From Chaetoderma sp. LZ-2023a (taxonomy: Eukaryota > Mollusca > Caudofoveata > Chaetodermatida > Chaetodermatidae), in assembly GCA_034401795.1 (NCBI GenBank), contig CM067359.1, positions 144,528,233-144,592,232 on the forward strand: DNA of 64,000 bases, given 5' to 3'. A program made the translations under genes and the position numbers. The notes beneath the pieces are model-generated. The model made no database searches. It was given only the letters and a program-made list of their open reading frames with translations, and was not told the origin of the DNA. This document shows positions 1 to 64,000 of this stretch, in pieces. Every line of letters starts with the position of its first letter. The stretch's first letter is position 1.

Positions 1-2114
1 ATTATATCAACATCGGGTTGAATTAGCAAAAGATGCAATGCGGCATCTGTAAAGAGGCATGCTCTTAATGTCTTTGTGTAAGCTTTTCCCGCCATTATCC
101 TAGGTAGGGAATTCCTAGCATACACGGTTGCCCACAAATCATCGATCCCACTCCCCTCCATGATCTTACAGCCCGCTCCAAGAAAGGACATTAGTTGGTG
201 GAAGCCACGCAGCCTTATATACATGTTCCTAAACTGTGGATGAGTGTCTTGCTTAATTTTGTAGCTTTTTAAGTACAATGGCTGGTCAAATGTTATGGTT
301 GCGCAACACAGTCCTGCCTTTAGGGATTGGGACTGCACATACATGATGGTACTATATACAGCTTCATTTGTTCCTGGATTCAAATTGTTGCATGCCGTTA
401 TTTCAGACATGAACCCCTGCCAGTTTGGTGGCTGACTTGTGAGAAGGCTAGAGAACAACCACAATGTGTCTAATTGACCGTGCATAGCAATAGGTAAGCT
501 GATGGGGTTAATGGTCTTTATCCTTACATCTGCCATTAGGGATTTATTAGAAGACGTGTAGGGTAGCATGAAGCTCCCAAAATCACCAGCTTCTTTGATC
601 TCATCAGCAGTTATAGTTTTACGACATATTGCCCCAACTTGGTTAGCCCTGCTTTCGGTTGATGCCATTGTTTGACACGTAATGATCCCCATCACATGCG
701 TTGTATCGTGACCAGAAATCGTGTCCTCGTTGTAATCAAAATTGTCAGCTACCCATTGACAGAAACCCCCTCCATCCTTCTTCTCCACGAGCCCAAGACA
801 CAGGGCTTCAACGGATGTGCTTGCAACTGCAGATCTCTGAAATGCAATTACCTGGTCATAGGAAGCACTGAGTCCCAGGGATGAGAGCATATCTATGATA
901 ACACGGGAGCGGGTAGACTTGCGGATGAACAAACCAATGGACAGAAGCAGTGGTGATACAAATGATTGCTTTCCAACAGCTTGCATGATAACATGACATA
1001 CAGATACCATCTTAAGTTTATTTTTCAACTTGGCCGATTCACTACGAGGTTCAGAATAGATACATGAAATAAGATGTTTCAATGTATCTGGCACCTCGAT
1101 TTCAAGCTTTTCAAGGTCTAAACTGGACGGTTCTGGATACACATCTGATGGTTGATCAATATCTTTAATTGTTTGATTAATCATAGATCCCACCAGTCGA
1201 ACAAGTCGCATAGTTTCATCACTCTCGTCACTGGTTGATGCTACATATGATTCGTGTATGATAGAAGATACTCTATCAGTCAATGTGACCACGCTTGTCT
1301 TGCCTTCAACCTGGGATTTTGTCACATCTGTCCCAAATCGGCCGAGCAGACGATGCTGGACATGCTTTATGCTATATGCGGGTACACCATTTGGCAAGTA
1401 GGTGGTCAATTGCGTACGAAGGTCGTGTAAAGTGAACTGGCGCTGTTGCTGTTCTGGTGCTGTTAGCCAATTGCATAGATGGTTAAAGTCCACATCATTC
1501 ATTTCATCAAAGTTCCGGGCATTACTTCCAGAAGCACCACACGAACTGATGTTTCTACAAGAGATGAATTCTTGCATACATTGACGATGATCTTTGGCTT
1601 TAACAGCACATAGGTCACCTGCAAAAAGTATTCTTGCTTTAACATCATTCGCTAATGAATCATGCCTTTTGCCACATGCGTTTAACAAGGTTCCCTGGAC
1701 TACACTGAGTTTACCCTTACTAACATATTCAATATTGCTTATGTGAGAATGCCGTTCAGGGTGACGGCGGACAGCATCAAAGTCGAGCTCTTCAGCACAT
1801 ATCAAACAATGAGTATGGTAATCATAATGATTAGATTCGGAGCGCAGTGTAGGGGTAGATGGTCGCACTCCTTCATCGTTTCTGTTTTGCTGCTGCACGT
1901 TTGCAATATTTCTAGGCAACGTGTAATTTGTGTAGCATTTATCGTGTACATAATGTTCGTTCGACGGAGATAGTTTCAAATCAATACCATCTCCACGAAG
2001 CTTTGAAGCGTCAAGCAGCGTTGAAAGCCCTTTATGACTAAGTTTTCTAGAACTGCTGCTATCATGGGAAACATTACATACAACACATGTTTTTTCTTGC
2101 GTAGGGTCAGACAT
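1..2114 (-). CDS. Nuclease-CXC mobile-gene family protein, N-terminal 704 residues (copy A, runs off the left edge)
   Basis: An open frame starts at the ATG at 2114-2112 and reads to base 3 without any stop, 704 codons, and continues beyond the window. The product begins MSDPTQEKTCVVCNVS. Cys10/Cys13 with His57/Cys60 (VHDKC) look like one zinc site, and Cys103/Cys106 (HCLICAEE) begin a second. The last ~150 residues (motifs ITFDQPLYLKSYKI, IRLRGFHQLMSFLGAG, MAGKAYTKTLRA) align by eye, in the same order, with the broken copy at 14.6-15.3 kb (ITFDLVIYVKVKEIQW, IRLGGFHIALNYLAVIG, LKGKSYNRGVRA). Copy B continues into a nuclease-like domain and a CXC motif, so those are expected left of this window. 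The family is multi-copy in many invertebrate genomes as I recall it; its function is unproven. An intact frame of this length beside a decayed paralogue suggests a recent mobile copy or a domesticated gene. I chose the first ATG; 5' exons cannot be excluded. Confidence 0.8.
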   Translation of the reverse strand, partial: MSDPTQEKTCVVCNVSHDSSSSRKLSHKGLSTLLDASKLRGDGIDLKLSPSNEHYVHDKCYTNYTLPRNIANVQQQNRNDEGVRPSTPTLRSESNHYDYHTHCLICAEELDFDAVRRHPERHSHISNIEYVSKGKLSVVQGTLLNACGKRHDSLANDVKARILFAGDLCAVKAKDHRQCMQEFISCRNISSCGASGSNARNFDEMNDVDFNHLCNWLTAPEQQQRQFTLHDLRTQLTTYLPNGVPAYSIKHVQHRLLGRFGTDVTKSQVEGKTSVVTLTDRVSSIIHESYVASTSDESDETMRLVRLVGSMINQTIKDIDQPSDVYPEPSSLDLEKLEIEVPDTLKHLISCIYSEPRSESAKLKNKLKMVSVCHVIMQAVGKQSFVSPLLLSIGLFIRKSTRSRVIIDMLSSLGLSASYDQVIAFQRSAVASTSVEALCLGLVEKKDGGGFCQWVADNFDYNEDTISGHDTTHVMGIITCQTMASTESRANQVGAICRKTITADEIKEAGDFGSFMLPYTSSNKSLMADVRIKTINPISLPIAMHGQLDTLWLFSSLLTSQPPNWQGFMSEITACNNLNPGTNEAVYSTIMYVQSQSLKAGLCCATITFDQPLYLKSYKIKQDTHPQFRNMYIRLRGFHQLMSFLGAGCKIMEGSGIDDLWATVYARNSLPRIMAGKAYTKTLRACLFTDAALHLLLIQPDVDI

Positions 2115-2800
2115 AATTGTACTAAACCATTAATTAGCATGAACAATGTGATTTTGATTCTATATATTTATCGTTTTATAATTGAATCGACTTAACTTAC
2201 TTCAAGTAACATTTTCTAAATTTACCCCGGACTACATATTATTGTAATAGTAAGAATAATAGCGTTAGGAATATTTATATCATTGACTGCATAGTTGCGA
2301 TCAACATGCTGTCCATATGTGTAACTCTCTCCGTCAGATCTTTAAAAAAACTGGCCATACATTGATGTACCATGTTCTGGAATTCATGTATCAAATCATA
2401 TATGGTTGTTATAGACAGGTTTTACTGATTAATTTTAATTTACATTAGTATGTCTGACAGGTTATCTGACTGGGATCTGTTGTCATGTACACAATTGACA
2501 ATAGCAATTGTCAGTAGGTCTAATTTTATAAAATTCTCAACAGATTACCTATTTATGCTAAATATTTTTCACATTTCGTTCCCTAACATCAAAGGGTTAA
2601 AAATCAGGTTTCCCAAAGTGTGAATTTGTGAGAATTTCTTGTGTAGACTCTGGACAGTCATAAAAAGTGTTTGGAACACAAAATCGTCTGTTATACAAAA
2701 TGTCCGGGTTAGCCTATGTTTCTGTTGATTTCTACTGGACTAATGAAGAATACATATAAAAACAATTTTCAAAATGGACATTTTCTGTAATAATCAATAC
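2115..2800. other. AT-rich upstream region of copy A, no gene seen
   Basis: No open frame or recognisable motif. It should hold the promoter of the minus-strand gene starting at 2114, but I see no clear TATA box or terminal repeat of a transposon. Confidence 0.5.
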
Positions 2801-2804
2801 CAAG

Positions 2805-3865
2805 TTTGGTGACCACATGTGAAAAAGTCTCACTCTAACCCTAACCCTAACTCTTATGATAAAACTATGGCTCGGAGAAACATTTTCTGTCATATCCAGT
2901 CGACCATGAAAAGTAGGTCAGCATGACCTACTTTTCATACTGTGCATACCTTCTCCCTAAGATGCATCTACATGCCAAGTTTGGTGACCATATGTGAAAA
3001 AGTCTTGAAACTATGGCCTGGACAAACATTTTCTGTGATATTCAGTCGACCATGAAAAGTAGCAGCATGACCTACTTTTCATACTTCTCCCTAAGATGCA
3101 TCCACATACCAAGTTTGGTGACCATATGTGTAAAAAGTCTTGAAACTATGGCACAGACAAACATTTTCTGTGATATTCAGTCGACCATGAAAAGTAGGTC
3201 AGTATGACCTACAGTTGGCCTGCTTTTTGTACTCCGCACACCTCGCTAAGATGCATCCACATAGCAAGTTTGGTGATGATATGTGCAAATGTCTTGAAAC
3301 TATGGCACGGACAAACATTTTCTGTGATATTCAGTCGACCATGAAAAGTAGGTCAGCATGACGTACTTTTGACCTACTTTTCTACTCGGCACACCTTCTC
3401 CCTAAGATGCATCGACATACCAAGCTTGGTGAGTACATGTGCAGTCTTGAAACTATGCCCCGGATAAACATTTTCTGTTATATTCAGTCGACCATGAAAA
3501 GTAGGTAAGCATGACCTACTTTTGCCCTACTTTTCATACTCCGCACACCCTCTCCCTAAGATGCATCCACATACCAAGTTTGGTGACCACATGTGAAAAA
3601 GCCTTGGAATTATGCCCCGGACAAACATTTTCTGTAATATTCAGTCGACCATGAAAAGTAGGTCAGCATGACCTACTTTTCATACTTCGCACACCTTCTC
3701 CGTAAGATGCATCCACATACCAAGTTTGGTGACCATATGTGAAAAAGCCTTGAAACTATGCCCCGGACAAACTTATATGGTGAATGGACGGACGGACGGA
3801 CGGATGGACTGACAAAGCGGCGACTATATGCTCCCGAGAATTTTTTTCCGGGGAGCATAAAAAGG
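2805..3865 (+). mobile_element. Helitron/HINE-like repeat with ~150-bp internal units (family R1)
   Basis: About six units of 135-157 bp recur (CAGTCGACC anchor at 2897, 3043, 3178, 3332, 3485 and 3642). Most units carry their own palindrome, GAAAAGTAGGTCAGC with TGACCTACTTTTC. After the last partial unit come a GGAC microsatellite (about 3787-3806), then a hairpin (ATGCTCCC ... GGGGAGCAT, about 3828-3859), then TAAAAAG. Internal tandem units plus a 3' hairpin and no ORF fit a non-autonomous Helitron or Helentron-associated element; that assignment is inference. The 5' boundary is uncertain. Confidence 0.6.
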
Positions 3866-4755
3866 TTGATTGGCAGCTCTCCCGGTGATTTAGATGACGT
3901 TTCCTACCTCCAGCAGTTCCTATTTCCTAGTTCCTTATTTTTAGAAAATAAGGAACTAAAATACGACAAGTACACGTATTGATGCAAGGCATCAATGGCA
4001 AATTGCGTGGCCGGAGATTATTATAATTCAAGTTGAGTTTCAAATTCATTTTTATATATAATATACAATTTTCCGTAGCACAACAGGTTGTCCATCAAAG
4101 ACAGTGACTATATCTAGACCTTGGACCCATATATAGATCAAAAAACAAATTAAACATGTAAACATGGCACGGCACTATATAATATAGGAAGACATGAGCT
4201 TCAAGTTAAGTTCAATGTACTATAAAGATATAGCCATTAGACATGTGATAAATTGACAATATATTTGCAGGACAGAGAGAAATTTGTTTATCTTGATATA
4301 TTAACATTCAGTATTGCATAGGTTCTGACTATCATTTACAGTTTCTTACCTTTCCCATGTAGTGCTGATGGAGGTTGCGATTGTAATAATAATAGTTTCT
4401 TGGTAGTTTCATATCTTTAAGATGGTTGTAATGGCGTCGGCCTTGGATAGGATTGGCTATGGGCTATAGGAAGAAGCAGATTGTATTTTTTAGCAGTCCA
4501 TCCATCTTTCCATCCATCTTGTTGACCATTTGCGTAAATTCTGGAGTTTTATGTTTGATAATTCAGATTCTATCGGGAGCTAAATTATAGGATATATAGA
4601 CAGATTTTCACATTATTGCAAGAAATATTTGATGATAGAATTGTGCAATATCAAGTGAGTTCTAGATGGTATTATGCTCGAAAGCCTGGTTACAAACTGA
4701 GTGCAGAGATTCTGATACTGAATATATAGTAAATTATTAGTATTTGAAAACTGCA
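3866..4755. other. AT-rich intergenic DNA
   Basis: No gene, RNA or strong repeat recognised. Confidence 0.4.
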
Positions 4756-4757
4756 AG

Positions 4758-5580
4758 TTGTGACTAAATTGCGTATTTCGAAATTACTTCAAAGTATAAT
4801 TTTTTAACCTCTATACTTTATTAGCACATTCATATATATCTATGTAAACATATCAGTGAAATTCTGGAGCCAAACCTATTACAAGCAATATGCCAGGACT
4901 TATCGACATCTATCCAATTGTGGCTAATGTGAGCCAACTATCTTTGAATGGGGAGATATTGTGAATAAGTAACTGCATGGATATACTTGGTAATTATGAT
5001 ATTATTTGCTGGTAGAATCGGGAAATCTCTCGCACAGCACTAGTACATAATAATGCATATTGAGTTCTGTATGGCTAAGTGTTCGAAAACTGGTTACAAA
5101 CAGAGTACATAGATATCAGTACATAAATTATTGGCATCTGACAACTTTTGGTTACTACTAAGTTGTGTATTATAAAATTACTTTATGGTGGAATTTTTTC
5201 AATCGTTACTATATTAACGTATTTATATATCTACCTGGCATTTTGGGGGCAAACTTATTACAGACAGTAGGCTACCGAAAACCATGGATCTGCCAAAACT
5301 TGTGCAAATTTTTGCCATGGAATTGTGTGCTACGAAATTACTTCATGGTAGACATTTTTAACCTTGATACTTTATTAGCGTATTCATATACCGATCTGAC
5401 CATATGTATGAATTTCTAACCGAATATGAGCCAAACTTATTGCAGACAGTATGGTACTGAAAATCACTGATCTGTCAAGATTTAAGCCAATTTTCGGTAT
5501 GGAATTGCAGACTATGGAATTATTTCATTGTAGAATTTGTTTTAATTATGACTATAGCTAACAATGGTATGATACCATAT
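4758..5580 (+). repeat. Diverged tandem repeat, ~170-bp units
   Basis: Units near 4762, 5160, 5326 and 5506 share blocks resembling GAAATTACTTCATGGTAGA, then CTTTATTAGCGTATTCATAT, then AAACTTATTACAGACAGTA. Identity is low, indicating an old array. The short ORFs over it show no coding pattern. Confidence 0.5.
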
Positions 5581-5865
5581 TGTTTACAGCTGAATGTAAT
5601 TTAGGCTAAATTATACTTTTTAAACTCAAGTTTATGTGGGTGAAAATCTGGGGCTGAGCATAACCTACAGACAATAGGACAGTGAAGACTGTGAATTGGC
5701 TAAAATTTATACACTATCTCGAATGTTCAGCCCATTGTTTTATGCTATAATACATACGGGAAATGAAACAGACACAGCACCTGGTATTGTCGTCATAATA
5801 TACTAAACCTTTACTGTCTAAATTTGGTGAAGAATGTTAAAATATTTAGATATTGAATGTCCATT

Positions 5866-5955
5866 TGCAGGCCAAGAGAAGACTGTTTTTGCGGATTTGC
5901 CACTGGAATCTGGAATGACTGTCTCGAGAGTCATTCCAGTGGTACATTATCAAGA
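5866..5955. repeat. Palindromic MITE-like repeat, family P2
   Basis: Arms GCCAAGAGAAGACTG and CCACTGGAATCTGGAATGAC face GTCATTCCAGTGG around a short centre with CTCGAG. It is one of about ten P2 copies in the window. Confidence 0.6.
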
Positions 5956-6067
5956 ACTGTTTCCTCATGGCATGCAATTTGACATGGCTCAAGATCACTG
6001 TAGGGGTCGGTTTGACCAGCTATGTCATGAGGTGGTTAAAATACAATAAGAGATGATGATAGGCCTA

Positions 6068-6150
6068 TGAATATTTTAAAACTAATTTGACTAGATGCTG
6101 TCGGTGCTTATAGCAGCAGCGCAGTTAAATTAGTTTCAAAATATTCAACA
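6068..6150. repeat. Palindromic MITE-like repeat, family P1
   Basis: Left arm TGAATATTTTAAAACTAATT, right arm AATTAGTTTCAAAATATTCA, with a GC-rich centre. P1 is the commonest dispersed repeat here. Confidence 0.7.
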
Positions 6151-6629
6151 AAATGTTTATTAAATAGTAAAGACATACAATTCGCACAGCGTACAGCCTT
6201 TTCAACGTTCCTGATAGGCATAGCTACGTCATTCATTACGTATTTTGACTGTAACATCATTTAGCCTACATGTGACATAATTGATTATGACATCAACACT
6301 TGCGTGACAGGGTGGATAACTTATACCTTCTTTCCATAAGAGAATCGGTCCATTGTGATTGGGTCTACATGCATCTGGCAGGGGAATGCTAACTATCTGA
6401 ATGCTCTTGCTAAAATATGTGGTCACTTATTAGAAGTGGGTGGACCACACATTACTAAGTGGTATTTAATGTTTACGTTTAATGATCAAATTTGTTCATG
6501 ACAATTTCAAAGGTGGGGTCCATTTCTATCTAAGCTCTGTGTGTTCTTTCGGCTTGTTGGAATCAATTTATAAACTTTGATTCACGACTTCCCAGAATCC
6601 CAATTTCAAGGTAACTATACAGGTATGGT

Positions 6630-6732
6630 GTTGAATATCCTGAAACTAATTTGACTGGGTGCTTTTGCTGCCTATGGTCGTAACAGTGCTCGGTCAAAGT
6701 GCCTGGTCAAATTAATTTCAAAATATTCAACA
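6630..6732. repeat. Palindromic MITE-like repeat, family P1
   Basis: Begins GTTGAATATCCTGAAACTAA and ends TTTCAAAATATTCAACAG. Further half copies follow at about 6886-6925 and 6961-6995. Confidence 0.65.
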
Positions 6733-7344
6733 GAATCTTGATTAAAAAGTAAAGACATAAAACTTGTACACTTGACAGACTATTCAATATTCACGATGGA
6801 GCTAGAGACGTCATTCACTAAGCATTTTGACTATGACGCCTGTGAAGCTTTTATAGGACGCAATTGATAATGGTAAAAAAACATACAATGCCCAGGAAAA
6901 TTAGTTTCAAATTTTTAACAAAATGTTGATTAAATACTAAGGCCATACAATTCGTACAATTCCCAGTCAAATTAGTATCAACATATTTTGTTGAATATTG
7001 TCTGTATGTCCAGATGTTGGATCTGTCAATAAAGATCGTTTGCTTGCTTAGTTTTTTAACACACTGGCAACGCGATGACATCAATTTCTGTGCTAACCTC
7101 CCCTACGAAGTGCACCCGTTAGTTTACTTTGTTGATCATCATTTCCCAGGTCAGGGATTGAACCGTCATCCTGAAATTCCACATAGCATCAGCAACCCAG
7201 ACATCTTTCCGCTGGATCACCGCACCAAGACAAGAATCGGATATACTGATACACTGCCGAATTCATATGAGACTATCTTTTGAATGCACACCGTATGGTG
7301 TATTCTATGCCCTCACCCGCTCTCCATCACGACACTGGTAGTAG

Positions 7345-7345
<1 letters not shown>

Positions 7346-7378
<33 letters not shown>
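7346..7378 (+). repeat. (GATT)n microsatellite
   Basis: About eight uninterrupted GATT units. The 340 bp before it could be a degraded repeat with this tail, but I cannot identify it. Confidence 0.85.
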
Positions 7379-7572
7379 AAATCCCAGGGACTAAATCGTA
7401 GACATAAAATTTGTACACTTGATGGATTATTCAATGTTCCTGATGAAGCTATTTACATCATTCATCACGTATTTTGATTGTGACGTCATCCTACATATGA
7501 CGTAAATAATTATGACGGCATACGCTTGGGTGACAGATCCGATCTATCAATTATCATAGAGATAACCTATGC

Positions 7573-7671
7573 CCATTTGCAGACCAAGGGGCCGTTGTTT
7601 TTGGTACGTTACCATTGGAATGATAGGCTCAGTTATCGAGACAGTCATTCCAGTGGTAAATTTTCAAAAAA
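7573..7671. repeat. Palindromic MITE-like repeat, family P2
   Basis: Arms CATTTGCAGACCAAG..., ACCATTGGAATGA and GTCATTCCAGTGGTAAATTT surround the centre. Confidence 0.6.
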
Positions 7672-7964
7672 TGCCTACCTGTTATATGTAAATGGTAGTT
7701 TCTCAAGATTACTACAGAAGCCATTTTGGCCAGTTTGATCGGGACGAGTGTTGAAGTGGAGGTTAAGAGATGTACGTGGGTACAGTGGGACAGATCACAA
7801 TACTATTTTATTTCTGATACAAATGTACAGTCAGCAATTATCCCCGGTCACCAGCTAGTAGTGAAACTATAGCCCCAATAGTGCGGGTATGCGTTTAATC
7901 CGCACGAGAAATTAAGACAATATATCCTAAATCTACGATTCCAGTCTAAATAGAGACGCTCTAG

Positions 7965-7967
<3 letters not shown>

Positions 7968-8061
<94 letters not shown>
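7968..8061. repeat. (TA)n microsatellite
   Basis: Nearly 100 bp of pure TA dinucleotide. Confidence 0.95.
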
Positions 8062-8063
<2 letters not shown>

Positions 8064-8139
8064 CTCTCGTTAGTGTTAGGAGATCTGGCGAGAACGTGAA
8101 TGACCACAATCCCTAGTGAAAAATGGCAGCACCGGCAAG

Positions 8140-8810
8140 GGACCTCTTCAGTCTTAGCTATGCCCCGCTCACCTCTAGCTAAGCTCCACCCACACTTCGC
8201 AGTGTTCGGAATGATCGATCCCCGTGAATGTCCCGACTATCAATTTCCTAAAATCTATACAGGCAAGGCGTTGAATATTTTGTAACTAATTTGACTGGGT
8301 GCTGTTGCTGTCTATGGCAGCAACAGCACCCAGTCAAATTAGTTTCAAAATATTCAACAGAATATGTATTAAATAGTAGACATGTAATTCTTACAACACC
8401 TCATAGTCCGTCTTCAATGGACCTTTCCAATTGTATCCTTCGATTATATGACGCCATATGACATCATAGCCAACTAAGTGACGTGCATACCGACATCTTA
8501 ATCATTACGTCAAAAATGATTCTATTTGGCTCGTCCAACAGGTTGTAAGAAATGTATGTCTGCTATTTAATAAACATGCTGTTTAATATTTTGAAACTAA
8601 TTTAACTGGGCGCTGTTGCTGCCGTAAGCAGCAACAGCACCCTTACGGCAGCAACAGCACTGAGTCAAATTAGTTACAAAATATTTAACAGCTTACCTGT
8701 ATAGTTTTCTGGAAATTGATAGTCATGTGTTTCAGGGACCGACCGATCTCAACACAAGCGAGGTGTGGGTGGAGCTTAGCTAGAGGTGGGCGGGGACTAA
8801 CTGAAACTGG
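8140..8810. mobile_element. Fold-back element with nested P1 palindromes
   Basis: P1 palindromes lie at 8270-8360 and 8581-8692. Outside them 8150-8270 (CACCTCTAGCTAAGCTCCAC, then CTATACAGGC) is the inverted complement of 8690-8800 (ACCTGTATAG, then GTGGAGCTTAGCTAGAGGTG). The P1 palindrome thus sits inside a longer inverted repeat of ~110-bp arms. No ORF; non-autonomous. Confidence 0.6.
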
Positions 8811-10045
8811 AAAGGTCCATTATGCGTTCGTGACGTACTTGTCTAAGTCATTCATGACGGCATAATGACGTTATTGATTATGATGTTATTCTACACGTCC
8901 CCTCGTTGATTACGACGTCATGTGATGGATGGACAATGTGGAAAGGTCCATTCTAGACACAACCAAGTGAATGGGTAGCGTTGAGCGGCCACGGAGAGAT
9001 GATAGGCCTACACGCACATTCGTCATAGTCGTCGTGATTTATATACATACTTTGACCCATGACTTCCCAGAATCCCCTTTTCACGGTAACTATGGAGGCG
9101 AGCTGTTGAATATTTTGGAACTAATTTGGCTGCTGCTTGTTAATTAGTAACGCTCTTCAATTCGTACAGCTGAAGGACTTTTAATGTTCCTGTTAGACGC
9201 AGCTACGCCAGTCAATACGTATTTTGACTGTGACGTCACCTACCTGGGAACTAATTGATCCTTCGATTATATGACGTATGCTGACATCATAATCATTACG
9301 TCATAAATGATTCTATTTGGCTCGTCTTTAACTCTTAATCGTCCAACCCGTTGTAAGAATTGTATGTCTGCTATTTAATAAACATGCTATTTAATATTTT
9401 GAAACTAATTTGACTGGGCGCTGTTGCTGCCGTAAGCAGAAACAACACCCAGTCAAATTAGTTTCAAAATATTTAACAGCTTACCTGTATAGTTTTCTGT
9501 AAATTGATAGTCAGGTATTTCAGGGATCGATCGATCCCAACACGAGAGGTGTGGGTGGAGCTTAGCTAGATGTGGGCGGGGACTAACTGACACTGGAAAG
9601 GTCCATTATGCGTCCGTGACGTACTTGTCTAAGTCATTCATGACGTCATTGATTATGATGTCATTCTACGCGTCACGTAGTTGATTATGACATCATGTGA
9701 TGGATGGATAATGTGAAATGGTCCATTCTAGACACAACCAAGTGAGTGTGTAGCGCTGAGCGGCCACGGAGAGATGATAGGCCTACACGCTCATCCTTCG
9801 TTGTCGTCGTGATTTATATACATACTTTGAACCATGACTTCCCAGAATCCCATTTCACGGTAACTATGGGGGGTGAGCATTCGAATATTTTGGAGACTAA
9901 TTTGACTGGGTGCTGCTGCTTATTAAATAGTAAAGCTCTTCAATTCGTACAGCTGAAGGACTTTTCAATGTTCCAGTTGGACATAGCTACGCCAGCCATT
10001 ACGTATTTTGACTGTGACGTCACCCTACCTGGGAGGGGTTGATAA
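8437..10045 (+). repeat. ~810-bp tandem duplication containing P1 repeats
   Basis: Copy 1 (about 8437-9245) and copy 2 (about 9251-10045) both run from CCTTCGATTATATGACG through a P1 palindrome (8581-8692 and 9388-9480), then GTGGAGCTTAGCTAGA, to TGACTGTGACGTCACC and TACCTGGGA. Small indels separate them. Neither copy has a supported gene. Confidence 0.65.
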
Positions 10046-11216
10046 TTGGTTATAACGGCAAGGCTCTATAATATCTGATCGCTCTTGCTAAAATATGTGT
10101 CCGCTTATTAGAAGTGATTCGACTGATTAGGCTACGTTATACAGCTCATAAATAAGTTAATGTACTTACAAAACATAAACAGAAATTCTGTCTTGTTTTG
10201 CAAACATGTTAATTTATTCTTTAGATGTTCTATACCATCCAGTAGGCGGTTTTACAGTGCAGCTCATACATGCACTATATTTGCAAAGAAAATAGAAATT
10301 CTACCTTGCTTTGAAAACGTGTTAATTTATTTTTGAGGTCTTCTATACCAAACGGTCAGGTTTCACGGAAACTGGGAGATAAAAAAGGGAGATAAAAAAA
10401 CCTCTAACCATTATCTTTCTGCTTTCAAAGGCTAGGCCTAGTTGTTTCACGGTCAGTACAAGAAAGATTTGTGTAGATTATGTAAACAATAATGCTGAAA
10501 ATTGTCTACATGTGTACAGCAACAGTTTACGGCAGCAGTTTCCAAAATGAATACAAGTTATCATATGTAGATAAATGTTTGTAATTTCAGCGATGTATGC
10601 GTTAGGTTTTAACGCATTTCTGTCATTCTTACCGCCTCTCAGTATTACCCCTATTTATTTTTACCGTAGATTTGTAGTTCCGTATTTTGCATGCTATTTA
10701 AGCAGAATTTCTATTTCAATTAACAAAAAAATAATTTACTTAAGTTTTGGAGGCTATATACATATCTGATCTTCTGCGTCAGATGTCAGTCAGTCAGTGA
10801 AGATCCAGCGGTCGAGACATCTATCCCATTCCCCCATAGTGAGCGTATGCGCATGAGCGATCAAGCCAATATATATCCTAAATCTATGGTTCCAACTAAA
10901 AATAGAGGCACGCTCTATCTATCTCTCTAGTTAGCTGTTGGAGACCACAATCCTTTGCGCAAAATGGCCGCGCCTATACGCAATTCTAGACACAACCCGA
11001 ATATATGCGTAGCCGTGAGCGGCCACGCAATAATTGGTTTAATATAAGTAAATGGCCTATGGTCAGCAATGCCAAGATGCCTCAGCCTCGTAAATGTTAG
11101 CAATATGATCTAGGTGACTGACTGCGCCTATACCGCCATTCAGTGACTTTCAGTGACTGGCCCTTTAAGTTGGTAAAAAATAAGTAAAGGAGGCGGTATG
11201 GGGAGAGAGGGGGGAA

Positions 11217-11220
<4 letters not shown>
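10046..11220. other. Non-coding region with weak short repeats
   Basis: Two ~118-bp related units at about 10165 and 10285 (AGAAATTCTRYCTTGYTTTG, then ATGTTCTATACCA-like). Nothing else recognised. Confidence 0.4.

Positions 11221-11286
<66 letters not shown>
11221..11286 (+). repeat. (GA)n microsatellite
   Basis: Pure AG/GA run of 66 bp. Confidence 0.95.
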
Positions 11287-11288
<2 letters not shown>

Positions 11289-11830
11289 TGCGTGTTCTTG
11301 TTCTTGAAACATCTAAAACACAACACTGTACAAGTTACCTACTTGAAATCAAGACGATGACGTCACAACATCCCATGACCCATTCCAGTTTAGCTACTTG
11401 GAATTACCGAACAGAAACCAATAGGCTTTTATTGCTCTTTATTTATCACTATATCTACAAGATTCTACATCTATGGATATGCTGAAACTTGTAAATTTAC
11501 AGTTAATGCAATGTTCTGTTCTGGTTTTTTTTATCTACCTCCAATTGGTTGGAGCACCCACATGCGTGGTAATTGTACATAACACTTCTATGGTATACTA
11601 TATATGCAACGTATTTACAATCGGCTAACACAATTTGAGTCGTGCATGAAGAAACACATAAAACTATTCTATTTGTCAAAGTTCAGCGACGCATGCAAGA
11701 AAGTTCATTAAAGTGCATACGTCCACAGCATTCAGATATTAAGTAAGAAAATAGAGTACAGGCGAAAACACAGCAAAATCATACTTTTCGATGTCTGGTA
11801 TTTAGAGTTCAGAATGTAAGTTCTACCGGA
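11287..11830. other. Non-coding, no feature recognised
   Basis: No supported ORF or repeat. Confidence 0.4.
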
Positions 11831-11837
11831 ATGTAAG

Positions 11838-13860
11838 CTATAACAGCTTTCTCACGATGTCCTCAATTTCGCATTTAAGTTTCGGGTCATCCGAGATATT
11901 GCCCATGTCAAATAGAGCAGAGCATTCTATGATTAGTTGGGTTAAGATTGATGAGCATGTTAATGCGAGTCTTTGGATAATGAGATGTCTGAGCTCATGG
12001 AAGTGTTTCTGCCTATATTCAAGCATGGCATTGCATTTCAGTAGCGAGTAATCTTCAGTATCAATTTGACACAACAGACATAATGGGTTTATCTAGCTCT
12101 GATTAAATCGTGCAAGTTTGGTTTCAACCGGGGAGGTTTCGAGACATTCTGACCAGAATTTGTCTACTGCAGACTTGACGAACGGTTTCCAGAGCTGTTT
12201 ATTGAAAGCTAAGACTTTACATTGGTCAAATTCGGGAGCTCGTATTGTTGAAGTATGGACTGGATACACACGAACCAGCTCTGGAATTTGGCTGAAGTTG
12301 ATATCATGGCAGTCTGGCATTCCATTAGACCCTTTAGAATGTGACTTCCACTTCTAATGATGGAGTCCAACAGTGTTAGCTGTCGAATATGTAGTTCGGC
12401 GGTCGCAGGCCTGGCTCCAACAATTAATTACACTATGCATTTGGCGGTGCGAACTGGTAGAGAAAGAATCTTTCACAACATGCTTATGTGGAATTGCTCT
12501 ATATTGTCCATATGTTTGTTGGAAAAGTTGAAAATTTCCAATCAGTAGAGGTCTTGATAGGACGTACATTATATAAATGTGAAAGCAGATCTTTGGGTCA
12601 AGCCCATTGGTCCAATGTAGGCCAGTACCAGTCAGTGTGTATAAAGTATGCCTTGCAGTGGAGATACGTACTTCAAGGTTTGTGACAATTTCTTTTTTGT
12701 GTGTGTATGTGTCAGGACTAGATGTGTAGCTTTCATGATAGATGGCACTCGAATATCGACTAGTGTCAAACTATACTGACTGGTCCTGGTATCATTTGTT
12801 GATGCTTTACTGAGTACATTAGATTTCTCTGCGTGGATGTTGTCTTTATTTGCATGAATATGAGTATGCTTGATCAAGCAAGAGTTGGAGTTCATGTGCA
12901 ATATCGTCAGCCACAGTAGAACATCCTGTGTACACTGATTCGACGAAGGGTCCTAACTGTTGGGTTTCTAGCTCCACCAGCAGGTCGTTGATGTACATTT
13001 TATATAGACTGATTGAAAGGATTACTCCTTGACGGACACATTGTTTGACCTAAAATCCACGCCTTTCCATTTGACCTTTGCTGACAGTCCGGTATAAAGT
13101 TTGTCTATTGGCTCCCATAAATGCGAGTCAATATCCTGGTCATAGAGATGACGCTTCAGTGAATCATGATCGACGTTAAACGCGTTTTTGAGTGTCGAGT
13201 AGAGCTGTATAAAGTGGTTTCTTACTCAGGGTTGCTTCTGCCATTATTTCTGAGATTATAAAGTTGCCATAATTGAAGTCAGCAGTAAAGCCAAATTGTA
13301 GAGGTGATTGATTACATGGCATTTGGATCCTATTCAGTGTAATATGGTCACAAATTTTACCTTGAAGTACAGAGACTGTAATACCTCTGAAGTTACTAAG
13401 GTTTTTTTTAATAACTGTGAGTACTTCGTTTTGAGACTGGGTCAGTTCTGTTTTGATAAGTAACATTGCGAATTAAGTAGAGGTCTTGTTGTACTTTCTC
13501 AGCATACTTAAGTGCAAAATGTCCACCTATTGGGATGGCGAGATCTTCATAATAGGCTGCGAATCCGGCGCACTGGTCTGCTGGTTCAGTAAGCGTACTA
13601 TTGCCTTTCTTCATTATATCGGAGCCTGACGATTGTATGTTGTTACGGTTATTGAGTTTATAGAAGTTGGTGGTAGTATAACTCTCCATTATGTTATTGT
13701 AGAAACTGCTTTGTTCTGCAGCCTGTTCTGTCCTTTGTTGTGATCTTAAACGCTTTTTCGTGCTTTTCATTTCCTTGCTGATAGAATGTTCTGGGCCTGG
13801 TTTGTTAAGCTCTTGCCACTTCGATTTTAGTGCTTTTCCCTGACTGAGTATGTTTGTCAA
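11838..13860 (-). pseudogene. Decayed non-LTR retrotransposon (LINE) ORF2, reverse transcriptase to C-terminal zinc motif
   Basis: Reading leftwards, pieces in different frames give an ordered LINE ORF2. The N-terminal linker is at 13860-13408. The reverse-transcriptase start is at about 13430-13176 (FRGITVSVLQGKICDHITL, PLQFGFT, KKPLYTALLDTQK). Then come VDHDSLKRHLYDQ (about 13135-13175) and the catalytic ADD in STVADDIA (about 12902-12920). A C-terminal region at 12320-11838 has CLLCQ...EDYSLLKC, the usual C-x2-C...C zinc motif of such ORFs. Several frameshifts and stops separate these pieces (for example after 12357). There is no endonuclease domain upstream of 13860, so the copy is 5'-truncated and dead. 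Clade is uncertain (CR1/L2/jockey-like group). Confidence 0.75.
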
Positions 13861-13864
13861 TTTT

Positions 13865-14600
13865 GGAGCTATTGTAATTATTACTATCCCATCGGACTAG
13901 TGAGATTACTGATTGACACTGAATCTACTAGTCCTGTAGATTTTACTATCCTCGGCTAGCGAACTACTGCTAACTTCGAGCCCTGTTCATAACCAATGAG
14001 AATTCTAAGTTACCTAGTGATTGACATGTCAGATTCAGGCGAACCTCTCAGAGCTAAAGAATGTTCGTTTTACAAGAGATTTCAACGACCACCGACTATT
14101 CAGGTAGTAAAACTGAGAAAATCATTTTAAGAAATTGTGCATTTGGGGAAGCAAGCACAAAACTCAATCCCCAAAATCTGTTCAATTATTGTTCGTTGCA
14201 AACATAATCTAATCATCTACATACTCTCTACTCAATGACTTCCTTGACTACTGTTTTGGCCAATGATACACATAAAATTCAGCAAATTGGTTTATGCAAA
14301 CATACCTAGAGATGGTCAAACAACAAACACTGACATGGTCATAGTAGTCCAGGAGCTAAAGCTAGGTCAGAATCGTGATGTAGCACACCCAGTATTCGGA
14401 AGGTCTGACACTTGCTGTGGCTTGGGGGACATGTCCCACACATTTTAAGCCCTGTTGTACAAACAAATTGTGATAGCACTAATTAGTTATGCTGATTTCT
14501 TTGCATAGGGGGTCTAGGCTTTGGCTGTATCCACAGTGCACAACGATATAAGCATGATCGTGTCATAACTCAAGACCAGAGCGTGTCATACATGCTGAAC
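13865..14600. other. Non-coding spacer
   Basis: No gene recognised. I looked for the N-terminal third of the CXC-family copy B here and could not find it. Confidence 0.4.
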
Positions 14601-14620
14601 ACTCAGTCAGGAGAAGGGCT

Positions 14621-17600
14621 TTGACAGCACCAGGTACTGAAAACAGAATTCTTGATTGTGGGGTGTTTGGTAGAAGACCAGTTGTGACCGCGTTCATAGA
14701 CACTGTCAAGAAGGATTGGTACCAATGTGATAGCTCAATCCAGGAACAGGCATTAGTCATGGATCTTGCATGGGCCATCGTTCGAATGTGTCCAATAAAA
14801 TTGTTTGCGGTAGATCTTGTACCCATGATGACCACAGAAACACAAACAATCCCTAGTTGGAGTGGATTTAATGCACTTGTATCATGTGCTAACGCACCTT
14901 TTACACAAATCGGTTACTGTCCAATGATTTCCGGATCACCAACTGAATTCAATACGGTGTATACGGTCATGAAACAAGTTCAAAGAATGATGACAACACT
15001 AGGACAGAATGACTCGGTCATTACATTCGACTTGGTCATATATGTCAAGGTAAAGGAGATACAGTGGCGATATAAAGAAGAGTTTAGTGACACTGTGATC
15101 AGACTGGGGGGATTCCACATTGCGCTAAACTACTTAGCTGTTATTGGAAAGATGTTTGATGACTCTGGCTTAGAAGATCTCCTCATAGAGGCCAACACCT
15201 ATGGTAGCAGCACGGCTGCTGCTCTACTTAAAGGGAAGTCATATAATCGAGGAGTGAGGGCTCACAAATTGGTTATGGAAGCGCTGCTGCGATTACAATG
15301 GCAGTCTTTTTCCAAATGGGTTCAACAAAATGGACAACATGAAGACCACATTACTCCAACAGAATTGGAGTCTGGATGAGAAAATTAAGATGTGCCGAAG
15401 CAGCATTGACGACTTAGACGCACTGCAAGAACATTTCAAAGAGGTGTGTATGTACGTGAATAAATTGCAACAGCTGTTCAAATCCTTTAAAGTTGAGTCA
15501 AGCTCAAAATCACACCTGTTCGCATTTTGGAACTCATATTCATATGGTAGAGCTGCTGCTTGGATTCATAAGAGCTGAGAGAACTGGAGATTGGCAGGCA
15601 CACCTATCTGCTACTGCTGCTATGGCGCCATATTTCTACAGCATGGACAGAAACAATTATGCAAGATGGCTGCCAATATATCTTGCGGACATGAAGATGC
15701 TTCCAAGTACACATCCCCATGTACATGAACAATTCTTGAATGGAAATCATTACGTAAGTCGCTCAGACCATCCATTCAATCAAGTGTGGACAGATGTGGC
15801 CTTAGAGCAATCGATTAATTTGGATTCCAAAAAGCGAGGTGGTATTATTGGAATAACACAAAAGCCAGGAGCTCTGGAGAGGTGGTTTTTAACTAGCCAC
15901 GAGAGGGCAGCCATAACAACGGTCACAAAGCAAATGTGTGGGTTACAAGATAGTCACATGTTTGGAGTACATAAGGAAATGGGGACTAATCGAATGAACA
16001 GGGATGAAACCGATGTGCAGAAGATACTTTCGATGTTCTCATCAGATATAATGACCAATCCCTTTAATATTGCGGAAAACGACGACAGCGAGTGTCTTCC
16101 GCTTGTAAACATTGCAACTGGCGTGGTATTGCCTAGTGAAATCGCCAAGAGACTTGTTTCCGCCTGTGACATTGGTAAGGAGATTATGGAAAATTTTGTT
16201 CAGGAGCGGCTGGACACTTAACACGAGAAGCTTTTGGGACACGTTGCCACACTTAAAACTTAAAACATTTGCCAGCCTAGCACAGAAGAAAAAACTCAAA
16301 ACAAATGATGAAAAAATTCACAATGTGAGATCTGACCGCGAACTATTTGGTCGATTAATTATTGCCGCAAGGTCCAGAGATGTTGATTTAAAACTAGTGA
16401 TGACGTATGAACTGTCTGCTGTTCCACTATCATTGTCACATACGGATGGGACTCTAAGAAAGAATGTGAAAAGTGTTTTGTTAAGTGAACTAGAAAAGGA
16501 AGTAAATGTTGATGGACGACTTCCACCTGTTGACAAGACAGGCGCAACAGCTTATGTAGTAGATGGCATGGCAATTGTGCAAATGGTTAAAACTGGAGGT
16601 ACGTCTACATTTGGAGAATTGGCTGATAAATACTGGCACATCTTTACAGTTCCACTGAATCAAGAAGACTGCAACAGAGTAGATATAGTTTTTGACAGAT
16701 ATGATAGACTGGAATCTCTCAAAGCGGAAGAGCGGCTAAAACGTGGGTCATCAACAGCATTGGAAGTAAAGATTGCTGGAGAAAATACTCCCGTTCCAAA
16801 GCAATGGGCCAAGTACATCAGCAATCCAAGCAACAAAAGTAACCTGGTTGCATTTCTCAGCATGCGGTGGCGTGATACTGGTCCAAATATGCTATCTGCC
16901 GACAATTGCGTCATTCTTGCTGGTGGCTTTAACGATGGAATGGATGGTGTTGTCATTTCAGCGAACAATTCATCGTATTTGGAAGAACTTTGATCAGATC
17001 ACGAGGAAGCAGATACGCGTATGATGTTGCACGCGCTACACGCTTCAAAAGACCACATGCGTGTTGTTATACAGTCTCCTGATACAGACGTGGCAGTACT
17101 TAGTATATATACGTATCGTTCGCTTCACTGTTCTGAACTATGGTTCCGTACGGGCACAAAGGACAAATTGCGATACATACCAATACATACAGTTGCTCAA
17201 GTACTGGGCCCAGCTATCTGTCTGTCTTTGCCTGGGTTTCATTCCCTTACAGGTTGCGATAGCACTAGTGCATTATTTGGAGTCGCTAAGAGAAAAGCAT
17301 TCAACCTCTTAAAGTCATCTGAATGTCATCAGCTTAGCTTAGCCCAACTCGGCGAACATGTTGACTTATCACCGAATACTGCAATTCTATGTGAGAAATT
17401 TGTCTGTGAGTTGTATACCACCAGGGATGTGGGAGACAGCTAATGAAACCCGTTATTGGCTCTTTTGTCAAGAGACAAAGAAATGAAAATCTTCCACCTA
17501 CATCGAATAGTCTAAAGCATCACACCGAAAGGGCCAATTTTCAAGCTCTTGTTTGGAGACGTTCATTGCAAGCTGTTCAGAATCTTCCATCTCCAAATGG

Positions 17601-17820
17601 ACATGGCTGGAGTATAGTGGATGGTCTACTCAAGCCTGTTCTAATGTCAAAGGATCCTGCTCCATTTGGATTAATTGAACTCACATCATGTAGAACAGAT
17701 CTCTGTCAATGCAAGGCTAACAATCTACTCTGCACTGAAGCATGCCTTTGTATGGGAGGTGAAATGTGTGACAATGTTCAGCATACAATTGTCGAAGATG
17801 ACTCTGACACGGATGAGTAA
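14621..17820 (+). pseudogene. Nuclease-CXC mobile-gene family member, broken copy B
   Basis: This is homologous to copy A at 1-2114, where they overlap, and continues beyond it. Segments in order: 14621-15379, 15330-15540, 15493-16221, 16112-17443, 17443-17820. Four or five frameshifts separate them, and a TGA at 16991-16993 interrupts the fourth in frame. From 16.5 kb the motif order matches FEN/XPG 5' nucleases: an N-terminal Asp motif (YVVDGMAIVQ, about 16554-16583), VDIVFDRY...SLKAEERLKR (about 16678-16745), DHEEADTRM (about 16997-17023) and SPDTDVAVL (about 17074-17100). GFHSLTGCDSTSALFG (about 17236-17283) follows. The C-terminus (17689-17776) is a cysteine cluster CRTDLCQC...CTEACLCM...C of the Tesmin/TSO1 CXC type, a DNA-binding fold. 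The nuclease assignment is my inference from motif order. The N-terminal zinc part is not found. Confidence 0.8.
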
Positions 17821-19090
17821 CATTCTCTCATTTGCTCACGTGATAAATATGTCCTGCCAGCTTGTGTAGACATGCACTGCATGTCAGTTAAAAGTTTAAT
17901 TATGAAAAATGTAGAAAACATGGGCATTGTTGTAGCTAAGGTATTGCTAGTCACAAGAAGACCTAAGTGCCCCAATATGTACAAAGCAACATACGGGTGT
18001 CTTAAACGAGGTTGATTATGTATAAATCTGCGATATACGATCACTCCTTTCCATTTTGCTTAAGATTGTATTGACATAACATGCGCTTAAGTTTGTGAAA
18101 AATTTACCATTGTGAAAATTGTTTGAGAGCTACATTCAACACCTATTGTAAATGGGCTTCTCACGGGTTAGTGATACCACAATTTTCTTGTACAACACGG
18201 CTCAGAATATACCCAAGACATCGGTCTAGCATAATATAGAGACAAACCTTCTGAATACTGGGTGTGCTACGAAACCATTCTTCTAGACCCCTTTTGAAAA
18301 TTGGCTCCCGGACTATAGGGTCAACAGATAAATGACATGTGGCCACTTTGCCTTGCCACTACAGTAATCTCCCAATTGAAATGCGCTGAGTATTTAAATG
18401 AACAGCACCTTCATCATCATGAGCAGAGGGCATCAAGGATAGTCCATGATACCGGCACCTGTTGCATTGAACTCCAGAACCGTAGCACTTTAATTGCCAA
18501 GAAAATCTCAGTTTCTGCCTAGTGATTGTCCATTTGCAGGCCAAGATAAGACTATTTTTAGCTCGAATTCTAACACAACGAAGGAACTAGCTGTGCAAGA
18601 GGATTCCAGATTTTGTGTGTGATCCAGATAAAACAATCAGGATCCACTCAAATTCTGGTCTGTGGTTATCTCGGAAACTACTGGTCTGATCTGGCTCAAG
18701 TGACCATACAACTTGGATTTAACAACTTGAGGCATGATGGGGGGGGGGGAGGGGAGGTAATCTGGAACCCGCAGCTGTCAAAATTCTATTGATCTCATTT
18801 TAATTTATGACTAGAACGACCAATTCGCTTACTAAGTTAGTCATTCATAATTTTCAAAAAATAGTCTTCACTTGGACTGTAAACGAACATTCCTCAAGAC
18901 CACTGCGGAAGCCAGTTTGGGCCAGCTTGTCCATCAAAGCGTTAAAATCCCAATGCTTTGGACAGGCCAATAATGCGTGTACTCAAACTGTAAAACGGCA
19001 TACATATGTACATCCAAAACACCACTGCCAGAAGTGGTACAGGCGAGCCGGCTCATGGCTTGTGTTAGAGCATAGCAGTGCTTAATAACT
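17821..19090. other. Non-coding spacer with a P2 half copy
   Basis: A half P2 arm (TTTGCAGGCCAAGATAAGAC) lies at about 18531-18556 and a G-rich run near 18738. No gene supported. Confidence 0.4.
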
Positions 19091-19092
19091 TA

Positions 19093-19388
19093 ATAAAATA
19101 CAAGATGTCCGTCCAAAACGATAAATTTTGATCAATTCACGGTGAACATCATTTTTGACATGGACAAACTGTAATGACGCATAGGCCTTAATCATATCTC
19201 CAAAAATCCAGCCCAATCCGTTCAGAGGTTCTGGCCATTTTCGCGAAAACTAGGTCATCTAAGATGGCCGTCGAAGCATTTGGACAATCAAGTTCAAGTT
19301 CAGTGGTTCTTGAATCATTTAAATGAAAAGTTGAGGAACAACAGACTGACGGTCGGCATGGCATAAGCTCACTTGGCCTTTTTAGGTT
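19093..19388 (+). repeat. Fragment of HINE-like family R2
   Basis: Shares GCGAAAACTAGGTCATC, AAGATGGCCGTCGAA and the end AAGCTCACTTGGCC with the full copy at 19891-21757. Confidence 0.6.
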
Positions 19389-19890
19389 ATACACACTTTA
19401 TACACGAATCAGAACGACAAATGTAATATTTAAATTTCCAGACATTTTACAAACCAGTAGAGCACAATATTTAAATTTTCAGTTTTAAAATTCACAGTAA
19501 GTCAGGAAGAATACTCAAATTCAAGAAACTCTTAATCACACTATGCTTTTAACAGCTTAGTGTGCATGACACGACTGGTACAACTTTGCATAAATAGAGG
19601 ACACATGAGTCAATATTTCATAAAAACACACAGATTCGCTTGAAACGTTCTCAGTCAATAAGAAAAAAAACCTTTTATTCAATATTTGACAGCCTGCCGC
19701 CAACGCACTGATCGATTCCCAGCTCAAAATGTATCGGACGTAATCATGCTAATTTATTTGCTCAGAAGGTTCTTTTAAGATGCCATTTATCACCCTTTCA
19801 CCATAATTTCAATGAAAATCCCTAAGATTAACATTTGTGGGATTTTCTAACACCTCTTCGATAACTAATTTTGAGGAAATCAGTCTGTTT
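19389..19890. other. Non-coding spacer
   Basis: Nothing recognised. Confidence 0.35.
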
Positions 19891-21757
19891 AACAAGAGGC
19901 CCAAGGGGCCTGTATCTCCCACCTGGAATTATTGCCCTCTCACCTGGAATTATTGCCCGAACAACATTTTACCAATCTAGTTTCAGTGAATGTTTAGGCA
20001 AGTTTTATTAAAATTGACTCACAAGTTAATAAGAAGTCTATGATTTTTTTCAGAAAATACAAGATGGCCACTAAACATGCTAAATGTTAATTGATCAATG
20101 GGGGAGGGGGGGGGCATGTTTTTTTAATGCATCAACTTTCCACAGACAAACTTTAATGCCCCTTGGTCCCTAATCATATCTCTCAAATTTCAGCCTAATC
20201 TGTTTAGTGGTAATGGAAAATAAGGCGCTGTCAGGAAAACCAGGTCATTCAAGATGGCTGTCTATTTCGCCAATCAAGTTCCCTTGAACAAACTTGGATC
20301 AGCTCTTGCCCTAGATGATATTTCATGAGTTTTGAATCGATCCCCCGAGCGGTTTCGGAGATTTTAAAAGAAAGTTCTAAAAATTGGCCAAAATCCAAAA
20401 TGGCCACCGGGCAAATTGGCCAATCGGCTTCGTTTGAACAAACTTGGAACTCTAAGCCCTAAGGATGCTTTCTAAATATACTTGAGATCGGCCAAGGGAA
20501 GAAGACATTTTCAATTTCCCATTGCTTTAGTCTGGGAGTTTTTGGCGGGAAAACAATCAAAGATGGCTGCCAAACCATTTATCCGACAGTTTCGAATGTG
20601 GTAAATTTGAAATCAGCATAACCAAAAACCTATATAAAACCAATTTCGGCTTCAAATGTTTTTTGATGGATCAACTTCCCTTGAACAAACGTTAATGGCA
20701 CTAATTATATCTCCCAAATTTCAGCCTGATCCATTCAGCGGTTCTGGTCCTTTTTCCGAAAACTAGGTCATTCAATATGGCCGCCGAACCATTTGGCCAA
20801 TCAGATTCCCTTGAGGAAACTTGGCTCAACTCTTGCCCTGGGTGATATTTTATGAATTTTGAATCGATCTCCCAAGCGTTTCAGAGATTTTTAGACATTT
20901 TTTAAAATCTGCTAAAATCCACGATTTTTCGGAGAAAATTGGCCGATCAGTTTCAATTTGAATCTCATTGACAAACTTGAATCTCATTGCCGTAAAGATG
21001 CTTCCTGCCAAATATAATTGAAATCGGACAAGTGGCTCACGGGGTAAGAAGACATTTTCAATTTCCCATTTCGTTAGTATGGGGTTTTTTGGCGGGAAAA
21101 TGATCCAAGATGGCTGCCAAACCATTTATCCCACAGTTTCAAAAATGAATACCAAAAAACCATATAAAACCAATTTCAGCTTCAAAATCCATCAAATACA
21201 AATATTCAATATGGCCGCCAAACATGCTACATTGTGATTGGTACACGCCGGCCATGTTCTTTTTTTATGTTTCAACTTCCCTTGAACAAACTTTAATGGT
21301 CCTTAGTCCCTTATCATATCTGTTAAATTTATGGCCCAATCCGTTCAGCGGTTCTGGAGTTGTTTTCGCGAAAACTAGGTCATCCAAGATGGCCGTTGAA
21401 CCATTTGGCCAATCAAGTTCCCTTGAAGAAACATGATTCAGCTCTTGCCCTAGATGATATTTCAGGAGTTTTGATTCGATCCCCCAAGTGGTTTCGGAGA
21501 AATTTTTTTTAGAGGTTTCTGAAAATTGGCCAAAATTCAAGATGGCCGGCGGCCAAATTTACCAATCGGGTTCATTTGAGCAAACTTGAATCTCTATGCC
21601 CTAAGGATGCTTTCTGCCAAATATATTTGAAATCAGTCAAGCGGTTCTTGAGAAGTCGCGTAAAGGAAAAGTTGATGGACAACGGACGGAGAGACACATG
21701 ACGGGCCGTCGCCCTGGTATAAGCTCACTTGGCCATTTAGGTCAGGTGAGCTAAAAA
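19891..21757 (+). mobile_element. Helitron/HINE-like repeat, family R2
   Basis: Starts AACAAGAGGCCCAAGGGGCC (a short GGCCC/GGGCC hairpin). It has internal ~540-bp repeats with AAGATGGC blocks (about 20520 and 21063, TTTTTGGCGGGAAAA then AAGATGGCTGCCAAACC). It ends in a hairpin AGCTCACTTGGCC/GGTCAGGTGAGCT at 21722-21752, followed by AAAAAG. No transposase ORF. Repeats with these ends are common in mollusc-like genomes as I recall; the Helitron link is inference. Confidence 0.6.
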
Positions 21758-22386
21758 GATAAACATGTACGAACTGATTACAAATATTGCGTGTACTAAA
21801 GGTAACTTCGCGATAGCGCTTTCAATATCTGCCTCGTTTACTATTGATGCCCTGTAACTGGAGTGACGTAATATACAGTTGCCCTATCGATTGCCAAATT
21901 TGAAAAAGTTGAAATCAGAATTCACGTTTTACACTTTTTCGAATTTCTTGCTTATTTTTTATTGTACGCTCGCACAATTTATATGTGATAGACGGATTTT
22001 GATTGTACTTTAACTACATTGTATAATTGGCTGCTAAAATTGTGTTTGCATACAGACTTTAATGAAATTGTACCAGTCATCCCAATGATAAAATGTCAAA
22101 TATAGTCTTCAGCAAATGGACATTCACAAAGGAAAACGTTAAATATTTTACCTATCTTAGGGTTAAATAAATTATGGAGTAAGTTCAAGAACAGAGCAAG
22201 CCAAATGAACAATTGTTTAGATGTCACTTATGTATAGTGTCATAAGCAAATACGTCACATGCTAGCTGATGTCACAATCATAATGACGTATAGCTCCGTC
22301 ATGAAAAGTGAAAAACCTGCCGCTAAAGGTGTGTCAATTGTATGAATTTTATTGCTTTGACAAATTTACAATTTAATACACATTCT

Positions 22387-22492
22387 GTTAAATATTTTGA
22401 AACTAATTTGATTGAGAGCCGATTGATTGAGAGCTTTTCCTGGCATAGGCAGCAACAGTCTCCAATCAAATTATTTTCCAAAATATTCAACA
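22387..22492. repeat. Palindromic MITE-like repeat, family P1
   Basis: Arms GTTAAATATTTTGAAACTAA and TTCCAAAATATTCAACAC, with a centre containing GGCAGCAACAG. The rest of 21758-22575 shows no gene. Confidence 0.65.
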
Positions 22493-22575
22493 CTTTAGCT
22501 GTATAATTACCTTGAATGAAATTTAGATTCTGGCAATTCAAGTTTCAAAGTTTTATGTCGATTACAAAACATGTA

Positions 22576-24462
22576 ACAAGAGCCCTGCAAACGGCGCATA
22601 ATACCCCGCCATGATGACAAACTCATGAATGACAGCTAGTAGAAAATATCTATTTCTTCCTCAGACCCATCAGACCAGTAATCCTTATGAAGCGGCAAAG
22701 CGATTCGCTAAACGGTTAAGGAGGTATCATCCAGAAACCAATTTCCAAGATGGCTGCCGCTGACTGGCGACCATATTGGATTTCGGATTATCGTAAATTT
22801 CGATAGGTTTCCTCACCAGGCATATTCCAATGACGCTTGGAATTGATCCGATAAATGGTAACAGAGATATCATCCAGAAACCAACTTTCAAGATGGCAGC
22901 CCATGGCTGGCGGCCATCTTGGATTTCGGATCAGTGTCGATTTCGATAAGTTTCTTCTTCAGACCTAGTCCAACCACTATGAAGTTTCAAAGCGATCTGA
23001 TAAATGGTAACGGAGTTATCATCCAGACACCAATTTTCAACATGGCCACCGGTGGCTGGTGGCCATCTTGGATTTCGGATCACTATCGATTTGGATAGGT
23101 TTCTTCCCCAGCTGTAGTCCAACCACTCTATGAAGTTTCAAAGCGATGCGATAAACGGTAATGGAGTTATCATCCGGAAACTAATTTTCAAGATGGCCAC
23201 CGGTGGCTGGCAGCCATCTTGGATTTCGAATCATTGTCGATTTCATTAGGTTTCGTCCCAAGACCTAGTCTAACCACTCCATGAAGTTTCAAAGCGATCT
23301 GATAAACGGTAACGGAGTTATCATCCAGAAACCAATTTTCAAGATGGATACCGGTGGCTGGTGGCCATCTTGGATATCGGATCATCGTCAATTTCGATAG
23401 GTTTCTTCCCCAGTCCTAGTCCACCCATTCCATGAAGTTTCAAAACGATCCGATTAACGGTAACGAAGGTATCATCCGGAAACCAATTTTCAAGATGGCC
23501 ACCAGTGGCTGGCGGCCATCTTGGATTTCGAATCATTGTCACTTTTGATAGGTTTCTTCCCCAGACCTAGTATAACAACTCCATGAACTTTCACAGCGAT
23601 CCGATAAACGGTATCGGAGTTATCATCCGGAAACAAATTTTCAGGATGGACGCCGGTGGCTGGCAGCCATCTTGGATTTCGGATCATCGTTGATTTCGAT
23701 AGGTTTCTTCCCCAGACCTAGTCCAACCACCCTATGAAGTTTCAATGCGATCCGACAAATGGTAACAGAGTTATCATCCAGAAACCAATTTTCAAGATGG
23801 ATACCGGTGGCTGGTGGCCATCTTGGATATCGGATCATCGTCAATTTCGATAGGTTTCTTCCCCAGTCCTAGTCCACCCATTCCATGAAGTTTCAAAACG
23901 ATCCGATAAACGGTAACGAAGTTATCATCCGGAAACCAATTTTCAAGATGGCCACCAGTGGCTGGCGGCCATCTTGGATTTCGAATCATTGTCACTTTTG
24001 ATAGGTTTCTTCCCCAGACATAGTATAACAACTCCATGAACTTTCAAAGCGATCCGATAAACGGTATCGGAGTTATCATCCGGAAACCAATTTTCAGGAT
24101 GGACGCCGGTGGCTGGCGGCCATCTTGGATTTCGGATCATCGTTGATTTCGATAGGTTTCTTCCCCAGACCTAGTCCAACCACCCTATGAAGTTTCAATG
24201 CGATCCGACAAATGGTAACAGAGTTATCATCCGGAAACCAATTTTCAAGATGGCCACTGGTGGCTGGCGGCCATCTTAGATTTCGGATCAACGTCGATTT
24301 CGATAGGTTTCTTCCCAAGACCTAGTCCAACCACCCTATGGAATTTCAATGCGATCCGACAAAAGGTAATAGAGTTATCATCCGGAAACCACTCTGCCAC
24401 CCGCACACCCGGACAGATGGCGCCATTACATAATACCCGATAAATTTTTAGCCGGGGTATAA
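22576..24462 (+). mobile_element. HINE-like repeat with internal satellite, family R3
   Basis: Starts AACAAGAGCCCTGCAAACGG and GCGCATAATACCCCGCC. It holds the 151-bp satellite described separately, and ends at a hairpin of ATACCCG ... GCCGGGGTAT (about 24432-24460) followed by AAAAAG. The layout (unique head, tandem units, 3' hairpin, TAAAAAG) is the same as in R1 and R2. Confidence 0.6.
22720..24395 (+). repeat. 151-bp tandem satellite with 453-bp higher-order repeat
   Basis: About eleven units of 151 bp, each with AAGATGGCCACCGGTGGCTGG, GGCCATCTTGGATTTCG and GATAGGTTTCTTCCC. Units three apart are far more alike than neighbours: 23339-23791 and 23792-24244 match almost throughout (453 = 3 x 151), including unit-specific variants. 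151 is not a multiple of 3, and the ORFs over it are artefacts. Confidence 0.85.
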
Positions 24463-24708
24463 AAAGTGGGCGGGGAATAGCTAAAAATGGGCGTGGCATA
24501 GCTAGAAGTGGTGGGGCATAGCTAGAACTGGATCCCTCTTAAGATTGACTTCAGGAGAAAATGGAGGATTTCAGTTTTTCAGTCGCTCACATGTCATAAT
24601 CAATTACATGACCTGTAAGATGACATGTCATGGTCACGACCGCTTAATTGATGATGGATTAAGCGTCGTTGTACAAATTCTGTATCTTTACTATTTAATA
24701 AATAAGCT

Positions 24709-24784
24709 GATGAATATTTTGAAACTAATTTGTCTGGGCCCTGTTGCTGTCTATCAGTCAAATTAGTTTCAAAATATTCAACAG
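24709..24784. repeat. Palindromic MITE-like repeat, family P1 (short)
   Basis: GATGAATATTTTGAAACTAA ... TTTCAAAATATTCAACAG with one side of the centre shortened. ACCTGTATAG and GGAGCTTAGCTA-like flanks match those of the 8.1-8.8 kb element. Confidence 0.65.
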
Positions 24785-24959
24785 CTTACCTGTATAGTTT
24801 TCTAGAAATTGAGTCATGGAATTGAGGGATCGATTGATCCCACCACTGGTGAGGCGTATGTAGAGCTTAGCTAAAGATGGGTGGGAATTAGCTAAAAACT
24901 GGATTGCTTCATTATCGGCATGGCTTACCATTTGCAGTGCTTGTTTATGTACAATTACC

Positions 24960-25429
24960 TACTCAATATCTGGTACAAAAACACGCCGGCAGACACTCCA
25001 CTGTTCTACTCAATATCTGGTACAAAAACACGCCGGCAGACACTCCACTGTTCTACTCAATATCTGGTACAAAAACACGCCGGCAGACACTCCACTGTTC
25101 TACTCAATATCTGGTACAAAAACACGCCGGCAGACACTCCACTGTTCTACTCAATATCTGGTACAAAAACACGCCGGCAGACACTCCACTGTTCTACTCA
25201 ATATCTGGTACAAAAACACGCCGGCAGACACTCCACTGTTCTACTCAATATCTGGTACAAAAACACGCCGGCAGACACTCCACTGTTCTACTCAATATCT
25301 GGTACAAAAACACGCCGGCAGACACTCCACTGTTCTACTCAATATCTGGTACAAAAACACGCCGGCAGACACTCCACTGTTCTACTCAATATCTGGTACA
25401 AAAACACGCCGGCAGACACTCCACTGTTC
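24960..25429 (+). repeat. Perfect tandem array, 10 x 47 bp
   Basis: Ten identical 47-bp units begin at 24960, 25007, 25054, 25101, 25148, 25195, 25242, 25289, 25336 and 25383. Each starts TACTCAATATCTGG, contains CACGCCGGCAGACACTCC and ends TGTTC. Because 47 mod 3 is 2, an ORF through the array cycles the three readings and stays open; I do not regard it as a gene. There are no spacers. Confidence 0.97.
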
Positions 25430-25651
25430 GGAATTTACCATTTCATCATCTAAAGTTTGATAACATCTGTTCTAAGATCCACGTTTATAGTTCTTAAGTC
25501 CCAGATTATGTTGTTGCAGTCGATACTATCAACATCAAGTATCAACAGATTACACAATGCTGAATTTCAGTCATGTATCTGCGGGAGTCAAGATTTATTT
25601 AAGCAGCTAAAAAGTAAGTTCCCCCCCTAAATAAGGGCTAATATTTTCCAA

Positions 25652-25690
<39 letters not shown>

Positions 25691-26360
25691 ATTGCGATGA
25701 AATTTATCACAAGTCATCAGGTAACATTCAGTGATACTGAGTATCCCATAAGTTTTGCTATATGGTTGACCATGCATGCGCTAAATGGACAATCAACGTA
25801 TTGTTACTGTATACAATCAATATTCTGCAATCTAACTGTGATTTTATCGCTACTGGATAAAATTTATAATTTATGTTTTGCAATTATTGAAATGAGTAAA
25901 TATTGCATTTAGCACATGCGCATACAGGCATAGCACGACTTATAGATTTATTTTCACTGATTGGTGCCATAGTCAGTGGTGACCTCTACCGAAAACATCC
26001 ACTAAGTTAGAAATTAATAGCTCCAAACACGATGAAACGTGTCACCCAAGTATCACTATCTTTCTCCATTTTCTCTATACTTCATTGGACTGACAAGTCA
26101 GCTGAGCGAATAAAACTGCACAGAAAGACGAAATTCATAAAAATATGTTTTAATACTTTTTTCCGATGTGACATGATCGTGACAGGTATTAATGAATATT
26201 AACCCATTACTGGTTACAGCAAACAAGGGAGACAATCCATCTGATTTCTAACACGCCAAAAGTAGATTGATGAAAACATTTCACTGATATCACCAGTTAT
26301 TTAACCCTTTAACACTCATATCAGCCAAAAATTACTTTTACACTAGGCTTGAGAAATGTA
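25430..26360. other. Region 3' of SSR3, no gene; (TA)n at 25654-25687
   Basis: A 34-bp TA microsatellite; otherwise featureless. Confidence 0.5.
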
Positions 26361-26480
26361 GATTTGCAGACGAAGAGTAGACTATTTTTGAAATTTTACC
26401 ACTGGAATGACTGGCTCTATAAATGAGCCAGTCATTCGTGGTAAAATTTCAAAAATAGTCTTCTCTTCGTCTGCAAATAT
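26361..26480. repeat. Palindromic MITE-like repeat, family P2
   Basis: Near-perfect inverted arms: ATTTGCAGACGAAGAG...TTACCACTGGAATGAC and its complement, centre CTATAAATGAG. It lies ~180 bp beyond the SSR3 poly(A) signal. Confidence 0.7.
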
Positions 26481-26655
26481 ATATTTTCTTTGAGAAAATT
26501 AAGATTTTCTTAAACACATTTAAGGGTTAAAGTGTTAAAGACACAATCAAATCAATAGAAAGTTTTTAAGTCATTTCTCTTGTTTTTAGGTGAATAAGTT
26601 TTATGAGAAAGAGTTATTCCCCTTGGTCTGTGTCGCCAGTAAATTGCTATTTAAC

Positions 26656-26661
26656 TTTATT
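26656..26661 (-). promoter_or_regulatory. SSR3 poly(A) signal AATAAA
   Basis: Reads AATAAA on the minus strand, 37 nt after the SSR3 stop codon (26698-26700). This implies a very short 3' UTR. Confidence 0.7.
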
Positions 26662-26697
26662 TACTCTGTGAATGGGCGAAAGTAATTCTCGCTCCAT

Positions 26698-26764
26698 TTA
26701 TTTGGTTGCTGTAGAAAACAGAGCCAATGCACCTCCTGCAAGGAATGTTGACAGGACATAATTG
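26698..26764 (-). CDS. SSR3: SSR3 exon 5 with stop
   Basis: Acceptor GTTCCTCAG before 26764. 67 bp; encodes [18 protein letters not shown] then ATK and TAA (26700-26698). Confidence 0.9.
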
Positions 26765-29700
26765 CTGAGGAACATATTAAGGAAAACTAGAAGTATTTAT
26801 CAATTGAAAAACATACTCAAAATCAAATGTGTGGCTGTGACTGTCTACATGTATCTCTTTACATTATAACTGTCAAGATACAGGGTTTGAAATGTTTGCA
26901 CACCCTCCCGTCATTGGCAGGTAGATTTTGCTGGTGACAGTCATAAAAAAATCTACTGTCACATGTTATCGGTCAATCCTTGACCGATTAAATATGTACT
27001 AAATTACAGCCATGAAATAGATATCAATTTTTGGGCTTTAAATCAGTAATATTAGAATGAATTGTAGTTATCATTGAGACAACAATGGCTTCCAGTCAAA
27101 ATATTTTCAAACTATTCAACAGATCCCCCATGCTGCTGTCATGAAATTGAGATAGATGGTCATCTGTAACCTCTACACGAATGTTGCTGAACAGGCAGCG
27201 TACTACTCTGAATATGACAGCGTAAAACTAAATTATACCGGTCACTCAGGATAGTTGAGACACCTTACCAGCCCTTACACAGGAAGCAAAGGGTTTCGCT
27301 CTCCTATGAGATGATCACACATTTTAATGAGATCATCCACGCTGCATATTATAAGTCTGCTTGTCTTTCGGTAAAGTTTTGGACATTTCACACAGTCAAT
27401 GTAGCCTTATTACCCGTCTACTAAGAAGCTAGAACAAGACTATTTTTTGGAAATGTACCACTGGAATGACTGGCTTAATAATCAGCCAGTCATTCAAGTG
27501 GTCAATTTTCACAAAGATAATCTTCTCCTGATCTGCAAATGGACATTTTCTATTTAAAGTCTGAAAGCTAATGAAAGATAAAATAATAATTTCTCAAATG
27601 CCATATACAAAATGAGACGAGGAGTAATTAACCCTTTCATTAACAAATCCCTGAAAATGTCTCATCTTTACAACATAAAACTTATTCTCCTGAATTCTCT
27701 TAAGGCAGCAATGAATGGCTTCCCGTCAAATTCATTTCAAAATATTCAACAATTTTCCTGCATGGTTGGCTTAAAAATGAGATATGTGGAATTTACCGGT
27801 GAAAGGGTTAATACCCATGTCATTGATATTTGGGTTCTGCTGAGTGGCATCTTTGGATGCAATGCTGTTCTTTTAGCCTCAATGTTGTGGAAGTTCAGCT
27901 CTGGGGTCATCGTACTAACATACGCCCACTCACATCGCTTCGGCGTTCGAGGCCATACTTGCAGACCATTGATTTCTTGCTATGTGAAGTAACATTACGC
28001 TGGTGGGCTGGAGGCAGCCAATAAGATTTCTGCTTACTTCAATCTAGCTTTCAATATAGAGGCTTTATGCCAATATCGATGGAGAGAGCTGTGAGAGATG
28101 AATGTCAAGCGATGTGATTGGCCGTATATTAGTAGGATGATAATAACCGTTAACCGGGCAATTTTATTGAGCGGTAGTTGACCGACCTCATTTATGAAGT
28201 TTCGTAAACTTAGCGCAGACATCAAAAGCATGCAAGCAAGGGACTTGATACGAGAGCATAGCAGGAGGGTGAGACCGTGCGATAGGACGATGCTCTGGGG
28301 TAGGACTTTCATAATGCAGTATTGCATATCACTTTTCTAGAATGTCTGGATAGTTTGAAATAGCTCAAAACCTGATAGACACATTCTTTTTAGGATCTGT
28401 TATGTGATAGCATTCGAGTCTAGTAACAAGGAATGAACCCTGATTTTACTGTGTCCTTTGTTCAATCATGATGTGGTCATAGAGACTGCTGTATCCCTTA
28501 TTCCCTGTCCACCATAGTGCCAAGTACGGCTGGTAGATGTACTTACCAGTTCAGTAATTGTGGGGACCTGAGTAGGGTTTCTAAATTAACTTCCCATAGA
28601 CACAGACCAGGAAAGCATGAACACAGATGTTATCACCAATACCTCTATCTCCTCTGTATTAGGCATGACTGTACAGCAGGTATTTCCGGGATGAATTGAA
28701 GGATGATAATGATGAATAACTTTTGGGACTTTTATTTGCTTTCAGGCTATCAAAAAGAGAATCAGGAATTCCAGGAGCTACACATCATTATCGCACACCT
28801 ACATGTATATCAAAACATGTTTATTATTAGTGTCAAGACGATGAGCAAGATCATAGGACTGTGTTCAGTATTGTATGAGGAGGAATTCTATTAATACGGA
28901 TTGTTAACACAATCATTGATTAGTTATATAGTAATAGTTATACTAATTAATCATCGCTTCACATGACAAATTCTTTACAGTATGAAAAATTCTGTTGAAT
29001 AGTATGAAAATAATTTCAGTGGAAGCTGTTTGTTGCCCATGTCAAAAACAGTTTTCAGTCAAATTATTTTACAAATATTTACCAGGCTCTTTAACGCTCA
29101 TAATTGTTCAAGAAAATTTAAAATTTCATATAGAAAATATCCACTTGCAGACCAAGACTATTTTTGAAAATTTATGAATGGAATAACTGGCTTGGTTATT
29201 GAGCCAGTCATTCCAGTGGTAAATTTTGAAAACTAGTCTTCTGTTGGTCTGCAAATGGGCATTTCTCAAGACCACTGTAGAAGCCGTTTTTGGCCGACAA
29301 TGTTAAAGGGTCAACCTGCTTTTGCTATGGACAACAACAACTTTCATTGAAATTAGTTTCAGGGTTGCCTAGGAAATGTGATATCTTCATATCAGCAATG
29401 ACTAGTTAGTGCCTGTAACAAATAAAATATGACAAACTTGCATCAACTAAGATACAAATCAAAAGGATACATGTTAGTGTTCAATCCCCTCAGGATATAA
29501 AAGGAAGTGATGATTAGCAATGTTAGATACAGGGCATTGTTGTAGAATATAGAGAACGTGGTCGCCTCGTATTCTGCTACCTCGATCTTTTTCCATAAAA
29601 TTCTGAAATTAGAATAAATCAGCATAAGTGTTATGTGATATCGCAGACTAGGCTTGTGCGAGTATTCAAATTGCTTTGAGTGATCACGACTGATTATTTA

Positions 29701-32700
29701 TATATAATCGTGATTACTCGATTAATCAGCTTGGGTAAAAATAAATAAATAAATTACCATGACGAAAGCTACAATGGTGTTTAGAAAAGTTCATTCGCAG
29801 GCCAAGAGAAGAATATTTTAATGCCTGTCACAATTCAAGAAAACCAGTTATTCCAGTGATATATACACCTGTGCAAAAGTTAAGCACCACCCTATTTTTA
29901 CGCACATGCGAGGGTATATTCATGTGCTATGAAGAAAGCAATAGCATAAACATTTATGTACCCATCCATCTTAGTGCAAGAGGTAATAATGCAACTAGAG
30001 GAATGCTGATTATGATGGTGGGGAAACACTGTATGGTTTTGTTTGAACTTGAAAACGAGGCCTGAATATGGTTACGTTGACACAACTGACAACTATTGCC
30101 CTACAGTTGACACACGTGGCTAGATTGTCATTAATGGTGTCTGAAAACGAAGTTTAACATCTGTGCACGAGTTTGAGACTGTCATTATTAATACCGGGTA
30201 TATCCACCTTGTGCCTGGATGACGGCCTGGACACGACGTCTCATGCTGGTCACCAACCGACTGATACGCCATTGTGGTATTCGTTGCCATTCAAGATGGA
30301 GTGCGTCTGTTAATTCCTGTAGGTTCTGCACAGGAGGATCCCTCCTTCTCACCATGTTTCCCAGAATGTCCCAGATATGCTCAATAGGGTTCATGTCAGG
30401 GCTCCTTGCTGGCCATGGTAGGGTTTCGATGGCATTCTGGCGGAGGTATTCATGCACAGCTCTAGCACGATGTGGTCGGGCGTTGTCATCCATGAATATA
30501 GGGTGGGTTCAAGGTGCATGATTTACAAAATGAGGGACCACAACTCTATCCAGTATGGAATCTTGATATCTTTGTCCATTTAGTGTTCCAGGTACAGTCA
30601 ACAGATCCAGCTTACAATCAAATGAGATGCACCCCCATATCATAACGGAACCTCCACCAAATGGAACTTCTTCCATGATGTTACGTTGGTCGTATGCCGT
30701 GTGTCTGGACCTCCATACACGAGTTCGACCATCTGTGGCATGAAGCAGGAACCGACTTTCATCGGACCAGTGTACCCGTCTCCAGGATCTCATGTTCCAG
30801 TGTCTTCTTTCGTTGCACCACCTCAGACGCTCCTCTTTGTGGTGTGCAGTGAGGAGAGGACGTCTGACAGGTCTCCTAGCTTTCATGCCAGCAGCATACA
30901 GTCTCCTTTTGACGGTAGACATTGACACTCTATTGCGCGTTTCCCATTGCTGGCTGAGCACTCTGCTGTTGGTGAATGGAGATCTCCTAACAAGGCGTAC
31001 TAGGGCTCGATCATCACGGGCAGTAGTCTTCTTCGGTCTTCCAGATCTAGGCCTGTCCTTCACCTCGTTAGTTTGCCCATGTTTTGCAATCAAATGACTG
31101 ATTACAGTATGGTTAATGTTCAGCTGTCTGCCAATCTCTCTGCATGACATACCAGTGGTATGCATGCCTATGATTTGCCATTTCACACGATCACTTAACC
31201 TTCGTCTTGCCATAGCGGTTCACAATCAAGAGCTAATTCTCTCTGTACAAATAAACCACGGTCATGAACACAAAATTCCTAATCTTGTCGCCTAAATCTG
31301 TATGTAATGTTCTACACCTCAAACTGGACTTTTACATAACTGAACATGTGTGCCGTTTCCCGCCATGCACGGACATCAAGCGGCGTGAAGTCATGCATGC
31401 ATGTGCATTTCGTACTTGGAATTATGTCAGCTAACGCGGGGACAAAAAGTATGGCAGCCTAGTTGTACCATCATGTTTCTACGTTCTATTGTTTTTGCTG
31501 GTGCTTAACTTTTGCACAGGTGTATATTTTCAAAAATAGTCTTCTCAAATGTTAATTTTCATGACAGATCGCATTAAAGAGTAATTAAAAGGTAGGTTTT
31601 GAAATATTTTATGCAATAGAAATTATTCACGATTATTCGATTATTTAATTTTCAATCATATAAATTCATGATTAAAACATAATTGCGATTTTCGATTTAA
31701 TCACGTAATCGCGTAAACCTGTCACAAACGATCCACCACCCACCCCGAGATATGACCATGAATATCCTTAAAAGAAGGGAAAAGGGACCTATCAAATGCT
31801 GTTGACTAGTAACCTCATATAATAATTAAAATACTAGCACCTGTAAAAAGCCTGTAAATGAATCGGAATGCGAGATAAAACATTTAGTAACTCAAGTAGT
31901 GATAGCCGATTCGCTTAACCAGGAAGCAATTAATGACACTGCTGGACCATCACACCACGCAGTGTGTATTTTGAAATTTATATGACTGGAGGCCATTGCT
32001 GCCTAAGGCAGCAATGGCTTCCAGTAATAATAATTTCAAACTATTCAAGTTTTCCGGTGTGGTTGCCTTGAAAATGTGATCTGAGGAATTCATCAGTGAA
32101 AGGTTTAATCAGTTCTTCTCACCTTTCATCCTTATCTTTCGGCAGTTTCTTGGCATCACCCAAACTTTTGATTACAAACTTAGAAATAGCATCTTCTCGC
32201 TTCTGCGCGATTCTGAAACAATAGATAACAAGAGCATTCAATCACCACCCCATTTTTGTCACAATCATGATATTGTAGATTTCTCTTATTTGATATGTGT
32301 GTTACCAATATGACATGTATTACCGCAGAGTGCAAGAGCACATTTAGATTTAGCTCCACCAAATGCCCCCAACCCATCCCCATGGGGCCTGGCAGGGGTC
32401 AAAGGATCAAATCGAAATGCAACTACTCTGAAACAGCTATACGAAATTCAGCCAAAATTTGATATGTTAGTTACCCATATGATTGAGGAGTCCTTGGTGT
32501 AGGGGATGGGTCAAAAGGTCAAATTTTAACGTGCAGAAATTTATTGTAACGCAACTCCTCCAAAACCATTGGATGGAATTCAACCAAATTTGCTATGTGG
32601 GAGATGATAACAACGTACTGAGTCTGTCCGCTTATTGTCTGCGAGTTCACCTAGGGAAGCCGGCGACCCTTACCCTGCTAGGTTGATGCCTATTGGCTCT

Positions 32701-35700
32701 ATTGTGTGGAGCTGGTGAATCCAATGGCATTCCTTCTGTCTCCTCCATTTAGTGGAGGCTTCATCCTCAGGACCTGAGGATAGGACGTAGATTATTCTGA
32801 ATTGCATGTCTATTCTAGAATGTCCAGGTCTATTGAAGTGCCTTGAAACGGGGGTATCATATCTCTCATTTTGGTAGAGATTGGTGATGGAACGTAGGTG
32901 TTCTTGGATGCGTATTTTGAAAGTATGTACTTTCTCCCAGATACTGCTTCTTGCATTTTGAGCATGTTAGTAGGAAGACTACGTTTCTAGTTTGGCAATT
33001 GCCAATGATTTTGTACCTGTATGATAGTCCGGTGTGGGAGCTAGAGAAGAATCTATGTTTCTGCATTTTGTGGCAGATGTTGCAGTTTTTCATTTTGCAT
33101 GGTACTAGGGGGTTTCTATGAGGCAGTGTTCTGCCTACCACACGAAGTTTAGCTCTTACTATGGAGTCTTTGATGGTTTTGTTTCTCCTGAACCAAAAAA
33201 GTGGCGGTTCTGGGAAGGCTATTCTGCATTTGTTGCTTGCTTCCAGGATTGGCCAATATTTTTTGATTGTTTGCTTGAGGAAGATGCCTTTTCTGTTGAA
33301 ATCACAGACGAAGACCGGTTTCTGTTGTGTAATGTCTCTATATGTTTTCTGAGGCAGGTGCAGAAGGTTGTTTCTGACTTGTGCGTGGGCTCTGGTCCTG
33401 GCTTTGCTCAGACTGGTGTGTGGGTATCCTCTGTTTGCAAAATGGCCTAGTACGGCTAGGCTGTTTCTGTCAAAATCCTCTATGTGTGTGCAGATGCGCC
33501 TGACTCTCAAAAACTGTCCATATGGGGACGAGTCTTTGCAGATGGAGGGATGTTCTGACTCGTAGTGGAGGTACCTGTGTGTGTGTCTGTGGGTTTTGTG
33601 TAAAGGTCAAAGGTGATCGTCTGACCATCGGTGTTTTTGACCATGGTATCCAGGAAAGAAACCTGTTCTCGTGACGATTCCATAGTGAACTTGATACTAT
33701 GGTGGGATGAATTCATGTGTGTAATGAAAGCATTTAAAGCTTCTTCGCCGTGCTCTCAGACCATAAAAATGTCATCTATGTATCTGACACAGTGACGGTT
33801 GATATGGTGCTCTATTTAGAAGTTTTGTTTGTAAGTCTGCTATAAAGATGCATGCAAAGGTGTATGCCCCTTTACTGCCCATGGCAGTTCCTCATATTTG
33901 GAGGTAGTGGTCACCATTTAACTCGAAATTAGTTTTAGAAGGTTGAGGAGACCCGTGTGGTGAAAATTAGTTTTAGAAGGTTGAGGAGACCCGTGTGGTG
34001 AGGTCTCCTGGAAGTCTGTGTTTTTGACAGAACTTGGCCACCGCTCTAAGTCCCTCATTGTTACGGATGTTTGTATAGAGGTGACGTCCACGGTGACTAG
34101 TAGTGCCCCGTGTAGTAGGTCCGTAATTTTCCACTTTGTTGATGAAGTCTGTGGTGTCTTTCACATATGATTTGATTTTTGTGACATGCACTTTGATGTG
34201 CTCGTCAACAAAGCTACTTATTAGCTCTGTAGGGCAGCCTATACTGCTAATAATTGGTCTGCCTGGGATTAGTCCATCCTGTCTTTGTTTGTGGACTTTT
34301 GGTAGAAGATAAAACCTAGCAGTTTTGGGTGGTTTAGGGATGAGATTGATGGCGGTTATGTGGTCAATTTCTCCATCTCTGACAAGCTGATCTAGGCATT
34401 TTTCTACAAGATTAGTGTGTTTTTGGGTGAGGTCTGTGTCGACCTTTTTGTAAAATCTAAGATCAGATAGTTGGCGGTTTGCTTCTGTTACATTGTCTGA
34501 TTTGTTCTGTACTACAGTGACCTGTCCTTTGCTTTTTTAATGACGATTGTATGGTTTTGTATCAAACCGTTCAGGGTGATTTGTTCTGCAGCAGTTAGGT
34601 TGTTCTTATGAGAGCGCCGATGTACATGTTTGCTGAAATCATACCTGATTGCTTTGAAAAAAGCCTCAAATGGCACTTTGATGGTGGGTGGCGGTATTAG
34701 GTTTTTTTGGCAGCAAATTTCTTGATTATGATATCCTGGAAAGAGAGTGGAGCCGGCACTGGTGGAGTGACCACAGTGCTGGTTCCCTGTTGTAATAGTG
34801 TGTGTGGTGGGTGCGGGCTTGGTGTAAAGAAGTGTTTGAGGCACATGCGTCTAAAAAATGCCTGTAGATCTGTATACAGGTTACCCATTTGCGGTTCTGA
34901 GACCGTTGGGCTGAAGCCCAGACCTTTGTCTAGAAGACTGACGGTTCCCTGGTTGAGGGGGGCGTTTGAATGATTGAAAACGAACGAGGAGACATAAGTT
35001 TCATCATCTTTGTTGACTGAATTATTGTTACAGTTTAACTATAAGTAATTTTGATTTACAGGATATAGATATAGTGATGATAAATTGTTGTTGACTGCTG
35101 TAGTGGCTGGTAATCTGCCATTGTCCAGTCATCTCCTTGAAGCCGTATGGTTTTTGACTGCCTGTAGGTGTTCGATCGCCTGTGCGCTTCTAGTCCCCAT
35201 GAGCGGTGCTGGGTTGTTCTGTGGACATCTGTTGGTGTCTCCCCTATAGTAGTCTGCCCACTCTGTTCTGGGTTTTTGCCTCTGTGTACGCTGGCGGCGG
35301 ACGGGTCTGCTTCGTGGACGTCTTTTGGGGCTCTGTGATCTGTGTAGTCAGCTGTGTCTTATGGTAGCGGTGGCAATAGCTAGTTCTGCCTCCCTGGTGG
35401 TGGGGCTGCCGTTGCACCTTTCGAACGCTGCCTTGTAGCCATTCACCACTTGGTACTGGAGCTCTATCTTTTTGGCAGTGTGCTCCAGGACACATTTTGT
35501 TAGAGTGGTTTCAAACGCTTTGATGCGGTTTGCCCATGCGGTCTTGAATTCAACATCTTCTATTTCTGGACTCCATGTAATTCTTGTTCGGAGCATGTTA
35601 GGGGGTGAGCCGTCAGTGACTGACTGATCCAAACTCTGTCTGGAAGTCCAGCTTGTTGAGTTGACAGGCTGCGTTTCTCCACAGCCTGTAAGATCCCAGA

Positions 35701-38700
35701 TGTTGATCAGGGATTGCTTATTTTTGGTACTTGGGGTTGCTGCCGGTTCCTACGGCTGTGTTGGGTGGTGCTAGGACGATGTCGCCCTCCACCCTTCTTC
35801 TCTTTTGCGCTCTTTCTCTTCCCCTCTTGGGTGGGTCGACGGCCTTGCATCCCACACAATGGCTATGGCCGCCGGTTTGGTAGACGCCTGGTCATTGGCA
35901 ATGACATCGGTGTTTGACTGGGCCAACAGCGCGTCTGCATCCACTGAGTTTAGGCTCAGTCCCAAGATAGATGGTAGTATGACTACCTCCTTCTCCCTTG
36001 GCAACTGGTTGCTAGGCTGACTCATTGTAGAACTTAAGCTTGATAACAACGTAGTCAGATAATATAAAACCAAGACTGGTTATATGAGTAAAGCCTGATG
36101 CTTAGATGCTGTTGTGAATCCAGATGTCTGAATGGTCTGAAGCTACTTTTCAGGCCCCCCCCCTTTTATACCTTCCTGGGCTGAGCCTGGGGATTGGCTT
36201 GGATGTGCCCCTCTATGGGCACTGTGGTGATGGTAAGTCGCCATTTCTGACGGTTGTGGTCAACTTTTACCAGTTGGTGTTTTTACCGGTTGGGGCTGTC
36301 ATGGCGGCTGGGGTGTTTTTACTGGTTGGTGGTTTTTTGCCGGTTGTGGCTTTCATGGCGGCTCAGTAAAATTTTTAATGGTTGTGAAATATTTTTACCG
36401 GTTGTGGTATTAATGGTATATCGGTTGTGATTTTTTGGCAGTTTTTTGGCGGTTGTACCAAAATTTTCTTAAATACAGTTTAGTAGTAGTGGCGGAATTA
36501 AAATGATACCACGTCCCTCAACTGGATTTTCATTTAGACAAATGGTCATGGCCATGGCCAAGAATATAAAACTCCCGTGCGGACCCCACTGTCCGGGAGA
36601 ACCTCCTCAGGATACCGACCAGTGGCCGGCCTTTCTTATTCTGGCCGGTATCCTGAGGAAGTTTTTCTATCTGTGGGACACTTTTCTACCTATCCTACCC
36701 CACCTATCTCCTACCCCACCCTGTTGCTATTCCAGCCGGCTGGTGTGTGTGTGTGTGTCTGTGGTGCTTTTATACCGCACTGGGGAGTGTCGCGGTGTCT
36801 TTATCTAACCTGGTCATATTACCACGGCCTAGCGTCATACCTAGTTTCGAAAGTTCTAGCGAGGTCTTTTGAGCGGATTTGAACCCCAGTCTGTAGCCTG
36901 GGAATCCTATGCAATACTCTAGATAGTCACCCACCGCACCACTACTAAAATCTCGCCTCTTAGTAATCTTATCTCTGAGCGTGAGTATTGCGGTTACTGT
37001 GCTTATCAGTCTGACGTCACTTCGAGATAACGCAGTAGTAACAGCAATGAGAACACATAACTTATCAGCTATAATTACTAATGCATACATGGCCGAGGTA
37101 GTTAAGACGTGAGATCCTTGTTTTGTGTTTATTAGCAAACTTAGAATCACAGGTTCAAATCTCACTATTAACATTTGTGGATAACTCGGCCATTTCTGGT
37201 CTGATTTTAAAATGGTAAACAGTTTTGAAATTCTTGCTTCATTGCGGTCCTAATCGGTGCTAAGAATGCTGAGAATGAAGTGATTTCTCGGTACAATATA
37301 AGCATACACTCTCTCACAATACTGACACGTGGATCTGACGCGTGCGCATGCGTGCTAAGCGTTAGTAGTGTCGGGGTCAAAAGGATACCACCTCCCTCAA
37401 CTGGATTTTCATTTAGACAAATGAGATGGGGCTGAACGCCCATTTAGAGACAAGCCTCCACAGTGATATACACCACTGATCGCAATCAACCACAGGGCCG
37501 GCCTCTGTCTATTCTGTGTAGGCTCAGACAAACACGTAATCTCTGCCAGTCGCATCGGCATGAGGGGACCACCCATAGGGGCTTCTATCTACCTTGACAA
37601 CGCTCACCTGGGAGGAGGCTAAAGTGATTAGCATTTGAACCACGGTAGACTCTGGCATGTTCACATGTTACGCAGAGAATCTGGTGCTGAGCAGGGGTCT
37701 CCAGCAGACAACCACGGCCTACCCTCTCCACCCCATAGAAGTGGCAGACAGACTTGATCTCTTCACGTGGGTGAAAGCGGTCGTAAATGTTTCTCCGCAA
37801 GGGGTCGCCCCAAGGATTTTACTGGGGATCATCACGGAATTGGCCCACTTGGCAATATCATGGCAGTCTCAGCGCCCTGTGCCACTGCTGTAGAGGCCAG
37901 CATGAGCAGTATGATGAGAATCATGGCTATATATGAAGAGTTAAACTGCACAGAGTGAACCCCTCGAGAAATATCTGTGCCAGATCGAGCCCTGTTCCAT
38001 CCGGATCGATAGTGATCTTCATCCCCTCAGGGGCAGGGGCTAGCTGCTTCACTCTGCCGCCAGCTAAGAAACGTAGCTCTAGGACTATATGAGTCATTTG
38101 TGGGCTAGTGAGTCCGACTCACTGAAGCAGTTTAACAGCACCCTTGACTTTGGAGACATGTGACACACCATCTACCCGTAGGGTGCCCTCCTGGAGGTTA
38201 ACAGCTTCTTCTGGTCCATCGAATGGACGATGCAGCAGGAGCTTTCCACCTGTAACCCCGATCCGGTGACCCACCCTCGTCAGGGAGACACCTTCACCTA
38301 TGTAGGTGAGGAATGATGATCCCCGATTGTAGAGCTTTCGAACTGTCCCATCCTTTTTCACAACAGTGGAGAGGGGAGTAACCTGTCAATGACTGCGGGA
38401 GGTCCATATAGGGGCAACCGTTGCCAGTCACCCCCAGGTCCAGCGCGGTACCACACTTCATTCTTCAGAAATATGAGCTGCAGGTTTTTTTGCCAGGGTC
38501 AATAGCAGGCCATCATGGGCCATCGGCGGGGCACCGCTCGAATAGGGTTTGACCAGATGAAAGCTGAGGTCGTTATTTAGGGTGTTGATGTCTGCCACCT
38601 CTGTATCCGAGAGCTCAATCAACGGCTCGAGGATGTACTTCCTCTTCAGGAAATCGTACCGAAACACGATCTTGTGGCCATCTATGTTGCAACCCAGGCG

Positions 38701-41700
38701 CTCCTTCGTCACATCCTTGAGGTCTGTGAGCAGCTCCACCCCATCACCACCAATGGGGTGGAGGGAGAATGCCTTTGAGCTTGCTTCGCACTGTAGGGCG
38801 AATGACTTGCCATCGCTCTCTTCTACCTTGGCAGTATCAACTGCGTACACATCTGCGAGGTCAGCAAGACCAGTCGAGTGAGCAAATATGGGTTTCATAG
38901 CACACTATAGGAGGGGTTTAAACGAGACATATAACCATGCCGATTGTCTGGCTGCTGCTCTCTGGTGGTGAGAACATAATCTCACCCTCTCTAGAGGGGA
39001 GATGGGTGGTACAGCACCGTGTAGAATGGATCCTCTTCGAGGTGCCCCAGCGGGGTACAACCTTCCTTCCATCCGATGTGCTACATCAACCTCCGGGCAG
39101 TGCACACAGCAGCTCACTGGTAGAAGTTGGCCGGGACGTGATAGAGTATCTCTCAGGTGCCAACAGCAACCTATGGAAAGCTATCAGTCCTAGCCTGTTC
39201 ACACCTGTAAATCACCTGTTTGACAGCCCCTCCATTAACATATATGCCAGCACGGATGGGATATCGAATGCCCATTTAGAGTTTACACTCTTATTACTCA
39301 TTGACCTGACATGATATCACACCAGGAATATCTGACCTTTGCCGAGATGATGAAGAGCCTGCGACAGGATTGACCTTTCATGACCCCTGCACAGATAAAG
39401 GCCGTAAATGAACAGAGGCTCGCCCTGCAATAAGGAGAGCGACTACAGCGGGAGAGCTGGTATCAACGGAACGCAGCCTTGCAAGGAGGCGAAGGAACAG
39501 TGAAGGTTCTCGATACTGGCAGGCCCTCCAGGAGGAGAGTAAATGGGACGATGTCTTCACATACGACGATGAGCCAGATGTAGTGGAGACCGCGGACGAT
39601 GCAGCGGAGAGCCGGGCGAGGATGAGCCAGAGAATAAGCGGGACGATGAGCCAGATGTCTTCACAGATGAGGATGAGCCAGATGTCATACAGTGGGAAGA
39701 GGAGATGGCGCAGAAGTGTAAGACCAAGAAAGCCATCCAGCGGCGGACCTACTATCTTGGTCATAAGGTGTCGTTCCAGATGTCACGTCTCAGAAAGTTA
39801 CTGGCACCCGACATAGTGCTGGATGATCTCTGTCTAAGAGACGTCTGTCTCGAAACCAGCAAGCTGGCACGGTTCGCCAGGCTCTCCAAAATGTACCCTT
39901 CTAGGACTCATGAGCAGATGCAGGTTTAATCTCCATGTATACTATGGCAAAATCAGTGGCAGAAGCAAGCAGAAATATACCCCTCTCTGACGGCTGACGA
40001 GGGTGGTACCATCCACGGCTGGCGACTCCCGCAGATAGATACCATCAGACAGAATCTAAGCCATGAGGCAGAAAAGTACAGCAGAATGAGCAGGCGATAT
40101 AAGACAGCCTACAACGTCCTCGCGCATACAACCACTGCTGCGGGTGTGATTGGAGCCAGTGCCGGGGTGGCAGCTGTGGCCACTCTCGCTACAGCGGTGG
40201 GGGGGGGGGGGGCATCATCGCCATCCCGCTGGGTGGTGTGGCACTAGCCGCCACTGTCTTGGCCACGGGCTTGGGGCAGCGCCAGATCACAAGGAGGCTG
40301 GAGAGGCATGTTAATTACGTGGCACTGGCACAGAGTATGCTACGGAGTAGCGACGAGTCTGTAAGCAAAGCTCTCGAGGATGGCCAGGTCACCGATGAAG
40401 AGTACCACCATATATTGAAGGTCCAAGCCCTGTACCGCTCGGAGAAACCTAAAGTGCGACAGCAATACCTCAAAGGCTCCAGCGGGCGGGTTGTTATGGA
40501 GGAGTTAAAAAACGCTGGTCTCTGGAGTCAAGATGACTACAAATAGTGTGCTGCAGTAGCTTTAAGAACACCAGTATAGATGGCCTTCCCACTGAAACTT
40601 ACGACAGTCATCCGGAGCCAACCACCCCTCCTGGGTACACCCTTGACTGGCCTGAGAGGTCTACTGGATGATATACCAGAGCTAACACCGTTCTCCATCA
40701 CAGTGGATGGACGGTCCCGAACCAGCTTCTCTGTCAACCCACGACCGCTGACCAACCGCCCCATCACCATCAAGGATGCGAAGCAAGCTCATACTTGGAT
40801 GGCTGCTCCAAGCCTCTCATACTGGAATCAGCAGCTGAACTTTGCCGTGTGGTGTGCCACGGCAGGATGTGGAGTACGTTTCACCCTGCTTCACTCCTAT
40901 TCTGGTACTCCTGAAGCTGGGCTCATCGCCGGCTGTCTCAGATTCCACGTGTACTTCACGGTGCGACGAATCCTCCATGAGCTGGGTGCAAGCCTCCCTG
41001 ATACAAACGCCTTCAACCCACAGCTCAACAGTCATAGCGTCTCAGCGGCCTGCAGACTACAGAGAGAGTTCAGCGCTCACCCAGACTATCGGCGGCATGG
41101 TGGTGACAACAGCAGTCTAGGGGTTATGTACGGTGACCCGAGACGTGACTACTCAGGATTCCCCTATCGAACCCCCCGACGAGTAGGCTGTCGGAAGACA
41201 GCGACATTCTCATTCGATCCAGACTCCGACCCTGGAGCACTGGTGCAAAATATGCACATCACTGGCTTGCGGCAGGACTATCCAGATGTGTGGAAGTACT
41301 TTGTCCCGCACACCACCTCAGGCCTCACACCAGCAGGGATCGTTCGGATCAACCAGTCCCTGGAAGCACTGTGCTAGTGCCTCCTTACGGCACAGACCCA
41401 GCTGCGGCATTCCATAGATGGTGTCAGCGGAGCAGAGATCCAGGCCATGTTCATCAGTCTCGTTGAGGATATGATCATCGTGGCAGACCCCAGTAGTCTT
41501 ATTGCTAAGTTCCAGCAGGGGTTGCAGAAGGCCCGTCACAAACTTGACTTTGCTATTTCGCCACACCTACGGTTGATTCCGAGCAACATGATCGTGAACA
41601 TCGAGGACCTCCAAGTCAGGGGCTATAACAACATGATAGTCGAGGGGAGTTCCCCCGGTGTCCACTTCGGCTTCAACACTGCCATCAACGCACCTACGCG

Positions 41701-44700
41701 TAGTACGAGCCATACAGGCGTTCCGACCCTGACACTGCAGCCAGCCGACAGGGCAGCTCCAGGCGCCCGACACTGCAGCCAGTCGACACGACACCGCTTC
41801 CCGTGGGAGCTCTACGTGTGGTGTCAGGCATAGCTATCGTGGCGCTCGGGATCAGTCTACTCTGCCGCTAGCAAATCAGCTATAAGACTATCCTGACTCT
41901 CTACAGTAGCAGTGGGGACCCCGGTGAGACACTGAACCAGCTTGGCATGCCCTACAGTCCCTATACCCGCTGCCAACATGCACATCCAAGGGCTGGAGGG
42001 TTCGGCTGTGCATTCTTTTTCCAGCTTGTATCACAGAGCCTTGTTCAGCTCCGAGTCCGGTGAGGCCATGGCGGTCTGCAACTGCTGGAACACATCTGAC
42101 AGATACTCCAGATCCTTGTAGAAACCTTTAGCTCGCAGGAGCTGCTCGACAATACTCCCGCCCATGATAAGGTATTCGAGGAATCAGATCTGTCCCTTGC
42201 CAAATCCTAGATAGAGCTTCACAGCTGTCAGCTCAGCATCGGAGAGCTGAGCGAGCTCATCTGGTGTCTTCTTTTTCTTGTAGTCCTTCAACTCCCTCCG
42301 GAAGACATCATAGTACTTCTCGCATAGCGTGAGCCCGGACATGTTTAAGATCTTTCAATAGAGAGATGAATATTCCCGAGTACTAACCCGGCCACCTGGC
42401 AGACACAGACTGGGAAGATCTTATTAGCTCTCTCGACAGGCGATGCAGACGTTTAACCGCGTTGTATACTCAGTGCTTAAACAATGACGTCAACGGTACA
42501 GATCGTGAAGCAACTGGGCGAGAGCCAGACGAGTCTTCAGAAGGTGGAGAACCTGCTGCGAACCAAGACACAGAAGTTACTGACCAAAGCAAATCCTCTG
42601 GCAGTCCATGTCGCCAGTAATGTGGCCATGGTGAAGATGACAGGGGGAAGTGAGGTTCTTCCTGCCGCCACCGCGGCTGTCCTCGCTACAGTGGTGAGTG
42701 AGGTGGCCGGGCACTGTCTCGGAATAACTCACCCCATCCCAAAGATCATCCTCAGTGGTGCCTCCTACACTGTTGCTGCCAAGATCATGGGTGAACGCGT
42801 TACACTAATGGAGGCTGCGGTTCTAGGGCTAGCAACGAGTGCAATGGCTGAGATCATCGTCGCCTACGTTTAACCCCTCTGAATAGTGAGAGATGGATCA
42901 TGAGACCCCTGCAGCATATGAGGCATGGCGTGCCGGAGGGCGGTGTGTAGCCCATAGTCGAGCACGCGGACTGAGGATTGCCAATGTCTGGGAATGGTGG
43001 ACCGCCCACAAGGCATGCCCCTGCAGAGGGCCAGTACCCTGAGCACTGCTACCTATTCCCTTGGCCGACTGCGTGGTCCTCCTATGCCCAACTATTTCAC
43101 TGGGGGTATGACTAGGTTTAAGCCGTCTGTCTATGACTATGACTCTGTCACTCACAGACCTAGAAAGCAGTGCTAGGTGATCTTGCTCACTTGGGCGAGG
43201 CACGCCTCGGTTCAGAGGACACTGTTGCCACTATCTCCTTCCTAGCCTTCGATGAGAAGGGAGATCCGAGGTACCATCCCAGCCCGAGATCTCATCGGGA
43301 TCACTGATACGGTAGGACAATCGGCCATTAACAAGGCCAAGACTGTATACAAGGGGATGGGCATCAAGGAGAAGGCGACAATGCGAGGTATGCTCGGAGT
43401 CCATAAGGCTGGAGCCATCAAGGTTATGGCTGAGTCCTATGCACAGGACCTGGTTATGGATCTCCTGAGACCACGGAGCACATTCATCCAGGATGGAGGT
43501 AATCTCAAGATAGGCACCCTCAGCCTGAACAGTATCACTGTCGATGGCCAAACAGGTGCAGGTGCTGTCGACAGCCTCCGGCTACCAGAGGTGCTGGGGT
43601 CAGGGATCTTCAATTTGCCGCGTAAGTAAGCCCACAGGATACTCATGGCTTTGCATGTATCATACAGATGCTGGATGTACTAGACACATTGGCTGCTGAC
43701 ACAGGCCGTCTACGCTATCTTCTCAGCTGCTGCTGGGATTTCACGCTTGACGCCTCCATCGCGTCCTTCGTATCCGCCGGAGGTGCAGGATGATCCTCCG
43801 GCTACCAGAGGTGAAGGGTCAGGGCTCTTGAATTTGCCATTTAAGACCACAGGATAGTCATGGCTTCCCGTGCATGTATCATACAGATACTGGATGTACT
43901 AGACACTGTGGGTGCTGACACAGGCCCTCTACGCTAACTTCTCAGCTGCTGCTGGGATTTCATGCTTGACGCCTCCATCGCATCCTTCGTATCCGCCGGA
44001 GGTGCAGGATTACCCGCTCTGCAGGCGAAAGAGCTGGTGCAGGAAGTACTGCCGTTTAGTCTCCCAGATATAGACGAGGCTACCGCCGACCAAGTGCTAA
44101 CCACCCACCGCACGCATGTCTGTACCATTCAACAGTAGACGGCAGATAGAATCCATGGATGCGGCGCCATATGGCTTCTTATGGCAGATCCACAGATGTC
44201 TATCATTCAACCGTAATGAGTCTGTCCGTTTTTTGTACTTAGTCAAAGCACGGACTGGGCACCAGACACTGGCATCACGATCAAACCTACTTAGTTTCGG
44301 TATAATGATCGGTTTGCCGGGATATCTAAAAGATTGATTCTTTGACATAAACTCTGCTCTTGGCAGTAGACGCAGACCCTCTCTGGAGACAATAAATCGG
44401 TCCCTCTCTGCTGAAAGTGCATGGATCTCACTGCGCCTTCTAGCTGAGGAAGCTGCCAATAGAAAGACTGCCTTTAGACTCAAATGCTTTATACTAGCCG
44501 AAAGCAACGGTTCGAAAGGGTGCTTGGCCAGTACATTAAGCACTAAAGATAGACTCCAGGCTGGAATGACTCCCGGTTGTCTCGGTCGGAGATTGCTCAT
44601 TCCCTTCACCATCACATTCAACTGGGTCACCTCTGGACTATCCCTGTTGGCTAGACAAGGGATAACTGATGCCAAAGCTGACTTGTATCCAGCAATTGTG

Positions 44701-47700
44701 ACAGGAGCTAGTCCTGAAAAGAACAGCTCACAGAGAAAGTCTGCTATTTGCTGAATAGTGGAATGAAAGGTATCAATACCCTTTTCTTCACACCAGTCTG
44801 CAAATCTGTTAACCTTGTTGTTATATTAATTGAAGGGTGACCTCCTTCTCGCAGTTGCGATGAAATCTGCAGCTTGTCGAGAAAAGCCTTCCGACGTGGA
44901 ACGTTGTTTGATAACATCCACGCAGTCAATTCGAACATTTCGGGGCGCTCGTGTAGGAATCATCCCTTGGCCTGGGAGATTATGTTCGGAATCTTGGGTA
45001 ACTGCACTGGATTTTCCACCAGCAGATCTAGAAGATCCGTGAACAATGCCCTGCTGGGTCAAATGGCGCTATTAGCAGGACCAGGCACGGTTCCTCCCTG
45101 ATCTTCGCCAATATCTTCGGTAGAAGAATGGTGGGTGGGTACGCGTAAGCGTGCATCCCTCTCCAGCTTAACGCCAGAGCGTCTGTATCGACGGCATTTG
45201 GATCTGGAATCGGCGAGACATAAGTCATGATTTGAGCATTTTCCCTTGTGGTGAACAAGTCCACGTTGGGTTTGCGTCAATGCTCGAAGACCCTGTGAAG
45301 AACTGGAGGGTTGAGAGACCATTCTGTTGGATGAATTCTCTGTCTGCGAGACAAAGTATCCGCCAGAATGTTCAATCGCCCAGGAATATAAGCTGCTTTC
45401 AAAACAACCGAGTAATTCCTGCACCATTGAATCAAGTTCCACACTTTGATACATAGTGTGGGTGACTTGGTCCCGCCATGGCGATTTATGTATGATACTA
45501 CTGTCGAGTTGTCCGACCGTATCAATATCCAATATCGCCTTGCCCCTGACTTTTGGAAGAAACTTTTCCAATGCCAGTTCCACTGCCATCATTTCCAACA
45601 GATTGATATGCAGCTGGCTCTCTTGGAGAGTCCATGTGCCCGAGACCTGGTGTACTCCCAGGCAGGCCCCCCCCCCACATCCCTCCAGCGATGCGTCCGT
45701 GTACACGGACAGCTGGGGGTGGGGTAGGTGCAGCGAAACTCCTACTATGAGATTCTGACGCTTTTTCCATCATACAAGATGCGACATTATTGGCTCCAAA
45801 ACTGGCACCAGTTTTGACAGGGGTTCTGTTCTCTGTTTCCACAGACACATCAGATACAACTGGATAGGTCTTCGCATCAGAGCAGCGTACGGGATTACCT
45901 GCTCCATGGAGACCATCATCTGAAGAAACCGCCTCACCTGAATGTGGTTTCCCAATCGAAAACTCTTGAGGATGGCTAACAGAGACACCACTCTGGGCTC
46001 TGACGGGTAACCCCTGCCCTCCTCGAGATCGAATCGCACCCTTAAATAAATGAAATGTTGAGTGGGTGTCAACTCGGATCTCTCCTTGTTGACTATCCAG
46101 CCTAGATCTGAAAGCAACTTCAGTGTCAGAGCAGTATCCACCTCGAACCTGGCTGATGTGTCTGCTTTGATCAGCCAATCGTCTATGTAGGTGTGAAGCA
46201 TCACGTTCTCAGAAACCTGTGACAACTCCTGTTCATTGGAATGTGGAAATATGCATCTTTCAGATTGATCGATACACACCACATTCCCTTCCCCAATCCT
46301 GCCATTACCGACCTCAGTTTCCACCTGAAACCGAGGCGTATGGATAAACCAATTTAATGGCCTGAGATTGAGTACGGGTCTCCATCCCCCTGTGCTCTTG
46401 GGGACAAGGAACATGTTTAAATAGAAGCCTGGTGTTCCAGTTTGCTGGTTTTATTTCTCCCGTCAGAAGCAAATGTGACACTTTGTTATGAATGGCTTCT
46501 AACTTGTCTGGTTCCCTTCGAACGGGTGTCCAGACAGGTGCCAAAGACAGATTCTGTGGTGGAAAGTCCCACCACTCTGGCATGTACCCCTGGGATAACC
46601 ATCCCAGGACCAGACTGTCTGACGTCACACCTCGCCAAGCCTCGACGAAAAGCATGAGCCTTCCACCCACTATAGATGCCTAATGGGGGTGTCTGGCTCG
46701 CGATCCGCTCCCCCCCGCCCTCTTGACGAGAGAGAGAGAGAACCATTTTGGTCCTGGCTTTGCCGGTCTAACTGGCACCGCCGTTCCTGTCACACAGGTG
46801 CGGTCCAGGCAGATGCGAAGGGAGCCCTCGTACCCTCAGGTACGATTCGCTCCCTTCTGTCCGCCCTTTGAGGACTTACCCTCCCCTTCCCGCCTCTCGG
46901 GAAATCAGGAGAAACATTGGGGAGGGTAGGGGCCTCCACAACCTTGGCTTTCTTCACCGGAGGCGGCTGAGAAAACCCAGTAGAAACAGAAGCAGCACTA
47001 GGCTTCGCTTTCGCCTTGCTTTTCTGCTTCTTAGAAGGTTGCCCGGTCAGCGGCTTGACTACAGCCCCTAGTGCGTGCGGTTGACACACTAGCTCTAGCT
47101 GCAGATTAACCGCCATCCGATTCTGCGCAATGTCCTCTAAGATGGCCCGCGCCTGGCCACCAAAGATGCTAGGGCCTGTCAGGGGCGTCCCAAGAAGACG
47201 CTCCCTGACGGCAGTAGCTGGATGCATATGGTCAAGGACCATCTGCCTCCTGGACTTAGTCACACGCGCCTGCACCCTTGCCAATGCGTCCATAGACAGC
47301 ACCAGGCCGTCATTAACGCACGAATGCGCCACAGGTGGCACAGAGTGGCCTGCCCCCCGCTTCAGCCCACACCGACTGAAGAAGACGATGAGTGGTTGAC
47401 AGCACTCATTGCTGTCCTCACACCATCATCACATAGGGACAGGACTTCATCATGGTGTACCTGAGCTTTGTCCACCAGTGCCGGGGTGGGGCCACCCGCT
47501 CCAGCACTCTGGACACCCAGTACCCAGCGGTCATCCTCGGTGACCGACGGGACAACACCATACCTGTTGTAGTCCCCCCGTGGAATACGACACCTTGCCT
47601 GCACCTTCCTGGAGGCTGCAGGAAGCTGGCCCTCGGTCATGAGTTGTTTGCTATAAATAGCATCAACCAACTCCATAAACCTTGGATCCAGTCCAATAGA

Positions 47701-50700
47701 CTGGATCCGGGCTGCGGGCAAGATCCCCGTCCTAATCGATGCAACAGATGGATGGGGTGCATCCTCCTCGGTCGTGGTCGAAACCACAGATGGGTCTACC
47801 CTGGCTAGCCAAACCAGAGCCTCAGACCAATCTGTCTCTGAGGAGGACACTTCCGTGAACACGTCACCCGTTGACATGTTCACGGCCCTACCCGCAACGG
47901 CCTCCCGGCTAGGAGCCATTGCTGATATGCCAGGAATTCCGGTACCGTATGGTTCCGCCGCCACCCCATGGAACACACCAGTCCATGGAGTACGCCCGCA
48001 CGGAAAACCGTGCGGACCCGTAGCGGTTGAGGAACCGTGGCCAAACATGGGCGCCAACGGCACCCCATGTCTGACCGCTGGACCAGGCGAGATAGGTAAG
48101 TACCACGCCTGGCCAGCCACACCCGTCACTGTGTCGGTTGGCGGCAAACCAACCATCACGGGACCGGTGCCCGCTACCGGAGTGGCCTCAACCACGGGCG
48201 GAGCCGCTGCCCTGGCTTGCACCAAGCCAGACAGATGGAGGACGGAATCGACCTCCATGCTCTCCACCCGCGGCATCACAGGCCGCAGCAACTTCTCCTC
48301 CTCATCTTCAGACCCCGAAGAGTCGTCACTAGACGAGGAAACTGTGGAGCCATCCTGGCGGATGGCTCCCATGCCTGACGGACCGGCCACCGCTACTGGA
48401 CCACCCGGAGAGACAGAACCCATCAGGCCAGAGCCCGACGGGACTGCCAGGGGGCCGTACGAGATGGCTCCCTCGGTGGCCAGTCCAGAACCCTGTCCAA
48501 GGACAGGGTCTGAATCAAACATGGGGAGAGACCGCTCTACAACTTTTGGCAGCAGGGATGACACCAGCGTGGGCAGAACGCTATGCAAGAAGCCTTGCAT
48601 AGCAGGACCAAACCACGCCGGCGGTGCCATCTCCGCCACCTCCGGTTGCAGACGTGGAACGGCCCCAAGGGCAGAAACGGACGCTCCACGATTTACTTTC
48701 GGACCGCCTGACCCCGCGTCAGACCCTGCCAAGTCCTTCTGGGCAAGGAACTTAAGCCTCATATCGACCGACCACACTTACACCTACTGTCACGATTACA
48801 CTTAGTACAGCGGAAACAGACATGGTCCTTGAATAGAACCTGTACGAATTTGTGGCACTCGTCACATGATGGCGGGGCTGGCTTGGCCTATAAATAAGCA
48901 CAAACCTACAATAAGCAAACGGAACGAAACAGAAATGGAAGGCAGACAATTAATTTTCAAATATTTTGACCATAAATTAACTGTAAACCCTCCCGCACCC
49001 CACCCTGCAACGTTACAGCAAAGATCGCATTGATTAAAACGACAAGAACGAAGCGGGCAATAATACACCCATACACTGATCCTCAAGGATGTATAACGGA
49101 ACCAGGAATCATATCACATAGCATTCGGGGTATATTTACTAATAAATAAAAATTATACTCCTAATGAAGGCCAAAACGATATGTGAAGAAACAACAAAAT
49201 GTAAATAAACTGCTGTAGCACACGGTAAAACTGCAGACCACACATCTAAATCAAGAATTTTGAAACCACTGACCATTGCAAACAGATCGTGATAACACGC
49301 AAAACTTGAAAATTCCAAAGTTTTTCTGGTACTAATAAAAGCACGCAGCACCTAGAATCAGATGCGCGAATTAATGAAACATTTTCTTCGCATAAACATC
49401 CGAGTAACACGGTGTGACATCACCCGCTCGGATCTTACGGAGAACGACGTCAGCCGATTTTCGTGTTTAAAAACACTGATAAGCCAACACCGTATTTCAT
49501 ATCTGCTGATCGCCTGTTGGGGTTAAAGGAAGGCGATCATCTGGCATATTTCGTTGTTAACACACTTCCCAGATTCTTTGGGGTTAGAAATTGGAACATG
49601 CGACACAGACACAATTTTGAAGACCTAAGTCTTTTAACTATGGAATAACATGGAAAAATACAACCTGGTTATCATCAGCAGCATCCATTATAATCCAAAA
49701 TCCTTTAGAGAGCACACAAAGCTATCACAATTTACACAGAAAAAAGACTTAATATAATCTCAAGATTTCCAACTGCAAAAAAGCATGTGTCTCTTGTTGC
49801 TATGCGAACAAGAATGAGCTTCATGGCAAACGGGTACTCGGCAGTTGGGAGCCGAGTACCCGGTTCCAGGAGTCGTTAAAGCTTACTAAGTCTATAGTCC
49901 TAGGGCCCAGATATCAGGGCTAGCTGTATCTGAAGTAATAGAATGGTGAGTATTGATCGAAGGAGAAATCATGGTGTATATCCCTGCGGAGACATGTCTC
50001 TAAATGGCCGTTCAGACCCTATTATGTGTGGTGATCAGTACCTGTGGGTGGTGTATATCCCTGTGGATGCGTCTCTAAATTGGCGTTCCGACTATTATAT
50101 GTAGCGATCAATACCTGTAGGTGGTGTATATCCCTGTCTCTAAACGGGCGTTCAGACCCTATTATGTGTGACGATCAGTACCTGTGGGTGAGGTATATCC
50201 CTGTGGATGCCTGTCTCTAAATGGGCATTCAGACCCTATTATGTGTGGTGCTGGCGATTAGTACCTGTGGGTGGAATATATCCCTGTGGATGCCTGTCTC
50301 TAAATGCGCGTTCAGACCCTATTATGTGTGTGGGGGCGGTGCGATGCATGCCCCCTGGACAGGATAGTACGCGTGTGTGTATAAAGCCCTATGAGAGGTA
50401 TGGCTAAGTCCGTAAGAACGCATAGCAGGCATGCGCACGCGTCAGATCCATGTGTCAGTATTGTGAGTGTATGCTTATATTGTACCGAGAAATCCCTTCA
50501 TTCTCTGCATTCTTGGCACCGATTAGGACCGGAATGAAGCGAGAATTTCAAAACTGTTTACCATTTTAAAATCGGACCAGAAATGGCCGAGTTATCCACA
50601 AATGGTAATAGCGAGATTTGAACCTGTGATTTTAAGTTTGCTAATAAACACAAAACAAGGATCTCATGCCTTAACTACCTCGGCCATGTATGCATTAGTA

Positions 50701-53700
50701 ATTATAGCTGATAAGTTATGTGTTCTCATTGCTGTTACTGCATTACCTAGAAGTGACGTCAGACTGATAAGCGCAGTAACCACAATACTCACGCTCAGAG
50801 ATAAGATTACTAAGAGGCGAGATTTTAGTAGTGTTGCGGTGGGTCACTCACTAGAGTATTGCATAGGATTCCCAGGCTGCAGACTGGGGTTCAAATCCGC
50901 TCAAAAGACCTCGCTAGAACTTACCTGAAATTTCAAAACTAGGTAAGACGCTAGGCTGGGGTAATATGACCAGGTTAGATAAAGATCCACTGCGACACTC
51001 CCCAGTGCGGGGTAAAAGCACCACAGACACACACACCAGCCGGCAATAGGTAGGATAGGATAGGTAGAAGTGTCCCACAGATAGAAAAACCTCAGGATAC
51101 CCGCCGGAATAATAAAGGCCGGCCACTGGCCGGTATCCTGAGGAGGTTCTCCCGGACAGTGGGGTCCGCACAGGAGTTTTATATTCTTGGCCATGCCCAT
51201 TTGTCTAAATGGAAATCCAGTTGAGGGAGGTGGTATCATTTTAATTCCGCCACTACTACTAGTTTTTACCGGTTGTATCACTTTTAATGGTATGTATCTC
51301 TTGGTATACGATTGGCAAAAGTTTGGGAACTGAAATTTGCTATGTGAATTACCCATATTCTTCCGGAGTGAAAAAGGACATTTACACTTCGTTCCGCCAC
51401 CACGGGTGGGATGGGGGTCTAACGTGCAAGAAATTAATTGTAACACAACTCTTCCGAAACCATTAGATGTTTTTCCAACCAAATTTAGTATGTGATGTTA
51501 TGTACCCATATGATTGCAGGGTGCAAAAGGTCATTTACATTTACTCCACCATCCAGCAGGTATGCCAGGGGGGGGGGGGTCCGCTGAGGTGGGTCAAAAC
51601 GTGGGTATTTGCGACGCCGCGTCATCGACCGAGCAATCCGGTTTAATTTAATTTGAAATTTTTTACATCAGAGTGGTAAGGGTCAAATATGCTATCAATG
51701 GTTAAATGGTCCAAATTCTTGAGAAATGTCCATTTACAGGCCAAAGTGAAAATGTACTAATGGAGTGACTCGCTCGATAACTCAGCCAGTCATTCCAGTG
51801 GTATATTTTCAAAAATAGTATTCTCGTCCTGTACTTAATGGCCATTCTGACACTACACAAAATTTTAATTTTCTCAGCAGATCTTGATCAATAACGGGTT
51901 TTAATCAAAATGCGGCCATTGATTTAAAAATTCTGCTTCACATGACTGGCAGAATTAGGGCTTCCAGTAATTTCTAAGACTGAGACTTCCTCAGAAATAG
52001 TTCTGGGAGTCCAAACAGGAAACATGGAAGTTTAAACTGGTTCACATGCATGTAATTAACTTTGCTTAGCGCATTCACAGACCAATCCCTTGAAAAATAA
52101 ATTCTTTATGATATAAAACTTATTCTGATGAATATTTTGATATTAATTTGACAGCAAGCTTCCAGACAAATTCATTTCAAAATAATCAACAGTGTTCCTG
52201 TATGGTTGCATTGAAAATGAGATATGGCGAATTTATTGTTGAAGTGTTAAAGTCATTGATGTCAGTGCAAAAATTAGGACGTCCAGGACTGTCTTGCTAC
52301 TTGGTTTGGAAGTTGAAACATGAACTTTTGGGAGCATAGTACTCCCGGACTTCCAGTAGTTGAGTCCCTGGTTAAAATCTGTAAAATTTCATGTCAGATT
52401 AACCATCACAATCTAAAAATGATAAATTCTTTATAATACATGTAAAGAATATGTTGTTGAATAATTTGAAACTAATTTTACTGGGAGATTTTGCTGCCTA
52501 TGGCAACAGGTCTAAGCCAAATTAGTTTTAGATTATTCAGCAGATTTCCTGTACAGTTGGCTTGAAATGGACTTTTTCACATTTGTTTCAATTTTCAACC
52601 TTTTTCAATGTTTAACCATTTAAGCCTCAACTCAGTCAAAAGCAGCTTCTGCAGTGATCTTGAGCCTTCCAGTCAAATTAATTTCTAAACATTCCATAGA
52701 TTAAGTTTTATATCGTGTCAAACTAAGAAAATTTTAATTAACCCTTTCAGTTGATTCGATCTCCAAGTGTCATTTCATTAGCGTTGTGCATAATGCTCTG
52801 GTTAGCCCCTCCAAATGTCTGGATTGACACCCAGTGGGTTACACCCCTGCGCCACGTTGAGGCCGAGCATATAGTCTTAAACAGGGGCAACAACCCTTTC
52901 AGTGATTAATTCCCACATTTTAAGGCAACCGTACAAAACTTAAATAGTTAATTAATTTGACTGGAAGCAGTTGCCTGCCTCAGACAGCAATGGCTTTCAG
53001 TAAAAATATGTTCAAAATATTCAACACACTAAGTTTTATATCTTGTTACACCAAAAAAAAAAATGTTTAAAATTAAATATGATTATTTATGATTATACAA
53101 AATAAAGTTAGTTTTTTTGGACATTTAAAATAAATTTATTAATTGTTAAATAATTATTTTTATTTTCACCCACACAAATCACCCACCCAATAGGCTACAA
53201 AATCTGGTGCTATCCACTCTTTATACGTATCATTACATTTCCATATAGAAGAATATTTGCACTTTCACATGATCGCGACATTTGTTTAACGCAATCTACC
53301 ATACAAACATTATATAATTATAATTGCGCAGACATTACTTTCTTGATGGCTATCTAAACGCAACTGATTCAATGTTTAAAAATTCATAAATACTATGGCC
53401 TCTTGCAATTGACAAGTTCAGACACATTTTACTCAAGCTTAAGTGTGTTCCCGTTATGGTTACAGTTAACAGCGCAGTTTAGCATACACCGGGAACCAAT
53501 CTGATGTTGCCGACCATAAACTCTCGTGCAATAACGGCACGATTTTGTGATACTGGCGAGAATTCGTGTTTGATGACGTTTAACACACGCCGAAGTGTGT
53601 TCCCGATACGGTTAAACACGCAGTTTAGCTTACACCGGGAACCAAACGCCGATATTTTGCGAGAATTCGTGTTTGATGATGATTTATGAGAAAATGTCTG

Positions 53701-56700
53701 CCAGGAGAATTGCAATTGCCGATATTTTAATTTTCCATACCTTTTCCACAGCAGTAATGCAAAATATTGATTTTCCATACTTTTTCAAGCCCTAGAAAAT
53801 GTTTTCTTAAGTTTCCATACTTTTTCCAGACTTCCATACCTGCGTATGAACCCTGGACAAAGAGAACTCTTTTTTTAATTTACCACTGGAAAACCGGGAA
53901 TGACTGGCTCAATGAACTAGTCAGCCATTCCCGTGGTAAATCTTTAAAAATATTCTTATTATTATTATTTTACATATAAAGCTGTTAATTGTGACCACCA
54001 CAGCCACGTGAAATCAAGCTTGACAATTCCTGTAGACTCTAGACCAGAGAACAATAGCCCTATTAACAAGTAAAACACTTAAAGCTGCCCAAGCAGCTCT
54101 TGAGGACAACATATTTCAGCCATGATTATACCTGAATAGTTATTTATAAATCTTCCATTCAGTGTTTGCTAAAATGTATGTTGATATTCTGATAAACCTT
54201 TTCATTCTGAATCCCCGCAAACGTGGTTACAAAACAGTAGCAGAGGAAACCTGCTGAATATTTTGGAAATGATTTACCTGAAAGTTGTTGCTGCCTAAGG
54301 CAGAAACAACTTTCACTTTGATGGTTTTCAAATTAATCTTCAGTATTTACGTAATTTATTGAACTAAATTACTGTCAACAGGCATACAGAATGAGTGGTT
54401 AATTATATTTCTTTCATTGACCTACATAAATTCTCTATTCATAAAAAGGACTTTAGTAACATGATTTTTATACAAATTAGAAATGGTTTTAGACATGTTC
54501 TGAATTTATTTGTAACATGTTTCTTAACCACATGTCTGTTTACTATAGATACAACCACCTATAAAATGTGAATGATTTTGTATATTTGACAGATAGAGAC
54601 AGTTAGATTATGGTACGAGTGCGAAAGACAGATAGATTTACACATAGAGTTAATGAGAGATTTCTATCGAGAATTAAGCATAAAGATAATTAGTGTTTGT
54701 AAAGTTAATATCACTAGTATATCTTTTGAAGTAATTTGAAATCATTAAAAATTTAATTTCAGTAATATTTGAAGAATTGATCTTGCTTATTGTTTATTAA
54801 AGTATCTTCGCCTGTTGCCTCATCCTGTAGTGTAGCAGAGTTATTGCCACTCAGCTAATCCCGTTCTCATATAGGTTGAAAATAGTCCTGTGACAAAGGT
54901 CTGAGACTTAGTTTTCAATTTTTATTGACGCAATTTCCAGTAAAATTTCTTGGAACAAAGTTTGTTATTTATGCTTTGTATGTTTGGCATCAGCAGGTTT
55001 GACTTAATCTAGGTTATGCAGGTAAACACGTACTTATGCTTAAGAACAAACTTCACATTCTTGTACGCGTATGCCACGAGCCAGGTGCTTACACCAGTCA
55101 TCAGTACGAACCAGACAGCGGACAGATACAGATCCATCTGATGAACACGCCAGAATAGCCCTGAGAGGAAGAAAATGATGACATATAATACACAACAGAT
55201 AATCGTTAACATGCCGGCCAAAACCAGTCTCTGTTATGGTCTTGTGGAATGTCTCTTTACAGGGCAAGACCGAGCCAGTCATTCAAGTGATAGATTTTCA
55301 GAAATTGTATTCTCTTGGCTTGTAAATGGCCATTCAATAGGCAGATATTTAAATTTTCCCGACCAAATTTTCCCATTAAAGGGTTAAACTATCTAACTCT
55401 AATGGTCAAGAAAATTGCGATGTTTTTACTCAGTCAATGACCATTTGCAGGACAAGAGAACTCTTTTCAAAATTTATCACTGAATTAACTGGCTCGGTCA
55501 TGAGGCCATCTATAAAAAAGATTTTGTTTCCTACAAACTGGGTGGGGAAAAAAGATTTCAATAGGAAGGGAGGAAATTAATTTTTTTTTTCAATAATTTT
55601 ATTTTAAGGTCATAAATATTAGTTTTCCAGATATTTGACTAGATATCCATTAAATATGGTTGTAATTGCCAAATTTGTCATGTTTTTCATGTCACAATTA
55701 GCAAAATGGATTCACATTGCATACAAATGGCATTAAAACATTGTAATTTGCATAGGTTGACAAATGTATGCATGTTTTAACAATTTATGCTGGAGAGAAA
55801 TTTTTTTTTTTATTCCCGGCCGGGTGAAAACAAAGAAAAATTTCACCCGAGAGGTTTACAGGACACGAAACTATTTTTTATTTTGGCCTGATGACTTACA
55901 TTCCTTTGGTAAATTGCTAAAAAATTATTTTTTATTTTTTGCCTACAAGTGGGCAGTGCTCAAGACTAAATTGTGGTAACCGCCTTTGTCTGGCTTGAGC
56001 ATTAACATTTTAAGCCTTAAGTTTGTCCAAGAAAATCTCAATTTTCTCACGAAATTCACCAATCACGAAATTTGGTACCGCTATTTCACGCATAACCTGA
56101 TGAGGTTGATTCAATTCAAATGAATGGAATTTGTTTTATTTATAATTAAAATTTTGTTTTGCAATTTTTTTATTTGTATTCTGGTGTTTTTTTGGTTCTA
56201 TTAAATACCTGCACAATTTTGTTTAAGAGTTTTCACAAACTTCGGTACCCATGGCCATAGTATATAAAACATCTAACACATGCTGTGCATATCAATAAAC
56301 GCAAAAATTGTTTAAAACTTGTGTAGTATCCAAATTCAGAAAAACCAAACCTGAATTCGGAAACCATCATGAATTCGGAAATGTTTTTGAATTCTGAGAT
56401 TTCCCGAACTGATGTGGCTGCGGTAATGATGAGACACGGGCATTTGAAGTTTACCCTCCTATTTCATATTATTACCATATTTCATATTACTACTATATTA
56501 ATATATATAATACACTCAGGTTCAAATTTTTTTATTTCATGCTTAATATATAAGATATACATCATCTATCACAGTTGGGAAGTCCATCAAAAGCAGAGCA
56601 TTATATATATAGTAGTAATAATATGAAATATGGTAATAATATGAAATAGGAGAGTAAAATTCAAATGCCTGTGGATGAGATTGTGACTCACAGGCATTTG

Positions 56701-56743
56701 AAGTTTACCCGCCTATTTCATATTATTAGCATATTTCATATAC

Positions 56744-56800
<57 letters not shown>

Positions 56801-57958
56801 ATACACAAGTTGGTCAACGGAGATCACGGAAATACAATACGCATGAACAAAAACAAAGCCAAAATCTTAGTTCTATGCTTCTGCGAATGGGATGAAAGCG
56901 GCGTGTCGTGTCCTTTATATCTGTCTAACGCATCGACACTAGTTTTGCATCGCTCCTACGAATTTTGTTAACTTTATTACGTTTTTTCCAAGCGAATTGT
57001 AAATGTTCCAGAAACCATTGGGGAAACACTGGCCCAGTTACGCTCCGCAGCAAATTATTATATTAATAAATATTTTTTATCTAAAGATAAAATTTGAAAG
57101 ATGAATCTTTAAATTAATAAATATATTTACTATTCTTAAATCATTCTATTTTCTTTAAGGAGGCAGGCTTTTAATTTTTTGACTACGCTCAACTGACTCG
57201 TTATCAGCCTCCAATATAGACTGGTTCCTGGCAAGACTTTTTCTTCTTTACATCGCGTTGTGGGAAATTGAAAATTTCATGTCAAAATTTAAAGTGAAGT
57301 AAAATAATAATTCATCTTGAATCTGAATGCATATTGTTAGTGTTAAGGTGAAAGTTCCAACGATGCTGGCGTTCCGAAAACAAATACAGAGCGCCAGGGA
57401 CCAGTCTAGCAATGGCTAGTGTTTTCACCAATGGTTTCTGGAACATTTACAATTCGCTTCGAAAAACTGTAATAAAGTTAACAAAATTCGTAGGAGCGAT
57501 GCAAAACCAGTGTCGATGTGTTAGACAGATATAAATAATAAAGGACACCACACGCCGTTTTCATCCCGAACGCAGAGTCTTAGAATAGAACTAAGATTTT
57601 TGCTTTGTTTTGCGTATTGTATTACCGTGATCTCCGTTGACCACCTTGTGTATTATATATATAGTAGTATATTAAATATGCTAATATATGAAATAGGCGG
57701 ATAAACTTCAAATGCCTGGGTAAACTAAGAAAACTTCAAAAACCTGTCCTCCTGTGTGTTACTTGTCTTATGACTGTTTAGACTTTAGTGTTTAAACACA
57801 ATAATTAACTAACTCTTACATATTGGGATAGCAGATACAATGAAGGCGTTGCCATAAAATAATGCTGACGATTTTGTGCTCACATCTCGGCTGAAATCCT
57901 GAAGAAGAGCGTCTTCAACGTCTTTGGACGACTTTGATTGTTTCTTTCCACCGGCCAT
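26698..57958 (-). CDS. SSR3: Translocon-associated protein subunit gamma, five-exon host gene
   Basis: CDS = join of 57958-57820, 55160-55034, 32212-32123, 29602-29471 and 26764-26698 on the minus strand: 555 nt, 184 aa plus stop, against about 185 aa for the vertebrate protein. All four junctions have GT donors and AG acceptors with matching codon phase. TRAP gamma is a four-helix ER membrane subunit of the translocon-associated TRAP complex, which binds Sec61 and aids translocation. Recognisable segments: [20 protein letters not shown] (exon 1), [20 protein letters not shown] (exon 2), [11 protein letters not shown] (exon 3), [20 protein letters not shown] (exon 4) and [18 protein letters not shown] (exon 5). 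Helices fall near residues 31-53, 58-80, 129-152 and 163-180. The gene spans 31 kb for 555 coding bases because its introns are full of mobile DNA. This is the only host gene I recognise here. Confidence 0.95.
27434..27544. repeat. Palindromic MITE-like repeat, family P2 (SSR3 intron 4)
   Basis: Arms ACCACTGGAATGACTGGCT and AGCCAGTCATTCAAGTGGT. P1 half copies occur nearby (about 27090-27122 and 27715-27752). The rest of intron 4 has no supported gene. Confidence 0.65.
29141..29262. repeat. Palindromic MITE-like repeat, family P2 (SSR3 intron 4)
   Basis: Arms ACTTGCAGACCAAG...AATGGAATAACTGGCT and its complement ending TTGGTCTGCAAATGGG. Confidence 0.65.
29471..29602 (-). CDS. SSR3: SSR3 exon 4
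   Basis: Acceptor CTAATTTCAG just before 29602, donor GTATCC from 29470. 132 bp; the most conserved block, [20 protein letters not shown], then the third helix. Confidence 0.93.
29866..31522 (-). mobile_element. Tc1-type DNA transposon, near-intact (SSR3 intron 3)
   Basis: 1657 bp. Perfect 24-bp terminal inverted repeats at 29866-29889 and 31499-31522 begin CACCTGTGCAAAAGTTAAGC. The element is flanked by TA on both sides (29864-29865, 31523-31524), the Tc1/mariner target duplication. It carries one transposase gene with a single stop. Identical ends suggest a fairly recent insertion. Confidence 0.95.
30188..31213 (-). pseudogene. Tc1-like transposase, DD34E, one in-frame stop
   Basis: One frame from ATG 31213 to the stop at 30188, 341 codons, the normal Tc1 length. 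The N-terminus has the paired helix-turn-helix DNA-binding domain ([20 protein letters not shown]). [10 protein letters not shown] is the GRPR-like linker. Catalytic acids lie in VHWSDESRF, in DDNARPHRA and in [12 protein letters not shown]. Exactly 34 residues lie between the second Asp and the Glu, giving DD34E. A TGA at 30509-30511, between HFVNHAP and THPIFMDD, is the only break, so the protein is truncated just before the second catalytic Asp. It lies in the same orientation as SSR3. Confidence 0.93.
31970..32048. repeat. Palindromic MITE-like repeat, family P1
   Basis: Arms with GACTGGAGGCCATTGCTGCC and GGCAGCAATGGCTTCCAGT; it ends 75 bp from SSR3 exon 3. Confidence 0.6.
32123..32212 (-). 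CDS. SSR3: SSR3 exon 3
   Basis: Acceptor TTGTTTCAG at 32213-32214, donor GTGAGAAG from 32122. 90 bp; charged cytosolic loop [11 protein letters not shown]...KDKDE, ending in a split Arg codon. Too short for an ordinary ORF search; found by phase and homology. Confidence 0.9.
32330..32650 (+). repeat. Unclassified repeat shared with 51340-51620
   Basis: Shared blocks include AACGTGCA-GAAATT-ATTGTAAC, CAACTC-TCC-AAACCATT and CAACCAAATTT. The two copies flank the Penelope-like and 14.8-kb elements inside intron 2. Confidence 0.55.
32670..35632 (-). pseudogene. Penelope-like retroelement: reverse transcriptase plus GIY-YIG endonuclease, broken
   Basis: Ordered minus-strand pieces: N-terminal linker (35632-35348), [12 protein letters not shown] (about 34930), [20 protein letters not shown] (about 34600), [11 protein letters not shown] (about 34285-34318), [17 protein letters not shown] (about 34130-34180), [12 protein letters not shown] (about 33858-33893) and catalytic YIDD (33771-33782). 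A late RT/linker segment ([17 protein letters not shown]) lies at about 33610-33680. The C-terminal GIY-YIG endonuclease start [18 protein letters not shown] lies at about 32910-32965, and a terminal [17 protein letters not shown] with stop at 32670. RT followed by GIY-YIG defines Penelope-like elements, which use a nicked target for priming. Several frameshifts and stops (such as TGA right after FMV near 33760) make it inactive. It lies sense to SSR3. Confidence 0.85.
33926..33999 (+). repeat. 37-bp tandem duplication inside the Penelope-like gene
   Basis: The string beginning AAATTAGTTTTAGAAGG and ending CCCGTGTGGTG occurs twice back to back. 37 bp is not a multiple of 3, so it breaks the reading frame. 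Confidence 0.8.
35771..36073 (-). CDS. Uncharacterised 100-aa ORF upstream of the Penelope-like gene
   Basis: [20 protein letters not shown] followed by an Ala/Asp-rich middle and a charged tail ([18 protein letters not shown]). The real start may be the internal Met at residue 17. Position suggests the 5' part of the Penelope-like element, but I recognise no domain and it may be chance. Confidence 0.3.
   Translation of the reverse strand: MVLYYLTTLLSSLSSTMSQPSNQLPREKEVVILPSILGLSLNSVDADALLAQSNTDVIANDQASTKPAAIAIVWDARPSTHPRGEEKERKREEGWRATSS
36230..36476 (+). repeat. CCGGTTGTGG-type imperfect minisatellite
   Basis: Recurring (A/C)CGGTTGTGG and TTTTTACCGGTTG blocks. Similar TTTTTACCGGTTGT sequence also lies just right of the 14.8-kb element (51263-51310), so the element may have inserted into this repeat. 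Confidence 0.55.
36871..36942 (-). promoter_or_regulatory. tRNA-like Pol III A/B-box module 1, left repeat
   Basis: On the minus strand GTGGTGCGGTGGGTGACTA (A-box-like) is followed ~45 bp later by GGTTCAAATCC, a B-box (36875-36885). No closed acceptor stem is seen, so it is not a functional tRNA gene. Confidence 0.45.
37088..37165 (+). promoter_or_regulatory. tRNA-like Pol III A/B-box module 2, left repeat
   Basis: TGGCCGAGGTAGTTAAG (37090-37106) resembles the A-box of Ser/Leu tRNAs, and GGTTCAAATCT (37152-37162) the B-box. It diverges from module 1. Confidence 0.45.
37585..37924 (-). pseudogene. Signal-peptide, cysteine-containing small protein of the 14.8-kb element, frameshifted
   Basis: ATG at 37924 opens [20 protein letters not shown], a textbook cleavable signal peptide (AVA-Q). 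This frame stops at 37832-37834. The neighbouring frame continues from about 37815 to 37585 with [25 protein letters not shown] and [11 protein letters not shown]: five cysteines in total, suggesting a small secreted or lumenal protein. The start lies 2 nt after the stop of the preceding gene. I do not recognise the family. Confidence 0.5.
37927..38097 (-). CDS. 56-aa uncharacterised ORF of the 14.8-kb element
   Basis: ATG 38097 to TAG 37927, product [20 protein letters not shown]... ending LCSLTLHI. No domain recognised. It is placed 21 nt after the upstream gene and 2 nt before the next, like a gene in a compact viral cluster. It is short enough to be chance. Confidence 0.4.
   Translation of the reverse strand: MTHIVLELRFLAGGRVKQLAPAPEGMKITIDPDGTGLDLAQIFLEGFTLCSLTLHI
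38119..38898 (-). pseudogene. Uncharacterised protein of the 14.8-kb element, frameshifted
   Basis: The first segment 38898-38458 (146 aa, begins [20 protein letters not shown]) and the last 38361-38119 (80 aa, begins [20 protein letters not shown]) belong to one gene. The gap between them reads [19 protein letters not shown] in another frame, so two frameshifts separate them. About 255 residues in all, predicted beta-rich, no transmembrane helix. It diverges from the plus-strand gene at 38937 with 38 bp between starts, so a shared promoter is possible. Family not recognised; a structural role would be a guess. Confidence 0.55.
38937..39314 (+). CDS. 125-aa protein, possible small beta-rich structural protein
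   Basis: Intact frame [20 protein letters not shown] to LLLLIDLT. The C-terminal pattern LFTPVNHLF...INIYAST...LEFTLLLL vaguely resembles the last strands of short jelly-roll-like proteins of Polinton-type elements. That resemblance is weak inference. Its stop overlaps the next start by ATGA (39311-39314), the tightest junction in the cluster. Confidence 0.55.
   Translation: MPIVWLLLSGGENIISPSLEGRWVVQHRVEWILFEVPQRGTTFLPSDVLHQPPGSAHSSSLVEVGRDVIEYLSGANSNLWKAISPSLFTPVNHLFDSPSINIYASTDGISNAHLEFTLLLLIDLT
39311..39929 (+). pseudogene. Acidic DEPDV-repeat protein of the 14.8-kb element, broken
   Basis: Starts at the ATG overlapping the previous stop: [20 protein letters not shown], then [22 protein letters not shown], then TAA. 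It continues after frameshifts with [38 protein letters not shown] and a basic, helical C-terminus ([20 protein letters not shown], ...[20 protein letters not shown]). Two in-frame stops and at least two frameshifts. No known domain; an acidic repeat followed by a basic tail could be a scaffold or DNA/capsid adaptor, speculative. Confidence 0.5.
39935..40546 (+). pseudogene. Membrane-spanning protein with EF-like C-terminal motif, broken at a poly-G run
   Basis: Starts [15 protein letters not shown], then a frameshift, then [18 protein letters not shown] and [21 protein letters not shown] Gly/Ala-rich hydrophobic hairpin follows ([19 protein letters not shown] and [16 protein letters not shown]), then [20 protein letters not shown] and a basic tail. 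A run of about 13 G (40200-40213) breaks the frame between the two hydrophobic halves. I have a vague memory of similar two-helix proteins with a SKALEDG-x-(V/I)-(S/T)-DEE segment in many marine invertebrate genomes; unverified. Confidence 0.6.
40580..41833 (+). pseudogene. Largest protein of the 14.8-kb element, one in-frame TAG
   Basis: One frame of 417 codons from [16 protein letters not shown] to the TGA at 41831-41833, interrupted only by TAG at 41375-41377 after INQSLEALC. Distinctive segments are [20 protein letters not shown] and [16 protein letters not shown]. The segment [13 protein letters not shown] precedes the TAG, and RTSTS-type low complexity occurs near the end. No transmembrane helix. 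It is the best conserved gene of the cluster and could be a capsid or virion protein by position and size; I cannot name the family from the sequence alone. Confidence 0.65.
41857..42342 (-). pseudogene. 161-aa helical protein of the 14.8-kb element, two in-frame TGA
   Basis: ATG 42342 to TAG 41857, 162 codons in one frame. Begins [20 protein letters not shown], continues [20 protein letters not shown] (TGA) [20 protein letters not shown], then TGA after SELNKAL. The Cys-containing end is [20 protein letters not shown]. The frame is otherwise clean, so it is a real gene with two nonsense mutations. Mostly helical; no domain recognised. It lies convergent to the gene ending at 41833, 23 bp apart. 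Confidence 0.6.
42484..42873 (+). CDS. 129-aa small membrane protein of the 14.8-kb element
   Basis: Intact. Basic amphipathic start ([20 protein letters not shown]), then hydrophobic stretches [34 protein letters not shown] and [19 protein letters not shown], giving two or three membrane helices. Family unknown. Confidence 0.55.
   Translation: MTSTVQIVKQLGESQTSLQKVENLLRTKTQKLLTKANPLAVHVASNVAMVKMTGGSEVLPAATAAVLATVVSEVAGHCLGITHPIPKIILSGASYTVAAKIMGERVTLMEAAVLGLATSAMAEIIVAYV
42893..43042 (+). CDS. 49-aa ORF of the 14.8-kb element
   Basis: [20 protein letters not shown]...[17 protein letters not shown]. Starts 19 nt after the previous stop. Trp/Cys-rich; may be a fragment of a longer gene. Confidence 0.35.
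   Translation: MDHETPAAYEAWRAGGRCVAHSRARGLRIANVWEWWTAHKACPCRGPVP
42994..43176 (+). CDS. 60-aa ORF of the 14.8-kb element
   Basis: [20 protein letters not shown] then [20 protein letters not shown]...RPRKQC. Pro/Tyr-rich, with [12 protein letters not shown] near the end. Overlaps the preceding ORF in another frame; it could be its frameshifted continuation. Confidence 0.35.
   Translation: MVDRPQGMPLQRASTLSTATYSLGRLRGPPMPNYFTGGMTRFKPSVYDYDSVTHRPRKQC
43252..43629 (+). CDS. 125-aa protein of the 14.8-kb element
   Basis: Intact frame [20 protein letters not shown]...[20 protein letters not shown]...[10 protein letters not shown]. Its C-terminal codons are included in a 220-bp duplication that follows. 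Unknown family. Confidence 0.5.
   Translation: MRREIRGTIPARDLIGITDTVGQSAINKAKTVYKGMGIKEKATMRGMLGVHKAGAIKVMAESYAQDLVMDLLRPRSTFIQDGGNLKIGTLSLNSITVDGQTGAGAVDSLRLPEVLGSGIFNLPRK
43575..44015 (+). repeat. 220-bp tandem duplication with a duplicated small ORF remnant
   Basis: CCTCCGGCTACCAGAGGTG at 43575 recurs at 43795. The copies share CATGTATCATACAGAT, CTCAGCTGCTGCTGGGATTT and TATCCGCCGGAGGTGCAGGAT. Both encode a CIIQxLDVLDT...LLSCCWDF-like peptide, the second copy continuing to [20 protein letters not shown] before the retroelement junction near 44097. Confidence 0.7.
44097..44675 (-). pseudogene. DIRS tyrosine recombinase, C-terminally truncated
   Basis: [20 protein letters not shown] to TDMRAVGG, 192 aa. 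The first catalytic Arg region is present ([17 protein letters not shown]), with [13 protein letters not shown] and SICRLLL. The C-terminal HxxR and nucleophilic Tyr are missing because the frame ends at the junction with the host element. Tyrosine recombinase replaces integrase in DIRS elements. Confidence 0.85.
44744..45264 (-). pseudogene. DIRS linker region between RNase H and recombinase
   Basis: [37 protein letters not shown] and [20 protein letters not shown] (45264-45059) form the usual post-RNase H block of DIRS polyproteins. Next, in other frames, come [13 protein letters not shown] and [11 protein letters not shown]. Confidence 0.7.
45059..46700 (-). pseudogene. DIRS reverse transcriptase and RNase H, frameshifted, RT core deleted
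   Basis: [20 protein letters not shown] opens the RT region (46670 down). [20 protein letters not shown] (46414) is motif 1, [11 protein letters not shown] stands where motif A belongs, and HTYIDDWL (about 46175) is motif C. Only about 15 residues separate motif A from motif C, so motif B (usually an LPFGL-like block) has been deleted. RNase H starts at [20 protein letters not shown] (45706) and [15 protein letters not shown]. Frame changes separate the parts. Inactive. Confidence 0.85.
46790..48777 (-). pseudogene. DIRS gag-like protein, one frameshift
   Basis: 48777-47362 (471 aa, start [20 protein letters not shown], rich in Gly/Pro/Val with an acidic [15 protein letters not shown] tract) is followed in another frame by 47341-46790. 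That second segment contains [20 protein letters not shown] and a Lys-rich [14 protein letters not shown] tail. Position and composition fit the first ORF of DIRS elements (nucleic-acid-binding capsid-like). The long plus-strand frame 47774-48805 over it is a mirror artefact. Confidence 0.65.
48778..49972. other. Gene-free right arm of the 14.8-kb element, with a hairpin
   Basis: No supported gene. A perfect 12-bp stem CGGGTACTCGGC / GCCGAGTACCCG with an 8-nt loop lies at 49831-49862. This interval should contain the right edge of the DIRS element. Confidence 0.45.
49973..50345 (+). repeat. Five ~75-bp tandem units next to the right terminal repeat
   Basis: Units at about 49973, 50048, 50122, 50190 and 50271 share GTGTATATCCCTGTGGATGC, TGTCTCTAAATGGGCGTTCA and GACCCTATTATGTGTG. 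The left side has only one copy (inverted, about 37430-37490). Confidence 0.8.
50614..50686 (-). promoter_or_regulatory. tRNA-like Pol III module 2, right repeat
   Basis: Complement of the left module 2: A-box-like 50670-50686, B-box 50614-50624. Both boxes are kept. Confidence 0.45.
50831..50902 (+). promoter_or_regulatory. tRNA-like Pol III module 1, right repeat
   Basis: TTGCGGTGGGTCACTC then B-box GGTTCAAATCC (50888-50898); counterpart of left module 1. Confidence 0.45.
51340..51620 (+). repeat. Unclassified repeat, second copy of 32330-32650
   Basis: Shares TTGTAACACAACTCTTCCG, AAACCATTAGATG-like and CAACCAAATTTAGTATGTG blocks with the first copy. It lies immediately outside the 14.8-kb element. 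Confidence 0.55.
51729..51838. repeat. Palindromic MITE-like repeat, family P2
   Basis: CCATTTACAGGCCAAAG ... CAGTCATTCCAGTGGTA with partial arms. Confidence 0.55.
52127..52191. repeat. Palindromic MITE-like repeat, family P1 (short)
   Basis: GATGAATATTTTGATATTAA ... TTTCAAAATAATCAACAG. Confidence 0.55.
52455..52542. repeat. Palindromic MITE-like repeat, family P1
   Basis: GTTGAATAATTTGAAACTAA ... AATTAGTTTTAGATTATTCA. Confidence 0.6.
52945..53029. repeat. Palindromic MITE-like repeat, family P1 (diverged)
   Basis: AATTTGACTGGAAGCAGTTG ... TTCAAAATATTCAACAC. The rest of 53030-53865 shows no gene; a short tandem repeat with GAGAATTCGTGTTTGATGA occurs at about 53560 and 53660. Confidence 0.5.
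53870..53966. repeat. Palindromic MITE-like repeat, family P2
   Basis: TTTACCACTGG ... GGGAATGACTGGCTCAA and ...GCCATTCCCGTGGTAAAT. Confidence 0.55.
54253..54343. repeat. Palindromic MITE-like repeat, family P1
   Basis: GCTGAATATTTTGGAAATGA ... GAAAGTTGTTGCTGCCTAAG with the facing arm degraded. Confidence 0.5.
55034..55160 (-). CDS. SSR3: SSR3 exon 2
   Basis: Acceptor TTCCTCTCAG at 55170-55161, donor GTACGT from 55033. 127 bp; completes Trp47, encodes [16 protein letters not shown] and the second helix, and ends in a split Lys codon. Intron 2 (32213-55033) follows. Confidence 0.93.
55243..55345. repeat. Palindromic MITE-like repeat, family P2 (SSR3 intron 1)
   Basis: Right arm CCAGTCATTCAAGTGATAGA...TGTAAATGGCC is clear, left arm short. 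Another half copy follows at about 55438-55505. Confidence 0.45.
56435..56672. mobile_element. 238-bp MITE related to the 1-kb element that follows (SSR3 intron 1)
   Basis: Ends GGGCATTTGAAGTTTACC...CCTATTTCATATTATTACC and its complement ...ATAATATGAAATAGGAGAG...CAAATGCC; arms ~70 bp. Confidence 0.75.
56691..57718. mobile_element. 1.03-kb non-autonomous DNA element with ~320-bp inverted arms (SSR3 intron 1)
   Basis: Starts CAGGCATTTGAAGTTTACCC and ends with the complement at 57718. Arms 56691-57030 and 57415-57718 share GTCAACGGAGATCACGG, GCATCGCTCCTACGAATTTT and GAAACCATTGG. A (TA)n run expands the left arm (56747-56797). No ORF; no clear target duplication. Confidence 0.8.
57820..57958 (-). 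CDS. SSR3: SSR3 exon 1 (coding part)
   Basis: ATG at 57958-57956; encodes 46 residues from [16 protein letters not shown] to [10 protein letters not shown] plus the T of a split Trp codon. Donor GTAAGAG begins at 57819. Start chosen because it gives the family-like Lys/Ser-rich N-terminus. Confidence 0.93.
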
Positions 57959-58020
57959 TTTATTTGGTTGACGTGTATCGTGCGCAGAGTTGCCAGATTA
58001 TTTTCTTAAAGCTGGATTAA
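57959..58020 (-). promoter_or_regulatory. SSR3: SSR3 5' flank
   Basis: Only about 60 bp separate the start codon from interspersed-repeat DNA. It contains CAACCAAATAAAATGG at the start codon and GCGCACGATACACGTC upstream; no TATA box is obvious. The transcription start is unknown. Confidence 0.35.
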
Positions 58021-58330
58021 CAATTCAAGATTCAAGATTCAATGTTATTTATTACATTAATTTTTGTACATATTTAATGTCACAACAGGTAGCCGACCTA
58101 AGGCCGAGCCTATAGGTCGGTGGACTCCTTACACACATAACATAAGAACAATTGTACAACATAAATAAAAACACCACCACCACCATATCACTATCTTTTG
58201 ATTTGATTTGATTTATTCTCTTGGTAAATATTACAAATTACAATATGATAACAGGGAGTCCACTGGAGGCTGTGCCTATTAGCTTGTGGACCCCTGACAT
58301 AGAATAACATACAAGTTACACATGATTTGA
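58020..58330. repeat. Two related repeat tails upstream of SSR3
   Basis: TTCAAGATTCAATGTTATTT...GGCCGAGCCTATAGGTCGGT (about 58024-58130) and TTTGATTTGATTTATTCTC...GGCTGTGCCTATTAGCTTG (about 58201-58300) look like reversed 3' ends of LINE or SINE copies. Both contain GTGGAC(T/C)CC. Confidence 0.45.
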
Positions 58331-58563
58331 CATAAGTAGACATAAGGCATTATGACAATATATTATACATAACTACAGACAAATAATATAGGATTTGACA
58401 TAGAAAAAGAAGAGAAAAAGAGAAAAAGACAAGACATTTGACAAACATGGTTCACTTGTTTTTTATTGTTCTTCATACTGTGGGTAACATATTTCACTCA
58501 TTGGAATGGGCTAGGGGATGAAGGGGGTGGGGTGGGGGGCTGGAGTTCATCCTGTTTCTACTG

Positions 58564-58565
<2 letters not shown>

Positions 58566-58655
<90 letters not shown>
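58566..58655 (+). repeat. (ATT)n microsatellite
   Basis: About 30 uninterrupted TTA units; poly-Tyr, poly-Ile and poly-Asn ORFs over it are artefacts. Confidence 0.95.
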
Positions 58656-59740
58656 GTCTATATTATTGTCTATCACCTTCTTTCCCTAGAGGAAAGAGAG
58701 TAAACCGGCTATGTGAATCTGTGTTCGAGTCTATTTCTTAGTGTGTTTGTCATGGCTGGATTTTTTAGAGCTCTTAGATATGATCACGTTCTGGATGTGT
58801 GTATATCTTGAGGAGTGCTGGTCCAATTTGACTCAGGATTTAACACAGAAGCTGCACACTCGCTGAATATTCAGAAAAGCCACCCGACCGAGAGTTGTTG
58901 GTGGCTTAGCCAACCACAGCCCCCGGTCAAATCCTCTTCAAAACACCCAGCAAGAGGAGCTATGTCCCTTGGGATGTGTTGTCTGTAAGACCCAGGAGCC
59001 AGACATTCACATAAAATATAATATAATAAAATTAATTAAATTAAATATGATTATGGTTAATGATACAGTAAAGATAACAATGGCCAACATGATTCTAGCA
59101 ACAAACTGATTTGGTTATGACGTAAGTAATCTTCTATACACATTTGGAATAGAAGACATTGCTGCCTTATGCAGAAAATTCTCCCACAAATTCCACTAGG
59201 TCCAGAATACTCAGCAGTACCGGTACCTTTTATTTTATGTAGACAATATGTCAAACCGGAGTGTAGAGGCAGGGCAAGAGCAATAATATCAGTATTGTTA
59301 ACAGGTGGTTCTTCATGATGAATTGCTGATAATTGCTGTGGTGTCCGGGCGCATGAAGGTGTAGTAACTAATATATGAGTGAGGTCCAATTACCCGATTT
59401 AGTACTTATTAATGAACATTTGTTTAATAATATGTGGCTAACATATCAACATTATAGTAGAGTTAAAACGGTAATTAATGATCGTAGTATCGTTCAGAAA
59501 ACATTTGGACAACATAGATCACACATACGAAGGTGACATAGCAGTTTACACTACGTGGCATACATTTACATAGATGGGGGAAAAGGATGCTTATCCTTTT
59601 TATTATTACAAGGGGGTGGGGTGGGGGGGGGTGGTGTGTGTTTGCAAGCCATCATGTCTGGTACCCTATTGTTATTGTTCTGTTTTGGGTTTTTTTATTC
59701 TGCCGTTTTATTTGTCCACGAATAGCGCGAAGACAAAAAT
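58656..59740. other. Non-coding region
   Basis: A GT/G-rich tract near 59610-59640; nothing else recognised. Confidence 0.4.
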
Positions 59741-59744
59741 GCTG

Positions 59745-62440
59745 GTGAAATTCAGGCTTGGCATGGCATGAGGGCCTTATTAGGGCAAACATTTTACATG
59801 TGAATGGATATGATTTTCTACATAGGCTGGCACCCATCTTGGATTTCCGGACAATTTTCCCACATTTTAAAAAAATCTCCAGAACCACTGAACGGAATGA
59901 GCTGAAATTTTGTCAGAAGCAGCGGAGAGTGGGTCCATACAAAGTTTGTTCAAGAGAAGTTAATAGCTCGAAAAACATGGATTTCCGTATGGACAAATCT
60001 GCATCAAAAATTCTAAAGCCAGATGACAAAGCCACACTGCAGACAGACCTGAATGAGCTAGCAGAGTGGTCAAACACTTGGCTTCTCCGCTTCCACCCAG
60101 ACAAATGCGTCCAAATGAGCTTCGGGCGACCAAATGTAGAAGCAAGTTTCTACCATATTACAGCCGAAGGGAAAAACCATGAAATTTTAAAATCGAAAGA
60201 AGAAAAGGACATTGGACTGATTATAGGTGAATCACTAAACTTCGAGAGACACATTACAGAGAAGGTGAATGAAGCAAACAGTATGGTTGGAATTATTCGT
60301 AGAGCCTATCTCAATCTAAACGAGAAAAAACTTTGTACCATTATACAAGGCAATGGTAAGGAGCCATCTAGACTATGCCGCAGCTGTATGGTGCCCATAT
60401 AAAAAATCAGTCATCACACTCATAGAAAATGTACAGAGAAGAGCAACCAAACAGATACCTGGTCTACGGGAACTCAGCTATGAGGAAAGACTAAAAAGAC
60501 CGAAACTGCCAACCTTGGCATTCCGCATAGTCCGCGGTGATATGATCGCGGTATACAAACTGCTGCATGGTGTATATGACGAAGATGTAGGATCTCTATT
60601 AACATTTAGAGATGAGGTAGTGCAGAGAGAGGATGGCAGGGGACATGACAAGAAAATCTTTGAGATGAGGGCAAAACCAAACGTTCGTAGAAACTGTTTT
60701 CCAGTTCGAGTCCCAAAAATCTGGAATAAGCTACCTAAATCTGTTGTTGAAGCTCCGTCTGTGAATGCATTCAAGGCCCGTCTAGATAGATACTGGAGAG
60801 ACCAACCATTAGTATATGACTATACAGCACCTATTGAAACCAGAACAGAAAGAGCACAATATGATGATGAAGAAGATCTGACCATTGAGGCATAAGCCTG
60901 CGGTCAGAAACAACCTAAGTAAACCTATAGCTTTCCGGCGGCGATGTTGAATATTTTATTTAATGGATTTTGATGCCCAAATCTGGCATTTTCGAATTTG
61001 TTCGATCGACGGTTGGCTGCCATCTTAGATTCATTTCCCGCCAAATGCCCCCCATAGTAAAGCAATTAGAAAGTTAAAATGCCTTCTCCTCGGAAACCAC
61101 TGGGTGGATTTCAATTATATTTTGCAGGAAGCATCGTTAGGTAATAGAGATCTGATTTTGATCAAACAACGCTGGTCGGCCTATTAGGCGGGCGGCCATT
61201 TTGGATTTTGTTGTATTTCGGGAAACGTTTTTAAAACTCTTCTCCTCTGAAACCACTTGGCGGATTGATTCAAAACTCAAAGGCACTTAGGAGGAGAGAA
61301 CAGATGCGGGAGGTTCATGGGCGGTCGTTCACCAATAGCTATAGAAATATCATCTAGGGCATCGGCTGAACCAAGTTTGTTCAAGGGAATTTGATTAGCC
61401 AGGAAATTGGGTGGCCATCTTGAATGACCTAGTTTTCGTGAAAACGACTTCTTCTCCAGAACCGCTGAAGGGATCGAGCTAAAATTTAGCTGATATGATT
61501 AGGGACTGAGGGGCATTAGAGTTTGTTCAAGAGAAATTGATATGTCCAAAAACCTGGCCGCCATCGACCAATCAAAATTCAGCATGATTGGTGGCCATTT
61601 TGAATTTTTTTATTTGTTGAAATTTGAAGCGAAAATTGGTTTTACACACATTTTTGGGTCTTCTGATTCCAAATTTGCCATTTTCAATACTGTCGGACGA
61701 ACGGTTTGGCGGCCATCTCGGATCGTTTTCCCGCCAAATTCCTCCATAGTAAAGCAATTGGAAAATTTAAATTCCTTCTCCTCGGAAACCACTGGGTGAA
61801 TTTCAATTATATTTTGCAGGAAGCATTGTTAGGTAATAGAGATCTGATTTTGTTCAAACAACGCTGGTCTTCCTATTAGGCCAGTGGCCATTTTGGATTT
61901 TGTAGTATTTTGGGAAACGTATTTAAAAATCTTCTCCGAAACCACTTGGCGGATTGATTCAAAACTCATGAAATATTATCTAGGGCATCGGCTGAACCAA
62001 GTTTGTTCAAGGGAATTTGATTGGCCAGGAACTTGGGTGGCCATCTTGAATGACCTAGTTTTCGTGAAAACGACTTCTGCTCCTGAACTGCTGGACGGAT
62101 CGGGCCGAAATTTGGCTCGTATGATTAGGGACGGAGGGGCATTACAGTTTGCTCAAGAAAAATTGAATGGTCAAAAACCATGGTTGCCATCGACCAATCA
62201 AAATTCAGCATGATTGGCGGCCATTTTGAATTTTTTAATTTGTTGTAATTTGAAGCCGAAATTGGTTTTACATAGGTTTTTGGGTCTTAAGATTCCAAAT
62301 TTGCCATTTTCAATACTGTGGGATGAACGGTTTGGCGGCCATCTTGGATCGTTTTCCAACCAAAATTGCCAATACTAAAGCAATTGGAGAATTGAATTGT
62401 CTTCCTCTCAAGAAGAACTGGGACGATTTCATTTATATTA
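59745..62440 (-). mobile_element. R2-family repeat in reverse orientation, with ~690-bp internal repeats
   Basis: Blocks complementary to the 19.9-21.8 kb repeat: GGCCATCTTGAATGACCTAG and CATCTAGGGCATCGGCTGAA. Internal units begin near 61011, 61698 and 62326 (GCCATCT-GGATCGTTTTCC, TAGTAAAGCAATTGGA). A LINE fragment interrupts it at 59985-60895. The terminal hairpin was not found. Confidence 0.6.
59985..60895 (+). pseudogene. 5'-truncated LINE, C-terminal part of ORF2
   Basis: Reads KPDDKATLQTDLNELAEWSN, LLRFHPDKCVQMSFG, then after one frameshift near 60340-60355 MVRSHLDYAAAVWCPYKKSV, NVQRRATKQIPGLRELSYEE, LPTLAFRIVRGDMIAVYKLL and NCFPVRVPKIWNKLPKSVVE to the stop at 60895. This is the standard post-catalytic RT and C-terminal region of CR1/L2-type LINEs. 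The catalytic motif and everything upstream are missing, and R2 satellite sequence lies on both sides, so it is a 5'-truncated insertion. Confidence 0.85.
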
Positions 62441-62652
62441 TTTTTACTGCCGTTGTTGACACACGATTGTTTGTTTTTCAAATCCACATTCAATGATGGG
62501 TAGACTGGTCAGATAATTCCATAAAACTGACAGCATTAATCCAACTTGATCAAATCTAAGAGGCTATTTAGGCTCTAAGCCACCTATAAGGTTCTCGTCT
62601 TAGCGACTAGGATGCTAGCCGCCTGGCCCCCGGTGCAAGCCACTTGTGGCTA

Positions 62653-62656
<4 letters not shown>

Positions 62657-62721
<65 letters not shown>
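62657..62721. repeat. (ATT)n microsatellite, LINE tail
   Basis: About 22 TTA units at the 3' end of the minus-strand LINE. Confidence 0.9.
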
Positions 62722-62722
<1 letters not shown>

Positions 62723-63930
62723 GGGTGTTTTAGTGATTTTGGGTCTGGGTGTTATTATACCTAGTTGCTGACTGCCATGGTGATAAACTGTTGGTGCTTG
62801 GTGAAACATTGTGTTAATATTTACTGATGATCGTATTCTTAATGTTTTGTTTAAATACCAATTGTGTTAGGATTTGTGTGCGTAAGTTAGTGTCTGTACT
62901 ATTCCATAATTGTATTGCTTAGTATGATGGTGTTTATTGAGCTGCCTGTGTTCGGTGGTAGGCTGTGTATAGGTTATTGTGTGATCTTGTGTTATGAGAA
63001 TGTATGTCTGGCTGTTTGGTAAATATATTTGAAAAGGATACGGGTAGATTGCCATTGATAGTAGTCCCTAAGAACAGTGTATAGTTGGACCCTTCCAATG
63101 ATCTCAAGTTTGAGGATTTTGTTTATTTTGAAAATATCTTGTCTCTCTGCTGTTTGGGTGAATAGTTTAATAGATTGTTTTTGTACTGATTTTAGTTTTG
63201 TTAGCTTATTTTTATGTGTGTTAGTCCAAACAGCATTACAGTATGATAGATGAGGGGGGATTAGTATAGGTCTTTTATGATATTTGGCGGACGTTATTGC
63301 CTGAGTCTGCACATGATACCAATGTTCTTTGCTACCTTAGATATAACTGTTTCTATATGCTTCTCCCAAGTTAGGTTCTTATCCAGATATACTCCTAAAA
63401 ATTTGGCATATTTGGCTTCCTGAATTTTCTGATTATTTATGCGAAATATAGGGAGAGCAGTTTTTCTTACTTTCGAGGATTTTGTGAAAAGTATGTAATT
63501 AGTTTTGTCAACGTTTAGGGATAGTTTAGGGATACTTTAAACCAAATTGTTATTTTTACCATTTCGCTCTTTACATTTGTGTACAGCGAGTTAATATCTT
63601 TGTGGCTGCTGAAAGCATTGGTATCATCTGCAAATAAGATTAGTGATAGATGTTTATAGGAATTAGGAAGGTCATTCATGTATAGTAGGAACAGCAGAGG
63701 TCCTGGAATTGAACCTTGGAGTACACCACAGATTAATTTTCCATTTTCAGATATGGTACCGTTAAATTGAACGCATTGTACCATATCAGTCAAATAGCTT
63801 TCTATCCAGTCTAATGCAGTGCCTCTAATTCCATAGTAGGATAACCTTTTTAGTAAAATTTCATGGTCAATGGTATCAAATGCTTTGGAAAGGTAAAAAA
63901 ATACACTCACAGCGTGTTGATTTGTTCATA
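62657..63930 (-). pseudogene. CR1/L2-like LINE, reverse-transcriptase fragment with (AAT)n tail
   Basis: 63910-63515 is a clean RT core: SKAFDTIDHEILLKRLSYYG, GVLQGSIPGPLLFLLYMNDL and ILFADDTNAFSS with the catalytic ADD. Then, after frame changes, PHLSYCNAVWTNTHKNKLTK and SVQKQSIKLFTQTAE (63312-62992). The minus-strand 3' end is the (AAT)n at 62721-62657, as expected for the microsatellite tail of such LINEs. The upstream side is cut by the (ACGC)n at 63934. Confidence 0.85.
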
Positions 63931-63933
63931 TTG

Positions 63934-63936
63934 TCA

Positions 63937-64000
<64 letters not shown>
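63934..64000 (+). repeat. (CGCA)n microsatellite to the window edge
   Basis: Uninterrupted ACGC/GCAC units for at least 67 bp. Confidence 0.95.

Follow-up and report, generated by a model that had tools for sequence, protein, structure and literature searches.

The window (the whole stretch of 64,000 nucleotides of Chaetoderma sp. LZ-2023a that was analysed) contains an element bounded by terminal inverted repeats and a 5-bp target-site duplication. The left arm of the element (36482-44143) is that of a Polinton/Maverick, and it is followed by a decayed, truncated DIRS-like retrotransposon and by the right end of the Polinton. The features, in window coordinates, are as follows.

36477-36481: left target-site duplication AGTTT, read directly
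36482-37363, plus strand: terminal inverted repeat at the left of the Polinton, with the type B tip AGTAGTAGTGGCGG, from genome matches and the starts of sister copies
37363-37423, plus strand: second, inner copy of the terminal tip, 90% identical to 36484-36544
38119-38904, minus strand: reading frame beside the left end, broken into pieces of 88 and 148 aa; DNA common to sister copies, no match above cut-off
38937-39314, plus strand: reading frame named in the original prediction, which may not be a gene; no family match, codon signal not clear
40580-41833, plus strand: gene of a protein family without Pfam match, interrupted by a single in-frame stop (41375-41377) and handled in two pieces
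42481-42873, plus strand: 129-aa reading frame; DNA common to sister copies
43246-43629, plus strand: 125-aa reading frame; DNA common to sister copies
43575-44010: tandem duplication of about 220 bp within the Polinton
44116-44143, plus strand: remnant of the packaging ATPase gene that retains only the first codons and ends ahead of the Walker A motif (read by eye)
44143/44144: junction between the Polinton ATPase and the truncated DIRS element, found in the window alone out of 40 scored places
44144-49967, minus strand: decayed DIRS-like tyrosine-recombinase retrotransposon, its recombinase end cut off at 44144
44144-44825, minus strand: reading frame of the tyrosine recombinase, lacking the C-terminal end
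45059-46450, minus strand: reverse transcriptase and RNase H, each in its own frame (below cut-off with RVT_1 at E 1.8e-4; E 0.053 with RT_RNaseH_2)
46790-48777, minus strand: GAG-like frames within the DIRS element, assigned by position, no family match
49927-49967: terminal repeat of the DIRS element, with an inverted copy at 411-451 of the sister element L024 (95%)
49972-50330: tandem repeats with a unit of about 77 bp, part of the Polinton right end
50417-51262, minus strand: terminal inverted repeat at the right of the Polinton, in its long form
51263-51267: right target-site duplication AGTTT

A pair of roughly 0.85-kb inverted repeats with AG-starting tips had been predicted here, and both were recovered. 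The repeats share 832 aligned bases with 42 mismatches and 64 gap columns (K2P 0.052), and the tips read AGTAGTAGTGGCGG...CCGCCACTACTACT (AGTAGT). The predicted AGTTT bracket was found as a perfect 5-bp duplication on both sides of the element, with the right end originally placed two bases short (51265). The window left end gave at least 44 matching stretches at 40 genomic places, the window's own two ends included (scores were computed for 40 of 4048 candidates), and sister copies start at that position to within two bases, indicating that the pairing of the repeats is not due to chance. Both ends were read in seven copies, and the 5-bp duplication was perfect in four of them, namely the window, L013/L014 (CATGT), L019/L020 (GGCCC) and L025/L026 (GGGTG). 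Four of the five bases were duplicated in L011/L012, L015/L016 was ambiguous, and no duplication was observed in L021/L022.

Pieces of the Polinton reading frames of the window were searched against Pfam and PHROGs and gave no significant match, including 40580-41833, 38119-38898 and 38937-39314, for which profile searches had been proposed. The first piece of the 40580 gene is 40% identical to a 424-aa relative, and the second piece, read by eye, appears to be the continuation of the same gene. The piece 40580-41377, the one Polinton reading frame of the window that was searched against a large protein database, matched 128 proteins at E <= 0.01. Sequence searches of the PDB with the 40580 piece and with the family alignment gave no match, and no mention of the protein was found in the available parts of PMC4028283 and PMC11071308. 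Identity as the major capsid protein was considered and is not claimed; the relatives look helical, and several carry a hydrophobic C-terminal stretch (judged by eye, without a predictor). Rfam gave no match in the window at gathering scores.

The single compact gene cluster of the original prediction was not borne out, since about 5.8 kb of the interior (44144-49967) is foreign DIRS-like DNA and the reading frames there belong to it. In the sister DIRS element L024, RVT_1 (E 1.7e-21) and RT_RNaseH (E 6.4e-6) were both above cut-off, and the recombinase and pol frames overlap, with Phage_int_SAM_1 at E 5.9e-4, below cut-off. Window positions 49790-49955 are found inverted at L024:142-312 (84%), and an ungapped scan of L024:600-7400, a range with the terminal-repeat places outside it, gave one 19-nt inverted pair only. 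Like the DIRS1-like retrotransposons described in the available part of PMC3266345, these elements have a putative GAG-like frame, reverse transcriptase with RNase H and, apparently, overlapping recombinase and pol frames and an inverted terminal repeat; unlike them, the window copy is without one end, and the methyltransferase match is marginal (Dam, E 0.077, in L024). The parts missing from the window copy are the recombinase C-terminus and the far terminal repeat, and they are missing at the 44143/44144 junction. In the junction search, 40 of 2660 candidate places were scored; one place, the window itself, matched through the junction, and the other 39 matched the DIRS side only.

Ten sister copies of the Polinton were examined piecewise. 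The left arm is common to eight of the ten up to about 44140-44147, with 86-92% identity in the aligned pieces. Both flanks were readable in five of the ten, where 7.7-10.3 kb stands in place of the DIRS element and is followed by the same tandem repeats; the longest of these interiors (10.3 kb) contains an inserted transposon. An A32-like ATPase was present in eight of the ten copies, PolB in seven and an rve integrase in six (tblastn, E <= 1e-5). PolB was above the curated Pfam cut-off (PF03175, E 4.2e-9). The ATPase (Pox_A32, E 8.4e-4) and the integrase (rve, E 3.1e-6) were below theirs, an observation that counts against Polinton identity; a homology search with the ATPase gave two proteins, and the relative P0122 carries PF04665. 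When the sister PolB, integrase and ATPase pieces were searched against the window (tblastn, E <= 1e-5), no match was found save the first few ATPase codons, so that the predicted lack of these three genes holds for the window copy, bar the ATPase stub.

Capsid/penton and protease genes, two classic Polinton features, would be expected in this family by analogy. No capsid, penton or protease gene was recognised by Pfam or PHROGs profiles in the reading-frame pieces of the window and sister copies, which also counts against Polinton identity. For a jelly-roll major or minor capsid there was no profile match, and a large reading frame in the lost part is a candidate capsid only; the candidate piece (L019:416-1342, minus strand) found no homologue among 1324 candidates. 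A cysteine protease of the Ulp1/adenain type gave no Pfam match in the subset of frames tried.

In 2.44 Gb, a 29-mer of the 40580 gene was counted 3053 times, an integrase 29-mer 2445 times, and 29-mers of the two PolB types 1722 and 463 times. The integrase and PolB (1722 + 463) counts are close to that of the 40580 gene, in a comparison that is rough because conservation may differ between 29-mers. The Polinton family is very abundant, having multiplied in this animal genome to some three thousand gene copies. The sister copies carrying ATPase, integrase and PolB, together with the similar genome-wide counts, indicate that the absence of these genes is not a trait of the family, and the window element is a self-replicating element reduced by deletion rather than a member of a polymerase-free class. 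The relation to Polinton/Maverick elements that had been predicted is upheld. The phrase "structural-gene-only derivative" fits this one copy, by deletion, although the genes that remain are structural only putatively.

The window element is best explained as a defective fossil copy of an abundant Polinton/Maverick family, one that has lost its replication and integration genes to a deletion and has a DIRS-like retrotransposon where they stood (probability about 0.93). Judging from the genes of complete members, a protein-primed PolB would copy linear DNA with terminal inverted repeats, a retrovirus-like integrase would insert this DNA, duplicating a few bases of the target, and packaging would fall to an A32-like ATPase. 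The order of events that we infer is a probable one: a Polinton copy would have inserted and made the 5-bp duplication, a DIRS-like retrotransposon would then have come to lie next to the tandem repeats of the right end, and finally a deletion would have taken out the recombinase end of the DIRS element, PolB, the integrase and the stretch reaching into the start of the ATPase gene.

An internal deletion might instead have come first, leaving a short Polinton that was non-autonomous and that full copies may have mobilised, with a later insertion of the DIRS element precisely at the scar. The good agreement of the terminal repeats, the duplication and the existence of a short deleted copy (L023, about 650 bp between both flanks) are in line with such a course; it is nevertheless unlikely, since a clean insertion would not have cut the DIRS element itself at the junction and the join is found nowhere else among the 40 scored places. 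Recombination between two DIRS elements in the same Polinton, removing the interior, would account for one DIRS element flanked by Polinton and for the loss of about 8 kb in one event, but two complete copies should leave a DIRS element with both ends; unless the left one was already truncated, the one-ended window copy argues against this course, which we consider quite improbable. Abundant repeats make false joins possible, and an assembly chimera of Polinton left arm, DIRS element and Polinton right arm would be such a join, but the matching 5-bp duplications and same-type tips at both ends would then be due to chance if unlinked copies had been joined, making this very improbable. The separate lineage of the original prediction, a virus-like class naturally without polymerase, integrase and ATPase and moved by helper elements, fits a window copy whose ends and duplication are good while the three genes are absent, and is refuted for the family by the genes of the sister copies, by the similar genome-wide counts and by a junction that cuts the ATPase gene and is absent from the 39 other scored places.

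With the window element taken as a deleted Polinton copy, a false lead is removed, and there is no need for a polymerase-free class of virus-like element. The better subject is an animal Polinton family whose copies number in the thousands; with so many similar copies, one can study how protein-primed elements maintain the likeness of their two ends and how the polymerase evolves together with the end sequence.

Adintoviruses are animal elements of similar size with PolB, integrase and ATPase; unlike in these, hexon, penton and protease were not recognised here, and no relative of the 40580 family was found in scans of viral_contigs. According to the available part of PMC8097293, intact vertebrate Mavericks have (AGT)2//(ACT)2 as their commonest end motif, terminal repeats of 46-1447 bp and sizes of 12,723-24,620 bp. 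The present family has the same tips, repeat and element sizes within these ranges, PolB, rve integrase and ATPase, and, as there, mostly decayed copies. It differs from the Mavericks in that part of PMC8097293 in having the ATPase on the strand of the integrase rather than with PolB, and in its roughly 3000 gene copies against counts of up to 287. The duplication also differs, being 5 bp here and 6 bp in the intact vertebrate Mavericks (PMC8097293, same part); this, its being perfect in only four of seven copies, and the differing gene order seen in the strand of the ATPase are further observations against Polinton identity. An MHC-I search of the host genome gave no match, with its control silent as well, and a jawed-vertebrate host finds no support there. 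Thousands of copies per genome are likewise found in protist Maverick/Polinton-like expansions, with 2,535 and 3,251 MCP genes in two species in the available part of PMC10120064, whereas the host here is an animal, as its Wnt genes show.

In seven cases the PolB type tracked the type of terminal tip, with the left arm common to both types, and this pairing on one shared left arm suggests a modular exchange. The two PolB types are about 27% apart. It is conceivable, and we propose it tentatively, that this is a divergent Polinton lineage, undescribed within what was searchable, with about 3000 copies in one animal genome, 5-bp duplications, capsid and protease unrecognised by profile, a conserved protein with a hydrophobic C-terminus, and interchangeable replication cassettes, in which polymerase and recognised end may be swapped together and the left tip rewritten to match.

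Among copies, the third-position ratio was 0.47-1.36 over 18 segments and 1.19 for 40580-41377, so that codon bias is not clear, indicating that the copies decayed more or less neutrally since insertion. Codon constraint among copies therefore fails as a test of whether the genes are real, yet this shows just decay after a burst. A lack of both homologues and codon constraint had been named as grounds against the prediction; 40580-41377 has its 128 protein matches. Between the PolB types, differences in the catalytic piece were 0.50-0.52 at third positions against 0.22-0.24 and 0.12-0.13 at the others (four comparisons), and the third-position ratio was 2.78-3.06 for the catalytic piece and 1.92-2.48 for an N-terminal piece. 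Since these between-type differences lie mostly at third positions, PolB was under selection while active. The ratio was 0.98-1.92 within PolB type A (seven comparisons), 0.42 within type B (one comparison) and 0.61-1.66 for the integrase (five comparisons).

The element is a deleted, DIRS-interrupted fossil of a Polinton/Maverick family, and the finding as originally posed, a virus-like inverted-repeat element without replication or integration genes, is explained. The inverted repeats, AG tips and 5-bp duplication described in the original prediction were all found in place:

Boundary features of the element
36477-36481 and 51263-51267, target-site duplication AGTTT (5 bp)
36482-51262, element between the two AGTTT duplications
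36482-37363 and 50417-51262, long inverted repeats

Between the two long repeats, 832 bases could be aligned, of which 42 are mismatched (K2P 0.052); the alignment has 64 gap columns. When the terminal repeat was searched against the 2.44-Gb genome, the check that the original prediction had proposed, the left end matched 44 stretches at 40 places, both window ends included (40 candidates scored of 4048). Directly inside the left repeat, at 37363-37423, the terminal tip occurs again in the same orientation, which looks as though a new end had been placed outside an older one.

Sequence of ten sister copies was retrieved as two separate pieces of 10 kb per copy, starting at the left tip (given as L-number pairs). 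Both ends could be read in seven copies: the duplication was perfect in four of them (window, L013/L014, L019/L020, and L025/L026), agreed at 4 of 5 bases in L011/L012, was ambiguous in L015/L016, and was not found in L021/L022. The family tips fit the (AGT)2//(ACT)2 motif described for vertebrate Mavericks in PMC8097293.

Window DNA from 36482 to about 44140-44147 was common to eight of the ten sister copies, in pieces at 86-92% identity (BLAST), while the match ended at 40779 in L009 and at 38703 in L027. In five of the ten copies the match picked up again at the tandem repeats 49972-50330, preceded there by 7.7-10.3 kb absent from the window; the longest such stretch (L021/L022) contains an inserted transposon, and in L023 only about 650 bp separate the left-arm match from the tandem repeats. 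The place of these 7.7-10.3 kb is occupied in the window by 44144-49967, which matched L024:1198-7000 at 82-92%. L024 encodes a reverse transcriptase (RVT_1, E 1.7e-21), an RNase H (E 6.4e-6), a GAG-like frame, and a long overlapping frame whose N-terminal domain is of phage-integrase type (E 5.9e-4, below the cut-off); judged by the genes of this matching place, 44144-49967 is a DIRS-like retrotransposon. Position 49967 is very likely a true DIRS end, since the sequence ending there recurs inverted at L024:411-451. The recombinase end present in L024 is absent in the window, where the DIRS directly abuts the opening codons of the ATPase gene of the Polinton. In a genome search with 201 bases around this join (40 matches scored of 2660 candidates), only the window spanned it, and 39 of the 40 scored places matched the DIRS side alone. 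In L017/L018, an inverted second family piece (L018:1181-6864) comes after the left arm, indicating nested or rearranged copies.

The stretch missing from the window encodes an A32-like ATPase in the sister copies (Pox_A32, E 8.4e-4), which also carry an integrase (rve, E 3.1e-6) and, read back from the right end, a PolB (PF03175, E 4.2e-9). With these sister-copy pieces, tblastn found no polymerase, integrase or ATPase in the window, in line with the original prediction, but their absence is not a family trait: the ATPase was found in eight, the integrase in six, and catalytic PolB in seven of the ten sister copies (two of the seven covering 65% and 56% of the piece). Of the copies without these genes, three are truncated (L009/L010, L023/L024, L027/L028) and one, L017/L018, is rearranged. 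PolB, integrase, ATPase and ends of the sister copies place the family with the Polintons, and it would work as they do; no capsid or protease gene was recognised by profile. The missing stretch also encodes a large ORF, for which a homologue search found none and which we guess to be a candidate capsid protein, and an acidic protein with hydrophobic stretches that matched no family.

Two tip types were observed, type A (AGTAGTATAGCCGG) and type B (AGTAGTAGTGGCGG and close variants). The right tip type matched the PolB type in all seven readable copies:

PolB type and right tip type of readable copies
Type A: L014, L020, L022, L026
Type B: L012, L016, L004

Left and right tips were of the same type in six of the seven copies with both ends read, the sole mismatch being L021/L022, the copy in which no duplication was found. 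The left arms are not divided by type (pairwise mismatch 0.058-0.092, nine copies of both types), whereas most aligned pieces of the PolB arms show about 72-75% identity between the two types. Two PolB arms on one common left arm, with type following tip type (L004, L012, L014, L016, L018, L020, L022 and L026), suggest cassette exchange between Polinton subfamilies. Physical linkage alone may explain the tie between right tip and PolB; agreement of the left tip with PolB type as well would fit copying of one end onto its counterpart in protein-primed replication.

Compared with the ten first halves and the reversed L018 piece (11 sequences), the window left arm differed by 5.9-7.6%, and no clear third-codon-position excess was found in 18 left-arm segments (ratio 0.47-1.36), so the copies look like one burst that decayed almost neutrally. 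Between PolB types A and B, mismatch in the catalytic piece was about 0.51 at third positions versus 0.23 and 0.13 (ratio 2.8-3.1), and the ratio in an N-terminal piece was 1.9-2.5, indicating that PolB was under selection while the elements were active; slight constraint may also show within type A (0.98-1.92).

Besides the tip-polymerase pattern, the abundance of the family deserves more study. Allowing at most 3 mismatches, 29-mers occurred in the genome 3053 times for the gene at 40580..41833 (+), which is split in the window by one in-frame stop, 2445 times for the integrase, and 1722 and 463 times for PolB types B and A, with 0 for every reversed-pattern control; ratios between counts are rough, because the 29-mers may differ in conservation, and counts may include repeats, some small contigs possibly duplicating others (matches in contigs C720 and C2366 share a score). 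Each PolB 29-mer was at least 8 mismatches from the other type in the ten second halves, neither coming within 3. By protein search, the 40580 gene was found in at least 144 places (144 scored of 8338 candidates), at 88-94% identity for all but the window itself, many of those listed with open frames of at least 400 aa. Vertebrate Maverick counts stand as high as 287 (axolotl) and 280 (tuatara) in the passages of PMC8097293 consulted, and for two protist species PMC10120064 gives capsid gene numbers of 2,535 and 3,251; no animal expansion of such size was found in a limited search of mainly open-access literature, PMC6431247 included. At least 147 PF03175 matches were found in the genome (75 scored of 2661 candidates), and further PolB-bearing lineages are probable because matches elsewhere reach 111 bits, versus 36 for this family's piece, some in open frames of more than 1000 aa. 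The same genome holds about eleven Wnt genes (grouping of 38 exon matches), a gene family that marks animals, so the host is an animal. A search for MHC-I in it gave no match, with the control silent as well.

At E <= 0.01, the first piece of the 40580 gene had 128 protein matches out of 569 candidates (120 listed). Among 32 family members, any Pfam family that matched did so in one member at most, with a best E of 0.001 for a low-complexity extensin model; a PDB search gave no match. Invariant residues are concentrated in two stretches of 13 and 11 protein letters, and by eye a hydrophobic segment closes the C-terminus of several members; our guess is a membrane or virion accessory protein.

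Elsewhere in the window, a tandem array (24864-25497) yields one and the same peptide repeat in each of the three frames of the plus strand, and a transposase-like ORF, Tc1/mariner type by eye (30509-31219), is also inserted in a sister Polinton copy (L022:8461-9489).
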